A DNA stretch of 64,000 nt from Stieleria neptunia (GTDB lineage Bacteria; Planctomycetota; Planctomycetia; Pirellulales; Pirellulaceae), in NCBI RefSeq assembly GCF_007754155.1, contig NZ_CP037423.1, positions 8,366,938-8,430,937 of the forward strand, in the 5' to 3' direction. A program made the translations under genes and the position numbers. The notes under the pieces are model-generated. The model was not told where the DNA came from. It made no database searches and saw only the letters and a program-made list of their open reading frames with translations. Shown here in pieces: positions 1 through 64,000 of the stretch (position 1 is its first letter; each line of letters opens with the position of its first letter).

Positions 1-3000
1 ATCGTTCTGGGGCGTGACGTTCAGCTGAATCAACCCGTCGACGGGGCCGTCGCCCAGGGAGTCTCGGACGCGGACGGTGATTTGCGAATCGATGTCGTTG
101 TCGGTCGCCGGTGTGAAGGCGACCGCAGCCAGGGCGGCGTTCACATCTGTGACACCGCCGGTGACCGTCCACACTCCGCTGCCGCCGTTGTACGTGCTGG
201 TCGACGCCCCGAACGTTCCGGTGGTCAATGCCCCGGTCGCTGGCAAGTTCAAGGTCAACGTTGCGGTGATCGTCTGGCCGCCGTCGGGATCCGTCACCAC
301 GATGTCGTCCAGGGCGACACCGGCGTCGCCTTCGGTGTAGTTCTTCGATTGGTTCAGATTGGTGGCCAGCGGAATCGTATTCGGTGTCGAGGTGACGGTC
401 ACTTGATGTGTCGGCGTGAATGTCATTCCCTTCGGATCGAACAGCCCCGTGATGTAAGAGTCCACGAAATTCCCCGACGTGTCGTAGCGCACGATCCGCT
501 GATTCCAATGGTCGGTGACGTAAACGTAGTCGTCCGCCCCGAACGTGATTCCGAAGGGTTCGTTTAACCCGCCGAGTCCCGCGGTAACAAAGGTATCGAG
601 AAACGCTCCGGTCGTGCCGTTGTAACGCAAGACTTCATCGGTAAGAAACGAAGCGACATAAAAATTCCCGTCGGCACCGAAGGCAAACGATGTCGGCGTG
701 TCCAGACCACCCGAACCGGCCGAGACGAAATCATCGACATAGGCTCCGGTGGTACCGTTGAAACGCAAAACGCTATTGGATTGTGCACTCGCAACGTACA
801 AGTAGCCATCATCGCCGAAGAAGATTTTGCGAGTTCCATCGAGCCCGCCGGATCCCGCGGTCACAAAGGCATCGATAAAGGCGCCGGTCGTTCCGTCGTA
901 CCGCAACACCTCATCACTTGAAAAGCTGCCGACGTAGAGGTTACCGTCTGGTCCGAACGCCATCCCGCTCGCACCGTCTAGTCCCCCACTACGCGCCGCG
1001 ACGAAATCTCCATCTAAGACGCCGGTGACCGGATCGAATCGCTGGACCTTGTCGCTGTTGAATGCGGACACATAGAGTTGCCCATCCGGACCGATGAGGA
1101 TCTCTTCGGCATACTTCAATTGATTGAACACACCGGTCGATAGTTCAAATGCGCCGGTCAAGGCGTCGTAGCGGTGGACCGGTGTCCCGGTCGCATTGGC
1201 CAGGAACAGATCCCCGGTCAGCCACTTGCCGTCTTCGTCGGTTGCCGAGACGAGGATGTTACGCGTCAGCCCGGCAACGTTGTACGTGTGATTGACGCTG
1301 GTGGCGGTTCCCGCGTGCGTGGTGATCGTTCCGTCGCCCCAATCGACCCGCCATTCGGCGAGGGTGTCATCGCCAGGGTCGTTGGCGGAGAGATTCAGCG
1401 TGTAGGTGGCGCCCTGGGCGACCGAAGCGTTGCCGGAGACGATCAGCGACGGGGCGGTGTTGTTGACCGTGATGGTTGTGGTCTGGGTCGTGACACCGCC
1501 GTTTCCGTCGTCGACTTGCAATCCGATCGTGTAGGTCCCGTCATCGTCGATCCCGAAACTGGACAGCGTCGCCCAATCGACGCTCGCCGTCGCGGTCGTC
1601 GGTTCGTCGGTTTCGCCAAAGTTTCCGTCGTTGTCCAAATCCCAGGCAAACGTCAGCGTGTCGCCGTTCGCATCGGAGGAGTTGGAACCGTTGAGCGAAA
1701 GCGAGCCGCCTTCGCTGATCGTGTAGGGGGCGCCGGCGGACAGATCCGCCACGGGAGCGGTGTTGCCGACAACGGCCGTTCCGTACTGCCTGGCGAAGAC
1801 GCCAGCCGAGTCCACTTGCCCGGTTTGGTCACCCTGGCCGCTCCAGACCACCACAAAATTGTCCAGGTCGTGCATCGCAACCGACGCGTTGATCTGTGAT
1901 CCGGACGTCGATTGACTCACGCTGGTGACGCTGCCGATCTGCGTCTCGGCCGCGTTGAAGGCAACGGATTTCACCCCCAATCCGCTACCGTCCAACTGCA
2001 AGAAACTGATCACGTAATTGCCCGCTGCATCCATCGCGATCGAGGGGGCTTCTGCCGAACTGGCCGAAATGATGCGTTCCGGAAAGATCAGCGTTCCATC
2101 ATCCTGGACCGTTCGCGTCCAAATTCCTTGGGCAACGAAGGTGTCCTCTCGGTAGACCACGATGTAATCGTTGTTCGGTTTGACCGCGATCGCGAGCTGT
2201 CGGTCGATCGCTCCGGGGTAGTTGACGTCGAGTTTCGAATTCAACGCCGTCGCGGATCCGAAATCGTATTTCCGCGCGTACGCGGCCGAACCGTCCTTCC
2301 AGAGCACCACGAATCGTCCGCCCTCGTTGATGTCGATCACGGCGTTCTCCGCCGGAGAGTCGGTATCGACGGTCAGCAGTGTCGTCGACAAAGCATTCCC
2401 GGCCGGCGTGGACGTGTAGTCAAAATTGCGGGCGAAGATTCCCTCGGTCGCGCCGCTACTTTCCCACGACAGCACGATTTGGTTGGCGCTGTTACTGGCA
2501 ATGGAAACGTTGGTTTGGTTTCCCGCCTGCGAACCCGCGTTGACCAGAATGTCCGCGGCATCGATCGCTGCTCCGCTGGCATCGTACCGACGGACGTAGA
2601 TGCCGGTCCCATCGGCATCGGCTGAAACGTAGGCGATCGCGAATCGGCCGCTGGCATCGGCGGTGACCACCGGCAAGGTCTGATCACCGACGGTGTTGAC
2701 GTTGACCTGGAATTGCCCTCCCAGCTTTGCCCCCGTGGCATCAAAACGCTGCGCCATCACCGCGGTTCCGTTCAGATCGGCACTGTAGTCGATCCAGGTG
2801 ACGATGCTGTTGCCGAGCCCATCGACCGCCACCGCCTGCTGGGCTTTTAGGATCGATTGATTCCCCGTCGCTGGCGAATTGACGAGTGTTTCGTCTGTGG
2901 TCGAGATTTCCGGAGTCGCGAGCAGTCCACTCCACGTCGCATCGTAGGATTCGGCAAGGATCGGATTGGATTCAATCCGTCCCGTCGCAAATTCCAATTC

Positions 3001-3696
3001 CCAGTCCCCGCCGAGCGATCCGCTGCCGGTGTCATCGATCGACGCGGCGACGTCCGCACCGGTCAGTGCGGCAAGCCCCTCGATCATCGTCTGTCCGGCG
3101 GCCGTTTCGGCTAACTCACAGCCATACAACAACACGTCCGCTTCATCGCTCAGCGAGGCTCCCCAAGTCGCCAATTCGCCCGCGTATCCGGCCAGACTGC
3201 CCTCGTCCAACACGCTGTCGCCGAGGCGAAGTTTACCGTCGTTGCCATGCGAAAGCACATGAATCGCGTCGACATCCGTGTAGCCGTCCAGGATCTCGCC
3301 GATTTGAAGGACGCCGTCACGCGTCGCGTCGAGCAAATAGATCTCCAAATCGGCGTGCTCGTTTCCGGCCCGCAGATCATCGATCAATTGTTGATAGTCT
3401 TGGACGCCCGCGTCGACGAACACCAACTCCAGCCGCCCGCTTCCCTGTCCGTCTTGGTCCGTGTCAGCACTCGGATTGCCAGTCGCAGCGCCAGTCGATG
3501 CCGCGTCCGAGAGACTCGGATCGACCCGTGTCGTTTCGTCCGATACAGCGTCCGGTGAGACGTCGTCGACCTGCGGGGGTGCGATCGGGGTGGCGCTGAA
3601 CAACAGACGCCGTTCCAACACGGCAGCGTCGAGCAGGTATCCGGTAGAACGGACAACTCCTGGGTCAGCTTTTGATGTTCGTTTACGCCAGTGCAC
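1..3696 (-). CDS. Giant LEPR-XLL/DUF4347 surface protein (N-terminal part, runs off left edge)
   Basis: An open frame continues leftward to base 1, so the C-terminus is missing; about 1,232 residues are visible. Domains in order: LEPR-XLL-like motif (LERRLLFSA, about residue 35); DUF4347 (about 85-245) with LSHGNDGKL and LLYGCELA; a propeller-like stretch of short VVWSG/FVVLWKDG-type repeats (about 275-635); PKD-like domains (about 650-805); NHL repeats of about 48 residues with GSGGLD and LRYNGTTGAF (about 850-1080); then a cadherin-like repeat containing YTEGDAGVALDD. Proteins of this architecture are very large secreted or surface proteins of planctomycetes. No classical signal peptide is seen. 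The start is uncertain: no ATG lies in frame between the upstream stop (near 3853) and the LEPR motif, so GTG at 3696 is taken. It is divergent from the TolC/HlyD cluster, suggesting a functional link. Confidence 0.85.
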   Translation of the reverse strand, partial: MHWRKRTSKADPGVVRSTGYLLDAAVLERRLLFSATPIAPPQVDDVSPDAVSDETTRVDPSLSDAASTGAATGNPSADTDQDGQGSGRLELVFVDAGVQDYQQLIDDLRAGNEHADLEIYLLDATRDGVLQIGEILDGYTDVDAIHVLSHGNDGKLRLGDSVLDEGSLAGYAGELATWGASLSDEADVLLYGCELAETAAGQTMIEGLAALTGADVAASIDDTGSGSLGGDWELEFATGRIESNPILAESYDATWSGLLATPEISTTDETLVNSPATGNQSILKAQQAVAVDGLGNSIVTWIDYSADLNGTAVMAQRFDATGAKLGGQFQVNVNTVGDQTLPVVTADASGRFAIAYVSADADGTGIYVRRYDASGAAIDAADILVNAGSQAGNQTNVSIASNSANQIVLSWESSGATEGIFARNFDYTSTPAGNALSTTLLTVDTDSPAENAVIDINEGGRFVVLWKDGSAAYARKYDFGSATALNSKLDVNYPGAIDRQLAIAVKPNNDYIVVYREDTFVAQGIWTRTVQDDGTLIFPERIISASSAEAPSIAMDAAGNYVISFLQLDGSGLGVKSVAFNAAETQIGSVTSVSQSTSGSQINASVAMHDLDNFVVVWSGQGDQTGQVDSAGVFARQYGTAVVGNTAPVADLSAGAPYTISEGGSLSLNGSNSSDANGDTLTFAWDLDNDGNFGETDEPTTATASVDWATLSSFGIDDDGTYTIGLQVDDGNGGVTTQTTTITVNNTAPSLIVSGNASVAQGATYTLNLSANDPGDDTLAEWRVDWGDGTITTHAGTATSVNHTYNVAGLTRNILVSATDEDGKWLTGDLFLANATGTPVHRYDALTGAFELSTGVFNQLKYAEEILIGPDGQLYVSAFNSDKVQRFDPVTGVLDGDFVAARSGGLDGASGMAFGPDGNLYVGSFSSDEVLRYDGTTGAFIDAFVTAGSGGLDGTRKIFFGDDGYLYVASAQSNSVLRFNGTTGAYVDDFVSAGSGGLDTPTSFAFGADGNFYVASFLTDEVLRYNGTTGAFLDTFVTAGLGGLNEPFGITFGADDYVYVTDHWNQRIVRYDTSGNFVDSYITGLFDPKGMTFTPTHQVTVTSTPNTIPLATNLNQSKNYTEGDAGVALDDIVVTDPDGGQTITATLTLNLPATGALTTGTFGASTSTYNGGSGVWTVTGGVTDVNAALAAVAFTPATDNDIDSQITVRVRDSLGDGPVDGLIQLNVTPQND

Positions 3697-3985
3697 TTCG
3701 AGGACCCGACAGTTCAGATGAGTGGGATGATCCGCTCCATCGAACCCTAAGTCATCATGTGACTGAAAGACGCCGCCGGAGCCGGATGGCGTGTAACATC
3801 GGGGCAAGACGTAACGATTGCAACGCCTGGGCGAGTGCTGAAGAGACTGTCACTCATTCCGAGCATGCATGGCCCCGTCCGAATTGCGGCCGGCTTGTGA
3901 CGTCTGCCGGAAGCCAACGGCGGTCTTTCGAACCGATGAACGACCAAAGTCTCTCGCGTCATCAACTCCACGGATGGAGTGTTCC
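3697..3985. promoter_or_regulatory. Divergent intergenic region between giant surface protein and tolC-like gene
   Basis: This 289-bp spacer must hold the promoters of both the giant protein (leftward) and the export cluster (rightward). A small inverted repeat GTCA-5-TGAC is present at 3751-3763. No clear sigma-70 or sigma-54 boxes were recognised. GGAG at 3976-3979 is the likely ribosome-binding site of the tolC-like gene. Confidence 0.4.
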
Positions 3986-5902
3986 ATGGATCCAACCGCT
4001 CGCAAATGCTACCTCGCGATCGCGACCTGCTGCTGGGTCGTCGGATCGGTCTTTGCGCAAGCGGACGATTTGCCTTCTTGGCTCACTGCGCCACCCTCAC
4101 AGACGGAACACCCCCGAGATCCCGCAACGGAATTGACAGAGGTTTTCGCCGAACCGGTCGTCGTCGACACGGCCCGCCACGGCGTCCGGGTGGCCCAAAA
4201 CTCCGCCCCACCGTCGACCGCAGCGGCGACGGCCCCGCCCCCCTTGACGGTCGGCGCGTTGCCGGACGAATGGCTGAACGAAACGTCGATCTCCACGTCC
4301 GACTCCAATGTCCCCCTTTCGCCCGAGTCGGTACGGCAGTTTTTGAAGTCTCAGGCCGACGGCTCGCCGATCGCGGACGACTTTCGACCGTGGTGGGAAA
4401 CCACCGCGACGGCGCCCTTCGAATTGTCGCCGTCCTCCATCGTCGTCGATGGAGACAGTCTGATCCTGGAAACCCTGCGACACAGCTATCGCATCTCGGC
4501 GCTGAATGAAAACATCTGCATCGCACGCACCGGGATCACGCGTGCGGCCGCCGATTTCGATCCGACCGCCTTTGTCGAATCAAAATTCATTCGCACCAGC
4601 GTCCCGACCGGGAGCGAGCTTGATGCCGGCAATAATGTCGACCGCTTGAGAGAAGAAGATTTTTCGTTTTCCGGCGGCCTGCGGCAGCGACTTCAAACCG
4701 GAGCCGAGTTCGAGATCGGACAACAGATCGGCCTGCGCGACAGCAGTTCACAGTTTTTCACGCCGAACAATCAAGGCAATTCTCGGCTGACGCTCAGCTT
4801 CAATCAACCGCTGCTCAACGGCGCCGGCCGGGCATTCAATCGAAGCCTGATCGTGTTGGCAAAGCTGGACACCCAAATCGCAAACGAAGCCGCCACCACG
4901 GCGATCCAAGATCACTTGCTTTCCGTCCAGGAATCGATGTGGAATCTGTATTACCAGCGCGCGTCGCTGCTGTTGCGGATCCGTCACCTCAATCAAGCCA
5001 AATCGATTCATGATTGGCTGGAAAACCGACAGGGCTTGGATGCGTTGCAAAGCCAACTGAAACGCGCCGAAGCGGCCATCGCGACGCGTCAATCCGAGCT
5101 TGCCCGGGCAGTGACGTCGATTCGAAACGCGGAAGACCAGCTCCGCATGCTCGTCAACTCCCCCGGACTGACCAGCGACAAAACGGCGGAGATCATCCCC
5201 GCCCGGCCCCCCTCGCTGACCCTGGTCCCCGTCTCATTGGAAGACGCCGTCGTCACGGCGCTGCAACAGCGGAGTGAAATGAATGAAGTGGCGCGTGAAT
5301 TGGACACCGCGCGGGTTCGTTTGAACGCCGCCCGAAACGAACTGCTGCCCATGTTGGACTTGGTGTTGGAAACCTATTTCAGCGGGTTGCGGGGCAGCCA
5401 AGACATCGGCCGCGCCTGGACCGACCAGTTCAGCGTCGGCGAACCGAGCTACACCGCCGGGCTGCGGTTTGAAGTGCCGTTGCAGCGACGGGCGGCCAAG
5501 GCAAACGTGATGCGTCGACAAGCCGAGCTGCGGAAACTCGCCAGCCGCTTGAGTGAAACGATCGCCAAACTGCACGCCGAGGTCGCCGCGGCCGTGCGTG
5601 AAGTCGAAACCAGCCACCGGGAACTCGGGGCACGCTACGTGGCGATGGTTTCCGCACAGGAATATGTCGAACTGATCTCCAATCGATGGCGTGAACTGCC
5701 CGGAGACGGTTATTCGGCCAACTCCCTGTTGGAGGACTTGCTCGATGCCCAAGATCGCTTGTTGCTGGAGGAAGTCGGGTTCGCCAGGGCGCAGATTGAC
5801 TACACGCTCAGCACGTCACGGCTCAAACGGGCGACCGGCACGCTGTTGCAGATCGAGCCGATCGGGTCGGGGCCCGATGCGGCTGAATCGATGCCGCGCT
5901 GA
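3986..5902 (+). CDS. TolC-like outer-membrane efflux protein
   Basis: A 638-aa protein of the outer membrane factor family, which forms trimeric channels through the outer membrane and periplasm. Start ATG 3986 is preferred because GGAG lies 6 nt upstream and the resulting N-terminus is a signal peptide (YLAIATCCWVVGSVFAQA); ATG 3974 is also in frame. Residues about 25-190 form a Pro/Ser/Thr-rich leader plus a globular segment. The family repeats follow, with SFNQPLLNGAGRAFNR near residue 270 and long amphipathic helices (about 300-430 and 440-630) of the type that build the coiled-coil tunnel. It heads a cluster with three HlyD-containing proteins but no ABC or RND pump. The N-terminal extension is longer than in E. 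coli TolC. Confidence 0.85.
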   Translation: MDPTARKCYLAIATCCWVVGSVFAQADDLPSWLTAPPSQTEHPRDPATELTEVFAEPVVVDTARHGVRVAQNSAPPSTAAATAPPPLTVGALPDEWLNETSISTSDSNVPLSPESVRQFLKSQADGSPIADDFRPWWETTATAPFELSPSSIVVDGDSLILETLRHSYRISALNENICIARTGITRAAADFDPTAFVESKFIRTSVPTGSELDAGNNVDRLREEDFSFSGGLRQRLQTGAEFEIGQQIGLRDSSSQFFTPNNQGNSRLTLSFNQPLLNGAGRAFNRSLIVLAKLDTQIANEAATTAIQDHLLSVQESMWNLYYQRASLLLRIRHLNQAKSIHDWLENRQGLDALQSQLKRAEAAIATRQSELARAVTSIRNAEDQLRMLVNSPGLTSDKTAEIIPARPPSLTLVPVSLEDAVVTALQQRSEMNEVARELDTARVRLNAARNELLPMLDLVLETYFSGLRGSQDIGRAWTDQFSVGEPSYTAGLRFEVPLQRRAAKANVMRRQAELRKLASRLSETIAKLHAEVAAAVREVETSHRELGARYVAMVSAQEYVELISNRWRELPGDGYSANSLLEDLLDAQDRLLLEEVGFARAQIDYTLSTSRLKRATGTLLQIEPIGSGPDAAESMPR

Positions 5903-6170
5903 CGGGCACCGGGTATTGAATCTCGTTGGTGTCTCGCCTCCAGGGACCGTCCCGCTCAGGGCGACCGATTTCCCCAGTACGATGGCCCTTCCGGGCCGTC
6001 GTCCCGAGGGCTCGCCCCGACGACCTAAAACGGTCCGCTCGCCGCATCACACTCAATCGACCAGATCATTGGTTTTGGCTGCTTATTGGTGACCTAAGCT
6101 TGCCCAGAGCAAGTGATTCTTGCCGCCCGCCCTTGTTTTCCCGGTCTCCATTCGTGCTTCACGCGACGCC
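5903..6170. repeat. Gap with one GGCCCTTCCGGGCC palindromic repeat (5977-6038)
   Basis: Between the tolC-like gene and the adaptor lies a 268-bp gap. It contains one copy of the interspersed palindromic element: left half GTACGATGGCCCTTCCGGGC at 5977, right half CGACGACCT around 6018-6027. No gene was seen. The repeat may form a hairpin in the mRNA and separate tolC expression from the downstream adaptor genes. Confidence 0.7.
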
Positions 6171-7004
6171 ATGAAACTCTGTCACCAACCCTCTGACCTG
6201 CGAATCCGCCCACTCCCATCCGTCCTGATCGCGGTCCTCGCCCTGTCCTGTCGGGTTTCCCTCGCCACCGAAGTCCAGGGATACACCGAGCCGATCCGGA
6301 CGATCGAAGTGGCATCGGATGAAACAGGGACGGTCGCCGAAGTGTTGGTCCGACAAGGCCAAAAAGTCGAGCAAGACCAGCCGCTGCTGCGGCTCAACAG
6401 CCAAGTCCACTTGGCCCAGTTGGAGGTCGCCAAACAACAGATGAATGCCGAAGGGCGTCTCGATGCCGCGCGGGCGGAAGTCGAATTGACCTCCCAACGA
6501 TTGAAAACACTCGAATCACTGCGCCAGTCGGGACACGCCCGCCGAGCCGAACTCCAACGCGCGGCCAAAGAATTCCAAGTCGCCCAAGCCAATCTACGCA
6601 GCGTCGTCGAAGAAATGGAAACGCGTCGATTGGAACACCAACGATTGCTCACGCAAATGGAGCGACGCGTGATCCATGCCCCCGTCAGCGGAATCGTCAC
6701 GGAGCTTCATAAAGAACCCGGTGAGTTCGTCGCGCCCAATAAACCCGACGTCGTCACGCTCGTCCAGCTGGACACGCTGCTGGCCAATTTCTCACTTCTC
6801 GGCCCCCAAGCCGAGCAGCTGACCACCGGCCAAGCCATCCAACTTCAATTCGGTGAATCCGGTCAATCGATCTCCGGCGTGGTCCACTTCATCTCGCCGG
6901 TGACCGATGCCGAAAGCGGTACCGTCCTGGTCAAAATCGCAATCAGCAATCCGGACGGAACCCTACGTAGCGGTGCCCGCTGCACGATCCGATTAAAGGA
7001 TTGA
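6171..7004 (+). CDS. HlyD/RND-type periplasmic adaptor (membrane fusion protein), short form
   Basis: A 277-aa adaptor. Start ATG 6171 gives a signal peptide ending near SCRVSLA; an in-frame ATG at 6120 would add 17 residues before it. The first lipoyl-like half motif is GTVAEVLVRQGQKVEQDQPL (about residues 55-75), then an alpha-helical hairpin (about 85-165), the second half motif HAPVSGIVTELHKEPGEFV (about 168-186), and a beta-barrel domain ending at RCTIRLKD. Family proteins bridge inner-membrane pumps to TolC channels. It lacks a C-terminal membrane-proximal extension. The next gene starts 6 nt after its stop, so the two are probably co-transcribed. Confidence 0.85.
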   Translation: MKLCHQPSDLRIRPLPSVLIAVLALSCRVSLATEVQGYTEPIRTIEVASDETGTVAEVLVRQGQKVEQDQPLLRLNSQVHLAQLEVAKQQMNAEGRLDAARAEVELTSQRLKTLESLRQSGHARRAELQRAAKEFQVAQANLRSVVEEMETRRLEHQRLLTQMERRVIHAPVSGIVTELHKEPGEFVAPNKPDVVTLVQLDTLLANFSLLGPQAEQLTTGQAIQLQFGESGQSISGVVHFISPVTDAESGTVLVKIAISNPDGTLRSGARCTIRLKD

Positions 7005-7010
7005 TCTGCC

Positions 7011-8906
7011 GTGTCGACCGAGATTCCCAACGGCGGATCATGCCCCACGGCCCCGATCCTGGTCGGCGCCGTCACACGCCAGACCGCCCCGCAACCTGCG
7101 GTCGCGGTCGGCGACGTCAACACGCACCGCGACGCGGTCGATCCGCCGGTCGCTTCACCCTTTCATTCTGCGAACACGCTCCAGGATGCACACCTGGTGC
7201 TGCTCGAATGCCTGGACAAACTCTCCGGCATCCTTGCGGCGGTGCACTTTGCCCCGAACGCACCCGACGAATCGACGCGGCTGCAACCTTTGCGGGTCGA
7301 TCCGAGCGACCGGACGGCCCAATCGCAACGGACGCAATTGACATCGGTCTGTCAGCAATCCGCCCAGAGCGGCCAAATTCATTCCCGCCGCCAACTCGAT
7401 CCCGAACGAGTGATCCTTGCCGTTCCGATGGCAAGTGGACGGCAACCGTCCGAAGCGTTGGGATTGATCGCCGCGTTGCCAGCGGACTTGCACGGCTTCA
7501 CCCGATCGGTCGAAACCCTGGCCCGACAGTTCGCCCTGTGGACGCTTCAGCATCGTCTGGATCAACAGTCCGCCGTCGCGTCGGATGCCGCCGCCACGGT
7601 CGAGCTGCTCACCCGAGCCCTGGATTCAAAAAACCGTAACGAAGCCTGCCAGGTGATCGTCACCGAACTGGCCGATCACTGGAAACTCCGCCGCGCGGCG
7701 ATCGGCGTCGCGCGCTCCGCCGCGGGCAGTTGCCGATTGGTCGCGCTCAGCGATTCGACGCGGATCGATACGACCACCGCCCAGACACGGGCCATCGAGA
7801 ACGCCATGGACGAAGCGTTGATGCGGGGGTCCATCTCGATCGTCCAGCCGACCGATCACGGACTCGATGCGTCACGCAGCGCCGGCGAACTGGCGCGCCA
7901 ACATGCCGCCGGCGTGCTGATCGTTCCGCTCGTCGATCCATCCCGAGACACGCGCGCCGTGTTTCTGGCGATCCTGGATTCGGAGTCACGTGTCGATCCG
8001 CTGCGACAGTTCTTCAACGCCGCCAGCGAATCGCTCGGCGCGGTCGTGAATGCACTCGATCAACGTCGTTCCACTGATTTTGTTCGTCGCGGCGGCCGCG
8101 CGATCCGATCGCGCGGCGGCGTGATTGCGTTGACGCTCATGGTCGCGGTGATCGCCGCCATGTTCGTTCCGCTACGTCATCGTGAAACCTGTGACGTGCG
8201 CGTCGAACCCCGCTTCAAACGTTTCGTGGCCGCCCCCTTCGACGCGACGCTCAAGGACTGTTTCGTCGCGCCCGGCGACCTTGTCCGACAGGGCGATCTG
8301 TTGGCGACGCTGGACGGCCGGGAATTGAGCTGGCAACGAGACGCCCTGCAGGCCGATCATGACCAGGCGATCAAAAAACGCGACGCCGCCCAGGCCTCAC
8401 GCGCCTACGCCGATCAGCGGATCGCCCAGTTGGAAATCGACGGGCTTCGATCAGAGCTTCAATTGCTGGATCTCCGACTCAGCGAACTCGAACTCCGCAG
8501 CCCTGTCGATGGGATGGTCGTCAGCGGTGATTTAAAACGCGTCCAAGGCGCCCCACTGACCACCGGGCAGTCGCTCTTTGAAATCGCGCCGCTGGAGGAA
8601 ATGATCGTCGAGGCGGCGGTCAATGACGATCAGATCGCGTATGTCCGCAGGGACCAGTCCGCTCAATTGCGACTGAACGCTTATCCCAATCGCATCTGGG
8701 ACACCACGATCGGAATCGTTCATCCACGCAGTGAAATTCGTGACGAAGAGAACGTGTTCATCGCCGAATGCAGGCTTTCCAACACCGAACAATTGTTGCG
8801 TCCCGGAATGAAAGGCTCGCTGAAGATCGGATGTGGTCGTCGCGCACTCGGCTGGATCCTGTTTCACCGACCCATCGAATCCCTCTCACAATGGTTCTGG
8901 TGGTGA
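7011..8906 (+). CDS. GAF-domain/HlyD fusion protein, membrane-anchored adaptor
   Basis: A 631-aa protein starting with GTG 6 nt after the previous stop. Residues about 1-190 are poorly defined. A GAF-like domain spans about 193-351, one transmembrane segment about 371-388 (VIALTLMVAVIAAMFVPL), then a HlyD module with lipoyl half motifs (FDATLKDCFVAPGDLVRQGD, and LRSPVDGMVVSGDL) and a C-terminal beta-barrel (about 395-620). The predicted topology puts GAF in the cytoplasm and HlyD in the periplasm. GAF domains bind small ligands such as cyclic nucleotides, so ligand-controlled adaptor function is inferred, not shown. Its 3' end overlaps or abuts the M50-HlyD gene, indicating translational coupling. 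Confidence 0.8.
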   Translation: MSTEIPNGGSCPTAPILVGAVTRQTAPQPAVAVGDVNTHRDAVDPPVASPFHSANTLQDAHLVLLECLDKLSGILAAVHFAPNAPDESTRLQPLRVDPSDRTAQSQRTQLTSVCQQSAQSGQIHSRRQLDPERVILAVPMASGRQPSEALGLIAALPADLHGFTRSVETLARQFALWTLQHRLDQQSAVASDAAATVELLTRALDSKNRNEACQVIVTELADHWKLRRAAIGVARSAAGSCRLVALSDSTRIDTTTAQTRAIENAMDEALMRGSISIVQPTDHGLDASRSAGELARQHAAGVLIVPLVDPSRDTRAVFLAILDSESRVDPLRQFFNAASESLGAVVNALDQRRSTDFVRRGGRAIRSRGGVIALTLMVAVIAAMFVPLRHRETCDVRVEPRFKRFVAAPFDATLKDCFVAPGDLVRQGDLLATLDGRELSWQRDALQADHDQAIKKRDAAQASRAYADQRIAQLEIDGLRSELQLLDLRLSELELRSPVDGMVVSGDLKRVQGAPLTTGQSLFEIAPLEEMIVEAAVNDDQIAYVRRDQSAQLRLNAYPNRIWDTTIGIVHPRSEIRDEENVFIAECRLSNTEQLLRPGMKGSLKIGCGRRALGWILFHRPIESLSQWFWW

Positions 8907-8911
8907 ACGCC

Positions 8912-11047
8912 ATGCAGGACGACCACGAGCATTTTGCCAGCGACCAAAGCACAACGTCCGTTGTCTTTCGCCAAGATCTACGTGTGACACCGTGCGACGA
9001 TGCACGGCAACCCCACGTGGTCGTCGAAGACCCCGTCGCGGGCTCGTTTTACCGACTCGGGAAAATCGAGTACGCGTTGGCCATTCGGCTGACCGCCTCG
9101 CGGACGATCGCCCAGGCCTATCGTGAACTGTGCGAACAATCGCCCGACCATTCATTGTCCGAAGAGGATGCGGCAGACCTGTGTCGGTGGCTGATCTCCA
9201 ACGAACTGGCACACACCGAGTCCTCCAAGTCCTCCGCCCGACTCCAACGCTCTGCCGAAAAAGCGAAAACGAATCGAATCAAGCAGCACGCCAATCCGAT
9301 CGCGATACGCGTTCCACTGCTGCATCCCGATCAGATGGTCGGGCGGATGATGAAGTACGTGGGCTGGATCTTCGGGCTTCCAGCGACCGCGGCGGGCATG
9401 TTGCTGATCCTGCTCGGCGGCTGCCTGGCGATCCAGCATTGGGACGATCTGACGCATTCCTCGCAGTACTTGTTCTCACCCTCGGCGCTGTACCTGTTGA
9501 TCGCCGTCACCGTCGTTTTGAAGATCCTCCACGAGTTTGCCCATGCGATCGTTTGCAAACGCTACGGGGGCGACGTCGGCCAGATGGGCGTGCTGTTCAT
9601 TTTGCTCGCGCCACTCGCCTACGTCGACGTCAGTTCGGTGTGGCGATTTCGTCGCCGCTGGCAACGCATTCACGTCGCATCGGCGGGGATCTATCTCGAA
9701 TTGCTGGTCGCGGCCATCGCGATGTTGATTTGGCAATCCGTCGAATCCCCGCTGGTCAAACATGTGTGCATCAGCGTGATGTTGTCGGCGGGCGTGGCGA
9801 CGTTGATTTTTAATGCCAATCCGCTGATGAAATTCGATGGCTACTTTGTGTTGACCGATTGGGCGCGGGCGCCGAACCTGTACACGGACAGCCAGAACTA
9901 CTTGGCTCGCCTGGCCCGACGGTGGTTCTTCGGCGGTGAGTTGAAAGAACCGAAATGGCAATCCGGCTATCGCTTCGCGGTTGCCGTCTACGCCTGGCTG
10001 GCGCTGCTGTGGAAGTGTTTCGTTTGTTTCGGGTTGACGATTGCCGCGTCAAAACTCTTTCACGGCTTGGGCACATTGCTGGCCGTCACCGCCTGTGTCG
10101 GATGGATCGGCGTCCCCGCCTGGCGGGTCGTTCAATTGTTCCGCAAGGCTCCCTCCGCCGGACGCCGTCGATTCACGTGCGTGGCGACCGCATCGGCGGC
10201 ATTGCTGGCCACGTTGTTGGCGGCGATCCCATGGCCGGGCGCCGCCCCCGTCCCCGCCGTGGTCGAGTATTCACCGCACGACGTGATTCGCGCCGAAGTC
10301 CCGGGCTTTGTTGACACGATTCACGTCTCCGCGGGACAACGGGTGTCTCAGGGCGAACCACTGTTGACGCTCCGCAACCCCGACCTGGTCCTGGACGCGC
10401 AGAAGCTGGAAACCAAAATCCAGCAATCCACCCTCCGCACCCGCCAACAAACGCTGCAAGGTCGGCACGCCGCCGCCCAAGCCGAGGAAACCGAACTGCA
10501 GGCACTGACGAAACAGCACCGAGAAACGACCGAACAAATCGATGCCCTGATCGTCCGCGCTCCCCGCAGCGGTGTCGTCGTCCGGCGGCGGTTGAATGAA
10601 TTGAAGGGCACCTATGTCGCCCAGGGTGATGACTTGCTGGTGATCGGAGATGAATCTCAAAAAGAGTTGCGTGTGCTGATCTCGCAAGAACGGTTCGACC
10701 AGTTTCGGGACCAGGTGGGTGCGGCGGTGCGATATCGCGCCCGCGGACACGCGACGAACACTTCGTCCCTGACAAAGATCATTCCCCGGGCCAGAACGGG
10801 GATAGACTACCCGGCCCTGCTGGCCTGCAACGGCGGCCCCTTGCCGGTCAAGAAAGTCGCCAACGAGACGTCGCAATCCGGCTCGGAATTCGAACTGCTG
10901 GTGCCGCATTTCGAGGCCATTGTTCCGCTCAGCGCTTCGCAAGGCGTTGATCTGTTCAGCGGACAGCGCGCCCAAGTCTCGATCGGATCACTCGACGAGA
11001 CCGTCGGATCGCACCTGTGGCGGATGCTGACCGAGTGGATGCAGTAG
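8912..11047 (+). CDS. PqqD-like / site-2 protease (M50) / HlyD fusion protein
   Basis: A 711-aa multi-pass membrane protein. Residues about 16-100 resemble a PqqD-like winged-helix peptide-binding domain. The M50 metalloprotease core has the zinc motif HEFAH in the segment LKILHEFAHAIVCKRYGGD (about 205-225) and the distal ligand motif NPLMKFDGYF (about 307-316) within several TM helices. After further TM segments comes a periplasmic HlyD module: PGFVDTIHVSAGQRVSQGEP, a coiled-coil hairpin, and RAPRSGVVVRRRLNELKGTY. Related M50-HlyD proteins are annotated as efflux adaptors in other bacteria. Start ATG 8912 follows the preceding stop (8904-8906); ATG 8891 and GTG 8903 are in-frame alternatives. 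Active-site residues look intact. Substrate unknown; the adjacent giant surface protein is a candidate. Confidence 0.8.
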   Translation: MQDDHEHFASDQSTTSVVFRQDLRVTPCDDARQPHVVVEDPVAGSFYRLGKIEYALAIRLTASRTIAQAYRELCEQSPDHSLSEEDAADLCRWLISNELAHTESSKSSARLQRSAEKAKTNRIKQHANPIAIRVPLLHPDQMVGRMMKYVGWIFGLPATAAGMLLILLGGCLAIQHWDDLTHSSQYLFSPSALYLLIAVTVVLKILHEFAHAIVCKRYGGDVGQMGVLFILLAPLAYVDVSSVWRFRRRWQRIHVASAGIYLELLVAAIAMLIWQSVESPLVKHVCISVMLSAGVATLIFNANPLMKFDGYFVLTDWARAPNLYTDSQNYLARLARRWFFGGELKEPKWQSGYRFAVAVYAWLALLWKCFVCFGLTIAASKLFHGLGTLLAVTACVGWIGVPAWRVVQLFRKAPSAGRRRFTCVATASAALLATLLAAIPWPGAAPVPAVVEYSPHDVIRAEVPGFVDTIHVSAGQRVSQGEPLLTLRNPDLVLDAQKLETKIQQSTLRTRQQTLQGRHAAAQAEETELQALTKQHRETTEQIDALIVRAPRSGVVVRRRLNELKGTYVAQGDDLLVIGDESQKELRVLISQERFDQFRDQVGAAVRYRARGHATNTSSLTKIIPRARTGIDYPALLACNGGPLPVKKVANETSQSGSEFELLVPHFEAIVPLSASQGVDLFSGQRAQVSIGSLDETVGSHLWRMLTEWMQ

Positions 11048-11229
11048 ATTCATGCCGGGGAGCGTTCATCCGGTCCTAACGGATCTAACGAAAACGAGGG
11101 ACCTGCGTTGAAAATCCATTTTGTTCGCCGGGCATGCCCTCGCAACATCAGCTCCCAGCCCGACACCTTGACTTACGGTTTGCTGCGGGCCCAGCTCGCG
11201 CGAAATTTCCCAGTCAACCCGAAGGGCGG

Positions 11230-12411
11230 ATGAACGCAACGACTCCATCAACGTTGGCCGCTGCTGCGGCACCCATGACACGCGCTGCTTCGTTGAAGTC
11301 GAAGGAGACCGATGCGACGAAGTCCGGCCGCGTCATGATCGCCGATGACGAGCCGATCAACATCAAGTTGATTCAGAAGTATCTGCGCAGCTCGGGGTAC
11401 CATGATTTTGTCACCACCAGCGAGTCTCGCGAGGTGGTCGATTTGGTGCGTTCGACACGTCCGGACATCCTGGTCTTGGATGTGGTGATGCCGCACGTCA
11501 CGGGGCTGGAAATCCTGGAGACGATTCGCAACACGCCCGACCAGTCCCATCTGCCGGTCCTGATCGTGACGGCGTCGACGGACGAACAAACCAAGATCGA
11601 TGCGCTCGAATTGGGTGCCACCGACTTTTTGCATAAACCGGTCAAGCCCACCGAACTATTGCCCCGGGTCCGCAACTCGTTGGTGCTGAAAGCGCACCAC
11701 GACCAGATGGCCGCCTACTCCAAACGACTCGAAGCCGAAGTCGCCCAGCGGACCGCCGACCTGGCCCAATCGCGTGAAGAGGTCATCCATGTCCTGGCAT
11801 GTGCCGCCGAATACCGCGACCAGGAAACCGGCAACCACGTCATTCGAGTCGGCCGATTCGCGGGAATCATCGCCAGAGAACTGGGGTGCTCGGAATCCGA
11901 TTCCGAATTGATCGAACACGCCGCCATCCTTCACGATGCCGGTAAGATCGGCATCGCCGATTCGATTCTGTTGAAACCGGACAAGCTTTCCCAGGACGAG
12001 TTCGCGATGATGAAGCGTCACTGCGAGTTCGGAGAAAAAATCCTCAAAGCCCAACCGAGCGACGAAAGCGAACCGTTTCTGTTGCATTCCCGTCGCCCCG
12101 TCACCCGGTCACCCGTGTTGCGGATGGCTTCGGTGATCGCCAAAACTCACCACGAACGCTGGGACGGGACGGGTTACCCGCAACAGCTCGCCGGCGAAGA
12201 AATCCCGATCGTCGGCCGCATCACCGCCGTCGCGGATGTCTTCGATGCCCTCAGCAGCAAACGCTGTTACAAAGACGCCTTGCCACTGGATCAATGCATC
12301 CAAATCATGCGCAAGGAACGCGGCAAACATTTTGACCCCAAGGTCTTGGACGCGTTTCTGTCCCGCATGGACGAAGTGACGCAGATCGTCGTCAGCTTGG
12401 CCGACCAGTAA
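11230..12411 (+). CDS. Response regulator with HD-GYP domain (probable c-di-GMP phosphodiesterase)
   Basis: A 393-aa RpfG-type regulator. ATG 11230 is preceded by GAAGGGCGG, a good ribosome-binding site. The receiver domain (about residues 36-155) has the phospho-acceptor Asp in ILVLDVVMP and the conserved Lys in FLHKPVKP. A linker helix (about 160-190) leads to HD-GYP (about 195-385) with HD in AILHDAGKIGIAD and the GYP motif in RWDGTGYPQQL. HD-GYP proteins hydrolyse c-di-GMP and control biofilm and adhesin output. It lies 182 bp downstream of the export cluster on the same strand, so a regulatory link is plausible. The cognate kinase is not adjacent. Confidence 0.9.
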   Translation: MNATTPSTLAAAAAPMTRAASLKSKETDATKSGRVMIADDEPINIKLIQKYLRSSGYHDFVTTSESREVVDLVRSTRPDILVLDVVMPHVTGLEILETIRNTPDQSHLPVLIVTASTDEQTKIDALELGATDFLHKPVKPTELLPRVRNSLVLKAHHDQMAAYSKRLEAEVAQRTADLAQSREEVIHVLACAAEYRDQETGNHVIRVGRFAGIIARELGCSESDSELIEHAAILHDAGKIGIADSILLKPDKLSQDEFAMMKRHCEFGEKILKAQPSDESEPFLLHSRRPVTRSPVLRMASVIAKTHHERWDGTGYPQQLAGEEIPIVGRITAVADVFDALSSKRCYKDALPLDQCIQIMRKERGKHFDPKVLDAFLSRMDEVTQIVVSLADQ

Positions 12412-12437
12412 GCGCTTGGAGTTCACCAACCGCAGCT

Positions 12438-12568
12438 GTACCACCTTCCGGGCCGTCGCTAACGCTACCGTACGATGGCCCTTCCGGGCCGTCGCGAGAT
12501 CGACCGTACGATGGCCCTTCCGGGCCGTCGCGGACTCGACATCGACGACCTGGAAAGGTCGTCGTACC
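12438..12568. repeat. Interspersed palindromic repeat, multi-unit copy
   Basis: Three left-half units (one degenerate CCTTCCGGGCCGTCG and two GTACGATGGCCCTTCCGGGC) are followed by one right-half unit CGACGACCTGGAAAGGTCGT. It lies between the convergent HD-GYP and feoB genes, so it could also act as a bidirectional terminator hairpin. Confidence 0.8.
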
Positions 12569-12578
12569 ACAACCGATC

Positions 12579-14693
12579 CTAAGCGTACCCGGCCGCGGCG
12601 AGCGACTGGTACACGATCAACGCCGCGACATAGGCCAAGACGGTCATGTAGATGAATTGAAAGACCGCCCATCGCCAGCTTCCGGTCTCTCGCTTGGTCA
12701 CCACCTGTGTCGGCAAACACTGCATCGCCAACACAAAGAACACCAGCAAACTCAATCCGGTGGCCGTCGAAAACACCAGCGTGCCATCGGGACGCCGTTG
12801 CCGCCGCAACGTCTCGACCAACCCGGCCGGTTCCTCCGCGGCGTCTTCGCCCAATCCGTACACGATCGAAAGCGTGGACACCAAGACCTCACGCGCCGCA
12901 AACGAGGTGATGATCCCGACATCGATCTTCCAATCGAACCCGAGCGGCGCGAAAATGGGTTCGACCATCTGGCCGCATCGCCCCGCATAGGAATACTCCA
13001 GCGCCGCCTGGGCCTGTTGTTTATCCGACGAAAACGTCCGCTCCTCGGGCAGTTTCGGATACGTTGCCAAAGCCCACAAGACAACCGAGATCAACAAGAT
13101 CGTCGTGCCCGCACCACGCAAAAACACCGTCGCCCGTTCCACCGTCGTGAACCAGGCGTTGCGAAAACTGGGCATGCGATAATTGGGCAGTTCCAGCACC
13201 AACGGCGCCGCTTCGCCGGGAACCACCGTCTTCTTCAACAAAAACGCGGTTCCGAACGCCGCCAGCAGCCCCAACAAATAGGCCCCGGCGAACATCAACG
13301 ACGCTTGCCACGGGCTGTCGCCAAACAGCAGGGCGGCGACCATCACGTACACCGGCAACCGAGCCGAACACGTCAATAGCGGCAACACCAAAATCGTCAC
13401 CAATCGGTCGCGCCACGTCTCGATCGTGCGTGCGGCCATGATCCCCGGGATCGCACACGCGTGTGCCGAAAGCATCGGCACGAACGCTTTGCCGGGCAGC
13501 CCGACGCGACGCATCAACCGCTCCATCACGAACGCGCCTCGCGCCATGTACCCCGAATCTTCCAACAGCGTGATGAAAAAGAACAGGATACAAATCTGCG
13601 GCAAAAACACGACGACACCCGCGATGCCGCCGACGACACCGTCGATCGCCAACGAACGAAAATCATCCAGCGGCAAACTGCCGATCACCAGCGACGTCAA
13701 CACGGCGACCGAGGCCCACAGACGCGTCCATTTCGTTTCATTCAACCAATACGCGACCGCAAACACCGACAACGAAATCGCGGTGGCAATCGGCAACCAG
13801 ATCATGGTCGCAAGCGGGCTGGACGGCAACAGATTGTCGATCACCCGGCCGGCCCAACCGAATCCGTCTTCGATCGCCGACATCGGCAGATCCGCCAACG
13901 AAAAAATCAAAAAGAACACCGACAGCATCACGCCCAACAGCGTCACCAAACCGATCCCTTGCGAGGTCAGCAATCGGTCCAGCCACTCCAGTTTGACTCC
14001 CTTGCCGGGCGTCTGACGGACCGAGGAACCCGCCACGCCATCGGCCCATTCGAAACGCGCCGCGAACGGACACCCGCCACAACCGGCGACGCAAGGTTCA
14101 CGAGCGATCGGCAGCAGCGGCCTGGCCGGCTTGGTCAACTCGTAGATCGCTTCACGCAACTCGCCCAGTCCACGCGCCTTTCGGGCGCTGACCGGAATCA
14201 CCGGACAGCCCAGTTTTTCGCTCAATTCGTCGAACCGGATTTCCGTTCCCGACGACTCGGCCGCGTCGATCAAATTGACCGCGACGATCGTCGGCAGATT
14301 GCGATCGAGAATCTCGCCGGCCAACACCAACGTGCGAGCGATGTTCGTCGCGTCGACCACCACAACGACCGCGTCGGGCAGACGACTCAGTTCCCCCTGG
14401 AACTCTCCCCGGATACTCCGCGCGGCAACCTCCTCCTCCGGACTGGCCGTTTCCATGCTGTACAGGCCCGGCAGGTCCACCAATTCAATCTCGCTGGTCG
14501 CTTGGCAGCGAGAATCCTTGTCCACCGCCGCGACCTGAATCATCGCCTTGCGCAAGTCGACCGTGATGCCGGGGTAGTTCGCCGTCTTGGCCCGCATCCC
14601 CGCCAGCGCATTGAACAACGACGTCTTGCCGACGTTGGGATTGCCGACCAGCAACACCACCGGTTTCGTGGCCGAAACGTCCGACCCGGGCAT
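12579..14693 (-). CDS. feoB: Ferrous iron transporter FeoB
   Basis: A 704-aa inner-membrane Fe(II) transporter with an N-terminal GTPase. G motifs are GNPNVGKTS (G1), the G2 threonine in NYPGITVDLR, DLPGLYSM (G3) and NLID at the G4 position. The G domain is followed by a GDI-like helical segment with an unusual Cys cluster, CVAGCGGCPF (about residue 205), then Gate-type TM regions with helices such as GVVVFLPQICILFFFITLLE. Start ATG 14693 gives a compact N-terminus; TTG 14717 is in frame 24 nt upstream. Neither has a clear ribosome-binding site. The feoA stop lies 39 nt upstream, so feoA-feoB is an operon, probably under the Fur-box candidate at 15101. Confidence 0.95.
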   Translation of the reverse strand: MPGSDVSATKPVVLLVGNPNVGKTSLFNALAGMRAKTANYPGITVDLRKAMIQVAAVDKDSRCQATSEIELVDLPGLYSMETASPEEEVAARSIRGEFQGELSRLPDAVVVVVDATNIARTLVLAGEILDRNLPTIVAVNLIDAAESSGTEIRFDELSEKLGCPVIPVSARKARGLGELREAIYELTKPARPLLPIAREPCVAGCGGCPFAARFEWADGVAGSSVRQTPGKGVKLEWLDRLLTSQGIGLVTLLGVMLSVFFLIFSLADLPMSAIEDGFGWAGRVIDNLLPSSPLATMIWLPIATAISLSVFAVAYWLNETKWTRLWASVAVLTSLVIGSLPLDDFRSLAIDGVVGGIAGVVVFLPQICILFFFITLLEDSGYMARGAFVMERLMRRVGLPGKAFVPMLSAHACAIPGIMAARTIETWRDRLVTILVLPLLTCSARLPVYVMVAALLFGDSPWQASLMFAGAYLLGLLAAFGTAFLLKKTVVPGEAAPLVLELPNYRMPSFRNAWFTTVERATVFLRGAGTTILLISVVLWALATYPKLPEERTFSSDKQQAQAALEYSYAGRCGQMVEPIFAPLGFDWKIDVGIITSFAAREVLVSTLSIVYGLGEDAAEEPAGLVETLRRQRRPDGTLVFSTATGLSLLVFFVLAMQCLPTQVVTKRETGSWRWAVFQFIYMTVLAYVAALIVYQSLAAAGYA

Positions 14694-14732
14694 CGAACTA
14701 ACCGTCGGAAGACTCAAGGGAGGGGCTCTGGC

Positions 14733-15041
14733 TTAGACGGCCGGCGCCGGAGCAGAAACCGGCGCAGACTCGGGATTCAAAGGCGAAACAGACGCTGGAT
14801 CGACCAAGACCACCTTGGCCAGCTGTCGCGAAAGGCCGACGCGGGACGCTCCGATTTTTAAGATCATCGGATCCCCGCGTCCCACCAGTTCGATCATTCG
14901 CCCCTGGCAGACACCCAAACGTTTCAGCCGAACCGCATCTTGGCCCGCGGCGTGAATCTCCCTGCAAACGTAGCGACCGGGTTGGATCTCAGCGAGCGTG
15001 GTCGTGTGAATCGGGTCCGGGGGAGCCTGGACGATTGCCAT
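14733..15041 (-). CDS. feoA: FeoA family protein
   Basis: A 102-aa protein with an SH3-like FeoA fold: TTLAEIQPGRYVCREI, RLKRLGVCQGRMIELVGRG and ILKIGASRVGLSRQLAKVV are typical. FeoA is a small cytoplasmic partner of FeoB. The start is taken as ATG 15041 because the longer upstream frame lacks FeoA features. A 20-residue Pro/Ala/Ser-rich tail (ending SAPAPAV) extends past the usual ~75-aa domain. First gene of the feoAB operon. Confidence 0.9.
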   Translation of the reverse strand: MAIVQAPPDPIHTTTLAEIQPGRYVCREIHAAGQDAVRLKRLGVCQGRMIELVGRGDPMILKIGASRVGLSRQLAKVVLVDPASVSPLNPESAPVSAPAPAV

Positions 15042-15100
15042 CGAGTTGAACCATCCGATCGTGGGCGGGGCGGGAGCTGCAACAAAGCAGCGGCTGGAAA

Positions 15101-15115
15101 TGAGAATCAGTCTCA
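15101..15115. promoter_or_regulatory. Candidate Fur box upstream of feoAB
   Basis: TGAGAATCAGTCTCA is a 7-1-7 inverted repeat with one mismatched pair, close to the Fur consensus TGATAATNATTATCA. It lies 60 bp upstream of the feoA start, a suitable position for iron-dependent repression. Basis: direct sequence match plus known Fur control of feo operons. Confidence 0.6.
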
Positions 15116-15121
15116 ATAGGA

Positions 15122-15145
15122 TGACAGGCGGCATCCGGCCTGTCA
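15122..15145. other. Hairpin upstream of feoA
   Basis: TGACAGGC and GCCTGTCA form an 8-bp perfect stem with an 8-nt loop. No U-tract follows on either strand. It sits between the symporter gene end (15314) and the Fur-box candidate and may help end symporter transcription. Confidence 0.4.
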
Positions 15146-15313
15146 AGCGCTTCAGGTTGTCGCACTCAATCCGCTGGCCAAGCAGGTTTGACCCCGAGAC
15201 GGGTGGCAGCAAGTAGCCGGTGGCCGCCTTGGCGCACCTGAATCCCTTTCTGTCATCCCGTCCGGGATGAAAAGACTTGGCGAAGACATGGGGAAACGTA
15301 TGCCCCAGCCCGT

Positions 15314-16714
15314 CTACGCCCCGGCGGCCAGTCCGGGCGGGGAGGGTCGGTCCGGCAGCGCTTTTTCGACCACCGCCGCTCCGACGCTGTCGCCCAACAC
15401 GTTGACGGTGGTCCGAAATCGATCCAGCAACCAGTCGACCGACAGAATCAGCCCCATGTATTCCAACGGCAACCCGACGGCATTGAGCACGATCAACATC
15501 GTGACCAGCCCGGCTTCGGGGATCCCCGCCGCCCCGATCGCGGCCAAGGTGGCGGTGACCGCCACGATCACTTGCTCCCAAAACCCGAGATCAATGCCCG
15601 GCACCACTTGGGCGATGAAGATGGCGGCGGCGGCTTCGTAGAGTGCGGTCCCGTCCATGTTGATCGTCGCGCCCAACGGAATCACAAACTCGGTCGAACG
15701 TTTAGAGATCCCGGCTTCTTCGGCACATTCGAGTGTCACCGGCAAGGTTGCCGAAGAGCTGGCCGTCGAAAACGCGGTCAACAGGGCCTTGGACATCGCC
15801 AGGATGTACCGATACGGATTGTCGCGTCGGACCAGATAATAAATCGCCGGCAAGGTGATCAGGGCGTGGAACGCCAGACCTCCCACCACCGTCCCGAAGT
15901 ACCAGCCGATTTGAGAGAGTTCTTCGAGAAACTTGCCCTCCGCTTGAGCCTCACCGAAACGCGCCGCGACCAGGCAAAAAATTCCCAAGGGCGCGAAATT
16001 CATCAGCAGCATCACAAATCGCATCAGTGCCGTGTTCGCTTGCGTGATCAGTTTCGTGATGCTGCTGACGTCTTCGTGCATCGTGGTCAGCATCCCCGCA
16101 AACACGATCGCAAACACGATGATCGGCAACAACTGGGTTTGCGCGGCCGAAACAAACAGGTTGTCTGTGACCAGCATCAGCACCAGATTTTTGAAGATCG
16201 TGCCGATGTTTGGCTGCACGCTCTCGCCTTGTGGCAACCCCTCCAGAACGCCACCGACTTCCACCTTGCTCAGCCCCGTCGATTGCGACAACGCGTCGAC
16301 GATCTTGGATTTTGGCGAACCCTGCCCCTCGGTGTTCATCGCCTGGACGGCCGCCTGGTCAACCGTGCCGACTCCCGGCTGAACGACGTTGACGACCACC
16401 AGCCCCACCACGACCGCCAAGATGGTGGTGACCAGATAGAACCCGATCGCCGCCGCACCGGGGCGTCCGAGTTTTCGAACGTCTCCCATCCCCAACACGC
16501 CGCACATCACCGAGGTGAGGACCAGCGGCACGACGATCATCTTCAACATCCGCAAAAAGACTTCACCCCCGATTTCCAAGGACGCCGCCAGATGAGGGCT
16601 AACGAGCGCCAGTGCAATGGCGGCAACGATCGAAAAGAAAATCGCATACGCGAGCCAATTCCCGTGCGGTTGATCGTCGGAAGCCGGTGAGGAACCTGGG
16701 TTGGCGTCGGACAT
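15314..16714 (-). CDS. Dicarboxylate/amino acid:cation symporter (DAACS family)
   Basis: A 466-aa inner-membrane symporter of the glutamate/aspartate/C4-dicarboxylate family (GltP/DctA-like). Start ATG 16714 is taken; the frame extends upstream without family features. N-terminal TM helix WLAYAIFFSIVAAIALAL; re-entrant loop serine-rich motif TASSSATLPVTLE; TM7 motif NMDGTALYEAAAAIFIAQ; hairpin 2 region AAIGAAGIPEAG. A polar insertion after TM3 (about residues 120-175, containing NTEGQGSPKSK) is longer than in E. coli GltP. The exact substrate cannot be read from sequence. Confidence 0.9.
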   Translation of the reverse strand: MSDANPGSSPASDDQPHGNWLAYAIFFSIVAAIALALVSPHLAASLEIGGEVFLRMLKMIVVPLVLTSVMCGVLGMGDVRKLGRPGAAAIGFYLVTTILAVVVGLVVVNVVQPGVGTVDQAAVQAMNTEGQGSPKSKIVDALSQSTGLSKVEVGGVLEGLPQGESVQPNIGTIFKNLVLMLVTDNLFVSAAQTQLLPIIVFAIVFAGMLTTMHEDVSSITKLITQANTALMRFVMLLMNFAPLGIFCLVAARFGEAQAEGKFLEELSQIGWYFGTVVGGLAFHALITLPAIYYLVRRDNPYRYILAMSKALLTAFSTASSSATLPVTLECAEEAGISKRSTEFVIPLGATINMDGTALYEAAAAIFIAQVVPGIDLGFWEQVIVAVTATLAAIGAAGIPEAGLVTMLIVLNAVGLPLEYMGLILSVDWLLDRFRTTVNVLGDSVGAAVVEKALPDRPSPPGLAAGA

Positions 16715-16949
16715 GAGTTTGCCGAAAGTTGCGAGGTGATGAAACGACGAACGCTTCAATCAAGAAACGGGCCGAAAAAGGGTGCGGGGAGCAGCCGAGA
16801 AAATGGATCGATCGTCCCCGAAAACACGCCCTGCCAACATACCAAACTTCAGTGCGATCGTCTGTCGATCCAACGCGAACGCACAGATTGTTAGACTATG
16901 ATCTTCTCCGTCCCACCTGCTCCCCCAGCTTCACCGATCCGATTCCTTC

Positions 16950-18239
16950 ATGAAACTCTCCCGACGCCAATTTGGTGCGCTCGCCGCCTCGTCCGCGATC
17001 GCCTTCAACCACGCCACAACCGATGCCGCGGAAACCGGACCGCTCGAAACGTTCGTTCCCTGCCGTGCGATCACCCGTGGCCCCAAAAACCATTGGTTCG
17101 GCTATTACGACAAACGCGAGTTTGATCCGACCAACACGCTTGTGCTTTCCAACGAAGTCTCCTTCGAAGGCCGTTCGCCGACTGCAGGTGACACGATTGC
17201 CGTGGGATACGTCGACACCGGCAACGGCGATCGCTGGCATGAAATCGGAACCAGCAACGCCTGGGGATGGCAACAAGGCTGCATGCTGCAATGGCTAGGC
17301 GACGACGGCAACCGAATCTTGTGGAACGACCGTCAAGGCGACTCGTTCGTTTGCCGCATCTATTCCACCGAGACAAAGAAAACACGCACGATCAACAAAC
17401 CGATCTACACCGTTTCGCCGGACGGAAGATTTGGTCTGTCCGCCGACTTTCGACGCATCGACAATCTCCGTCCCGGTTACGGGTACGACGGTTTGGCCGA
17501 TCCCAACGTTGCCGTTCGCGCGCCGGCCGATTCGGGGATCTGGCGGGTGGACTTGGAAACCGGCGGGGAGGAGCTGATCCTGTCGTTGGCCGATGTCGCG
17601 GCGATGCCATGGCCCGACGGCGACAAACATGCGCAAGCCTGGCACTACTTCAACCACCTGTTGATCAGCCCGGACGCACAGCGGTTCATCGTCTTGCACC
17701 GTTATCGCCCCGAGTTCGACCCCAACACGCTGCAGTTCAAAGGCGGCTTTGTCACTCGGATGTTGACCGCGGCGATCGACGGCACCGACCGATACGTGCT
17801 CGACCCCTCCGGTTACACCTCGCACTTCATCTGGAAAGGCAGCGATGCGGTCACGATGTGGACCAAGCCGGCCGGACAAAAAGCGGGGTTCTACGAGTTC
17901 GTCGACCAAACCGATCAAGTTCGCCCCGTCGGCCACGACAAGATGCCGACCAACGGCCACAACACGTATCTGCCATCGCCCTACCAGGACTGGATCCTCA
18001 ACGACACCTATCCAGACCGCAAGACGCGTCGCCAGACAGTCTATCTGTATCACGTGCCTTCAGGGCGACGATTCGATCTCGGGCACATCCCCTCGCCGCC
18101 GGCCTACAGCGGCGAATGGCGTTGTGACACGCACCCGCGCAGCAGCAACGACGGCACGAAAGTCGCCATCGACAGCCCACACGACGGAGGCCGTCAGGTT
18201 TATCTGTTGGACATCGCCGAAATATTGAAGCAGGGATGA
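16950..18239 (+). CDS. Tat-exported propeller-like protein of unknown function
   Basis: A 429-aa protein starting MKLSRRQFGALAASSAIAF, a twin-arginine (SRRQF) signal for folded export. The mature part has propeller-like blades with motifs such as KNHWFGYYDK, TVSPDGRFGLSAD and LISPDAQRFIVLHR, recalling TolB/oligogalacturonate-lyase-like propellers. I cannot assign an enzyme activity. It precedes the sulfatase on the same strand by 222 bp, a gap filled by palindromic repeats, so a role in polysaccharide use is possible but only inferred. Confidence 0.75.
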   Translation: MKLSRRQFGALAASSAIAFNHATTDAAETGPLETFVPCRAITRGPKNHWFGYYDKREFDPTNTLVLSNEVSFEGRSPTAGDTIAVGYVDTGNGDRWHEIGTSNAWGWQQGCMLQWLGDDGNRILWNDRQGDSFVCRIYSTETKKTRTINKPIYTVSPDGRFGLSADFRRIDNLRPGYGYDGLADPNVAVRAPADSGIWRVDLETGGEELILSLADVAAMPWPDGDKHAQAWHYFNHLLISPDAQRFIVLHRYRPEFDPNTLQFKGGFVTRMLTAAIDGTDRYVLDPSGYTSHFIWKGSDAVTMWTKPAGQKAGFYEFVDQTDQVRPVGHDKMPTNGHNTYLPSPYQDWILNDTYPDRKTRRQTVYLYHVPSGRRFDLGHIPSPPAYSGEWRCDTHPRSSNDGTKVAIDSPHDGGRQVYLLDIAEILKQG

Positions 18240-18413
18240 TCGGGCCGTCGCAGGATCTCCCAGTACGATGGCCCTTCCGGGCCGTCGCAGGATCTCCCAG
18301 TACGATGGCCCTTCCGGGCCGTCGCAGGATCTCCCTGTACGATGGCCCTTCCGGGCCGTCGCGAACTCTACATCGACGACCTGGAAAGGACGTCGTACAA
18401 GGACGTCGTACAA
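18238..18413. repeat. Interspersed palindromic repeat with three tandem left halves
   Basis: Three near-identical ~46-bp units (GTACGATGGCCCTTCCGGGC plus CGTCGCAGGATCTCC) start right after the upstream stop codon, followed by one right-half unit CATCGACGACCTGGAAAGGA and a doubled GGACGTCGTACAA end. It is the largest copy of this family in the window. Confidence 0.85.
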
Positions 18414-18460
18414 CGATCTGATTCTCCCCCCTCATCAGACTCCCACACCGAGACCACGTC

Positions 18461-19918
18461 ATGACCAAACTCATTCCATCGCTCATCGCCGCTCTCGCGT
18501 GTTCGATCGCCCTGGCCACAACCGCCCGCGCCGCCGATCGCCCCAACCTCGTGATCCTGTTGGCTGACGACATGGGGTTCGGTGAACTGCAATGCCTCAA
18601 TCCGCGCCGGGGCAAAATCCCGACGCCGCAATTGGATGCGATCGCCGCCGGCGGGATGGTCTTTACGGACGCCCACAGCGGATCGTCGGTTTGCACGCCG
18701 ACCCGCTACGGTCTGTTGACGGGCCGTTACGCGTGGCGGACTCGTCTGCAAAGCGGCGTGCTGACCGGCGGTCCGTCCTTGATCGCCCCCAACCGCTTGA
18801 CCTTGGCCAAGTTGCTTTCTACCCAGGGGTACCACACCGCCGTCATCGGTAAATGGCACCTCGGAATGCTGTTCGATGGCAAACACATTTCCAAAGCCGT
18901 CCCGGTCGGCGCCAAGGTCACCCACGGACCGCTCGACCGCGGCGGCTTTGATGAGTTCCACGGATTTCATCACGCCCGACAGATTGAAACGTGGATCGAC
19001 AACGACGTCGTCACTGAAACGATCGAGCCGATTGAAATGTTGCCGCGTCTGACCAAAACGGCCGTCAAATACATTGAATCACGCAAAGACCAATCGGAAC
19101 CGTTCTTTCTGTACGTGCCCTGGAGCTCCCCGCACAGCCCGGTGGTTCCGTCAAAAGAGTGGCAGGGCAAGAGTGGGCTCAACGCACACGCCGATTTCGT
19201 CATGCAAACCGATGACAGCTTCGGCAAAGTGGTGGACGCGCTGCGTGACAACGATATGTTGGACAACACGTTGATCCTGTGCAGCAGCGACAACGGCACC
19301 TCGGGGCCGACGTCAAAGATCGGCCAGCTTCAGGAGCTGGGACACTTTCCCAGCGGCGACCTGCGGGGATCCAAGGCCGACATCTGGGACGGCGGCCACC
19401 GCGTCCCGTTCCTGGTTTCCTGGCCCGGCGTGGTGCGACCGGGTTCGCAATCGAACGGGTTGGTTTGTCTGTCCGATGTGATCCGCACCGTCGCCGACAT
19501 CTTGGACGTGGAACTGAGCGACAATGCCGCCGAAGACAGCATCAGTTTTTTGCCGCTGCTCAAAGGCGAAGTCGAGCATCAGCGAGAAAGCGTGGTCCAT
19601 CACAGCGTCAGCGGGTACTTCGCGATTCGGCAAGGTAAATGGAAACTGTCGCTGTGCCCGGATTCCGGCGGATGGACGGGAACCCGACCGTCCAAAAAGT
19701 CCTGGGCGAAATACGAAAAGGCAGGCTTGCCGATGGTGCAATTGATCGACATGGACGGAGACTTGGGCGAGCAAACCAATCTGGCCAGGGAACATCAAGG
19801 AAAGGTGGATGAACTACACGACCTCTTGGAGCAACACGTCAAACGCGGCCGCAGCACGCCGGGGTTGCCGCAAACCAACGACGCCGAGATTGTGATCGAC
19901 AAGCGGCCGGGGAAGTAG
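18461..19918 (+). CDS. Secreted sulfatase (formylglycine-dependent, arylsulfatase family)
   Basis: A 485-aa sulfatase with a signal peptide (LIPSLIAALACSIALATTARA). Metal-binding motif LVILLADDMGFGELQC near the N-terminus; the formylglycine signature is SVCTPTRYGLLTGRY, with the modified Cys at about residue 78 in C-T-P-T-R. Later motifs KWHLGML and LCSSDNGTSG are typical. It hydrolyses sulfate esters, probably on an algal-type polysaccharide, in the periplasm after Cys oxidation. The last 65 codons (VQLIDMDGDLGEQTNLA through DKRPGK) are repeated 508 bp downstream by a tandem duplication. Confidence 0.93.
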   Translation: MTKLIPSLIAALACSIALATTARAADRPNLVILLADDMGFGELQCLNPRRGKIPTPQLDAIAAGGMVFTDAHSGSSVCTPTRYGLLTGRYAWRTRLQSGVLTGGPSLIAPNRLTLAKLLSTQGYHTAVIGKWHLGMLFDGKHISKAVPVGAKVTHGPLDRGGFDEFHGFHHARQIETWIDNDVVTETIEPIEMLPRLTKTAVKYIESRKDQSEPFFLYVPWSSPHSPVVPSKEWQGKSGLNAHADFVMQTDDSFGKVVDALRDNDMLDNTLILCSSDNGTSGPTSKIGQLQELGHFPSGDLRGSKADIWDGGHRVPFLVSWPGVVRPGSQSNGLVCLSDVIRTVADILDVELSDNAAEDSISFLPLLKGEVEHQRESVVHHSVSGYFAIRQGKWKLSLCPDSGGWTGTRPSKKSWAKYEKAGLPMVQLIDMDGDLGEQTNLAREHQGKVDELHDLLEQHVKRGRSTPGLPQTNDAEIVIDKRPGK

Positions 19919-20053
19919 CCGCAGGGCAGGGGAGCATAAAAGGAATCCAGCAACCGTTGGCGTCTAGCCTTGAGGCGATCTCCGGTCGCTACTCTGCAGC
20001 GACAGAGGGCGGCTAAAGAGACCGTCCAGCTTAAGGCGATCGCTTTTCTGATG

Positions 20054-20119
20054 TACGATGGCCCTTCCGGGCCGTCGCCCGTGGGGCTCTGCGCGACGAC
20101 CTAGAAAGGACGTCGTACA
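20054..20119. repeat. Interspersed palindromic repeat (first duplication copy)
   Basis: GTACGATGGCCCTTCCGGGC and the inverted arm CGACGACCTAGAAAGGACGT flank a CCCGTGGGGCTCTGCG core. The same element occurs at 20562-20627 in the second duplication copy and, inverted, at about 30737-30806. Confidence 0.8.
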
Positions 20120-20142
20120 CCCCTCCGCCGAGAATAGAGAAT

Positions 20143-20222
20143 AAAAAAGGGTCAGGAGCCTTTTTGGAAAATTAGGCAACCGCCCCTTACCTATTCTACC
20201 TTTAATGCTCCTGACCCTTTTT
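20143..20222. repeat. AAAAAGGGTCAGGAGC palindromic element (MITE-like)
   Basis: Arms AAAAAGGGTCAGGAGC and GCTCCTGACCCTTTTT enclose about 48 bp. A second copy lies at 20651-20730 in the duplication, and a third, split by the first IS66 copy, at 49201-49238 plus 51145-51186. No coding capacity. Confidence 0.8.
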
Positions 20223-20229
20223 CCTTTCC

Positions 20230-20426
20230 CAGGCTTGCCGATGGTGCAATTGATCGACATGGACGGAGACTTGGGCGAGCAAACCAATCTGGCCAGGGAA
20301 CATCAAGGAAAGGTGGATGAACTACACGACCTTTTGGAGCAACACGTCAAACGCGGCCGCAGCACGCCGGGGTTGCCGCAAACCAACGACGCCGAGATTG
20401 TGATCGACAAGCGGCCGGGGAAGTAG
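20230..20426 (+). pseudogene. Duplicated sulfatase 3' fragment
   Basis: This encodes the last 65 residues of the sulfatase (LPMVQLIDMDGDLGEQTN through DKRPGK, same stop), created by the 508-bp tandem duplication. It lacks the catalytic half and any signal peptide, so it is a remnant, not a functional gene. An in-frame ATG at 20205 arises from the repeat sequence and is not evidence of a new gene. Confidence 0.9.
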
Positions 20427-20650
20427 CCGCAGGGCAGGGGAGCATCAAAGGAATCCAGCAACCGTTGGTGTCTAGCCTTGAGGCGATCTCCGGTCGCTAC
20501 TCTGCAGCGACAGAGGGCGGCTAAAGAGACCGTCCAGCTTAAGGCGATCGCTTTTCTGATGTACGATGGCCCTTCCGGGCCGTCGCCCGTGGGGCTCTGC
20601 GCGACGACCTAGAAAGGACGTCGTACACCCCTCCGCCGAGAATAGAGAAT

Positions 20651-20730
20651 AAAAAAGGGTCAGGAGCCTTTTTGGAAAATTAGGCAACCGCCCCTTACCT
20701 ATTCTACCTTTAATGCTCCTGACCCTTTTT
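20651..20730. repeat. AAAAAGGGTCAGGAGC palindromic element, second duplication copy
   Basis: Same element as at 20143-20222, offset 508. The following 20737-20921 stretch shows no gene. Confidence 0.8.
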
Positions 20731-20921
20731 CCTTTCATGAACGACGGATAAAGTGTGGCGTCAACGCGGTCGAGCCCTCTTGAAAGCTGGTCTTTGAGGC
20801 CGCAGTAGAATCGATTTGCTTCGACCCCATCCGGGGTCGCTGAGGAGTTCGGTTTGGATTCCCGGAGGTGTCGCTGCGCTTACCTCCGGCTACCCGCTTT
20901 GATCCCTCCGGGATCGCTTCT

Positions 20922-22763
20922 TCAACCGAACGGATCCGCTTCAGCTGGTGAGCTCGGGCTGCCGAATGGAGGCTTGTTGGGAGCGTCACTACCGCCACGG
21001 AACGGATCGCCGCCTCCGCGTGATCCGCCGAACGGATCATCGCCCGGCGTTCCTCCATCGCCGCCGAACGGATCATCGCTGGCGTTGACGCCTCCACCAC
21101 CGAATGGATCATTCATTCCGTCCGGGCCGCCGAAAGGATCGGCCTTGGGGTCAACAGGCGGTGCCTTTTGTTGCAGCTTGGCTTCGAGTTCCAGCAACTG
21201 CTTTCGATGCTTCACCAGTCGCGCCACGGTCGCTTCGATGTCACGTCGCAGCGTCTGGACGAGCTTCAACTTCTCGGCGTCAGACCGTTGGGTGCTGGCT
21301 GCGTTATCGGCGAGGCTTGCCGAGGATCCGTTTGACCGGAACGTCGCCACGCCCTGATCGGAGACCGCCAGTTCGAACACTCCCTCGACTCCTTTGACTT
21401 TTCCGTCTGCCAACACGGCTGTGGTGACTCCGGCGTCACTTTCCCAGTTGTTGATGGAAATCCCACGAATCTCCATGTCACCTTCGATCGGCTTGATGAC
21501 GACGTACCGACCGGGCCGCAGCAGATCAAATCGTATGTTTCTGCCATCGGTCGATGAAGGCAAACGCACGTGTTGATAGGCAGCCCGCTCGTCACGATGT
21601 TCGTTTAAGAACTTGGCCATCGTCGACCGCGAGGTCACGGCCGAAGCGGGAGGTGTCGTCAGCGTTGGCGTGTCCCCGAAGGATTGGCGACGGAAGCTCT
21701 CCAGATGGTAGTGGGGCGACGGTTGATCACCCCATTCGGGCAGCGCGTCATCACGCTTTTCCGGGGCGCGCAGAATCAACGAACGCAGCGGAGGAAAGTC
21801 GACGGTGATCGGCTTGGGCGACTTTCCGGAAACCAAAACAATCGTGCTGGGACCGCCGCTGGTCAAAATCCTGAACAACCGATTCCTATTGACCTTCGAT
21901 TGCTCCAATTCAATGGAATGTCTTGGCACGATCGCCACCCGAACCTCCCCCGGCGGGACCGAGATCACTTCGCCCAATGCGGCAGTCTGGTACCATCGAA
22001 ACCGTGGACTGAATCGCCAGTCGTCGACATCAAGTTGTTTGCCCAACGTCTGTGACGAATTGAGTTCCTGTTTGTATTCTTGCAAGCTGGGATAGGCGAA
22101 GCCGTTTTGCCAACACGTCAGGACTTGGTACCGCGAACTGTCGATGCCCGACGGCGCGTCGACGATGAGTTTCCCGACGCTGCGCAGTTTGACTTTTGGT
22201 GATAGCTTCGTGCCTGCGGGGATGAAGCTGAAGCCCGATTCATGCACGGCCAAGGCTGGCGCCGTGTGCGAACTGACTCTGCGATTGCGTCTCAACATGC
22301 CGTTGACCAATTCAATGGTTCCGTCGTCCCCGGCGGTCCACGTTTGCCACGGCGGCTTCACCGGTTGCAACGGCTTGCCGTCAAGAAACGCGATGTGCGG
22401 GGGTGAACGAGAGGCTCCCGGCGAAATCGAACCATATCCCATATCCATACCATACATCTCCGCATCACCACCGCTCCCCATCATCATGTCGTCCATCATC
22501 ATGTCGTCCATCCCCATGTCGTCCATCCCCATGTCGTCCATCCCCATGTCGTCCGTCCCCATGTCGTCCGTGTCCATGTCCATGTCCATCATGTCCATGT
22601 CCATGTCCATGTACATTCCAATCGCCCCCTGAACCAGCGTTCGATAGAACCTGGTGCCGCTAGCCGGTTGACCGTCGGGTGTCAAAAAGGTGACGTCGGC
22701 TGCGGTGGCAACATGGGCCCCAAACAGACAGCAGAAGAAGATGAAGAGGGTGGTGCGATTCAT
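20922..22763 (-). CDS. Secreted protein with Met/Asp-rich tract and DPFGG repeats
   Basis: A 613-aa protein, function unknown. A signal peptide (TLFIFFCCLFGAHVATAADV) is followed by a segment resembling carboxypeptidase-regulatory/peptidase-associated repeats (VTFLTPDGQPASGTRFYR). Residues about 50-105 are almost wholly Met, Asp and Gly (for example DDMGMDDMGMDD), encoded by a 15-bp DNA repeat around 22490-22620. A helical segment (SDAEKLKLVQTLRRDIEATV) precedes a C-terminal tail of DPFGG repeats, which are frequent in planctomycete proteins. The Met/Asp tract could bind metal ions, but this is inference. It follows the kinase gene on the same strand after 225 bp. Confidence 0.8.
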   Translation of the reverse strand: MNRTTLFIFFCCLFGAHVATAADVTFLTPDGQPASGTRFYRTLVQGAIGMYMDMDMDMMDMDMDTDDMGTDDMGMDDMGMDDMGMDDMMMDDMMMGSGGDAEMYGMDMGYGSISPGASRSPPHIAFLDGKPLQPVKPPWQTWTAGDDGTIELVNGMLRRNRRVSSHTAPALAVHESGFSFIPAGTKLSPKVKLRSVGKLIVDAPSGIDSSRYQVLTCWQNGFAYPSLQEYKQELNSSQTLGKQLDVDDWRFSPRFRWYQTAALGEVISVPPGEVRVAIVPRHSIELEQSKVNRNRLFRILTSGGPSTIVLVSGKSPKPITVDFPPLRSLILRAPEKRDDALPEWGDQPSPHYHLESFRRQSFGDTPTLTTPPASAVTSRSTMAKFLNEHRDERAAYQHVRLPSSTDGRNIRFDLLRPGRYVVIKPIEGDMEIRGISINNWESDAGVTTAVLADGKVKGVEGVFELAVSDQGVATFRSNGSSASLADNAASTQRSDAEKLKLVQTLRRDIEATVARLVKHRKQLLELEAKLQQKAPPVDPKADPFGGPDGMNDPFGGGGVNASDDPFGGDGGTPGDDPFGGSRGGGDPFRGGSDAPNKPPFGSPSSPAEADPFG

Positions 22764-22988
22764 GAGTCAATTCCGTTGATAAGCGTATTCGTTCGAGGGG
22801 TTTTAGTCGGGGAAATTCGATCGGTTCAAATCCCCGGGGGGATTCGTGGGATCATCCGTTTGACGCCAGCTGTCGCGCATTGCATCATTCTGCCCCGAAT
22901 CGTTCTGCCATCCCTCCCCTGAGTCCTTCCAGCTGACGGGGCACGGTGGCTGCGTGGAGAGGTAGGAAGATTGGCAGCCGGTCAGCGC

Positions 22989-24527
22989 TCAAGGCGGATC
23001 CGGAAGCAGAGAATGCAGTTCGGATTCCAAACGCGGCAGCGTGGTTTGGTTCAATTGGTCCAGCTCCGCTTGGAGTTGCTCGAGATAGATGTCGGTTTCG
23101 TCGGCAATCGAGTTTGATGGTGCTTCGGTGACCAATTCGGGCGGCGTGATCGGTTCGGATGGCAGCGGTTCGGCCCCGTCCGCTTCAATCGGAGTGGTGT
23201 CAAGTGGCTGGGCAGCACTTGGTGCTTCCGGTTGCGGCGCAATACGGGAAACACCGCCGGACGCATCAAACATCATCCAGCCCGCTCCGGCGATCAGGAT
23301 CGTGGCCAGGAAAATTGACGCGATCGCCGCAATGCGTTTCGGCTTTGCATCGTTCACGGATAACTCCTCAGGGATCGGGGCGGATCCGCCTTCGGCGAGA
23401 TGCCTCTGACAGGCTTCGATCCATTCGGTCAGTTGTTCCGCCGAAGGCCGATCCGCAGGGACAGTCGCGTGCAGTTTCTCGATCAAGCGATTCACCCAGT
23501 CGGGAAGGTCACGGCAGTGGTCGGAAAGGACTGGCAGCTGAGCATCGGCGATTCGGCGAACGATCGCGTGCGTGTGCAGGCCGGACATCGGCGGCTGCCC
23601 GACCAGCATGGTCCATAGCACCGTTCCCAACGAATAGATGTCACCGGCCGGGCCGGCGCCACAGCCGGAGGCTTGTTCGGGCGACAGGTAGATCGGTGTG
23701 CCGGCAAAGGTTCCCGTCGCGGTGCACGTCGCATCGGTTTGAACCTTCGCCAAGCCGAAATCGGATAGCACAGCACGTTCGGTTCCAGCGTGCAGTAAAA
23801 TGTTGGCGGGTTTGACGTCTCGGTGCACGACACCACAGGCATGTGCCGCCGCCAGCGCGGACGCGACTTGACGCATGATCCGCAGCGTTTCATCAAGCGG
23901 CATCGGGCCCGAATCGCGAATCCGCTGCTCCAAGGACTGCCCGGCCAAATACGGCATCACCAGATAGGGAACGTCGCGGTACCGATCGACGTGATAGATC
24001 GAGATCACGTTGGGATGCACGACCGCGGCGGCCGAGCGGGCTTCGCGTTCAAGCGTCAGCAAGGTCTCGGGTGATTGCCAGTACTGGGGCTGTGGGATTT
24101 TGATCGCGACGACGCGGTCCATGTCGATACTGCGCGCCTTGAGCACGATTCCCATTCCGCCGCTGCCGACGACGCCCAAAATCTCGAATCGTCCCAGGCG
24201 ACCGAGCGAGCGTTCGTCGTCGGTGGGACCGAGCAGCGTTTGCACCAGCGAAACGATCGCCGGGCTGGATGGTTCGCGCGGCGATTGTTCCAAACCCTCC
24301 GCACCGCCGTCGTGCCAATCGTGACTGGTCAGCCCCGTCGACCGCAGCGCATCGCGAGAGAGACAGAAGAACGGGTCGTCGGCTGACAAACGAGCCACCA
24401 CCGATTGGCAGAGATCGCAGCCATCCAAATGGTTCAACAAGTCCTGTTCGTCCACGGCCACGTTACCGCTGCCGGTCAGCCAATCCCGCCAGGTTGATTC
24501 GTCGGGGCAGTTCGCTTGGTCGACCAT
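22989..24527 (-). CDS. Membrane Ser/Thr protein kinase with N-terminal zinc-binding (anti-sigma-like) motif
   Basis: A 512-aa Hanks-type kinase. Start ATG 24527 overlaps the sigma-factor stop (TGATG). The N-terminus has H-x3-C-x2-C in LLNHLDGCDLCQS, the ZAS motif of anti-sigma factors. The kinase domain (about residues 95-370) has VGSGGMGIVLKAR, the Lys in VVAIKIP, HRDVKPANILL and SDFGLAK, so catalytic residues are intact. One TM helix follows (IAAIASIFLATILIAGAGWM, near 405-425), then a Pro/Glu-rich extracytoplasmic segment and a short coiled coil. ECF sigma factors paired with Ser/Thr kinases are known in planctomycetes; the overlap suggests the kinase controls its neighbour. Confidence 0.9.
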   Translation of the reverse strand: MVDQANCPDESTWRDWLTGSGNVAVDEQDLLNHLDGCDLCQSVVARLSADDPFFCLSRDALRSTGLTSHDWHDGGAEGLEQSPREPSSPAIVSLVQTLLGPTDDERSLGRLGRFEILGVVGSGGMGIVLKARSIDMDRVVAIKIPQPQYWQSPETLLTLEREARSAAAVVHPNVISIYHVDRYRDVPYLVMPYLAGQSLEQRIRDSGPMPLDETLRIMRQVASALAAAHACGVVHRDVKPANILLHAGTERAVLSDFGLAKVQTDATCTATGTFAGTPIYLSPEQASGCGAGPAGDIYSLGTVLWTMLVGQPPMSGLHTHAIVRRIADAQLPVLSDHCRDLPDWVNRLIEKLHATVPADRPSAEQLTEWIEACQRHLAEGGSAPIPEELSVNDAKPKRIAAIASIFLATILIAGAGWMMFDASGGVSRIAPQPEAPSAAQPLDTTPIEADGAEPLPSEPITPPELVTEAPSNSIADETDIYLEQLQAELDQLNQTTLPRLESELHSLLPDPP

Positions 24528-25165
24528 CACGCGTCCTCCATCTGACCGGCGTCTTCGAGTTGTTCGATCTGCGTGACGGCATCGCGCAAGCGACGAACGA
24601 TCCGGCTGCGGATGGCATAAACCGAACCGATCGACCGTCCCGATTGGTGGGCGGCTTGTTCGATCGAAAGACCGTCGACGTGGGTTTGCCAGAAAATCCT
24701 CCAATGCTCCGCGTCGACCTGGGACTGGACCTTTCCGGCGGCGGTGACAAACAGGTGCTGTTGGTGCTGCCGATTCCACTCGATCCGCGATGCATCATCG
24801 ACGATCGCTCGTTGTGAGAGCGAGAGCTGGGCACTGGTGCCGCCGGTGCCACGCTTGGACAGATGCCGCGTGACCAAATTCAGCAACACGTTTTCCGCGA
24901 TCCGTCGCAGCCAGGCCCGAAAACGTAGCGGACGCGTTTGATGGTCGGCGGCGGAATCACCGGACCAGCGACTGGCGGCGCGAAACACCCGTGCCATGAC
25001 CTCGGCGACCAGCGTTTCGGCATCGCTGTGTTGCAGCCCACGGCCCCGTGCGTAGCGGTAAACCACTGGGCGATAGAGCGCATCGAAGCGGTTCCAGGCG
25101 GCATCGTCGCGCGGGTCCGCCAAACGCTGGACGAGTTTCGTTTCGGTATCCGGCCAGTGGTGCAT
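24527..25165 (-). CDS. ECF-type RNA polymerase sigma factor
   Basis: A 212-aa sigma-70 family protein with region 2 (WNRFDALYRPVVYRYARG, and FRAWLRRIAENVLLNLV) and region 4 (WRIFWQTHVDGLSIEQAA followed by SIGSVYAIRSRIVRRLR). Start ATG 25165. It overlaps the kinase gene downstream by the TGATG junction, so the two are co-translated. ECF factors direct polymerase to stress or envelope regulons; the regulon is not evident here. It is divergent from dnaK across a 518-bp spacer. Confidence 0.9.
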   Translation of the reverse strand: MHHWPDTETKLVQRLADPRDDAAWNRFDALYRPVVYRYARGRGLQHSDAETLVAEVMARVFRAASRWSGDSAADHQTRPLRFRAWLRRIAENVLLNLVTRHLSKRGTGGTSAQLSLSQRAIVDDASRIEWNRQHQQHLFVTAAGKVQSQVDAEHWRIFWQTHVDGLSIEQAAHQSGRSIGSVYAIRSRIVRRLRDAVTQIEQLEDAGQMEDA

Positions 25166-25683
25166 TCGATCGATTCTCGCAGAGCGGAGGAGATCGTGTG
25201 GGGGGGGAACATGTGAAAGACCCCAGCGGAAATGACTTCTGACAAGAAATCTTTCCTGATCACGAGAATATCGATTCTGCGGTGGACCATCGCCCGGCGC
25301 GCGGTGCCGTGCCGCCTCGGTCGACAGCTGTCAATCTGGCATTGCCTCTCTGGGGCCCCAAAACCGCTCACCGGCGACGCTGCCAAAAAAGGTTTTCGAG
25401 GAGATCCGCTCGCTGCAAAGCTTGCTTTTTACGAGGAAAACGCGTCGTCGCACTTGGCAGACCGGCATTTTCTGCGAGTCGAGCTTTCGACTGGCACGTC
25501 CTTTGCTTTTCGATCTCACCGACGCCTCACACGGCGAAAACGACAGGCAGATCGGACGGCGGTCGCCTGCCAGGAACACCCTCAACATTGACACGTTCAG
25601 CACAACCCACTGCGGCCCGAGAGCGGCAAACGCCACGGCCGAATTCAATCGAACAATCCACTTTTTCACGGAGATGAAGCGTT
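25166..25683. promoter_or_regulatory. Divergent spacer between ECF sigma gene and dnaK
   Basis: This 518-bp region holds the promoters of both flanking genes. No CIRCE element (TTAGCACTC-N9-GAGTGCTAA) is present. The clear signal is a sigma-54-type box at 25492-25507. No gene was recognised in it. Confidence 0.5.
25492..25507 (+). promoter_or_regulatory. Candidate sigma-54 (-24/-12) promoter for dnaK
   Basis: TGGCACGTCCTTTGCT matches the RpoN consensus TGGCACG-N4-TTGCW at every specified position, with GG and GC at the correct 10-bp spacing. It points toward dnaK, whose start is 177 bp downstream. The functional assignment is inference; an enhancer-binding site was not identified. Confidence 0.6.
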
Positions 25684-27621
25684 ATGGCTCAGGGCGAAAA
25701 AATCATCGGCATTGACCTCGGGACGACCAACAGTGTGGTCGCCATCATGGAAGGCAGCGAGCCGAAAGTCATTCCCAACCCCGAAGGCAACCGGCTGACG
25801 CCCAGTGTGGTCGCGTTCACCGACAAGAAGGAAACGATTGTCGGCGAACCCGCACGACGCCAAGCGGTCACCAACCCCAAACGCACCGTCTATTCGGCCA
25901 AGCGTTTCATGGGTCGACGCCACCACGAAGTCGAGTCGGAAGAGAAGATGGTCCCCTACGGTGTCACCGGGGCCGCCAACGAGTACGTCAAGATCGAGGT
26001 CGGCGACGAGACCTTCACGCCGCAAGAAATCTCGGCCAAAGTGCTTCGCAAGCTGAAGGAATCCGCCGAGTCCTATCTCGGTCACAAGGTCAACAAGGCC
26101 GTGATCACGGTCCCGGCCTACTTCAACGACGCGCAGCGCCAAGCGACCAAGGACGCCGGGCAAATCGCCGGTCTGGAAGTCGCGCGGATCATCAACGAAC
26201 CCACCGCCGCCGCACTCGCCTATGGACTCGACAAAGCCAAGGACGAAAAGATCATCGTCTTTGACCTCGGTGGCGGTACCTTCGACGTTTCCGTGTTGGA
26301 AGTCGCCGACAGCGGTGACGAAGAAAACGAAAGTCGCGTTTTCCAGGTCATCAGCACCCACGGAAACACGCACCTGGGCGGTGACGACTTTGACGAAGCG
26401 TTGATCAACTACGTCGCTGACGAATTCAAGAAAGAAAACGCGATCGACCTGCGCAACGACCCGATGGCGTTGCAGCGTTTGCAGGAAGCGTGTGAAAAGG
26501 CCAAGAAAGAACTGTCGAGCCTTCCCGAGACCGACATCAATCTGCCCTTCATCACGATGGACCAAGCCGGTCCGAAACACCTGACGATGAAGATCACCCG
26601 CAGCAAGTTCGAAGAGCTGATCGATGATCTGGTCGAAAAATGTAAGAAACCCGTCATGGATGCCCTCAAGGACGCCGGGTTCTCACCGAGCGACATCGAC
26701 GAAATCGTCTTGGTCGGTGGTAGCACGCGGGTTCCCAAGGTCCGCGAACTCGTCAAGAAGATCTTCAACAAAGAGCCCCACCAGGGCGTCAACCCGGATG
26801 AAGTCGTCGCCATCGGTGCCGCCATCCAGGGCAGCGTTCTGGCCGGCGACCGGACCGACGTCCTGTTGCTCGACGTGGCGCCGCTGACCTTGGGGATCGA
26901 AACCGAAGGCGGCGTGATGACCCCGCTGGTCGAACGCAACACCACCGTCCCGGTCGAAAAGAAAAACGTCTTCAGCACCGCTGCGGACAATCAAACCGCC
27001 GTGACCGTTCGCGTTTTCCAAGGGGAACGCAAGATGGCCGCCAACAACCGGCTGCTCGGTGAGTTCAACCTCGACGACATCCCGGCCCAACCGCGCGGCG
27101 TGCCGCAGATCGAGGTCAAGTTCGATATCGACCAAAACGGGATCTTGAGCGTTTCGGCGAAGGAGCTGAAGACGGGCAAAGAAGCCAAGGTCGAAATCAA
27201 GGAAGCCGGCGCGCTGAGCGATGACGAGATCGAAAAGATGCGTCGCGATGCCGAGCAGAACGCCGAAGAAGACCGCAAACAGTTCGAATTGGCCGAGGCC
27301 CGCAACAAGGCGAATCAGCAGGTTCACCAGCTCGAAAAAGAGATGTCCGAACATGCCGACAAGCTCTCCGACGATGACAAAGAACCGCTCAACAAAGCGA
27401 TCGAAAAAGTCAAAACGGCGTCGGGCACCGACGATGTGAATGCCATCAAACAGGCGACCGAAGAGTTGGACGCCGCAGCCAAGGCGTTCAGCAAAGTCTT
27501 GTACGAAAAGACCGCCGCAGCCGGTGGCGACGCAGACGCCGCGGCCGCCGGAGCCGCAGCACCCGCGGGCGACTCCGACGACGACGATGCCATCGACGCC
27601 GACTTTGAAGTCAAGAGCTAA
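25684..27621 (+). CDS. dnaK: Chaperone DnaK (Hsp70)
   Basis: A 645-aa Hsp70 of normal length. The ATPase domain has [43 protein letters not shown] and [11 protein letters not shown]; the linker region includes [14 protein letters not shown]; the substrate-binding domain includes [10 protein letters not shown]. The lid helices are Glu/Lys-rich and the tail is an Ala-rich stretch ending [14 protein letters not shown]. DnaK folds nascent and stress-denatured proteins in the cytoplasm with DnaJ and GrpE, which are not in this window. clpB follows on the same strand after a clear terminator, so the two probably form a disaggregase pair with separate promoters. Confidence 0.98.
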
Positions 27622-27687
27622 ACGACGACAGGTTGTCTGAACGATCAAACGCCATCGACCGGCACAACACCGGTCGGTGGCGACGAC

Positions 27688-27717
27688 AGACGGGTGTCAT
27701 GTCGCCCGTCTTTTTTT
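27688..27717 (+). terminator. Rho-independent terminator of dnaK
   Basis: AGACGGG and CCCGTCT form a 7-bp stem with a 10-nt loop followed by six further T residues, 67 nt after the dnaK stop. Textbook form. Confidence 0.85.
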
Positions 27718-27752
27718 GCGCACCGACCGAACCCCATCACCACCAACAAGTA

Positions 27753-27795
27753 GGGCATGCTGTGCATGCCAACCGCAGGGCATGCTGTGCATGCC
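27753..27795. repeat. Two copies of palindrome GGGCATGCTGTGCATGCC
   Basis: Copies lie at 27753-27770 and 27778-27795 in the dnaK-clpB spacer. Inverted copies occur at 30914-30931 and 38315-38332. The core GGCATGC-TGT-GCATGCC is a near-perfect palindrome. The rest of the 375-bp spacer shows no gene. Confidence 0.8.
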
Positions 27796-27996
27796 GGGGG
27801 CCGTCAGGCACAGCCTGACCGACGCCCACTGAGTCAATGGTGAGCCGCTGGCCGTAAGGCCTCGGGCGGGCGCCAGGATGCCCGGCCGCTTACGCGCCCG
27901 CGGCTCACTCAATCGACAGGCCGCTTGCGCCGTTCCGCTCACTCATTCGATGCCAAGCCAGCCTACCCACCAGTCAACCACGCAGGAGCACTCGCG

Positions 27997-30642
27997 ATGA
28001 CCTTCCGATTCGACAAACTGACCACCAAAGCCCAGGGCTTGATCGCCGAAGCACAGGGGCGTGCGACATCGGCCGGCAATCCCGAAATCACCTCCCTGCA
28101 CCTGCTCTCGGCCATGCTCGACGAAAGCGGCGGCATCACCGGCGCGCTGCTGTCCAAGATGAACGCCGATGCAAATCAATTGCGAGAATTGACCACCAGC
28201 GAGTTCGACAAGTTGCCCAAGGTCACCGGCGGCCGACAACCGAGCATTGCTGCTGAACTGCAATCGGCCCTCAACGAAGCCGCCACCAGTGCACAATCGC
28301 TGAAAGACGAATTTGTCAGCACCGAGCATCTGCTGCTGGGGATCGCCAAAGCCAAAACGAAAGCCCAGAGCCTGCTTTCGCTGTGCGGCGTCAACGCCGA
28401 CGACGTTTTGAAAGCGGCCAGCGAAATCCGGGGCAGCGCACGCGTGACCGACCAGAACGCCGAAGACACCTATCAGGCGCTCGAAAAATACGGCGTCGAC
28501 CTGACCCAACTCGCCGCCGCCGGGAAACTCGATCCGGTCATCGGCCGGGACAATGAGATTCGCCGGGTGATCCAAGTGCTGTCGCGACGCACAAAAAACA
28601 ATCCCGTCTTGATCGGTCAACCCGGCGTGGGAAAAACTGCGATCGCCGAAGGCTTGGCCCTGCGGATTTTCGAAGCCGACGTTCCGACAAGTTTGAAAAA
28701 CAAAAAAGTCATCGCGCTGGACATGGGAGCCCTGGTCGCGGGGGCAAAATTCCGCGGCGATTTCGAAGAACGCCTCAAAGCCGTGCTGCGTGAAGTCAAG
28801 GATTCCGACGGACGCGTGATCCTGTTTATCGACGAACTTCACCTGGTCGTCGGTGCGGGCAAGGCGGAAGGTTCACCCGACGCGGCCAACTTGTTGAAAC
28901 CCGAACTCGCCCGCGGCGCACTCCGCTGTGTCGGTGCGACGACGCTGGATGAGTACCGGCAACACATTGAAAAAGACGCCGCACTGGAACGGCGGTTCCA
29001 ACCGGTTTACGTCGAAGAGCCATCGGTCGAAGACTCCATCGCCATTCTCCGCGGGCTGAAGTCGCGCTACGAATCCCACCACGGCGTGCGGATCACCGAC
29101 AGCGCCCTGGTGGCCGCCGCGACGCTGGCCGATCGCTACATCGCCGATCGCTTTTTGCCGGACAAGGCGATCGACCTGGTCGATGAAGCGACCAGCCGAT
29201 TGGCGATGGAAAAAGAAAGCGTTCCCGAACCCATCGACCGCATCCAACGCCGGTTGCGCCAACTGGAACTCGCCCAGCGACAGCTTCAAGACGAAGACGC
29301 CGGCGACACATCGATCTTGGCTCGCCGCGAAGAGATTCAATCCGAAATGGAATCGCTCGGCAAAGAACTCGCCGACCTGAGGGAACAATGGGAAAGCGAA
29401 AAGATCGGGCTTGAGGGCGTGCAGTCGATTCGCCAGGAAGCCGAAACGCTGGCGCACCGATTCGCAACCCTCGACGCCGAAGCCAAGCAGACTCAGCTGC
29501 GCGGCGAGAACCCCGAGGACTTGTATCGCGAGATGTTGGAAGTCCAATCGCGCCAGGCGGAACTCGAATCGAAACTGGAAGAAATCGAAAAACGCGATCA
29601 AGGCTCATCCGCCGAAGCAGCGTCCGACGAACCCGAGCGGCGGTTGCTGCGTCGCGAAGTGACGGCGGAGGAAATCGCCGAAGTGGTGTCGGCCTGGACC
29701 GGTGTCCCGGTGAGCCGAATGATGGAAACCGAGCGGGCCAAATTGCTGGTCATGGAAGAGCGGTTGCACACCCGTGTGATCGGTCAAGACGAAGCCGTTC
29801 GCGCCGTCTCCGATGCGGTCCGTCGCAGCCGCAGCGGGTTGGCCGACCCGAACCGACCGATCGGATCCTTCTTGTTCCTCGGACCGACCGGTGTCGGCAA
29901 GACGGAACTGTGCAAGGCGCTCGCCGAAATCATGTTCGACGACGAGAACGCGATGGTGCGGATCGACATGTCCGAGTTCATGGAACGACATAGCGTCGCG
30001 CGGATGATCGGTGCACCTCCCGGATACGTCGGTTACGAAGAAGGCGGAAAGCTGACCGAAGCCGTGCGTCGACGTCCCTACACCGTGATCCTGCTCGATG
30101 AAATCGAAAAGGCACACCCGGACGTGTTCAACATCTTGCTGCAAGTGTTGGACGACGGCCGATTGACCGATGGCCACGGACGCACCGTGAACTTCACCAA
30201 CGCGGTGATCGTCATGACCAGCAACGCGGGAAGCCAAGAGATCCAGCAGATCGCGGCCGACGGAGGAGACGAAGAAGAGATGCGGGAGGCCGTTGAACAG
30301 GCACTCCGCACGCGGTTCTTGCCCGAGTTCCTCAACCGCATCGACGACACCGTCATTTTCCGTCCGTTGAACCAGGCCCAGATCCGTCAGATCGTCAAAC
30401 TGCAACTCGAACATCTCGGACGCCGTTTGCAGGACAACGGGCTCACGCTGGAAGTGACCGATGCGGCAATTGATGAGATCGCCAAGACCGGATACGACCC
30501 GACCTACGGTGCACGCCCGCTGAAACGCGTGATCCAGCGCGAGGTCCAGAATGAACTGGCGACCGCGCTGCTGAAAAGCGAATTCGCCGAAGGCAGCACC
30601 GTCACGGTCGACCACGACGGAATGAACTACGTGTTCCGGTAA
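27997..30642 (+). CDS. clpB: ATP-dependent chaperone ClpB (disaggregase)
   Basis: An 881-aa Hsp100. Start ATG 27997 has AGGAG about 10 nt upstream; the frame extends further without homology. Clp N-domain (about 1-145: [20 protein letters not shown]); NBD1 with Walker [10 protein letters not shown] and Walker [10 protein letters not shown]; a coiled-coil middle domain (about 400-530) that marks ClpB rather than ClpA/C; NBD2 with Walker [10 protein letters not shown] and [11 protein letters not shown]-terminal D2-small domain with [15 protein letters not shown]. It resolubilises aggregates in the cytoplasm together with DnaK. Confidence 0.97.
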
Positions 30643-30656
30643 GGCTCGGCTCAAGA

Positions 30657-30931
30657 GACCGTCCAGCTTAGGGCTAGCGCGAAACGCGACAAATCTGAAT
30701 GATCTGACCGAATGGGTGAGAGGTGGTCTGCGGAGGGGTGTACGACGTCCTTTCTAGGTCGTCGAGCAGAGCCCCACGGGCGACGGCCCGGAAGGGCCAT
30801 CGTACATCAGAAAAACGATCGCCTTAAGCTGGACGGTCTCTTCAGCCGCTCTGGTTCGCCGCAGAGCAGCGACCGGGGATGCCCCTCAAGGCTCATGTCG
30901 GAAAAGGCCCGTTGGCATGCACAGCATGCCC
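30657..30931. repeat. Repeat-rich gap after clpB (inverted copy of the 19960-20125 segment)
   Basis: Within 30643-30956, the stretch 30733-30890 is an inverted, diverged copy of 19960-20125: GGTGTACGACGTCCTTTCTA, GGCGACGGCCCGGAAGGGCC, and CGATCGCCTTAAGCTGGACG. A separate AAGAGACCGTCCAGCTTA lies at about 30651-30668, and a GGCATGC-type palindrome at 30914-30931. No gene was seen; the open frame across it is repeat-derived. Confidence 0.75.
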
Positions 30932-30956
30932 TACCCTACTGCCGCGACAAGTCAAC

Positions 30957-32531
30957 CTACAGATCCGCCGTCGTCCACGCTCCATCGATGCGGCGTGGGG
31001 TTTGGCCGGTCGGGTTTTTATCGCCCAACAACGCCGGCAACCGTTCGGCGCGGACGTTGTCAAAGCTGGTCAGTTTCGCGAACCGCAGCAGCGATCCGGG
31101 GATACCGACGGCGGTGAAACCCGGGTGCCCGGTCGCCGGGTAGGGACCGCCGTGATTCATCGCGGCCGAGACGGCGACTCCGGTCGGCATCTTGTCGTTC
31201 AGCATTCGTCCGACCTTAGGCGTCAATTCGAACGCCACTTGATCGTACGACGCATCGTCGCTGCCGGCCGGATCGCTGTAGACGCAACCGGTCAAGTTGC
31301 CTTCCAGACTGGCGATCACGTTGCAGAGTTCTGCCAGGTCTTCGGCGACCACGACCAACGACGCATTGCCGAACGCTTCGGTCTGGAACCCTTCGGGGTC
31401 GGCCAAGAACTGTTTCCCGGTCGCCGTCATCAACGTGTTGGCCAGCGCACATCGGCCGGCTTCGACTTCGCCACCGCCGACCAACAGTTCGGCGCCGAAA
31501 CCGCAAAGCGTCTCGATACTTTGTTTCAAGCTTCCGGCAACGGCGGGCGACAACAGGGTTCCCGCGGGCGAGCCGGCAAAACGTTCTTTGACTGTGGCGA
31601 TGAACTTGTCGGTTCCCTCGCCGGCGATCGCCAGGACCACGCCGGGGTTGGTGCAGAATTGTCCGCTGCCCATCAACGCGCTGCCGCAAAACTCATCGAC
31701 GATCTCATCGCCGCGCGCCGCCAAGGCGCCCGGCAGCAACACGACCGGGTTGACGCTGGAAAGTTCCAAATAGATCGGTTTGCCGGCCGCGTCGGCAGCC
31801 GCCTTGAGTTTTAATCCCGCCGATCGGCTGCCGGTGTACCCGGTCGCACCGACACGTGGATCGGCGACCAAGCGTTCGCCGTCGGCATGTCCGGTGCGAT
31901 AGATCAACTGCACGATTGCAGCGGGCATGCCGGTTTCTTTCGCGGCTTCCAATGCCAGTTCCGCAAACAGACGCGTCGTTTCGGGGTGGGAACTGTTGGC
32001 TTTGCCGATCACGGGATTACCAGCCGCAATCGCCGCGGCAAAGTCTCCGCCGGAAACCGACCCAAAGGCAAACGGGAAATTATTGGGACCGAACACACAA
32101 ACCGGTCCGAGCGGCTCGTAGCAAGAACGAATCCCGGCGGCGGTGTCGATCGTCGCCAGCGCCCAATCGCCCGATCGGCAGGATTCGGCGGCGGAGCGGA
32201 GTTGGCCACTGGTTCGTGGCAACTCTCCGTCGGCAAGCCGCGGAGACTTGGCCAAACCCGTTTCCGCATGGGCCGCTTCAACGAGCGGCTCTTTGGCGGC
32301 ATCGATCTTGTCGGCATACAAATCCAAAAACTCCGCGATCTTCGCCGCGGGAAGCTTTCGCATTTCGCGAGCCGCCTCCGCGGCGGCATCGAGCGCCGCA
32401 TCACAATCAGCCCATGAGCTGATCGGAAATTCGGCAGGCAGCTTTTCGTTGGTGTTCGGGTTGGTGGCTTGGAAGGTGCCGACCGAATCGGCGTCGCGCC
32501 ACGTTCCGGCGAGGAGTACTTTTGCGGTCAT
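30957..32531 (-). CDS. Alpha-ketoglutarate semialdehyde (2,5-dioxovalerate) dehydrogenase, ALDH family
   Basis: A 524-aa NAD(P)+-dependent aldehyde dehydrogenase. Start ATG 32531. Cofactor-binding GPNNFPFAFGSVSGGDFA, oxyanion Asn in this motif, general base Glu in YLELSSVNPVV, nucleophile Cys in GSGQFCTNPGVV. These motif variants (GSGQFCTNPG, TGSRSAGLKL) are those of KGSADH, which oxidises 2,5-dioxopentanoate to 2-oxoglutarate. The gene lies 127 bp downstream of a KdaD-like dehydratase on the same strand, which makes the aldehyde from 2-keto-3-deoxypentonate. Together they complete a Weimberg-type pentose or uronate route. Confidence 0.88.
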   Translation of the reverse strand: MTAKVLLAGTWRDADSVGTFQATNPNTNEKLPAEFPISSWADCDAALDAAAEAAREMRKLPAAKIAEFLDLYADKIDAAKEPLVEAAHAETGLAKSPRLADGELPRTSGQLRSAAESCRSGDWALATIDTAAGIRSCYEPLGPVCVFGPNNFPFAFGSVSGGDFAAAIAAGNPVIGKANSSHPETTRLFAELALEAAKETGMPAAIVQLIYRTGHADGERLVADPRVGATGYTGSRSAGLKLKAAADAAGKPIYLELSSVNPVVLLPGALAARGDEIVDEFCGSALMGSGQFCTNPGVVLAIAGEGTDKFIATVKERFAGSPAGTLLSPAVAGSLKQSIETLCGFGAELLVGGGEVEAGRCALANTLMTATGKQFLADPEGFQTEAFGNASLVVVAEDLAELCNVIASLEGNLTGCVYSDPAGSDDASYDQVAFELTPKVGRMLNDKMPTGVAVSAAMNHGGPYPATGHPGFTAVGIPGSLLRFAKLTSFDNVRAERLPALLGDKNPTGQTPRRIDGAWTTADL

Positions 32532-32658
32532 GATGATATTGGGTGTTGAGTTTCGAATTGAAGAAGATATCAGGCGTTGGGCGCCTGCCAACGGTCAGGA
32601 AAACGATCTCAGCTCTTAAGAGTGGGATGACGAGCCAGGAAGCCTATCCCACGTTTGC

Positions 32659-33513
32659 TTAGCCCTGGATGATCGGATTGCTGAGTGTTCCGACGCCATC
32701 GATGGTGATATTGACGACGTCGCCGGGCAACAGTGTGAAATCGCTGGTGGGGACAATCCCCGTCCCCGTCATCAGAAACGCACCGGCGGGAAACGAATTG
32801 TCTTTGGCGAGCCAGCCCACCAAGTTCTCAAAGCTTCGCGCCATCTGGCCGCCGCTGGTTTGTTGATCAAAAACGGTCTGGCCGTCACGGACAATCTGCA
32901 GGTCCACGCCGATCGAGTCGGCCGGCGGCAAGACGTCGAACAAGGTGATCCAGGGTCCCAGCCCGGCACACTGGTCATAACACTTCGCTTGCGGCAGGTA
33001 GAGCGGGTTTTCGCCCTCGATGTCTCGCGAACTCATGTCATTGCCAACGGTCAGTCCCACGATCCGCATCTGGGGGCTGATCACCAGCGTGATTTCGGGT
33101 TCGGGCACGTTCCAACTGGCATCGGATCGAATCCGCAGCGGTTGCCCGTAACCGGACACGCGATGGGGAGTCGCCTTGAAAAACAATTCGGGGCGATCGG
33201 CGTTATAGACACGGTCGTAGCACGACGCAGCGGCTTCGGACTCCTCCATCCGAGCGGTTTGCGAACGTTTGTAGGTGACGCCGGCCGCCCAGACTTCCTG
33301 GTGGTCCATCGGCGGCAACCAGCGCAGCTGATCATCGATTTCGATCGCAGACTCGGTTTGCAGCGACTCGGCAGCGGCAATCGGCGTGGAATGGGCGATC
33401 AGATCCGAGAGCGTGGCGATTTCATCGGTCATCACCAACGGAAATAATTCGTTTTCGCGGACCAGTCCGACGCGAATCGTGTCGGACGCATCAAAGAATT
33501 TTGCTACTTTCAT
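32659..33513 (-). CDS. Fumarylacetoacetase-fold hydratase, probable 2-keto-3-deoxy-arabinonate/xylonate dehydratase
   Basis: A 284-aa FAH-family enzyme. Motifs: AAGVTYKRSQTARMEE (lid), PELFFKATPHRVSGYG, metal ligands in WNVPEPEITLV and the Asp/Glu in NDMSSRDIEGENPLYLPQAK, then GTGIVP. The NDMSSRDIEGENPLYLPQAK pattern is characteristic of KDA/KDX dehydratase-like members rather than fumarylacetoacetase. The enzyme would yield 2,5-dioxopentanoate for the adjacent dehydrogenase. Annotation by family and context; the exact sugar acid is not determinable. Only 33 bp separates it from the divergent lipoprotein gene at 33547. Confidence 0.82.
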   Translation of the reverse strand: MKVAKFFDASDTIRVGLVRENELFPLVMTDEIATLSDLIAHSTPIAAAESLQTESAIEIDDQLRWLPPMDHQEVWAAGVTYKRSQTARMEESEAAASCYDRVYNADRPELFFKATPHRVSGYGQPLRIRSDASWNVPEPEITLVISPQMRIVGLTVGNDMSSRDIEGENPLYLPQAKCYDQCAGLGPWITLFDVLPPADSIGVDLQIVRDGQTVFDQQTSGGQMARSFENLVGWLAKDNSFPAGAFLMTGTGIVPTSDFTLLPGDVVNITIDGVGTLSNPIIQG

Positions 33514-33546
33514 ATATCAAACCTTTTGAATGAATGGTCCCAACGG

Positions 33547-36500
33547 ATGGCATACATCGTGAACGCACCCCAGACCAACCGCCCGAACCTGCACCGGCGG
33601 TTGACCATCGCCTTCGCCGCGGTCGCAACATCCATCACGATGACGTTTTCCGGTTGCAGCTGCACTCGAGACCCGGGCGGAAACGGAAACGGTACCACGC
33701 CGCCGCTCAACGGTGAATCGGAGGCGAACCTGGTAAAAATTAATCAGGCGCTCGCGGCGACGGAAAACATGGAACCCGAGCAGGCCGAAACGCTGTGGGC
33801 CGGGCTACGAAAACAGTTTTCCGACGACCCCTCGGTGGCGCTCAACCGGGCGCTCAATTCCGTGCTGGCGGTGGACATGCTGACGGCCGCGGCGACCGAC
33901 TCGGTCAAGTCCGGCGAAGAAAAACAAGCGGCACGCGCGCGGCTTCCCGACGCCATCGAAACCGCCCGAACGGCGATCGAAGATTATCAGCAGAACTCCG
34001 GCGATGAAGTCACCAAACAATGGCTGAACAGCCGCATCGACGCGCACGAGGCGGCGCTGCTGGGGGCGACGATCGGCAAGTCGCTGCGCCGGGATCTGTT
34101 CACGCGTCTGACCGCAGCCATCGACGGCCCGATGGGCGACGACCCCAGGGCCGTCATCTTGGGCGGACCGCTGATCGACCTGCTGGAAAAAATGTCCGAC
34201 CCCGTCGATGGGCTGCCGGACTCCGTCCTGAAACCGGCCGCCAAATCGCTGCGACGACTTTCCGACGAAAACGAAGACAACCTGTTCCTGGCGCTGCGGG
34301 CACTGCGTCTGGCGATCGACAACCAAGACCCGTCGGCGGCCGAACTGGTCGACCGCACCTGGCGTTTGGCCCAAGCCGTCGAGCCGACCTTGGCCGCCTA
34401 CACCAAACCGATCGGACTGTCGCCCGAAGACCTGGTCAATCGAATCAAAGAAGCGATCGAGGACGGAGACTGGGGTAAAGCCGACCAGTCATCGGTGTTG
34501 TGGTCGAACGTTTTGAATCCCTTAGAAATCGTCCGCACCGATCGGCGACGGACTTCGCCGCACCCGTTGGACCGATTGAATTTCAACACCGTCCGGGAAC
34601 TGAGTTCCGAAATCGCCAGCGCCAAACCGATCGCCAGCGACGAAACGGGAATCGCATTCGACGTCTCCGCCGCCGGCGACGCGGCACTGGTGCTGCCAGT
34701 CGATGCCGACCTGGATTTCACCATCGATCTGGCCAGCGTCTCGGGTGACGGAAAACTGAACTTGCTGAAGCAACAAGGCGACGCCTGGGATACGATCGCC
34801 GAACTCGATCTCGGCGTGGTTCCGAGCGGTTTGGTGGCCGCGGATCTATTCATGGTCGACAGCAGTGATTCCGATCGCATCAAACGTAGCGAACCAGTTG
34901 CCGGGGAAGACACCCAGCGCGACTATTCGACCAAAGCTCGCCATGACACGCTGCCCACCTTGGTCGCATACGGCCCCTTCGGCTTGCGACTGATCCAGAT
35001 CGACATGCGACGTGACACCCCCGCCGACAAGCGATTGACGTTGGTGGAAAAGACGACGGGGCTCGAGGACTTGCCGGCAATTTCCGCGGTGACGACCGGC
35101 GACCTGGAAGGGGACGGCGATCTGGATTTGATCGTCGCGCCCTCCGACGGCCAGATCCGCGTGTGGATCAATCGCGGTAATCGCACGTTTTTCGAAGCAC
35201 CGATCGGAACCAGCACCGTGGACGACGGAGATCCGATCGCCGACATGACGATTGCCGACCTGGATCGTGACATCGACTTGGACGTCCTGGCCATCCATCG
35301 GTCCGGGCGTGTCAGCATGCTGGAAAACTTGTTGCACCTGCAATTCCGTTTCCGAAACTTGGACGCCGTGCCACCGCTGCCGGTTTCCGAAAACGATCCA
35401 GCGCTGACCATCACGGTCGAAGACGTCGACGCCAATGTCGGCTGGGATGTCGTCGCAACGTCCAGCCAACAGTCGACGGTCGCCTTCGGAAACTCATCCG
35501 ACATCGGGGTCTGGACCGTCGACCGTGTGGAAACGGCCAAGGGGTTTGCATCACCGCCGGTCCTGGCTGACTTTGACAACGATTCCTATCTCGAGCTGAT
35601 CGGCCCGGTGTCGTCACCCACGACAGCCCAAACGCTGAAACTGGGCCCGTGGGGGATCAATGTCATCGAATCGGACACCGACCTGCCCGAAGATCTGACG
35701 GGCGCCGCCGCGGCCGACGTCAACGGCGATGGCCGCATCGACCTCGTGTCGACCAACGCCGACGGCATCCAAGTCGGGGTCAACCAGCCCGCCGCAGACG
35801 CGCACCAGATTTCCGTTCGCTTCAAAGGCATCGCCGACAACGCGGCGGCGAGCGGACGGGTGAACCACTACGCGATCGGATCGGTCCTGGAGCTGCGATT
35901 CGGGCCACATTATCGTAGCCGGATCGTGCGCGGGCCGGCGACGCATTTCGGCATGGATGGATTCGATTCGGCCGACACGATCCGCGTCATCATGCCCAAC
36001 GGATTGACGCAAACGATCCGCAGCCCCGAGGTTGACTCGATCATCGAAGAAGAGCAAACGCTCAAAGGTTCCTGTCCGTACCTTTACAGCTGGGACGGGG
36101 AACGGTTTGCCTTCGTCACCGATTGTTTGTGGGCGGCCCCGTTGGGTTTGCAAGTCGCCGCCGGCGTCGTTCAACCGGATCGGCCGTGGGAGTATTTGAA
36201 GATCGACGGCGACAAGGTGCGTCCAAACGATGACGGCGAATACGAATTTCGATTGACCGAAGAGTTGTGGGAAGTCGCTTACGTCGACAAGATTGAATTG
36301 ACCGCCGTCGACCATCCCGCCGACGTCGCGATTTACTCCAATGAAAAAGTCGGCCCCCCCAGCGTCGCGACACCCACCATTTATTCGTTTGACGAAAACG
36401 AATTGCATCCGGTCACTGCCGCCTCGGATACCCGCGCAAACGACGTGACTGAATTATTAACCACGGCGGATGAACGCTACGTCCAAGGCTTCGATCGGCG

Positions 36501-37419
36501 GATCCGGCAAGGCCTTTGCCCGCCGCACTGGATCGATTTGGACTTCGGTGACGCGGTCAAACAACAGCTCGCCGCCAGCGATGATGCGTCGGTCTATCTG
36601 GTGCTTCGCGGTTGGATCTTGCCGACCGACACATCGTTGAACATTCAGATCGACCAGAACCCCGAGCTGCCCGCGATCGAATTCCCGTCGGTTTGGGTGC
36701 CCGATGCGTCGGCCGAATCGGGTTGGAAAAACGCCATCGAGTTCATGGGTTTTCCGGGCGGCAAAACCAAGACGATCGTCGTCGACGTCAGCGAACACGT
36801 TCTGCTGGACGATCCACGCATTCGGGTGCGAACCAGCGCGCAAATCTATTGGGACGCGGCCGCGCTTGCGATCCAGGAAAACCCGGCGTCCAGCGTGACC
36901 CAACCGATGTCCTTGATCGACGCCGAAGTCGGCTTTCACGGGTTTTCGAAACGGATCCAAACCGACTCCACGCGTCCGGAAACCTACGACTATGGGCAAG
37001 CCGACGCCCAACCGAAATGGCCGCCGCTGCGTGGAGCGGTCACACAATTCGGTGACTGCAGCGACCGACTTCGCGATTGGGATGACTCGATGGTCGTGAT
37101 CAGCGGCGGCGATGAAATACGGATGCGGTTTCGCGCCCCCGAGCAGGAACTGCCGGCTGGGTGGAAACGCGACTTCATCTTGCACTGCGTGGGCTGGGAC
37201 AAGGACGCCGACCTGAACACGCTGACCGGCCAATCGATCGGGCCGCTGCCGATTCGCGACATGCGGGGCTACCCCCCGACGTTGGAGTCGGCGAATCAGT
37301 TTGACTCGGTCGAACGCAAGAACGCGGATTCGCTGCGTCGACGCCAGTCGTTCCGAGCGTTTTGGAATCGCGGAACGCAGAGCGAAAAGCCGTTCTTGAC
37401 GACTGGCGATGCCGGTTAG
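33547..37419 (+). CDS. Large lipoprotein with FG-GAP/VCBS repeats and ASPIC/UnbV domain
   Basis: A 1,290-aa protein. Start ATG 33547 gives a lipoprotein signal with lipobox TFSGC near residue 34; a TTG at 33526 is in frame. An N-terminal helical region (KINQALAATENMEPEQAETL, residues 60-280) may be TPR-like. FG-GAP/VCBS repeats follow with DLEGDGDLDLIVAPSDGQIR, DLDRDIDLDVLAIHRSG and ADVNGDGRIDLVSTNADGI. Then an ASPIC/UnbV-like domain (NHYAIGSVLELRFGPHYRSR, about residue 780) and a long C-terminal beta-rich region. Likely a calcium-binding beta-propeller facing the periplasm or cell surface. Function unknown. Confidence 0.85.
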   Translation: MAYIVNAPQTNRPNLHRRLTIAFAAVATSITMTFSGCSCTRDPGGNGNGTTPPLNGESEANLVKINQALAATENMEPEQAETLWAGLRKQFSDDPSVALNRALNSVLAVDMLTAAATDSVKSGEEKQAARARLPDAIETARTAIEDYQQNSGDEVTKQWLNSRIDAHEAALLGATIGKSLRRDLFTRLTAAIDGPMGDDPRAVILGGPLIDLLEKMSDPVDGLPDSVLKPAAKSLRRLSDENEDNLFLALRALRLAIDNQDPSAAELVDRTWRLAQAVEPTLAAYTKPIGLSPEDLVNRIKEAIEDGDWGKADQSSVLWSNVLNPLEIVRTDRRRTSPHPLDRLNFNTVRELSSEIASAKPIASDETGIAFDVSAAGDAALVLPVDADLDFTIDLASVSGDGKLNLLKQQGDAWDTIAELDLGVVPSGLVAADLFMVDSSDSDRIKRSEPVAGEDTQRDYSTKARHDTLPTLVAYGPFGLRLIQIDMRRDTPADKRLTLVEKTTGLEDLPAISAVTTGDLEGDGDLDLIVAPSDGQIRVWINRGNRTFFEAPIGTSTVDDGDPIADMTIADLDRDIDLDVLAIHRSGRVSMLENLLHLQFRFRNLDAVPPLPVSENDPALTITVEDVDANVGWDVVATSSQQSTVAFGNSSDIGVWTVDRVETAKGFASPPVLADFDNDSYLELIGPVSSPTTAQTLKLGPWGINVIESDTDLPEDLTGAAAADVNGDGRIDLVSTNADGIQVGVNQPAADAHQISVRFKGIADNAAASGRVNHYAIGSVLELRFGPHYRSRIVRGPATHFGMDGFDSADTIRVIMPNGLTQTIRSPEVDSIIEEEQTLKGSCPYLYSWDGERFAFVTDCLWAAPLGLQVAAGVVQPDRPWEYLKIDGDKVRPNDDGEYEFRLTEELWEVAYVDKIELTAVDHPADVAIYSNEKVGPPSVATPTIYSFDENELHPVTAASDTRANDVTELLTTADERYVQGFDRRIRQGLCPPHWIDLDFGDAVKQQLAASDDASVYLVLRGWILPTDTSLNIQIDQNPELPAIEFPSVWVPDASAESGWKNAIEFMGFPGGKTKTIVVDVSEHVLLDDPRIRVRTSAQIYWDAAALAIQENPASSVTQPMSLIDAEVGFHGFSKRIQTDSTRPETYDYGQADAQPKWPPLRGAVTQFGDCSDRLRDWDDSMVVISGGDEIRMRFRAPEQELPAGWKRDFILHCVGWDKDADLNTLTGQSIGPLPIRDMRGYPPTLESANQFDSVERKNADSLRRRQSFRAFWNRGTQSEKPFLTTGDAG

Positions 37420-37493
37420 CAACAAGCGATCAATTGCCGCATTTTCGACGTTCACTTCTCTCCGCGATTGTCCCTCTGCTTGACCCACTCGCC

Positions 37494-37715
37494 ATGACCA
37501 AATTGCCAACCGAATCTGCCCCAGAAGAAGTCGTCCAGAACGATGCGGCGAACAAATCCGTGTTACGAAAGTTTCTGCTCTTTATCATCGTGATGATGCT
37601 CCCGATCATCGGAATGCTGACGTACCTGAATCTGCGCAAGGAAGACCGTCCTGCGATCGAGCGCCAGCGGGAGGTTCAGGCAGATCGGCAAGTCGACCAG
37701 ACAACACTTCCGTAA
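37494..37715 (+). CDS. Small single-pass membrane protein, unknown function
   Basis: A 73-aa protein with an N-terminal polar segment, one TM helix (FLLFIIVMMLPIIGMLTYLN) and a charged C-terminus (REDRPAIERQREVQADRQ-like). Start ATG 37494, 75 bp after the lipoprotein stop and on the same strand, so it may be co-transcribed. No family recognised. Confidence 0.6.
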   Translation: MTKLPTESAPEEVVQNDAANKSVLRKFLLFIIVMMLPIIGMLTYLNLRKEDRPAIERQREVQADRQVDQTTLP

Positions 37716-37933
37716 CGCTTGCTGATCGAGACGGCCGCCCCGATCGGGGATGATGAGATCGCCGAACGCACCACCATACCCTGGCCCGGCGGTACCATGC
37801 GCTGGTGCCCAGGCTTTAGCCGCATCGTTTCGCTGCTCGGGACGTCGATTGTATTACTGACGGATTCAGTTGGTTTTGTTACGTTCGGCATCGAAGATCA
37901 CTCGGCTCGGTTCGCCAACGGCGATCTACAACT

Positions 37934-38126
37934 TAGCCTGGGGTGAGACCGGATGAGCCCCAGCGAATCCGGGCGTAACCCCAGGTCCACGCACATCAAG
38001 AAACCTCCCCCCTTTCGATCGGCCGGCGGCAAAGCCGCCGGCCGATCGAAAGGGGGAGAGAGGCGTTGGGCTTTCTTTCCTGGGGTTGCGGTCACTCCGC
38101 TGCGCTCGTTCCCTGACCCCAGGCTA
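37934..38126. repeat. Nested palindromic element
   Basis: Outer arms TAGCCTGGGGT (37934-37944) and ACCCCAGGCTA (38116-38126) enclose a perfect 23-bp hairpin (arms 38008-38030 and 38034-38056, loop AAA) built on GATCGGCCGGCGGC. No coding capacity. It occupies part of the 657-bp gap between the small membrane protein and surE. Confidence 0.85.
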
Positions 38127-38372
38127 GGGATGTGTATGCCCTTTGGGCAAGTGCTGCGGAATGAGTTCCGCAGCATCGTGAAACAGCCTGCTGGGCTAAC
38201 AAAGCAAATCGATGTACACCACTGAGCGGTACTAACCAAAAAGTCGCTCAGTAATACAATCGACTTCCCCCGCAGCGAGAGGGAATCGCCTGAAGGCTAG
38301 ACACCAACGTGCGCTGGCATGCACAGCATGCCCTACTTCGCTTCGCATTTGACGAGGCGTTGAGCCTCGTCG
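38127..38372. repeat. Repeat-containing gap before surE end
   Basis: It contains hairpin CTGCGGAA-TGAG-TTCCGCAG near 38154, a CTGAAGGCTAGACACCAACG segment related to 20466-20485, the palindrome copy at 38315-38332, and hairpin GACGAGGC-GTTGA-GCCTCGTC at 38351-38371 just after the surE stop, which may help end surE transcription though no T-run follows. No gene was recognised. Confidence 0.6.
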
Positions 38373-39134
38373 CTACAACTTCAATCCCCAGCCTTCCATG
38401 TCGTCGGTCAGCGGGTGGTTGGTCATGTCGAATTGCAAACTCGTCAGCGTCACGTTGCCCTTGCGCAGCTCCGTGATGTCGGTTTTTTCTTGCGGCGGCT
38501 CGCTGGGTTCTTCCCAGAGTGCCCAGTAGTAATCGCGTCCGCCGGGGTCTTGGCGTTTTTCGTAGCGGTTGCCGTACTGGGCCAGTCCCATCGGCACGAT
38601 TTGCAATTCCGCGGGCGACTGGGTGGCGGCGGTCGGGATGTTCAGATTGAACAACTTTCCTTTGGAGGCGGGGTGTTTTGCGATTCCACCGATAATCTTT
38701 TTTGCGATCACCGCGGCGGATTGAAAATCGGCGTCGGGGTCATATTCGAGTGAAACGGCGACGCTGGTGGTTCCGAAAAACGCCCCTTCGATCGCCGCGG
38801 CGACGGTGCCGCTGTACAGCACATTGATGCCGGCGTTGAGTCCGTTGTTGATGCCGCTGACGACCAGATCGACCGGATTGTCTCGCAGCAGCTCGGCGAT
38901 CGCCAGTTTGACGCAATCGGCGGGGCTCCCCTCAACCGCCCAGGCCCAGTGCCGGCCGTCGCGATGAATCGATTTCCCCACCAACGGGGTGAGGAAGGTG
39001 ATCGAGTGGCTGACGCCGGACTGTTCGGTCGCCGGCGCGATCACGATCACCTCCCCGAGGTGGCGGAGCTGTTGCTCCAGTGCGGCCAGTCCGGGTGCGA
39101 ACACGCCATCGTCGTTGGTCAAAAGGATTCGCAT
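38373..39134 (-). CDS. surE: 5'/3'-nucleotidase SurE
   Basis: A 253-aa enzyme of normal length. N-terminal MRILLTNDDGVFAPGL carries the DD metal ligands; EQSGVSHSIT and LVVSGINNGLNAG are family motifs, with further metal ligands Ser and Asn. SurE dephosphorylates nucleoside monophosphates in the cytoplasm and is linked to stationary-phase survival. It is divergent from guaA, a possible purine connection. Confidence 0.95.
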   Translation of the reverse strand: MRILLTNDDGVFAPGLAALEQQLRHLGEVIVIAPATEQSGVSHSITFLTPLVGKSIHRDGRHWAWAVEGSPADCVKLAIAELLRDNPVDLVVSGINNGLNAGINVLYSGTVAAAIEGAFFGTTSVAVSLEYDPDADFQSAAVIAKKIIGGIAKHPASKGKLFNLNIPTAATQSPAELQIVPMGLAQYGNRYEKRQDPGGRDYYWALWEEPSEPPQEKTDITELRKGNVTLTSLQFDMTNHPLTDDMEGWGLKL

Positions 39135-39543
39135 GAGTTTTTCAAAGTGGCATCGTTACGGAAAATTCTGGCGATCAGCCCAGCCCTCGGCCCAGCCCTC
39201 GGCTCAGCCTTCAGCCCAGCCCTCGGCTCAGCCGATCGCTGGTCCATCCCGGGGGTTGGCGGCCGAAACTCGGGCCGGCGGCGGGGCATCGACAGCCGAT
39301 GCAAACGCCCCCCACGGCCGACAGAGCCGGATGATAAACCCGGCGTCAGCGGTTTAGCCCCTTGGGGATTACCGGTGCATTTTCTACACTCCCGGTTTGG
39401 CATTGGCGACTACGGCACGCGCAACAAAGTCGATCCAGCGAAACGCAGGCGGCTGATCGACGCCGCCGGCGTTTCCAAATCGTCGCGTGTTCGGCCCGAC
39501 GGTCCTGCCACCTCGGCTCCCCCTTTAATCCATTCACACCTGC
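39135..39543. promoter_or_regulatory. surE-guaA divergent spacer with short tandem repeat (39177-39236)
   Basis: A 409-bp spacer. A cluster of about five 11-bp units CAGCCCTCGGC/CAGCCTTCAGC lies at 39177-39236. No purine riboswitch-like structure or other regulatory element was recognised, and no small gene. Confidence 0.6.
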
Positions 39544-41157
39544 ATGAGTGTTTCCAGCGCCCACTCGACGGGCAACTCCACCGAATCAAGCCTTTCCGAG
39601 GCCGGCGCTTCGGTGCTGACCGATCAACGGATCGTTGTTCTGGATTTCGGTTCGCAATACGCCCAGCTGATCGCCCGACGCGTGCGCGAGCAGAACGTCT
39701 ACTGTCAGATCATCCGGCACGATCTGTCCGCCGATCGGATCGCTGAACTGGCCCCCAAAGGCATCATCTTGTCGGGCGGCCCGTCGAGTGTTTACGAGGA
39801 CGGGGCGCCGCGCTGCGATCCCGAATTGTTCAAACTCGGGATTCCCGTCCTGGGCATCTGCTACGGGTTACAAGTCGCCTGCGAAGCGTTCGGGGGCAAG
39901 GTGACCAACACCTCGCGACGCGAATACGGGCACGCGATGTGCGAAATCGTCCAGCCCGGTACGCTGTTTGACGAATTGCCGGGCGAGATCGACGTCTGGA
40001 TGAGCCACGGAGACCAGATTTCGGCGATCAGCGAGCAATTTGAACCGCTCGCCCGCACCAGCACCTGCCCGTTTGCGGCGATCCGGCACAAGGAGTTGCC
40101 GGTTTACGGCATGCAGTTCCACCCCGAGGTCACGCACACCCCGCTGGGCGGCAAGGTGCTGGCGAATTTTGTCCGCGGCATCTGCGGCTGTGAACCGAAT
40201 TGGCAACTGAGTGATTTTGCCGATGCCACCGTCCGCCAGATTCGCGACGCCGTCGGCGACCGACGCGTGATCTGCGGGCTCAGCGGCGGCGTCGATTCCT
40301 CCGTCGTCGCGGCACTGCTGTACAAAGCCATCGGCCCGCAGTTGACCTGCATCTTGATCGACAACGGGTTGCTTCGCCAGAACGAACAAGCGTTGGTGAT
40401 CGACGAGTTCACCAATCACTTCAAAGCCGACTTGCACGTCGTCGATGCCGAAGACCGGTTCCTGGCGTCGTTGGCCGGAGTCGTCGAGCCCCAGGAAAAA
40501 CGCCGACGCATCGGCCATGACTTTATCGAGTGTTTCAAAAAGGAAGCCGAATCGATCGAGAACGCCCACTTCCTCGCCCAAGGCACCCTGTACCCCGACG
40601 TGATCGAAAGCGGCGCCGATCCCGACGGACCGGCCGCAACGATCAAATTGCACCACAACGTCGGCGGGTTGCCCGAGGAATTGGGGTTTGAACTGATCGA
40701 ACCGCTCCGCGACCTGTTCAAGGACGAAGTCCGACGACTGGGATTGGAATTGGGTCTGCCGGAAAAACTGGTCTGGCGGCACCCCTTCCCCGGTCCCGGT
40801 CTGGCCGTCCGATGCCTGGGCGAAGTCACACGCGACAAACTGGTCGTGCTGCGGGCGGCCGATGCGATCGTGATCGAAGAGATCGAAGCGGCGGGACTGT
40901 ACCGCGAAACCAGCCAGACCTTTGCGGTGCTGTTGCCGGTCCAAAGTGTGGGGGTGATGGGCGACGCGCGGACGTACGACAATGCGATCGCCGTCCGCAG
41001 CGTCAACACCGACGATTTCATGACGGCCGATTGGAGCCGATTGCCGTACGAGTTGCTGGCGCGGATCAGCACACGAATCATCAACGAAGTCAAGGGCGTC
41101 AACCGAGTCTGCTATGACATCAGCAGCAAGCCGCCCGCAACGATCGAGTGGGAATAG
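39544..41157 (+). CDS. guaA: GMP synthase (glutamine-hydrolysing)
   Basis: A 537-aa enzyme converting XMP to GMP. The glutamine amidotransferase domain has nucleophile Cys in [15 protein letters not shown] and the His/Glu in [11 protein letters not shown]; the ATP pyrophosphatase domain has the P-loop [16 protein letters not shown]; the dimerisation domain ends [16 protein letters not shown], the canonical C-terminus. About 25 extra Ser/Ala-rich residues precede the domain start at [19 protein letters not shown]. Start ATG 39544. ettA follows after 18 bp and may be co-transcribed. Confidence 0.98.
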
Positions 41158-41175
41158 GACAGGAATAAGCAAGGC

Positions 41176-42852
41176 ATGGGCAGGCAATACATTTACCAAG
41201 TCGAAGACTTGACGAAAAAGCACGGTCAAAAGACGGTGCTCAACGAAGTCAATCTGGCATTTTACCCCGGCGCAAAAATCGGCGTCCTCGGCCCCAACGG
41301 TGCCGGAAAGTCGACGCTGTTGCGGATCATGGCCGGCCAGGACACCGACTTTGACGGCAGCGCGAGACTGACCAAGGGCTTCACCGTCGGCTACCTGGAA
41401 CAAGAACCGCCGCTGGACGAAACCAAGACGGTGTTCGAAAACGTTCAAACCGCCGTCGCCGAGCGTCGCGCGATCGTCGATCGATTCAATGAAATCAGCA
41501 TGCTGCTCGGCGACGTCACCGACGACGACGAAATGCAAAAGTTGTGCGACGAAATGGCGACGCTGCAGGACACGATCGATGCCTACAACCTGTGGGAACT
41601 GGATCGACAAGTCGAAATGGCGATGGCGGTCATGAATCTGCCCCCCGGCGATTCCACCGTGACCACGCTCTCGGGCGGTGAACGCCGACGCGTCGCGCTG
41701 TGCCAATTGCTGATCCGCCAGCCCGACTTGCTGCTGTTGGACGAACCGACCAACCACCTCGATGCCGAATCGGTCTCGTGGCTGGAACAACACCTGGCCA
41801 AGTACCCCGGGACCGTCGTCGCGGTGACCCACGACCGTTACTTCCTGGACAACGTCGCCCAGTGGATTCTGGAAATCGACCGCGGCCGCGGCATTCCGTT
41901 CGAAGGCAACTACACCGCTTGGCTGGAAGCCCGCCAGAAACGGATGCAGTTGGAACAACGCCAGGCCAAGGCCCGCGAACGCACGCTGGCCAACGAACTG
42001 GAATGGATCCGCATGAGCCCCAAAGCCCGCCAGGCGAAAAGCAAGGCGCGGATCAAGGCGTACGAGGATTTGGCGTCCGAAAAATTCGAAGATCGGCCCG
42101 ACGAACTGGAGATCCAAATCCCCTCCAATCGACACCTCGGCGAACTGGTCATCGAAGGCAAAAACATTCACAAGGCGTTCGGCGACAAGGTCTTGATCGA
42201 TGACCTGTCGTTTCGCTTGCCCGCCGGTGGCATCGTCGGCGTGATCGGCCCCAACGGAGCCGGCAAGACGACGCTGTTCAAGATGCTGACCGGCCAGGAA
42301 CCGGCCGATGAAGGTCAGTTCCGCGTCGGCGAGACCGTCGACTTGGGCTACGTCGACCAAAGCCGCGATTCGCTGGCCGACGACCACACCGTGTTTGAAG
42401 AAATCAGCGGCGGCACCGAGACGATCGTGTTGGGAGGCCGCAACGTCAACGCACGGGCCTACGTCTCGCGTTTTAATTTCCGAGGCCCCGACCAGGAGAA
42501 GAAAGTCGGCAACCTGTCCGGTGGTGAACGCAACCGAGTCCACCTGGCGAAACTGTTGCGTCGTGGCTGCAACGTGCTGCTGCTGGACGAACCGACCAAC
42601 GACCTGGATGTCGACACCCTGCGTGCCCTGGAAGAAGCGATCATGCATTTTGCCGGCTGCGTGGTGGTCACTTCGCACGACCGCTGGTTCCTTGATCGGC
42701 TCGCAACGCATATCCTTGCATTCGAAGGTGACGGTAAAGTCACGTGGTGCGAAGGCAACTTCGAAGTCTACGATCGGGGATTGCGCGAGCGGATGGGCGA
42801 GGACCCCAACGAAGTCAAACAGGCCCGCTACAAGAGCATTCACGCCGGTTAA
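41176..42852 (+). CDS. ettA: ABC-F ATPase EttA-like (energy-dependent translational throttle)
   Basis: A 558-aa soluble protein with two ABC domains: Walker [11 protein letters not shown] and [10 protein letters not shown], signatures [11 protein letters not shown] and [11 protein letters not shown], Walker [12 protein letters not shown] and [11 protein letters not shown]. The linker/arm region ([20 protein letters not shown]) and overall length match EttA, which binds the ribosomal E site and gates elongation by ATP/ADP ratio. No TM segments, so it is not a transporter. Start ATG 41176 has AAGG close upstream. Confidence 0.93.
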
Positions 42853-42937
42853 CCCGCCGGCGCCGCGGTCACCTCGATCAAATCATCCATCTTGCCGCCG
42901 ACGCGGCAGTTCCTTTTTTCCCTAACCACACTCAGCT

Positions 42938-43204
42938 ATGACCATTCTTCGTATCGGAACGAACGAAAAGTACTCCAACAATTGGGACGACATTTTTGGC
43001 GGCAAGAAGAAAAAAGCCGGCAAGAAGAAGGCCGCCAAGAAAGCGAGCAAGAAGAAGGCCGCCGCCGGCGTGACCGCCACGAAGCCGGCGAAGAAGAAAG
43101 CCGCCAAGAAGAAGGCAACAAAAGTCGTCGCCAAAACCGCAGCCGCATCCAAGAAGAGCACCAAGAAAAAGAGCGTCAAAAAGAAAAAGACGACCAAAAA
43201 GTGA
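42938..43204 (+). CDS. Lys/Ala-rich histone-like protein
   Basis: An 88-aa very basic protein. Residues 1-22 (TILRIGTNEKYSNNWDDIFG) are ordinary; the rest is Lys/Ala repeats such as KKKAAKKASKKKAAAG and KKKSVKKKKTTKK, similar to histone H1 tails, chlamydial Hc1 and AlgP-like proteins. It could bind DNA or RNA in the nucleoid. Located 85 bp after ettA on the same strand. Confidence 0.8.
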   Translation: MTILRIGTNEKYSNNWDDIFGGKKKKAGKKKAAKKASKKKAAAGVTATKPAKKKAAKKKATKVVAKTAAASKKSTKKKSVKKKKTTKK

Positions 43205-43297
43205 TTTCCCCGGTGAGGCGAATTCCTGTCGAATTCTGCCCACGCTTGTTTGTCCTCTGATTCGGTGAGTCGCCCTACTTTTTGCTGCCCGCACCCC

Positions 43298-46200
43298 ATG
43301 TCCAATCTTCCACCACCGGAGTCGATCTGCGATTCGCTCAAGCGGTTGGCGGGGTACCTGAATTTTTCCAGCGGCAGCAGCGATCCCACGATCGCTGCGC
43401 TTTGGAACGAAGCGTATTACCACGCCAGCCAAGGCAATCCCCTGACGGGAACGCCGGCTTGGCTCGTGCTCAATAACTGGATCGAGCAAACCTTGGCCGG
43501 GCTGGCCGAGTCGACGTCCGCGTTTGCCGACATCACCCAGGCACGCGACGTCTCACGATTGCTGCTCAGCGAATTGCTGCCGGCCTACATGGACTACCAC
43601 CGGGACTTGCTGTTCCATCAGGAACCCGAAGTCTTGTTCAACGGGTTCTTCCTGGCCCGGGCCGCGGAGTCGGTGTTGCGACTTTACAGCGAACAGGCCT
43701 CGACCGACGACGACGAGGACACGACGTCCGGCTTGGTCTTTCAAGCGATCTGCGAACTCAACGACTTCGTCGGGTACCGCCCCGTCGCGGTGCTGGAAAA
43801 CCGGCGTTGCCAGCCCTACCCGAACGAATTCGTCCGCCCGATCCCGCTCTATGTGCATGGGGCCGGCGTTTCGGCGGGACCCTATTTCGAGCTGATCACG
43901 CAGACGATTGCGATCCTGCAAGACAGCGACCCCGATGTCCTGCGCAGCGCCTCGTTCGACTTCCAGCAGCTCGCCGAATTGTCGCTCGACCCCCGGGCCT
44001 ATGATTTCGATCACCCGGTCAATCGACGCCCCAACTATCACTTCGGTGGCTGGGACGAACGCAGCGTCAATCCCGAGGGATATTACGACCGGTTCGTGCT
44101 GCGGCAGGTCACGCTCGATTCGCTGCTCAAACGGGTCAGCGATCAAGAGCAGGTCGAAATCCAGGGGCTGTCCCCCGACGAATTGATGACCGAAGCGGCG
44201 ACGGTTTTAGCCGGCACCATCCTGATGGCCAGCGGGATCAGCGGTTGGGGACCGACGGCTTATTCCAGCGACGTCACGCTGAGCACGTTGATGAAACCGA
44301 TCGCGGAGTATCGCGATGCGTTCTATCTGGATCGGCTGAGCAAATTGACCGGAGACCATCGCGAACGGTTGGACGCCGAGCAACAGGTTCGTCGGCAACC
44401 CTTTGGTGCGGCCCGCCAAAACCTGAACGCCGCGTTGGCCGAACGTCGCGCCGCGCAGGTCCAACATGTCCAACTGGCGCGGCTGTACGCCCGCATGGGA
44501 TACCCCGACGCCGCGGGACGACAAATCGATGTCGTCCCGGCCGCCTCGGCGCGGATGATTTGCCGCATCGACTGCGAAACCACGTTGGGTCTGCGCGCCC
44601 TGCGGTTCGGCAAGCTCGACCAGGCGATGGAAGTGCCGCAGCGCGTCTATGACTTGATCAAACGCGCCATCAAGTGCGGTGCCCTGGCCGACCCCTGGGA
44701 CCTGATCGGTTTTGCCGGCCAATTCAGCTTGCACCCCAGTCCAGAATGCAGCGTTCACGATTCTCGTGCCGACGATCTGCTGTACTTGATCGACCAGCTG
44801 TTCAGTTACATGGCCAAGGTCTGGAGCGAGGCGGCGGCACGCAACGATGCCGCGTCATACGAATCGATCAGCAAGCTGTACCGTGAAGTCGCCGAGTGGT
44901 GGCGTCAATTCGGTGCCCACACGGTCGAATCACTCGAAGCGGCCGATCCGCTGGAATCCTACGATTCGGCGCGACTGGTCGCCCAAGCCCTGCGCGTCTG
45001 GCACGAAGGCGGTGCGGCGGCCGGCGATGTGAAATTTTGGGCGCCCCACGCGGAGTTTTTTGATTCCCCGCGAGCCTACTCGCTGGTGATCTCGGCGCTG
45101 TTGGAACGCTACGATTTTCTGCCCGCGATGGCACTGCTGATTCACTGGCTCGGCAACGCCAATGAAATCGGACTTCGCCAAGGCGGCAACTCGTTGCCAC
45201 GTTTGGCCGAACGCTGGTTGATGCGACTGCGTGGCCAGTTCGAAGACGAATCTCAGGACGATGCCCAACGCGCCGGTTGCGAGGCGTCCGAAATTTGGCC
45301 CCTGGCGCGGAAGTGCTTCGATTACTTGGAAGCCAACGCCGAAGACTTTTGGTCGGCCCCCCGATTCGAACTCGGTGACAACGCAAAACCCCCGCGCGAC
45401 TGGGAACGCGAACTCGCCGGTGAAAACCCGGACGAAGAAAACGACCCCGAATCGGGCGGTTTGTATGACGCCGCATACGACGGCGTTTCCTACCGCGACA
45501 CCACCGACGATGGCGTCGACGGCGCGATCTTTGAATATTCCGGCGACGGCAGCCGAGACGAATTGGAAGCGGAATGGAAACGGCTGGTCGATCGGCTCAC
45601 CTTCCTGCAATCGCTGGCACGCATGTGGTCGGTCGCGGCCGATATCGTCATCACCGATGGTCAAGACGACGCCGAACGGGCCCAAGACCAACTGCTCGCG
45701 CTCCGCGATTGGTCTCAACGCGCCAAGGTCAACCGTGTCGGCTTGCTGGAACTGCTCGATGCCGTCCGCGAGTACAAAATCACGCCCGGCGGAAGCGACA
45801 AAGAGTCGATGCGCGACTACGATCGCTCCCGCGTGCTCCGCGATTCGCTGATGGAACGGATCATCGGCACGGCGGTCGAGATGTCCGACGCGCGACGTTT
45901 GATCTGCGGCGCGATCATTGCCCATGTCGCCAGTCACCCCTCGCTGCGTCCCGATGCGGCGGACAGCGAATCGTCGACCGATCAGGTGGCCGGCGAGGAA
46001 GCGGGACTGGACGAGATGTCCGCCGATGACGTGCAAGCGGTCAAACTGTACGCGTCGCTGATCGCCGGCGATGTCGAATCGACCCGCAAACTGTTCCCGG
46101 AATACGTCGACGCGATCAGCCGCGAAAACCTGCTGTACATCCCGATTTCACGCGGCGGCGACCCGGTCAAAATTTATCTGGCCCGGTTGCGTCAACGCGT

Positions 46201-47440
46201 GCTGCGGCACTTGATGCACTGGCTGCCACGTCGCGGGCTGGTCAGCGAAGCGTGCCGCTTGATCGAAGTGTCGCGATTGATGGAACAGCAAAACAGCGTC
46301 GGCATCGGCGCGGTCACGGAATTTGACAGCCTGTTCCGTGACGGGTTCACCGCGTTAGTCGACGCGTTGACGGCCTCGGTGCGTCAAGATCGCGACTACG
46401 AAGAACTCAACGGTGACGAAAACGCGATCGGCGAAGTCCTGATTCCGCTAGTCGAACGGCTGACCGAAACGATGCTCGGTTCGTGGCTCGCCCACAGCCA
46501 AACGCTGCGTTTGTCGCCGCTCGAAACGGTCAACGACCGGCAAAGCTGGGAACGATTGGTCGAATTCATCCGCCGCTACGGCGACCCGATCTTCACCCAG
46601 GTGTTTCTGCAACTCGGCAACGTCCGCGCCATCCTGCATCAAGGCGTCGCGGACTGGCTGCAACGCGTGATCGACGAAGACGACGCCCAGATCGCCGACA
46701 TGCAACTGTTCGAGGATCTGCGGAGCGGAAAACTGTCCATGAACCAGGCCAACCGCTGGATCACCCTGGTCTACGAAACGCTGATCGATCATCACGCCGA
46801 GTACCAGGATTACAACAGCACGACGACGCAAAGCGATCGCGGCGATCTGGTTTACATGTTCATGGATTTCCTGCGTCTGCGGGCCAGCTATGAACGCATC
46901 GCGTGGAACCTGAAACCCGTCATGTGGGCCCACGAAGTCCTGGTCGGAAACGGCCTGGAGAACGCGGCGATGATGTGGCGCCGCAGTTTGAGCGAGCGGA
47001 TCGGCGCCGAAGCCGAAAAGTTCGTGATGCGGCTGCGCAAGATGCAAAAAAACTACTCGATGCGAATGCCCACCGTCGCCGATCGCATCCTGGAACGGTT
47101 CGTCCAGCCGATGACGATCGCGCGGATGCGCGCCTTGGTCAAACCCGCCATGCGGGATGCCGAAGCCGGCCGCGAAAGTTCGCGATTCGAACTGCTGGAA
47201 GAAGAAGCCGAGTTGCTCGCCCGCACGCCGACCGGCGCCGGGTTGGACGTGCCCGCCTGGTTGGCGGCCTTGGAGGAAGAAGTCGAGCAACTCGCCAAAC
47301 GCAGCGCCAGCAGCGAGATCGATCCCGAATCGCTGATGACCATCCCGATCGTTCCGCTGGCCGTCGACGACCTCAACGACCAACTCGACGTCGCCCAGTC
47401 CCAAGGCCGACGACTGCCGCACATGCGGTCCAAAGAGTAG
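43298..47440 (+). CDS. Large cytoplasmic protein of unknown function (~1,380 aa)
   Basis: Start ATG 43298 (a TTG at 43250 is in frame but upstream residues look non-coding). No signal peptide and no TM segment were seen. It appears largely alpha-helical and acidic, with an Asp/Glu-rich stretch around residues 710-760 (GENPDEENDPESGG) and helical repeats throughout. C-terminal LEEEAELLARTPTGAGLD recurs as a short amphipathic helix. No known domain recognised. Codon use and GC match the neighbours, so it is a resident gene, not acquired DNA. Confidence 0.75.
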   Translation: MSNLPPPESICDSLKRLAGYLNFSSGSSDPTIAALWNEAYYHASQGNPLTGTPAWLVLNNWIEQTLAGLAESTSAFADITQARDVSRLLLSELLPAYMDYHRDLLFHQEPEVLFNGFFLARAAESVLRLYSEQASTDDDEDTTSGLVFQAICELNDFVGYRPVAVLENRRCQPYPNEFVRPIPLYVHGAGVSAGPYFELITQTIAILQDSDPDVLRSASFDFQQLAELSLDPRAYDFDHPVNRRPNYHFGGWDERSVNPEGYYDRFVLRQVTLDSLLKRVSDQEQVEIQGLSPDELMTEAATVLAGTILMASGISGWGPTAYSSDVTLSTLMKPIAEYRDAFYLDRLSKLTGDHRERLDAEQQVRRQPFGAARQNLNAALAERRAAQVQHVQLARLYARMGYPDAAGRQIDVVPAASARMICRIDCETTLGLRALRFGKLDQAMEVPQRVYDLIKRAIKCGALADPWDLIGFAGQFSLHPSPECSVHDSRADDLLYLIDQLFSYMAKVWSEAAARNDAASYESISKLYREVAEWWRQFGAHTVESLEAADPLESYDSARLVAQALRVWHEGGAAAGDVKFWAPHAEFFDSPRAYSLVISALLERYDFLPAMALLIHWLGNANEIGLRQGGNSLPRLAERWLMRLRGQFEDESQDDAQRAGCEASEIWPLARKCFDYLEANAEDFWSAPRFELGDNAKPPRDWERELAGENPDEENDPESGGLYDAAYDGVSYRDTTDDGVDGAIFEYSGDGSRDELEAEWKRLVDRLTFLQSLARMWSVAADIVITDGQDDAERAQDQLLALRDWSQRAKVNRVGLLELLDAVREYKITPGGSDKESMRDYDRSRVLRDSLMERIIGTAVEMSDARRLICGAIIAHVASHPSLRPDAADSESSTDQVAGEEAGLDEMSADDVQAVKLYASLIAGDVESTRKLFPEYVDAISRENLLYIPISRGGDPVKIYLARLRQRVLRHLMHWLPRRGLVSEACRLIEVSRLMEQQNSVGIGAVTEFDSLFRDGFTALVDALTASVRQDRDYEELNGDENAIGEVLIPLVERLTETMLGSWLAHSQTLRLSPLETVNDRQSWERLVEFIRRYGDPIFTQVFLQLGNVRAILHQGVADWLQRVIDEDDAQIADMQLFEDLRSGKLSMNQANRWITLVYETLIDHHAEYQDYNSTTTQSDRGDLVYMFMDFLRLRASYERIAWNLKPVMWAHEVLVGNGLENAAMMWRRSLSERIGAEAEKFVMRLRKMQKNYSMRMPTVADRILERFVQPMTIARMRALVKPAMRDAEAGRESSRFELLEEEAELLARTPTGAGLDVPAWLAALEEEVEQLAKRSASSEIDPESLMTIPIVPLAVDDLNDQLDVAQSQGRRLPHMRSKE

Positions 47441-47472
47441 CCGCCAAAAGCTCAACACCGGCGAGTGCTTTG

Positions 47473-49164
47473 TCAGCGATTCAAATACTGTTCTAAGAAC
47501 CGCTGTTGTGATTCATCGCTGCCGATCACGACCATTTCCCCGTCTGTGGGCAGCGTGGTGCTGGGATCCGGATTGACGAGGACTCCGTCGGCGGTGTCAA
47601 TGGCGATCACACTGCAGCCGGTCCGTTGGCGGATGGCGCCCTCGGTCAAGGTTTTGCCGGCAAGGGAGGTCGGGACCTTCACCCTGAAAACGTCCAGCCC
47701 TTCGGCCAGCAGTAACACGTTGCTGCGGTGCAGTAGATTGAAGATCGCGTTGGCCCCCATCGAGGCCTCCGAGATCACAAAATCGGCGCCGGCGCGGTGC
47801 AAGGTGTGAACATTGCGTTCGAGCGTCGCTCGGCTGATGATCTCAATGTCCGCGCGCAAACGCCGACAATAGAGCGTCAAGTAGACGTTCAGCGCGTCGT
47901 CGTGGGTCGTAATCACGACCGCAGACGTTTCCATGATCCCGGCTTGCTTCAGGATCTCCAGATCGGCCGCGTCGCCGACGATCAGCCGGTCGTCAGCGCG
48001 GTTTGCTTTCGCATTTTTCTCCACAACTCGATAATCAATCGACTGCTCGGCAAGCCCGCGAGCGGTCGCGGACCCGACACGGCCGTAGCCGATGATCACG
48101 ATCGGTACGTCGCTGGCGTGATAGATACAAAACAGGCTGTCGTATTCATCGAGTTGCTCGCGTGTTCCGGCCAGCACCAAAACGGTGTTCTCGGCGATCA
48201 GCGTGTCCGGGCCGGCGTTTTGATAGTGCCCTCGTTCCCAAACGCCCGACACGGTCAGATTGACGTGATCACGCAAACGAATGTCTCGAAGCGTTCGCCC
48301 GACGAGCGGCGTTCCAGCGGCACTGGCCTCGGCGACCAACAACTGATCGAATTGCCCGATGACATGCGTCTTGGCGTCGCGTCCGATCACGCGTCGGGCC
48401 AGCGAACGCCCCAACATTTCTGCCAGTTCCAACACGCGAGTGCAGCCCGCCAGCTCGAGGATGTCCACCGAAGCGACGTCAGCCGCCGTGGCGACGATGG
48501 GGACCGTCTCGGCGACTTCGCGCGCGGTGAATGCGACGTTGGTGTTGACCACATCTGTGCCGACGGTGGCCACCAGCGCTGCCTTGTCGGTACGCAACAG
48601 TCGATACGTCTCCGGATCATCCAATTCCCCGACGACGACTCTCAAGTCCAGATCATGAAGCCGCAACGCTTCTGCGACTTCCGGAACCAAGATGACGTAC
48701 GGATATTGGTACTGCGTCAGTTTCTTGATCAACGCGGCGTCGATCGGGCCGTAATGCGTCAAGATGACGTGGCCCTCGGCGTCTTCAGGCAACTCGCGAG
48801 GTGCCCGCGCCGCCTCCTGGGCTTCCATCCACGGTGCATAGAAAAACTGAATGAAGGTAAACGGCAACAGGATCAGCATGAACAATGTTCCGCTCATCAA
48901 CACCAGCATCGAAAACACCCGCCCCAAGTCGGTGTGGAACGTGATGTCGCCGAACCCCAGCGTGGACATCACCGTCAACGTCCAATAGATGCCCGTGATC
49001 CAACTGTAGCGACGACCTTCCCAGGCCATCAGGTAGTGAAAGAACACGCTGTAGACGAGGATCATCGCCAGCAACGTGACGACGAACTGAGCAAGCACCC
49101 GCAGGTTGCGGCGACTGGCACGGTTCCGCATAAAATGCAGATACAGCGTGGTGAATGACTTCAT
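47473..49164 (-). CDS. Potassium channel with RCK (TrkA-N/TrkA-C) domains
   Basis: A 563-aa protein. Start ATG 49164 has GGAG 6 nt upstream. Two TM helices (VLAQFVVTLLAMILVYSVFF and MLVLMSGTLFMLILLPFTFI) flank the selectivity filter STLGFGDITF. Two cytosolic RCK-type units follow: a degenerate one from GHVILTHYGPIDAALIKKL and a second with dinucleotide motif VVIIGYGRVGSATARGL; a TrkA-C domain is near the C-terminus (VFRVKVPTSLAGKTLTEGAI). Ligand-gated K+ efflux or uptake at the inner membrane. Confidence 0.9.
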   Translation of the reverse strand: MKSFTTLYLHFMRNRASRRNLRVLAQFVVTLLAMILVYSVFFHYLMAWEGRRYSWITGIYWTLTVMSTLGFGDITFHTDLGRVFSMLVLMSGTLFMLILLPFTFIQFFYAPWMEAQEAARAPRELPEDAEGHVILTHYGPIDAALIKKLTQYQYPYVILVPEVAEALRLHDLDLRVVVGELDDPETYRLLRTDKAALVATVGTDVVNTNVAFTAREVAETVPIVATAADVASVDILELAGCTRVLELAEMLGRSLARRVIGRDAKTHVIGQFDQLLVAEASAAGTPLVGRTLRDIRLRDHVNLTVSGVWERGHYQNAGPDTLIAENTVLVLAGTREQLDEYDSLFCIYHASDVPIVIIGYGRVGSATARGLAEQSIDYRVVEKNAKANRADDRLIVGDAADLEILKQAGIMETSAVVITTHDDALNVYLTLYCRRLRADIEIISRATLERNVHTLHRAGADFVISEASMGANAIFNLLHRSNVLLLAEGLDVFRVKVPTSLAGKTLTEGAIRQRTGCSVIAIDTADGVLVNPDPSTTLPTDGEMVVIGSDESQQRFLEQYLNR

Positions 49165-49238
49165 GACGTCTCCGGAGTCGTAATCTCGCCCGCCCCGGGG
49201 AAAAAGGGTCAGGAGCCTTTTTGGCACTCTGGGCAACT

Positions 49239-51136
49239 GTAACAGTTTAGTCCTCTTGGAACTGCTATTGGTCGATTTTGGGGCGGCGGGATAAATTGGT
49301 GGCAATCGAGGATTGCCGCGAAATGTCTATTCCAATCTATCCCAACCACGAGCACGCTTGCCCCAATGTAGGGAATTGCCCGCATCTTGGTGGCGCCTCG
49401 GTGATTTCTGTTGCGATGGTAGCTAATCAAAGCGAGGACACCCGAGAATCATCGCTTCGCCAGATTCGATTGCTCGAAAAGCGTAACAGCGAATTGCTCA
49501 GCGACGTCGTCAGCCTCCAAGAGCAACTGGAACGCGTCAAACTTGAATTGAAGATTGAGCGGCAGAACAAGTTTGCAACCAATGAGCAGTCTGACGACGA
49601 TGCGAAACCGGAATTGCAAGAGGCCAACCAAGATGATTCGGGTCGCAAAGCTAAACGCGGCGCCCCGGTAGGTCATCCAGGATGGTTTCGAAAGACTCCC
49701 CAAGAGTACGATTGGGACATTGATGTCAAGGCTCCTCGAGTCTGCCCCTGCTGCGCGAGTCGCCAAGTCATTTTGTTGGATGCCGATCCATTGGAGCACC
49801 TGCAGGAAGATATTGTTGATGGACAGTTCCGCGTCGTGCTCTATCGTCATGTGGTCGCCAAATGCATCGCCTGTGATACGCTTGTGCAAAAAGCTGGTCC
49901 GGGAGAGGTTCTGGGAAGTCGCATAGGACCAGGGTTGCGCAGCAAGGCGATCTATCTCCGCAATGTCATTGGCATTACCTACCGCAAGGTCCCACGAGCG
50001 ATTGAAGAGTTATTTGGAATCACGTTCACAGCGGCAGCACTGATCGGTTTCGAAAAGGCTCTTGCGAAGCTTGCCGAACCGGTTGTCGACGATATCGCCA
50101 AGAAGCTTGCCAGCACTGACGGGCCAGTCTATGCGGATGAAACCTACTGGACCTTAGACGGCGATCGCGCCTACTTTTGGGTACACGGCAACGAACAGTT
50201 CATCCATTTCACTTTTGAAACGACGCGTGCGGGGTTCGTTTCACGCGACGTTCTTGGCCCTGACTTTTGCGGCACTTTGGTAACGGACTGCTACGGTGGC
50301 TACAATGCTCAGGTCGCTGGCGCGAAGCAAAAATGTTTGGCACATCTTGCTCGAACCTCGCGTGATTGGCAAAAGCTCGTTGCTCCGGTATCAGCCGACT
50401 ATCAGTTCTTCGAAGATGTCAAGCAATTCGTCCAACGCGGTACTCGCCTCCACCGCCGACGAAAAGCCGGTAAGCTAAAAGGAGCTGCACTTGAGTCTGA
50501 GATCTTGTGGCTGCGAAACGAATTGGAACGCCTTTCGTTGACTGATGTCGAAGACGAAAAAGCGATCCAACTTCAAGGGCGAATTCTTCGTCACCTCTCA
50601 GAGTGGTTGGTGTTCATCGACGATCCACGAGTTTCGCCGACGAACAACCTTGCAGAACGTGCTATTCGCCCACTAGTCGTGTTGCGCAAGATCTGCTTCG
50701 GCAGCCGAAGTCGGGAAGGTGGTGAGCGGATGGCAGATCTGATGAGCGTTGCAGAGACAGCGCGGCGTCATGGGCACCGTGCCAGCGACATCTACTACGG
50801 TCTTTTCACGCGACCTCCGGACGAAGTACTGCGTTCGCTTTATGCACCGGCGTAGCGGCTACGCCGGTGCAGGCGATCGTGTCGCCTCTTCATAGGAAGA
50901 GACAAGCTGCGACTCCGGAAGAAGCAGCGAGCGAAATTCTCAGCCGAGCGACTCACCTGTAGTCACGTTCGCTGGACGATTCCGGTGAAACGACGTTGAA
51001 TGCTGCGCTGATGGTAAACCAATCGGCACGCCCCATGACAGACTGCGGGGAGAGCTGAATCCAATCCTTCGGCGATGCGCAGTTCGAGCGATGGTCCGAC
51101 ACCACCGTCCCCCAGGTCATTCAACTAAACTGTTAC
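49239..51136 (+). mobile_element. IS66-family insertion sequence, copy 1
   Basis: A 1,898-bp element with 13-bp terminal inverted repeats GTAACAGTTTAGT (left 49239-49251, inverted at the right end 51124-51136). It is flanked by an 8-bp target duplication GGGCAACT (49231-49238 and 51137-51144), the size expected for IS66. It contains a single tnpC-type transposase and no tnpA/tnpB, as in the ISBst12 subgroup. Confidence 0.95.
49323..50855 (+). CDS. IS66-family transposase (TnpC), copy 1
   Basis: A 510-aa transposase (525 aa if TTG 49278 is used). N-terminal CPNVGNCPH Cys cluster, a leucine-zipper coiled coil (about residues 40-80), the IS66 zinc finger (CPCCASRQV and CIACDT), then the DDE domain with Asp in YADETYW, Asp in TDCYGGYN and Glu in NNLAERAIRP; all three are intact. 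The protein is identical to copy 2, so both are probably active or recently active. GC content is lower than the host genes. Confidence 0.93.
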   Translation: MSIPIYPNHEHACPNVGNCPHLGGASVISVAMVANQSEDTRESSLRQIRLLEKRNSELLSDVVSLQEQLERVKLELKIERQNKFATNEQSDDDAKPELQEANQDDSGRKAKRGAPVGHPGWFRKTPQEYDWDIDVKAPRVCPCCASRQVILLDADPLEHLQEDIVDGQFRVVLYRHVVAKCIACDTLVQKAGPGEVLGSRIGPGLRSKAIYLRNVIGITYRKVPRAIEELFGITFTAAALIGFEKALAKLAEPVVDDIAKKLASTDGPVYADETYWTLDGDRAYFWVHGNEQFIHFTFETTRAGFVSRDVLGPDFCGTLVTDCYGGYNAQVAGAKQKCLAHLARTSRDWQKLVAPVSADYQFFEDVKQFVQRGTRLHRRRKAGKLKGAALESEILWLRNELERLSLTDVEDEKAIQLQGRILRHLSEWLVFIDDPRVSPTNNLAERAIRPLVVLRKICFGSRSREGGERMADLMSVAETARRHGHRASDIYYGLFTRPPDEVLRSLYAPA

Positions 51137-51202
51137 GGGCAACTGCCGTTTGCCTATTCTTCCTAAAAGGCTCCTGACCCTTTTTTGGCACGCATTACAG
51201 AT

Positions 51203-53100
51203 GTAACAGTTTAGTCCTCTTGGAACTGCTATTGGTCGATTTTGGGGCGGCGGGATAAATTGGTGGCAATCGAGGATTGCCGCGAAATGTCTATTCCAAT
51301 CTATCCCAACCACGAGCACGCTTGCCCCAATGTAGGGAATTGCCCGCATCTTGGTGGCGCCTCGGTGATTTCTGTTGCGATGGTAGCTAATCAAAGCGAG
51401 GACACCCGAGAATCATCGCTTCGCCAGATTCGATTGCTCGAAAAGCGTAACAGCGAATTGCTCAGCGACGTCGTCAGCCTCCAAGAGCAACTGGAACGCG
51501 TCAAACTTGAATTGAAGATTGAGCGGCAGAACAAGTTTGCAACCAATGAGCAGTCTGACGACGATGCGAAACCGGAATTGCAAGAGGCCAACCAAGATGA
51601 TTCGGGTCGCAAAGCTAAACGCGGCGCCCCGGTAGGTCATCCAGGATGGTTTCGAAAGACTCCCCAAGAGTACGATTGGGACATTGATGTCAAGGCTCCT
51701 CGAGTCTGCCCCTGCTGCGCGAGTCGCCAAGTCATTTTGTTGGATGCCGATCCATTGGAGCACCTGCAGGAAGATATTGTTGATGGACAGTTCCGCGTCG
51801 TGCTCTATCGTCATGTGGTCGCCAAATGCATCGCCTGTGATACGCTTGTGCAAAAAGCTGGTCCGGGAGAGGTTCTGGGAAGTCGCATAGGACCAGGGTT
51901 GCGCAGCAAGGCGATCTATCTCCGCAATGTCATTGGCATTACCTACCGCAAGGTCCCACGAGCGATTGAAGAGTTATTTGGAATCACGTTCACAGCGGCA
52001 GCACTGATCGGTTTCGAAAAGGCTCTTGCGAAGCTTGCCGAACCGGTTGTCGACGATATCGCCAAGAAGCTTGCCAGCACTGACGGGCCAGTCTATGCGG
52101 ATGAAACCTACTGGACCTTAGACGGCGATCGCGCCTACTTTTGGGTACACGGCAACGAACAGTTCATCCATTTCACTTTTGAAACGACGCGTGCGGGGTT
52201 CGTTTCACGCGACGTTCTTGGCCCTGACTTTTGCGGCACTTTGGTAACGGACTGCTACGGTGGCTACAATGCTCAGGTCGCTGGCGCGAAGCAAAAATGT
52301 TTGGCACATCTTGCTCGAACCTCGCGTGATTGGCAAAAGCTCGTTGCTCCGGTATCAGCCGACTATCAGTTCTTCGAAGATGTCAAGCAATTCGTCCAAC
52401 GCGGTACTCGCCTCCACCGCCGACGAAAAGCCGGTAAGCTAAAAGGAGCTGCACTTGAGTCTGAGATCTTGTGGCTGCGAAACGAATTGGAACGCCTTTC
52501 GTTGACTGATGTCGAAGACGAAAAAGCGATCCAACTTCAAGGGCGAATTCTTCGTCACCTCTCAGAGTGGTTGGTGTTCATCGACGATCCACGAGTTTCG
52601 CCGACGAACAACCTTGCAGAACGTGCTATTCGCCCACTAGTCGTGTTGCGCAAGATCTGCTTCGGCAGCCGAAGTCGGGAAGGTGGTGAGCGGATGGCAG
52701 ATCTGATGAGCGTTGCAGAGACAGCGCGGCGTCATGGGCACCGTGCCAGCGACATCTACTACGGTCTTTTCACGCGACCTCCGGACGAAGTACTGCGTTC
52801 GCTTTATGCACCGGCGTAGCGGCTACGCCGGTGCAGGCGATCGTGTCGCCTCTTCATAGGAAGAGACAAGCTGCGACTCCGGAAGAAGCAGCGAGCGAAA
52901 TTCTCAGCCGAGCGACTCACCTGTAGTCACGTTCGCTGGACGATTCCGGTGAAACGACGTTGAATGCTGCGCTGATGGTAAACCAATCGGCACGCCCCAT
53001 GACAGACTGCGGGGAGAGCTGAATCCAATCCTTCGGCGATGCGCAGTTCGAGCGATGGTCCGACACCACCGTCCCCCAGGTCATTCAACTAAACTGTTAC
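51203..53100 (+). mobile_element. IS66-family insertion sequence, copy 2
   Basis: A 1,898-bp element, apparently identical to copy 1 at a constant offset of 1,964 bp, with the same terminal repeats. The flanks differ: TTACAGAT on the left and CCCGAGAG on the right, so no target duplication exists. This indicates deletion or recombination next to the element after insertion. Confidence 0.95.
51287..52819 (+). CDS. IS66-family transposase (TnpC), copy 2
   Basis: Identical in translation to copy 1, with intact zinc finger and DDE triad (YADETYW, TDCYGGYN, NNLAERAIRP). ATG 51287 is the likely start; TTG 51242 is an in-frame alternative. It lies between the terminal repeats of IS copy 2. Confidence 0.93.
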   Translation: MSIPIYPNHEHACPNVGNCPHLGGASVISVAMVANQSEDTRESSLRQIRLLEKRNSELLSDVVSLQEQLERVKLELKIERQNKFATNEQSDDDAKPELQEANQDDSGRKAKRGAPVGHPGWFRKTPQEYDWDIDVKAPRVCPCCASRQVILLDADPLEHLQEDIVDGQFRVVLYRHVVAKCIACDTLVQKAGPGEVLGSRIGPGLRSKAIYLRNVIGITYRKVPRAIEELFGITFTAAALIGFEKALAKLAEPVVDDIAKKLASTDGPVYADETYWTLDGDRAYFWVHGNEQFIHFTFETTRAGFVSRDVLGPDFCGTLVTDCYGGYNAQVAGAKQKCLAHLARTSRDWQKLVAPVSADYQFFEDVKQFVQRGTRLHRRRKAGKLKGAALESEILWLRNELERLSLTDVEDEKAIQLQGRILRHLSEWLVFIDDPRVSPTNNLAERAIRPLVVLRKICFGSRSREGGERMADLMSVAETARRHGHRASDIYYGLFTRPPDEVLRSLYAPA

Positions 53101-53409
53101 CCCGAGAGTGATCTCGCCCGGCAGCTGCTCCGCGACCCGTACAACTTTGATTTCCTGACCCTGACTGAGCGGCACAACGAACGGGAACTGGAGGACGGCC
53201 TGATCGAGCACCTGACTAAATTTCTGCTCGAACTGGGCGCCGGTTTTGCCTTCGTCGGCCGGCAATACAAAATTACCGTCGACGGCGACGAGTACAGCAT
53301 CGACCTGCTGTTCTACCACCTACGGCTGCACTGCTACGTCGTGATCGAGCTGAAGGTAGAAAAGTTCAAACCCGAGTACGCCGGGAAACTAAACTTCTAC
53401 TTACAGATG
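53101..53409 (+). pseudogene. Truncated YhcG/DUF1016 PD-(D/E)XK nuclease fragment
   Basis: About 100 codons starting directly at the right end of IS copy 2. PYNFDFLTLTERHNERELED, FLLELGAGFAFVGRQYKI and the nuclease core SIDLLFYH with IELKVEKFKPEYAGKLNFYL match the C-terminal half of YhcG. The N-terminal half is missing and homology stops after NFYL, where the frame continues as antisense of the metallopeptidase. The family is linked to restriction-modification and other defence or DNA-processing loci. Both ends are broken, so it is a remnant. Confidence 0.85.
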
Positions 53410-54402
53410 CGCCGGAATGTGCGGCCCGAGCTTCGGTTGGCTATCGACGAGTCGTTGTCGTCCGATATGCACGTGCGAAGAAAAAACCGCGTAGTTGTCC
53501 GCATTGCGCATGCGTTGCTTGTGCGTCAGTCGAAAAATCTTGTCTCGGTAACAATGGTCTTTGATGTACAGAAAGGTTTCATCGTCGATGAAATGAAACA
53601 ACTCGTGCATCAGAATGTGCATAAACTTATCCTTCTTCGGTTCGCTCATTTTTTGGCACAGGTAGATGTGTGCCGGATCGGTTACAGAATTGCGTTTGCT
53701 GCTCTTGCTTTCGGTGCGGGGAACATACGCAAAATAGTTCTTGCCGAGCGGATCGATGGTGAAGATCGAGACTCCGACGGGATTCGAGCCAGTCAGTGGG
53801 ATCGGGGGAACCTGAAGCGCAGCGTAGGCCCGCCGCAGCGTGGTTCGAATCAGGCCGAGTTCGCTGAGTGTTTCGGAGCTTGAAAGTTTGCTGAAGTCGA
53901 AATAGAGATCGGCCATCTCGTAATCGCGTTTGGACGTAAACAATCCCTCCCCGAGACGCACGTAGTCGATCGCGCCTTCGATCGTACGCCGCGCCTTGAG
54001 CGACATTTGATTCAAATCCGGCATCGCAGTGACGACCCTGGCGAGCAGCGCGGCATTTTGAGCTTTCATGCGATGTTTGGGAATCTCATTCATCCGTTTG
54101 AGCGTCGGGCCATGCGGGTCGACACGACCATCGCTGCCGGTCCGTTGAAAGCGTTGGAAATCAAGAATCGCCTTGTTCGTTTTCGGACCGATCCAACCGT
54201 CCTCGTCCAACGCGACCACCGGACCGCCGTCCTGCGGGCCAATTAAGTTGAGCAGCCGTTGAATCGTGCGGACGTCGTCGCGATCATTTCGACCGCCCTG
54301 TCCGACCGACGCGCCGATTTCCCAAGCCGAAACGCCCCCTTCGAAACAATGCTCGACACACTCGCGACCGGTATTGGCAAGAATTTTCATCGCTCGACCC
54401 AT
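53401..54402 (-). CDS. Aspzincin-like (M35-type) metallopeptidase with peptidoglycan-binding domain
   Basis: A 333-aa protein. Residues about 40-105 resemble a peptidoglycan-binding domain (DDVRTIQRLLNLIG, and DEDGWIGPKTNKAILDFQRF). The catalytic part has HELFHFIDDE (HEXXH zinc site) and downstream RNADNYAVFSSH, the pattern of lysine-specific/deuterolysin aspzincins, where an Asp is the third ligand. No signal peptide was seen. ATG 54390 is an alternative start. The C-terminus reaches the yhcG junction and its stop codon is formed from yhcG-derived DNA, so the native tail may be lost. It may be part of a toxin or effector cargo; inference only. Confidence 0.75.
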   Translation of the reverse strand: MGRAMKILANTGRECVEHCFEGGVSAWEIGASVGQGGRNDRDDVRTIQRLLNLIGPQDGGPVVALDEDGWIGPKTNKAILDFQRFQRTGSDGRVDPHGPTLKRMNEIPKHRMKAQNAALLARVVTAMPDLNQMSLKARRTIEGAIDYVRLGEGLFTSKRDYEMADLYFDFSKLSSSETLSELGLIRTTLRRAYAALQVPPIPLTGSNPVGVSIFTIDPLGKNYFAYVPRTESKSSKRNSVTDPAHIYLCQKMSEPKKDKFMHILMHELFHFIDDETFLYIKDHCYRDKIFRLTHKQRMRNADNYAVFSSHVHIGRQRLVDSQPKLGPHIPAHL

Positions 54403-54557
54403 GACTGACGTGGTTCGAAGTCAACACGTCGGCGAATTGGCCGCGGTTGATCCACTGATTTCCCGGCACCCAATTGTCTCGGATGGGGCGGAAAAACGCG
54501 AACATTTTCTTGCCGGTTCCGGCGAGACGATCAAAAGAGCGTCAAAAAAACAGCCAT

Positions 54558-54660
54558 CGTACGACGACCTTTCCAGGTCGTCGAGAATCATTCTGCGACG
54601 GTCCGGAAGGGCCGTCGTACACAGAGACGTGCGACGGTCCGGAAGGGCCGTCGGACAGAA
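54558..54660. repeat. Interspersed palindromic repeat, inverted orientation
   Basis: Right half ACGACGACCTTTCCAGGTCG is followed by two left-half units of GCGACGGTCCGGAAGGGCCGTCG. It lies in the 398-bp gap between the metallopeptidase and rhaB, in which no gene was recognised. Confidence 0.8.
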
Positions 54661-54800
54661 ATGGCTTGTGTCCGGAGACTGCTACTCGGAGCGCCCGCGA
54701 AGATTTATATTGATCACGATCCACACACCGGATCCGGATTCCAGCCTTCTGGAAACTGGAATTTTCATCCTACTCCCTCTTTTCCCTCTGAGACGCTCGC

Positions 54801-56333
54801 ATGCCCAACACACCCGTTCATCTGGCCGTTGACTTGGGGGCCTCCAGCGGCCGCGTGATTGCCGGACGCATCGACGACGGAAGGCTGCAGCTGGAAGAGA
54901 TGCATCGTTTCGCCAACGATCCGGTGATGATTCAAGATTCTCTGCAGTGGAACGTTCACGGCTTGTGGGCCGAAATCCTGGAAGGGCTGCGGATCGCGGC
55001 GACTCGTTTCGAGTCGATTCGATCGGTCGGTGTCGATACCTGGGGCGTCGACTATGTCTTGGTGGACGAAAACGACCAGATCGCGTCACCGATTCGTCAC
55101 TACCGCGATGCCCGCAACAACGGCATGGTCGAACGCGCGTTTGAGATTCTCGGCGGTGCCCAGCAAGGGCGTCGACGGATGTTCGAAGCGACCGGATTGC
55201 AGTTCATGCAAATCAATTCGGTCTTTCAATTACTCTCGGCCGTCACCCACAAGGAGCGATCGCTGCAAATTGCCGACGGCTTCATGATGATGGGCGACTT
55301 CTTTCACTGGTTGCTGTCGGGAAAACGCAGCATCGAAGCCACCAACGCTTCCACCAGCCAAATGTTGGATCCCAGAACGGGTCAGTGGCAGATGGAAATG
55401 ATCGAGGCCCTCGGCATTCCGACCAAGCTGCTCGGTCCCGTTTCATTGCCCGCAACCACCCTGGGCAATGTTCAACCCTCGGTCGCCGAAGCGACGGGGC
55501 TGAAAGATGTTTCCGTCGTCTTACCGGCCACGCACGACACCGCGTCGGCGGTACTGGCGGTGCCCGTCGACGGTTTCGCACCCGAAAAGCCCGACTGGTG
55601 CTACATCAGTTCCGGAACCTGGTCACTGATGGGTTGCGAATTGGCGTCACCACGGGTCACCGAACTGTGTTCGGAATTCAACTTCACCAACGAAGGTGGC
55701 GTGGGCGGCAGCACCCGTTTGTTGAAAAACCTCGGCGGCTTGTGGATCTTTCAACAGCTTCGCAAATCGATGCAACGCCGCGGAAACGAGGTGACCTGGG
55801 AATCGATGGTCTCTCAAGCCGAATCGGCGGCACCGTTCCAGTTGTTGATCGACCCGGACCACCCCGATTTTGCCGCCCCGACCGACATGCTCGATGCGAT
55901 CGAAGCGTTTGCGGCGAAAACGGGACAACCGAAACCGGGTGCCGAGGGCGGCTACTATCGCGCCTCGCTGGAAGGCTTGGCGTTGCGATATCGAGTTTGT
56001 CTGGGAATGCTGGAGCAGCTCGTCGACAACCGGATCGAGACGATTCATATCGTCGGCGGCGGAACGATGAATGAGTTGCTGTGCCAGATGACCGCCGATG
56101 CCTGCAATCGAACCGTGATCACCGGTCCGGTCGAAGCGACTGCGATCGGGAATTTGCTGATGCAAATGGTGGGCACCGGGGTGATCGGCAGCGGCAACCC
56201 CGAGGAGCTGACCAGCGCCGTGCGTCAGTCCCGCAGACTGGTGCGAGAGAGTTTTGCGGTCAAGACCTACACGCCACAAAACGCCGCAGAGTGGGACGAG
56301 CCCGCCGAGCGATTCGTCGGCTTGGTCGATTGA
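54801..56333 (+). CDS. rhaB: Rhamnulokinase (FGGY carbohydrate kinase)
   Basis: A 510-aa kinase that phosphorylates L-rhamnulose. ASKHA fold: LAVDLGASSGRVIAGRI (phosphate 1), VDTWGVDYVLVDE, ATHDTASAVLAVP (phosphate 2) and HIVGGGTMNELLCQMTADA (adenosine). WNVHGLWAEI and LQFMQINSVFQL favour RhaB over other FGGY kinases. Other rhamnose genes (isomerase, aldolase) are not in the window. The next gene starts in its stop codon (TGATG), indicating coupling. Confidence 0.92.
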   Translation: MPNTPVHLAVDLGASSGRVIAGRIDDGRLQLEEMHRFANDPVMIQDSLQWNVHGLWAEILEGLRIAATRFESIRSVGVDTWGVDYVLVDENDQIASPIRHYRDARNNGMVERAFEILGGAQQGRRRMFEATGLQFMQINSVFQLLSAVTHKERSLQIADGFMMMGDFFHWLLSGKRSIEATNASTSQMLDPRTGQWQMEMIEALGIPTKLLGPVSLPATTLGNVQPSVAEATGLKDVSVVLPATHDTASAVLAVPVDGFAPEKPDWCYISSGTWSLMGCELASPRVTELCSEFNFTNEGGVGGSTRLLKNLGGLWIFQQLRKSMQRRGNEVTWESMVSQAESAAPFQLLIDPDHPDFAAPTDMLDAIEAFAAKTGQPKPGAEGGYYRASLEGLALRYRVCLGMLEQLVDNRIETIHIVGGGTMNELLCQMTADACNRTVITGPVEATAIGNLLMQMVGTGVIGSGNPEELTSAVRQSRRLVRESFAVKTYTPQNAAEWDEPAERFVGLVD

Positions 56334-56989
56334 TGCATCCGGCCCCGCGGGAGAACCAGCCGATGGGCGGCCCCAGGAAAGCCTCGATCCGCCGCGCGAC
56401 AGCCGCTGCACGACGCGATCAAGGTGACAAAGAACGGCTCAGCCGCCAGATCACCGACCGACTGCAATCGATGCCGCAGTATGCCGCGGCCGGCTGCGTG
56501 CTGTGGTACGTCCACGTTCGGGACGAAGTCCGCACCGAAGGCGCCTTGCGGGGGGCGTTGCAGGAGACGCCGCCGTCAGACAGGAAGATCGTGGTGCCGT
56601 ATTGTGTCGGCGAGGATCTGCATCTGTTCGATTTGCGGGGGTGGGACGATCTGTCACCCGGGGCATTCGGAATCCTGGAACCCCGTGCCGAGCGACGCGG
56701 CGGTGCAGACCGTTCGGTTGCGGCGGCGGAACTGGATTTGATTGTGGTCCCGGGCGTTGCCTTTGACCCCAAGGGCGGGCGATTGGGGCACGGTCGCGGG
56801 TTCTACGATCGGCTGCTCGCCCGCGTGCGGGCTGAAACCGTGCTCGTCGGCGTGGCCTTTGAGTGCCAGATCGTGCCGCACGTCCCCCTGGACGACCATG
56901 ACGTCTCGATGGATTGGGTGGTCACCGAACAGCGATTGATTGACTGCGAGGGCGGTCCCCGGGTCCGCGCTGGGGACGAACATTGGTAG
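56333..56989 (+). CDS. 5-formyltetrahydrofolate cyclo-ligase
   Basis: A 218-aa enzyme that converts 5-formyl-THF to 5,10-methenyl-THF with ATP. The ATP/substrate loop GGRLGHGRGFYDRLLARV and the preceding DLIVVPGVAFDPK are diagnostic. The start ATG overlaps the rhaB stop; ATG 56363 is an alternative. N-terminal RKASIRRATAAARRDQ carries the basic patch. Cytoplasmic one-carbon metabolism. Confidence 0.9.
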   Translation: MHPAPRENQPMGGPRKASIRRATAAARRDQGDKERLSRQITDRLQSMPQYAAAGCVLWYVHVRDEVRTEGALRGALQETPPSDRKIVVPYCVGEDLHLFDLRGWDDLSPGAFGILEPRAERRGGADRSVAAAELDLIVVPGVAFDPKGGRLGHGRGFYDRLLARVRAETVLVGVAFECQIVPHVPLDDHDVSMDWVVTEQRLIDCEGGPRVRAGDEHW

Positions 56990-57030
56990 GCTTTCCTTTT
57001 GAACGTCTTTATTCACTTGGCAATTTTAGG

Positions 57031-58053
57031 ATGCCGTCTGTGCCGTACGCCCAAATTGGCCCTATCGCCGTTCATTTCCCGGAAAAGGTAGAAACCAACG
57101 AGGAGCTTCAGCGGGAATTCCCGAGGTGGGATTTGGCCCTGATTGAAGAGAAAACGGGAATTCGCCAGCGCTACATCGCCGCCGAGGGCGAGACATCGAG
57201 CGATCTGGCCGTGGCCGCGGCCGAGAAACTGTTTGCGGACCAGCAAATCGACCCGAACTCCATCGATTTCCTGCTTTTTTGCACGCAAACGCCCGACTAT
57301 CCGCTGCCGACGACCAGCTGTCTGATCCAGGATCGGCTCGGGCTTCCGACGCATTGTGGGGCATTGGATTTCAACCTCGGCTGCAGCGGTTACGTGTACG
57401 GATTGGCCGTCGCCGATGGTCTGATCCAGAGCGGGGTGGCCAAGCGAATCCTGTTTCTGACTGCAGAGACGTACACCAAATACATCGACCGGGCGGACCG
57501 CAGTTTGCGTACGATTTTTGCCGACGGGGCCGCGGCCACGTTGGTGACCGCCGGCGACATGCCTTCATTGCGGGGGTTCAAATTCGGCAGTGACGGCAGC
57601 GGTGCGGACATGTTGATCGTCGGCGACGGCGGCGCCCGAGCCCCCGAAGACGCGATCCCACCGCGACATCGCAAACGCTGGAAAAGCCGTCTCTACATGG
57701 ACGGACCGAGTCTGATCAATTTCACCGTCGACGCCGTGCCCCAATTGATCGACCAAATTTTGCAACAGGAACAGCTGACCGACGCCGATATTTCGCAATA
57801 CTTGATGCACCAGGCGACCTGGAAAATGCTCGACGAACTGCGGATTCGGCTGGAGCTGGAACCCGAGCGGCTTCCGATCGAGTTGGCGGAGATCGGCAAC
57901 ACCGTCTCGTGCACACTGCCGATCCTGATCGACCAGCTGCGAAAGTCTGGCCGACTGGACCGCGAATCCGTTAACATGCTGATCGGCTTCGGCGTCGGCC
58001 TGTCCTGGGCCGGCTGCCTGTGGCAAGATCTGGCGGGCGAGACGGCGGGTTGA
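57031..58053 (+). CDS. 3-oxoacyl-ACP synthase III (KAS III, FabH-like)
   Basis: A 340-aa thiolase-fold enzyme starting fatty-acid or related acyl chains. The catalytic triad is Cys in NLGCSGYVYGL (about residue 118), His in MHQATWKML and Asn in EIGNTVSCTLP. Start ATG 57031 gives the normal N-terminus IGPIAVHFPEKVETNEEL; the frame extends upstream to 56983 without homology. Whether it serves primary fatty-acid synthesis or a specialised acyl pathway is not clear; it is not beside other fab genes. Confidence 0.9.
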   Translation: MPSVPYAQIGPIAVHFPEKVETNEELQREFPRWDLALIEEKTGIRQRYIAAEGETSSDLAVAAAEKLFADQQIDPNSIDFLLFCTQTPDYPLPTTSCLIQDRLGLPTHCGALDFNLGCSGYVYGLAVADGLIQSGVAKRILFLTAETYTKYIDRADRSLRTIFADGAAATLVTAGDMPSLRGFKFGSDGSGADMLIVGDGGARAPEDAIPPRHRKRWKSRLYMDGPSLINFTVDAVPQLIDQILQQEQLTDADISQYLMHQATWKMLDELRIRLELEPERLPIELAEIGNTVSCTLPILIDQLRKSGRLDRESVNMLIGFGVGLSWAGCLWQDLAGETAG

Positions 58054-58103
58054 ACAATGGCGGGTTGAACAATGGCGGGCTGAACAATGGCGGGCTGAAC
58101 AAT
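58044..58103. repeat. Four tandem 15-bp repeats at the fabH-like gene 3' end
   Basis: Unit GGCGGG(T/C)TGAACAAT, four copies. The first includes the stop codon TGA (58051-58053). Each unit brings TGA followed by ATGG, creating consecutive four-codon ATG-to-TGA mini-frames. Confidence 0.85.
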
Positions 58104-58183
58104 GGCGTCCGGACCGTCACCCGAGAAGCGACGATGTCTGGTCCACGCAGCATCGGGTCCGACTGAACAGGTAGCATCCAACC

Positions 58184-58744
58184 ATGGTCGAATTCTTAAG
58201 CGGAAAACTGCTGATCGCGTCGCCGTATTTAAACGACCCGAATTTCCTGCGCAGCGTCGTCTTGATCGTCAGCCATGACGAGGAGGGGGCGTTCGGTCTG
58301 TCGCTGAACCGGCCCACCGACCAACGGCTCAGCCAGATCGTGGAGCTGTCGATGCCGCAGGGTTCGGTCCGCGAGGATGACTTGATCTTCGAAGGCGGTC
58401 CGGTCGACGGGCCGCTGTTGGCGTTGCACGATTTGGTCGGAATCGGTTCACCGGTCGGCCAAGATTCGTCGGGGCTGTGGCTGACCGGCGACGAAGACCA
58501 TCTGCGGTTGCTGTTGTCGCGTGTCGATGCCCGCGTCCGATTCGTCTCGCAGTATTCCGGTTGGGGCCCGGGACAATTGGATCACGAAATGCAGTGTGGG
58601 GGCTGGTTGGTCGGGGTGGCCAACGCCGACGTTGTGTTCGATGACCCGGAACAGGTTTGGGAGACGGCGGTCAAACGTTGCGGCCACGAAATCCTTTCAT
58701 CACTCTCGCCCGGATTACGTTTCAACGATCCGTCGGTGAATTAA
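58184..58744 (+). CDS. YqgE/AlgH family protein (UPF0301)
   Basis: A 186-aa protein of usual family length. LSGKLLIASPYLNDPNFLRS, VVLIVSHDEEGAFGLSLNRP, FEGGPVDGPLLALHD and SGWGPGQLDHEMQCGGWLVG are strongly conserved. The biochemical role is not established; AlgH was named from alginate regulation in Pseudomonas. Start ATG 58184. Confidence 0.93.
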   Translation: MVEFLSGKLLIASPYLNDPNFLRSVVLIVSHDEEGAFGLSLNRPTDQRLSQIVELSMPQGSVREDDLIFEGGPVDGPLLALHDLVGIGSPVGQDSSGLWLTGDEDHLRLLLSRVDARVRFVSQYSGWGPGQLDHEMQCGGWLVGVANADVVFDDPEQVWETAVKRCGHEILSSLSPGLRFNDPSVN

Positions 58745-58757
58745 AGCGGTCGGGCGA

Positions 58758-59546
58758 ATGCGGCGTTTTGTAATCGGAGACATTCACGGCTGCGACAAGG
58801 CTCTACGAACGCTGATCGAATGCATCGCGCCGGAGCCTGACGACGAGTTGATCTTCCTGGGCGATTACGTCGACCGCGGCCCGGACAGCCGTGGCGTGAT
58901 CGACCAGTTGATCGAACTGCAATCGCGTTGCCGCGTCGTCGCGCTGCGTGGGAACCATGAAATCATGCTCTGCGGCGTGGCCTTCGGTGGGCTCGACGGA
59001 GAGATGTGGTTGACCGCTGGTGGCAAGGCGACCGTGACCAGCTACGGCGGATCGCTCGACAAGATCCCCGCCGCCCACAAAAAGTTTCTGCTGTCGCTGC
59101 TTCCACATTATGAAACACGAGAGTCGATCTTCGTCCACGCCTGTTACGATGCGCAAACGCCGATGGACCAACAGCCCGAAGAGCTGCGTTACTGGACCCA
59201 CCTCAATACCACGCCGGGCCCGCACTTTTCGGGCAAAAAAGTCTTCGTCGGGCATACGCCTCAGCCCAGCGGCGTGGTGCTCGATCTAGGCTACCTGGTC
59301 TGCGTCGACACCTATTGCTTCGGCAACGGTTTTTTGACCGGCATGAACGTGGCCACCAATGAGATCATCCAAGTGGACAAAAAGGGGTTCCGCCGGCGAG
59401 TCCCGGCGGCGGCGTTTTTGCTGTTCGTCGCCGATTCATTCAAGTTCGTCCACCGATTGATCACCAAACGCGGTCGAGTGGAAGTGGAACTGCCCCTCCC
59501 CGCCGAACCTCTCAACACGCCGAAACCCGGCGATCAACCGGAGTGA
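58758..59546 (+). CDS. PPP-family metallophosphatase (Ser/Thr protein phosphatase or bis-nucleotide hydrolase)
   Basis: A 262-aa calcineurin-like enzyme with GDIHGCDKAL, GDYVDRGPDSRGV, LRGNHEIML and a distal metal-ligand motif VGHTPQPSGV. These are the PPP signatures of PrpA/ApaH-like bacterial phosphatases; the substrate cannot be settled. Its stop overlaps the histidine-kinase start (TGATG), suggesting a shared signalling operon. Confidence 0.9.
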   Translation: MRRFVIGDIHGCDKALRTLIECIAPEPDDELIFLGDYVDRGPDSRGVIDQLIELQSRCRVVALRGNHEIMLCGVAFGGLDGEMWLTAGGKATVTSYGGSLDKIPAAHKKFLLSLLPHYETRESIFVHACYDAQTPMDQQPEELRYWTHLNTTPGPHFSGKKVFVGHTPQPSGVVLDLGYLVCVDTYCFGNGFLTGMNVATNEIIQVDKKGFRRRVPAAAFLLFVADSFKFVHRLITKRGRVEVELPLPAEPLNTPKPGDQPE

Positions 59547-61069
59547 TGAGTAACGCTTCACCAGACGGCGCCGCGGACAGCTCCCCTGCCGGCACACGCG
59601 GCGCCCCAAACAGCGCATCGCCAAACAGCGCATCGCCAAACAGCGCAGTGTCGCCTGCGGCGCCGACGCGTTCCGCTGGCGTCTCCGTTGCGCCCGCGAA
59701 CGCACAGTCCGCGAACGCACAGTCCGCGGAAGAACAATCCGCAAACGATCAATCCGCACGCTCCAGACCGTCGGGAGCCTCGCTCCCCCGCATCGGCTTT
59801 CAACCGCGTTCGGGCATGATCGTGACCGGCATGGCGTTCGTGTTCGCCACCGTGTGGTTGACCACGCTGTTGGATGCGGGCACGACCGAAACACTCGTCG
59901 CGACCGCCGCGAGCTGTTTTTTGGTCGGCACCGCGCTGGTCATCAACAACCTGCTTCGCTGGGAGAACGCGGACAACGCCTATGAGAAACAACGCTTGAG
60001 TGCGGAGACCTGGAACGCGCGGTTTCGAAAGCTGCATTCTGAATCGACACGCACCGCCGCGGTCTTGTCCCACATGATCGATGGGATCGTGATGCTGTCC
60101 CCCAAAACCGAGATCTTGCTGATCAACGAAGCGGCGGCACGTTTGCTGGCGATCCCGGGCGATGGCGTTTACTTGGGCCGACGACTGGCGGAACTGGTTC
60201 GCGTGCCAGAGATCATTCATGCCACTCGACGGGCTCAAAGTGACAAGGTGGATCAAAGCCTCTCCGTCGAAATCGTGGGCGGCTCCGTTGTGCGACCGGT
60301 CGCGGTTCGCATCAGCCGGATCCACGATGCCGATCCGCCATACCTGTTGCTGGTCTTGCGAGACGAAACCGATGCCCAACGTGTCGAAGCGATTCGGCGC
60401 GAATTCATCGCCAACGTCTCGCACGAACTGAAGACGCCGCTGGCGGCGATCAAGGGCTATGCCGAAACCGTTGAACTGGCGATCGAGGACGACCCCGAAG
60501 CGGCCAAGCACTTCATCGCCCAGATCGACACGCAATGCTTGAGACTGGAAGACCTGATCGCGGACATGATGCGACTGGCCCGCGCCCAGTCCGGCAAGGG
60601 CACGTTGATGGTCCAGACCATCGACCTGGAAAATGTGATCCGGCAGGCCTTCAGCTCGTTTCTGCCGGTCGCCGCGGCCAAGCAAATCGAATTGACCCTG
60701 CGTCCCAGCGATGCTCCGGTTCACGTCCTGGCCGACGAAGAAGCCGCCTTGGCGATCACCCAGAACCTGATCAGCAATGCGATCCGGCACACCGATGCCG
60801 GGGGGCACGTCGGCGTGTCCTGCCGCCAGGTGAACGAGGGTTGGATGATGGCCGTCGAAGACGACGGCGTCGGCATCGCGCCGGAGTTCCAGGAGCGGAT
60901 CTTTGAACGGTTCTATCGCGTCAAACGGGCCCGTAAGGCGGCCGACGGGGGGACCGGAATCGGCTTGGCGATCGTCAAGAACCTGACCCGGTCCCTGGGG
61001 GGCACGGTCTCGGTGACCAGCAGCCCCGGAGAGGGGGCGACGTTCGAAGTCTGGTTGCCCAAACCCTGA
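59546..61069 (+). CDS. Sensor histidine kinase (PhoR-like)
   Basis: A 507-aa kinase. Residues about 1-85 are low-complexity repeats (NSASPNSASPNSA and SANAQSAEEQSANDQSA). Two TM helices (MIVTGMAFVFATVWLTTLL and VATAASCFLVGTALVINNLL) with almost no periplasmic loop, then PAS (about 165-275), HisKA with phospho-His in IANVSHELKTPLAAIKGYAE, and HATPase_c (LISNAIRHTDAGGHV, GIAPEFQERIFERFYRV, GTGIGLAIVKNL). The short loop suggests sensing inside the membrane or via a partner, as in PhoR. The PhoB-like regulator follows after 183 bp. Confidence 0.92.
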   Translation: MSNASPDGAADSSPAGTRGAPNSASPNSASPNSAVSPAAPTRSAGVSVAPANAQSANAQSAEEQSANDQSARSRPSGASLPRIGFQPRSGMIVTGMAFVFATVWLTTLLDAGTTETLVATAASCFLVGTALVINNLLRWENADNAYEKQRLSAETWNARFRKLHSESTRTAAVLSHMIDGIVMLSPKTEILLINEAAARLLAIPGDGVYLGRRLAELVRVPEIIHATRRAQSDKVDQSLSVEIVGGSVVRPVAVRISRIHDADPPYLLLVLRDETDAQRVEAIRREFIANVSHELKTPLAAIKGYAETVELAIEDDPEAAKHFIAQIDTQCLRLEDLIADMMRLARAQSGKGTLMVQTIDLENVIRQAFSSFLPVAAAKQIELTLRPSDAPVHVLADEEAALAITQNLISNAIRHTDAGGHVGVSCRQVNEGWMMAVEDDGVGIAPEFQERIFERFYRVKRARKAADGGTGIGLAIVKNLTRSLGGTVSVTSSPGEGATFEVWLPKP

Positions 61070-61252
61070 TCACCACCAGGCCTTCACCAAAGCTTCATCG
61101 TGAAAAAGTGCTTCAGTAGGGTGTACTTTTCAGGTAATTTCACCAGGATGTCGTTTTGCGAGCTGTCCGCCCACAGACCGATCACCACACGGGAAACGGC
61201 GGCCAGCATCCTTTCGAAAATTGTCCGCATGGATCCAGTCAAGCGCTGAGGC

Positions 61253-61942
61253 ATGTCCACCAATACCAAGGTTTTGGTCGTCGAAGATTACAGCCCGTTA
61301 GCGGAGTCGCTCGAGTACCAACTCAAACGAGCCGGCTACGAAGTCTATCGCGCCAGCGACGGACGCGAGGGTGTCGATCAGGCGAAACTCTATCTTCCCG
61401 ATCTCGTCATCCTGGACATCGATCTGCCGATCCTGGGAGGCATCGAGGTTTGCAAACAATTGCGTGCCGATTCCAAGACCCGGGAAGCGCTGATTTTGAT
61501 GCTGACCGCCATGGGCGAAGAATCAGATCAGGTGGTCGGGTTCGCCGTCGGAGCCGATGACTACGTCGTCAAACCCGTCGAAAGCTACAAGGTGCTGCTG
61601 CAACGAATCAAAGCGTTGCTGCGTCGACGCGAGCCGATCCTGGACGACCATGAATCGGTCAGCCATCAAAACGTGACCGTCGACCGACGACGTTTCGTGG
61701 TCACGGTCGAGGAGTCACCGCTGAAGTTGACCAAGAGCGAATTCCGACTGCTCGACGCCTTGATCCGACAACCCGGACGCGCCTTCGGCCGCAGCGAATT
61801 GGTCGACGCGGCCTTGGGCGAAGACACCGTCGTGTTGGACCGCACCATCGATGTCCATGTCCGCGCACTCCGCAAAAAGATGGGAACCGCAGCCGACTTG
61901 ATCGAAACCGTCCGCGGTGTCGGTTACCGGTTCAAAGAGTAA
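61253..61942 (+). CDS. OmpR/PhoB-family response regulator
   Basis: A 229-aa regulator. The receiver domain has acidic VVEDYSPLAES, phospho-Asp in LVILDIDLPILGG, Thr in MLTAMGEES and Lys in DYVVKPVESYK. The winged-helix DNA-binding domain has LTKSEFRLLDALIRQPGRAF and RTIDVHVRALRKKM. Probable partner of the upstream kinase. The 183-bp gap between them shows no gene and may hold a separate promoter. Confidence 0.93.
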   Translation: MSTNTKVLVVEDYSPLAESLEYQLKRAGYEVYRASDGREGVDQAKLYLPDLVILDIDLPILGGIEVCKQLRADSKTREALILMLTAMGEESDQVVGFAVGADDYVVKPVESYKVLLQRIKALLRRREPILDDHESVSHQNVTVDRRRFVVTVEESPLKLTKSEFRLLDALIRQPGRAFGRSELVDAALGEDTVVLDRTIDVHVRALRKKMGTAADLIETVRGVGYRFKE

Positions 61943-61968
61943 CGCATCGCGACAAGCGGGGTGTTTTT

Positions 61969-62050
61969 TGTTAGCGGTAGGGCGCGAGCCCTCCGGTTTT
62001 TCACGATGTTTTTGAAGCGCGACCGGACGGCTCGCGCCGTTCCGCTAACA
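61969..62050. repeat. TGTTAGCGG palindromic element
   Basis: Arms TGTTAGCGGTAGGGCGCGAG and CTCGCGCCGTTCCGCTAACA pair imperfectly, with inner complementary CCTCCGGT/ACCGGACGG segments. It lies between convergent genes and may serve as a bidirectional terminator. Confidence 0.75.
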
Positions 62051-62081
62051 CCTTTAGAGCCAAAATAGATGGCATCGGGCT

Positions 62082-62966
62082 CTATGCCGCTGCGCTCGAC
62101 GTGTCCTGCTCGGCAACGTCCCCACCATCGCCGACCGGTCGCCGGCGGCGGCGTGGTTCCGATTCGGGTTGCATCTTGTCAAACAAGTTGCCCAGCAGCC
62201 GGGGGTGCAAACACACGAACGCCCAGATCAATCCGAATGCCGCACCACCCAGGATATCGCTGGGAAAGTGCGCCATGCTCGCCAGCCGCTGCAGCCCGGT
62301 CCCCAAGCAGATCGCCGCAAACAGCCAGCGGCCTCGCGGCAACACGATCCACAACCCGACCGTCAATGCCATGGCCGTCGCCATGTTGCCACTGGGAAAC
62401 GCCCGCGTGCTGGCATCGAACGTGGCGACCTGAGAAAGCGTCCAATCGAACGCCCACAGCCACGCCGAATCGATTGACGCGACGTCCAAGTTCAATCCCG
62501 TCGGACGCGGACGCAACACAAACATCTTGGCCAACGTCGCAATCGCTCCGGCACCGATCGCCAACGTGGCCAGTCGAGGCAAATGCCAACGACACTGGGG
62601 AGCCATCAAAAAGATCCCGAACAGCACCAGAAACACACCGCTGCCGTGCGAGAAGATCTGCATCAGCTCCAATCCGCTGCGAAACTCGCGTGGCAACGGA
62701 TCACCCGAAAACCACCGCGCAACGGAGATGTCGATCAGCGTGATCATCGGCACCGACAGCAACAGCATGCCGGCGAACCACAGTAACGCGCTGACCCGAA
62801 ACGACGCCCCCGTACCCTCGGTCGGCGGATAGACCAAACGCAAGCTCGCATCGGCCCCCCCGGGTTCACACCGCGGTGTCGTCCGGCCGGTTTCATCGCC
62901 GCGGGTTTCATCGACGCAGCGTTCATCGCCGCTGGGGGTCTCGTGGAGTGGTGCTGCAGATCGCAT
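62082..62966 (-). CDS. PAP2-family membrane phosphatase
   Basis: A 294-aa inner-membrane protein. A polar N-terminus (about 1-55) is followed by about six TM helices. The PAP2 signature parts are KMFVLRPRP (K-x6-RP), AFPSGNMATAMAL (PSG) and RLASMAHFPSDILGG (S-R-x5-H-x3-D-like, with His and Asp present). It may act on lipid phosphates such as undecaprenyl diphosphate or phosphatidate. The C-terminal tail is Arg-rich (RRRRR). Confidence 0.88.
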   Translation of the reverse strand: MRSAAPLHETPSGDERCVDETRGDETGRTTPRCEPGGADASLRLVYPPTEGTGASFRVSALLWFAGMLLLSVPMITLIDISVARWFSGDPLPREFRSGLELMQIFSHGSGVFLVLFGIFLMAPQCRWHLPRLATLAIGAGAIATLAKMFVLRPRPTGLNLDVASIDSAWLWAFDWTLSQVATFDASTRAFPSGNMATAMALTVGLWIVLPRGRWLFAAICLGTGLQRLASMAHFPSDILGGAAFGLIWAFVCLHPRLLGNLFDKMQPESEPRRRRRPVGDGGDVAEQDTSSAAA

Positions 62967-63149
62967 GAGGAAGGCAACTCTCGGGCGTTGAGCGGTGTCC
63001 GTGAAACATCGGTGCGTGAAACAGGATTGCCGCGTTCCAACCGAGTCGCGACCGGCAATCCACGTTCAACGCCGGACACTAACGAAATCAGCGGCGAGAA
63101 TGAAAGACGCATTTTCGCGACTGTCCAGCTCACGGCGACTGCTATTCCG

Positions 63150-63215
63150 GGTACGACGGCCCTTCCGGGCCGTCGTCGGCAGGACTCTCCTCGACGACCT
63201 GAAAAGGACCTTGTC
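63150..63215. repeat. Interspersed palindromic repeat
   Basis: GGTACGACGGCCCTTCCGGG and the right arm CGACGACCTGAAAAGGACCT. The flanking GATCCGCTGACCGCATCACA resembles the flank of the copy at 5977-6060, so the repeats share extended sequence. Part of the 650-bp gap 62967-63616. Confidence 0.75.
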
Positions 63216-63289
63216 CAACGATCCGCTGACCGCATCACACGTAATCGATGAAATCGTTCGTCTTTGTCGCGTTTCACGTCTCTTTTAAC

Positions 63290-63396
63290 GACCGTCGGAA
63301 GAATAAGTGGGATCGGCTTCCAGCCTGTCATGGCGAAAACGACAGGCTGGAAGCCGATCCCACAATCAATCCCCGCCACTTATTCTTCCGACGGTC
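63290..63396. repeat. 107-bp near-perfect palindrome (MITE-like)
   Basis: Arms GACCGTCGGAAGAATAAGTG and CACTTATTCTTCCGACGGTC, and inner arms TGGGATCGGCTTCCAGCCTG and CAGGCTGGAAGCCGATCCCA, enclose a short centre. No gene lies inside. The rest of the gap to 63616 shows nothing recognisable. Confidence 0.85.
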
Positions 63397-63616
63397 CTCA
63401 GCTGGGCAGTCCCTTTTCCGTACAGGCCACCCATCGAAACGATCCGTTTGAGCAGTTTTAGTCAACTTTGACGATTGCGTTGACGATGACGACGGTAGAC
63501 AGGGCGTGCCGGCAGGCAAGGCGTCCCGGTCGCCTGTTGTTGGATTAGATCACAAGGCGTGCGAAAGCTTTTTGCAAAGGAATTCGCAAGCGATTTCGTT
63601 TCAGGGATGAATCACG

Positions 63617-64000
63617 ATGTCACGCGTGTTTGGCTTGTTACTCGTTGGATGGATCACCGTCGCGCTGACCGGATGCGTGGGACCGATGGGAGCCGGCTGT
63701 TGCGGCACCTCGCTCGGACCAGGATTCGGCGGCAGTTGCGATGCCGGCTGCAGCGACTCCTCCTGCGGCAGCTGTAACTCCTGCACCGGATGCGGCGAGC
63801 TGTACGTCGATCCCTGGATCAACCATCCGGCCGACTGCGTCGATCCCTGCGATTCCTGTGGCAACTACAACGGCCAAAGCTGTGGCAAGTGCCGCAGTGT
63901 GTTCGCGGGATTTCGAACCCTGTGGGGCTACCGCTGCGGCTGCGACCCGGGACCGATCTCCACCACCTCACGTGGCTTCGCCCCGACGTGTGCAAGCGGA
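63617..64000 (+). CDS. Cys-rich lipoprotein (partial, runs off right edge)
   Basis: The first 128 codons. A signal peptide with lipobox ALTGC (residues about 16-20; FGLLLVGWITVALTGCVG) indicates a lipid-anchored protein. The mature part is very Cys/Gly-rich, with clusters such as SCDAGCSDSSCGSCNSCTGC and CVDPCDSCGN, then YRCGCDPGP. AGGGATG upstream supports ATG 63617. The Cys spacing suggests disulfide or metal binding; no family recognised. Confidence 0.75.
   Translation, partial: MSRVFGLLLVGWITVALTGCVGPMGAGCCGTSLGPGFGGSCDAGCSDSSCGSCNSCTGCGELYVDPWINHPADCVDPCDSCGNYNGQSCGKCRSVFAGFRTLWGYRCGCDPGPISTTSRGFAPTCASG

Follow-up and report, generated by a model that had tools for sequence, protein, structure and literature searches.

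The closest described system is a locus reported in 2015 by Kamneva, Poudel and Ward, in which a secondary SecA_DEAD protein is accompanied by components related to type I secretion, and whose role was described as "completely unknown" (PMC4452313). This locus, found in Planctomycetes, Verrucomicrobia, Proteobacteria, Nitrospirae and Chlorobi, encodes (i) an M50-HlyD protein, (ii) a GAF-HlyD protein, (iii) an HlyD protein and sometimes (iv) an OEP, with no ABC component, and parts of it may be encoded elsewhere in the genome (PMC4452313). The authors, who also mentioned the SecA2 systems, proposed that SecA is the ATPase and M50 a possible pore; both the machine and the idea of M50 as a pore were already published there (PMC4452313). 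As for the cargo, LEPR, DUF4347 and giant proteins are absent from the main text of that paper. The N-terminal motif PF07595/NF012209 (RRLxxExLExRxLLA-type) is thought to be an export signal, according to the relevant passage of PMC8567305; the literature passages on this motif assign no machine to it, whereas here it is tied to the M50-HlyD set. DUF4347 is also found in Tce1 (PA0256; PDB 9qpe), for which a His-Cys cysteine protease is proposed in the part of PMC13323088 considered. Tce1 shares the domain fold with the protein analyzed here, but is a free-standing T6SS effector, whereas our DUF4347 is the N-terminal part of a giant.

Type I RTX adhesins (LapA/BapA type) likewise combine TolC and HlyD with giant repetitive surface proteins and a c-di-GMP-type regulator encoded nearby, but they rely on an ABC transporter and a C-terminal signal instead of a SecA-like ATPase and an N-terminal tag. 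In Gram-positives, the accessory Sec system (SecA2/SecY2) employs a dedicated SecA paralogue for the export of serine-rich adhesins, which are large and have atypical N-termini. The system considered here would likewise involve a dedicated SecA paralogue and large cargo with atypical N-termini, but with two membranes, an HlyD/TolC conduit and an M50 protease.

Analysis of the 64-kb stretch of DNA (the window) confirmed the layout proposed in an earlier note, as well as the ORF positions: a gene for a LEPR-XLL/DUF4347 giant is divergent from a set encoding TolC, HlyD, HlyD-fusion and M50-HlyD proteins. The minus-strand frame of the giant is open from position 3807 past base 1, so that the window holds (1..3807) the first 1,269 of its 2,023 codons (genome 8364673-8370744). 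Its start is uncertain: likeness to the N-termini of homologues points to a GTG at 3696 (codon 38), and the protein database entry (1,961 aa) begins alternatively at codon 63. The plus strand encodes (i) a TolC/OEP outer-membrane channel (3869..5902; PF02321, 70 bits), likely starting at 3974 or 3986, (ii) an HlyD-type adaptor (6171..7004; PF16576 and PF13437, with TIGR01730 above its cut-off), (iii) an HlyD fusion with a long N-terminal part (7011..8906; profile matches) and a single strongly hydrophobic stretch around residue 364, (iv) an M50 membrane metalloprotease-HlyD fusion (8768..11047; PF02163, 30.8 bits, cut-off 27.2), whose true start, judged by eye, is probably near 8891-8912, and (v) a response regulator whose HD domain is of the HD-GYP type (11134..12411; PF00072 and PF13487). 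The regulator scores 152.6 bits against NF053512, which is below the cut-off of 400; its counterpart downstream of M50-HlyD at another locus (L069) scores 797 bits. Just outside the window lies a gene for a second DUF4347 giant (2,810 aa), overlapping by 4 nt a gene for a 994 aa hybrid histidine kinase, of which the response regulator is a possible output. In Rhodopirellula JC639 the OEP (80% identity between the two OEPs), giant, kinase, HlyD, fusion, M50-HlyD and regulator are all encoded within approximately 26 kb, with one inversion.

The giant carries the motif LERRLLF(SA) (3598..3618, minus strand; NF012209), a proposed export tag of the LEPR-XLL kind. In the genome search this motif scored 17.7 bits, above the cut-off of 17; fragments gave 16.3 (window giant) and 15.7 bits. 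PF07595 (Planc_extracel) gave no match to this N-terminus at E<=10, and two Neptuniibacter LEPR giants and one of genome G194 matched it weakly (14-17 bits, cut-off 25.5). In agreement with the earlier note, no classical signal peptide was recognized by eye. The tag is followed, on the same strand, by DUF4347 (2920..3426; PF14252, 178.7 bits), PKD domains (1270..1764; PF18911, PF00801) and an NHL/Vgb-lyase-like propeller (382..1101; PF24684, 32.4 bits, below the cut-off of 50). LEPR frames reach up to 14,112 codons. The predicted model of DUF4347 (pLDDT 93.7) matches the caspase-like fold of clan CD, and the His-Cys pair (H68 and C111) is present in 53/54 sequences. By this model the domain is a putative clan CD cysteine peptidase with a caspase-like fold and an intact His-Cys pair.

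In the alignment of M50-HlyD proteins (n=52) H255, E256, N351, P352 and D357 are invariant, and H259 and G358 occur in >=90% of the sequences; on the basis of these HExxH and NPxxxxDG motifs the protein is a predicted site-2 protease. In its model (pLDDT 84.2) residues 486-753 resemble MacA/MexA adaptors in fold, the matches of the fold search being taken up by this HlyD half and not by the M50 core. An M50 peptidase joined to HlyD is thus common to the window and the 2015 locus. The GAF domain of that locus, also claimed for the HlyD fusion of the window, was not detected there by Pfam (it is present in 19/31 aligned relatives), and a PqqD-like domain, likewise claimed for the window M50-HlyD, was not detected in it, though in 7 of the 52 aligned proteins.

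The type I components at the window are the HlyD adaptor and the TolC channel; in line with the earlier note, no ORF was flagged for an ABC signature either in the 36 kb preceding the window or in its initial 24 kb. The relatives are similar in this respect: among the named M50-HlyD loci (the best 80 of 590), such a signature was flagged in only three. The suggestion that the cluster is ATPase-less, with the protease replacing the pump, fails at the level of the family, because 41 of these 80 loci encode a SecA-like ATPase. No such gene was seen in the other 39, many of which end at contig breaks; among the 46 loci with >6 kb on both sides it was found in 26. The GEGK[TS] motif is retained in 48/48 SecA sequences of >500 aa. 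The source genome has three SecA genes, one of them within another M50-HlyD cluster (10760764-10762704), and none lies in the window. The window cluster is therefore a relative lacking SecA in cis, and not a strict member of the 2015 group, which has a secondary SecA_DEAD gene in its neighbourhood.

The earlier note raised a connection between LEPR-XLL/DUF4347 giants and the M50-HlyD set. In gammaproteobacteria this association proved to be very strong, and it is seen again in several phyla. Among 276 gammaproteobacterial genomes, 35 contained DUF4347 over the cut-off and 37 contained M50-HlyD at E<=1e-60; the latter was found in 26/35 DUF4347 genomes, with 4.7 expected, vs 11/241 others (p=1.9e-20; the p values are too small, to an unknown extent, because the sampled genomes are related). 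Leaving out two genomes reached via M50 loci gave 24/33 (p=5.9e-19). The two genes share one contig in 14 of the 26 genomes, and in 12 they lie within 5 kb (0.07 expected). The LEPR-8K search, run on the same genomes independently of DUF4347, gave a similar picture: M50-HlyD is present in 25/31 LEPR genomes vs 12/245 others (p=4.6e-21), on one contig with LEPR in 15 of the 25 and within 6 kb in 14. Even among DUF4347-free genomes it was found in 6/8 with LEPR (ORF of at least 400 aa) vs 5/233 (p=4.9e-8). Moreover, a LEPR-type motif precedes DUF4347 at 26/28 sites in M50-HlyD genomes vs 2/8 in those without (p=3.6e-4).

Seen from the machine, 23 of the best 80 (of 590) M50-HlyD loci contain a DUF4347 or LEPR-type ORF. 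(One of these, L147, is probably spurious.) Within the source genome, one of seven M50-HlyD clusters adjoins a DUF4347 gene, and a second adjoins a gene for a giant of 4,638 aa that begins with LETRRVL; of the 11 DUF4347 genes, nine lie away from the M50-HlyD window locus. M50-HlyD is near universal in the host's class (116/118 genomes at E<=1e-100), where DUF4347 exceeds the cut-off in only 20/118; it was in view at 5/20 fetched DUF4347 sites of this class (p 5e-4 if 3.4% per site is assumed). LEPR proteins without an M50-HlyD match in the genome occur in G211 and G334 (LEPR ORFs of at least 400 aa), and in G251 and G361 (DUF4347 proteins with the LEPR motif). A link between LEPR/DUF4347 cargo and the M50-HlyD machine was not found in the literature. 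Because the cluster travels with LEPR-tagged giants across very different bacteria, our data suggest that the LEPR export signal and the M50-HlyD secretion machine belong together.

Gene content, co-occurrence, adjacency, the correlation of tag with machine, a C-terminal module and a linked kinase (see below) are all established by these comparisons, and their best reading is that SecA/M50-HlyD/TolC would export LEPR-tagged giants, which may also be cleaved and anchored in the membrane. It is probable that the window cluster belongs to a secretion route dedicated to giants with an N-terminal LExRxLL(S/D)A tag, and is a locus at which machine and cargo are linked. The tag would stand in for a signal peptide and be recognized at the inner membrane, perhaps via the PqqD-like/M50 part. 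A SecA paralogue, encoded in cis at roughly half of the best 80 of 590 loci and in trans here, would thread the protein, N-terminus first, at the expense of ATP, and the path across the periplasm to TolC would be built from M50-HlyD, the HlyD fusion and HlyD. Processing of the tag or the cargo may fall to M50 and the caspase-like DUF4347, and giants with a hydrophobic C-terminal module would halt at the inner membrane, remaining threaded to the surface.

Alternatively, the giants might cross the inner membrane via housekeeping Sec, LEPR serving as a signal peptide of an atypical kind and the secondary SecA acting with SecYEG (a SecA2-only arrangement), and the M50-HlyD set would move them from the periplasm to the outside. 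We consider this unlikely, although SecA paralogues elsewhere do function with SecYEG (PMC4452313) and the pore role of M50 is only a proposal. None of the six secondary SecA proteins scanned shows SecA_SW, the domain whose wing has been implicated in contacting SecYEG (PMC4452313). Furthermore, LEPR-tagged gammaproteobacterial DUF4347 proteins have less hydrophobic N-termini than the tagless ones with signal-peptide-like starts: the best 12-residue mean among residues 1-60 is 0.71-1.87 in the former (26 sites) and 1.91-2.83 in the latter (four starts), albeit with a narrow gap.

It is more doubtful still that the giants are ordinary type I (ABC) cargo, with the M50-HlyD set employed elsewhere, e.g. 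in post-export processing or anchoring. This reading would fit a tagless DUF4347 giant in G364, encoded 8-17 kb from the ABC protein LssB, HlyD and a 2,024 aa protein with (as judged by eye) a BapA-like N-terminus, the presence of LssB in 4/9 DUF4347 genomes without an M50-HlyD match, and a Vibrio LEPR giant reported with a C-terminal RTX in the passage of PMC10868602 concerned. Across the 276 genomes, however, LssB is not significantly associated with DUF4347 (10/35, p=0.07) or M50-HlyD (7/37, p=0.52), and none exceeds the cut-off anywhere in the source genome. Both giants of the window locus have zero GGxGxD repeats and end instead in a hydrophobic module.

A peptide-maturation set, in which PqqD-like and M50 parts cut a small peptide as in daptide/epipeptide pathways while nothing beyond shared regulation ties the giants to the cluster, is very improbable: the top NCBIfam match of M50-HlyD is indeed daptide_HExxH (NF041824; 170 bits, below the curated cut-off of 300), YydH/LiaK gives 31.4 bits and PqqD occurs in the seven proteins mentioned above, but the association with giants spans several phyla and persists for LEPR giants in DUF4347-free genomes.

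Returning to export by the SecA/M50-HlyD/TolC route, many giants share a conserved C-terminal hydrophobic module; in the window giant, whose C-terminus is encoded beyond the window, it is accompanied by an acidic tail. The module is borderline hydrophobic (19-residue means of 1.29-1.72; 11 sequences). In 7/9 loci, from Planctomycetota, one gammaproteobacterium and one Nitrospirota genome, a conserved kinase gene lies directly behind that of the giant. We tentatively propose, as a possibility rather than a probability, a trans-envelope tethered receptor. In this arrangement a LEPR giant would be exported N-terminus first by the SecA-powered M50-HlyD/TolC machine, and its hydrophobic C-terminal module, which has a (D/E)xSLxx-type tail, would retain it in the inner membrane; the giant would therefore link the cell surface to the histidine kinase encoded right behind it. 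The kinase would signal to the HD-GYP-type regulator, and the receptor might sense attachment or tension. LapA-type adhesins are anchored at the N-terminus; the arrangement proposed here, with N-first export and C-terminal retention, would be their mirror image.

The N-terminal motif put forward as an export signal in 2004 and the SecA/M50/HlyD locus described in 2015 thus appear to be halves of one system. If this is true, Gram-negatives of several phyla would secrete giant proteins by a type I-like route that is driven by SecA, and for which a predicted cargo, a tag and a partner kinase would be in hand.

The window begins within a pair of giant genes. The first (giant 1; positions 8364673-8370744 of the Stieleria neptunia genome, minus strand, running from window position 3807 downward) is a 2,023-codon frame containing LERRLLFSA, DUF4347 (PF14252), PKD and a propeller-like stretch. 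It is followed immediately, beyond the window, by giant 2 (2,810 aa), which carries the short N-terminal LEPR motif (NF012209) and DUF4347, and which overlaps by 4 nt a gene, also outside the window, for a 994-aa kinase (PAS-HisKA-HATPase-receiver-Hpt). Oriented divergently from the giants are genes encoding an OEP/TolC protein, an HlyD protein, an HlyD fusion, a fusion of an M50 metalloprotease with HlyD (M50-HlyD) and a receiver/HD-domain regulator. The ORFs (longest-frame picks) and domains of the window were recovered as the earlier note had described them, with the exception of GAF, which is undetectable in the HlyD fusion protein of the window itself; the PqqD-like domain that it had reported was found in 7 of the 52 M50-HlyD proteins aligned, that of the window not among them. 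Outside the window, the labels OEP, HlyD, M50-HlyD, SecA and DUF4347 were assigned with local models grown on the fetched proteins.

The association of the giants with M50-HlyD, proposed in that note, proved to be real and general, as a correlation. Among 276 evenly sampled gammaproteobacterial genomes, DUF4347 was found over the cut-off in 35 (G205 was dropped from 36 genomes, being under the cut-off), M50-HlyD (E≤1e-60) in 37, and both in 26 (Fisher p=1.9e-20, kinship ignored; p=5.9e-19, kinship likewise ignored, without G118 and G138, which were both reached via M50-HlyD loci). The two genes share a contig in 14 of these 26 genomes and are on separate contigs in the other 12. Twelve of the 14 same-contig pairs lie at most 5 kb apart (0.07 expected), and the other two are found past the end of giants of 8,630 (G235) and 10,477 (G392) codons.

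The LEPR motif (LEPR-8K) was over the cut-off in 31/276 genomes, 25 of which contain M50-HlyD (p=4.6e-21, kinship ignored); the two occur on one contig in 15 of the 25, and no more than 6 kb apart in 14. The six LEPR genomes without M50-HlyD comprise four represented by ORFs of 99-350 aa, together with G211 and G334. The idea that DUF4347 is the general cargo mark is rejected, since LEPR goes with the machine even in its absence: in DUF4347-free genomes, M50-HlyD was present in 6 of 8 LEPR genomes (ORF ≥400 aa) versus 5 of 233 others (p=4.9e-8, kinship ignored). A type I ABC transporter as the usual partner is likewise rejected, as the control LssB (over the cut-off in 50/276 genomes) shows no significant link to DUF4347 (10/35, p=0.07) or, in the same 276 genomes, with M50-HlyD (7/37, p=0.52). 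In Planctomycetia, M50-HlyD was in view at 5 of 20 fetched DUF4347 sites (p=5e-4, with the chance rate assumed), a test of little power because nearly all genomes of that class have the machine, and in several copies; these sites were drawn from 30 distinct ones outside the S. neptunia genome, leaving out four of five from one genome (G077) and six under 70 bits.

Most of the locus has a counterpart in Rhodopirellula JC639, whose giant is 80% identical to giant 2 over 1,557 aligned residues. The kinase (85% identity), OEP (80%), HlyD (82%), HlyD fusion (65%) and M50-HlyD (73%) are also conserved, and all the counterparts, including the regulator, are packed in approximately 26 kb. Relative to the window, the OEP, giant and kinase genes are inverted and a few unrelated genes separate the kinase from HlyD; nearby flanking genes correspond by eye.

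A LEPR-type motif precedes DUF4347 at 26 of 28 sites in M50-HlyD genomes versus 2 of 8 in genomes without M50-HlyD (p=3.6e-4), a test refined on its own data, because the sites that revealed the pattern also served to test it and the regular expression was loosened in between, after inspection of the N-termini (17/21 M50-HlyD-positive sites in the first set, then 26/28). One site (G329:C109, 22 bits) was dropped from the 28 sites. Gammaproteobacterium G197 was taken out of the M50-HlyD-negative group for this test, because its locus L268 has M50-HlyD in two frames, and is still counted as negative in the 26/35 figure; at L268 a LEPR/DUF4347 giant adjoins this gene. The two tagless sites among the 28 are L320, which spans 297 bases at the edge of a contig, and L317 (G212). 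The six tagless sites in genomes without M50-HlyD include four with signal-peptide-like starts, judged by eye and hydropathy (L267, L269, L272 and L274), and two at which the protein begins at DUF4347 itself (L266 and L270). At L266/L322, in gammaproteobacterium G364, a type I secretion set, composed of an LssB ABC protein, HlyD and a protein of 2,024 aa (BapA-like by eye), is located 8-17 kb from the tagless DUF4347 giant. There may be two export routes for DUF4347 proteins, with the tag deciding between them. LEPR frames in gammaproteobacteria G357, G194 and G236 reach 14,112, 13,848 and 12,249 codons, respectively; in G357 there are five LEPR giants in all, together with two genes for M50-HlyD.

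The seven M50-HlyD paralogues of S. neptunia, used as queries, matched at least 590 places, the best 80 of which were taken as named loci; several of these, and of the 20 DUF4347 regions, are cut by contig ends. These best 80 of at least 590 loci belong to Planctomycetota, Verrucomicrobiota, several classes of Proteobacteria, Thermodesulfobacteriota, Nitrospirota, Chlorobiota and a few others. Among them, the local models identified a SecA-like gene in 41, OEP in 28 and DUF4347 in 15; a DUF4347 or LEPR-type ORF is present in 23 (one, L147, is probably spurious), and an ABC signature was flagged in 3. The SecA-like gene in 41/80 rules out the lack of an ATPase as a family trait. The mechanism of the earlier note, in which the protease of an ATPase-less cluster replaced the pump, is wrong in part, as SecA exists in the loci of relatives and elsewhere in the S. 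neptunia genome, and in part had already been published in 2015. The usual proteobacterial gene order, pieced together, is giant, GAF-HlyD, M50-HlyD, SecA, HlyD, LEPR giant. Six SecA-like proteins scanned contain SecA_DEAD, P-loop and cross-linking domains, and SecA_SW was found in none of the six at E≤0.001; GEGK[TS] is kept in 48/48 SecA proteins examined (all >500 aa, including the three of S. neptunia). Two M50-HlyD loci were observed in the genome of Neptuniibacter caesariensis (L133, L286, L293): at the first, a SecA-like gene accompanies a LEPR giant (7,974-codon frame) that gave no DUF4347 match, and at the second there is a LEPR/DUF4347 giant, with no SecA match in 20 kb.

The M50-HlyD proteins keep HExxH and NPxxxxDG, and a structural model (pLDDT 84.2) combines a helical membrane half with a MacA/MexA-like adaptor half; in a fold search with this model the matches fell in the adaptor half (residues 486-753), and an S2P fold was not confirmed. 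The suggestion that the M50 half forms the channel dates from 2015. A PDB sequence search with a single DUF4347 returned nothing informative, and designed TIM barrels that came up in a separate search were likewise of no use.

Chromosome-wide, S. neptunia has 7 M50-HlyD and 11 DUF4347 genes, which are scattered; only at the window cluster, of the seven M50-HlyD clusters, do the two occur together. Most of the clusters have no recognised adjoining giant. In the 2.70 Mb cluster (2684030-2713480; L054/L063), a 4,638 aa giant starting LETRRVL and a 2,050 aa protein adjoin M50-HlyD, HlyD, GAF-HlyD and OEP. The genome encodes three SecA proteins: (i) a full-length type of 1,238 aa, (ii) a 755 aa form whose 20 kb surroundings lack HlyD-type genes, and (iii) a 646 aa protein inside the 10.76 Mb M50-HlyD cluster, which in a quick tree clusters with SecA of other planctomycete M50-HlyD loci. 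We assume that the window cluster uses SecA in trans. Elsewhere, four tandem LEPR/DUF4347 giants (4,360, 3,915, 2,367 and 4,046 aa) occupy positions 9694334-9739056 (L043-L045, L064), and no M50-HlyD gene was seen in the sequence fetched there. At 10553675-10585324 (L058, L059) lies a single open frame (10,549 aa) whose N-terminal part carries LEDRHLL and whose end looks dockerin-like by eye. Proteins of c-di-GMP metabolism (GGDEF and/or HD-GYP type) recur next to M50-HlyD clusters: at 6183922-6186321 of S. neptunia (L052), at 905722-906999 of Neptuniibacter (L293, G118; by eye) and at 11134-12411 of the window.

Many giants share a C-terminal module whose sequence approximates GYVxWxxRxGxL...LPxWxxxDPLxxL and which leads into an acidic tail containing (D/E)xSLxx. 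It ends 7 of the 11 DUF4347 proteins of S. neptunia, including all four of the tandem array, the giants of JC639, L071, L209, L211, Neptuniibacter (second locus) and Nitrospirota L106, and also L281, a LEPR giant without DUF4347. A protein search with the module, which sees only proteins of similar length, retrieved 19 proteins, all with PF14252 (19/19). The cut-off for a membrane segment is 1.6 over 19 residues; the best 19-residue means of 11 module sequences are 1.29-1.72, borderline values, with 5/11 at or above 1.6. In 6 of the 7 S. neptunia giants no other part of the protein is as hydrophobic as the module; the exception is giant 2, in which a Kyte-Doolittle scan did not flag it. It could form a membrane hairpin.

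Of 9 loci with a visible downstream gene (that of Neptuniibacter is not visible, and this locus is outside the count), 7 have a kinase gene behind the module-bearing giant, at a spacing of -4 to +24 nt; the exceptions are the 3.02 Mb gene of S. neptunia and its four-giant array, which has no kinase directly behind it. The common N-terminal part of the kinases consists of two hydrophobic stretches, separated by about 110 residues, and then LDPSxxIPxRVxxALD, and shares, outside JC639, 22-36% identity over 180 residues with the window-locus kinase; not all of the seven frames are complete, several stopping at the end of a contig or region. We read the linked kinase as a putative dedicated partner of the giant.

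The locus was described by Kamneva et al. (2015; PMC4452313), who proposed SecA as the ATPase and M50 as a possible pore, and its role was then "completely unknown"; the terms LEPR, DUF4347 and giant are absent from the main text of that paper. PMC8567305, citing Studholme 2004, gives an LExRxLLA motif as a putative export signal; PMC8567305 also reports a related motif in 52 genes of Tuwongella immobilis, with 20 products detected, 8 of them solely in the SDS-soluble fraction. Among the main texts of open-licence papers, we found none linking LEPR or DUF4347 to the M50-HlyD machine, and a search of such papers for M50/HlyD/giant combinations gave no relevant match. What is new here, as correlation among sequences, is the link between C-terminal module and kinase, and the assignment of cargo and tag, by which the SecA/M50-HlyD/TolC machine would export LEPR-tagged giants.
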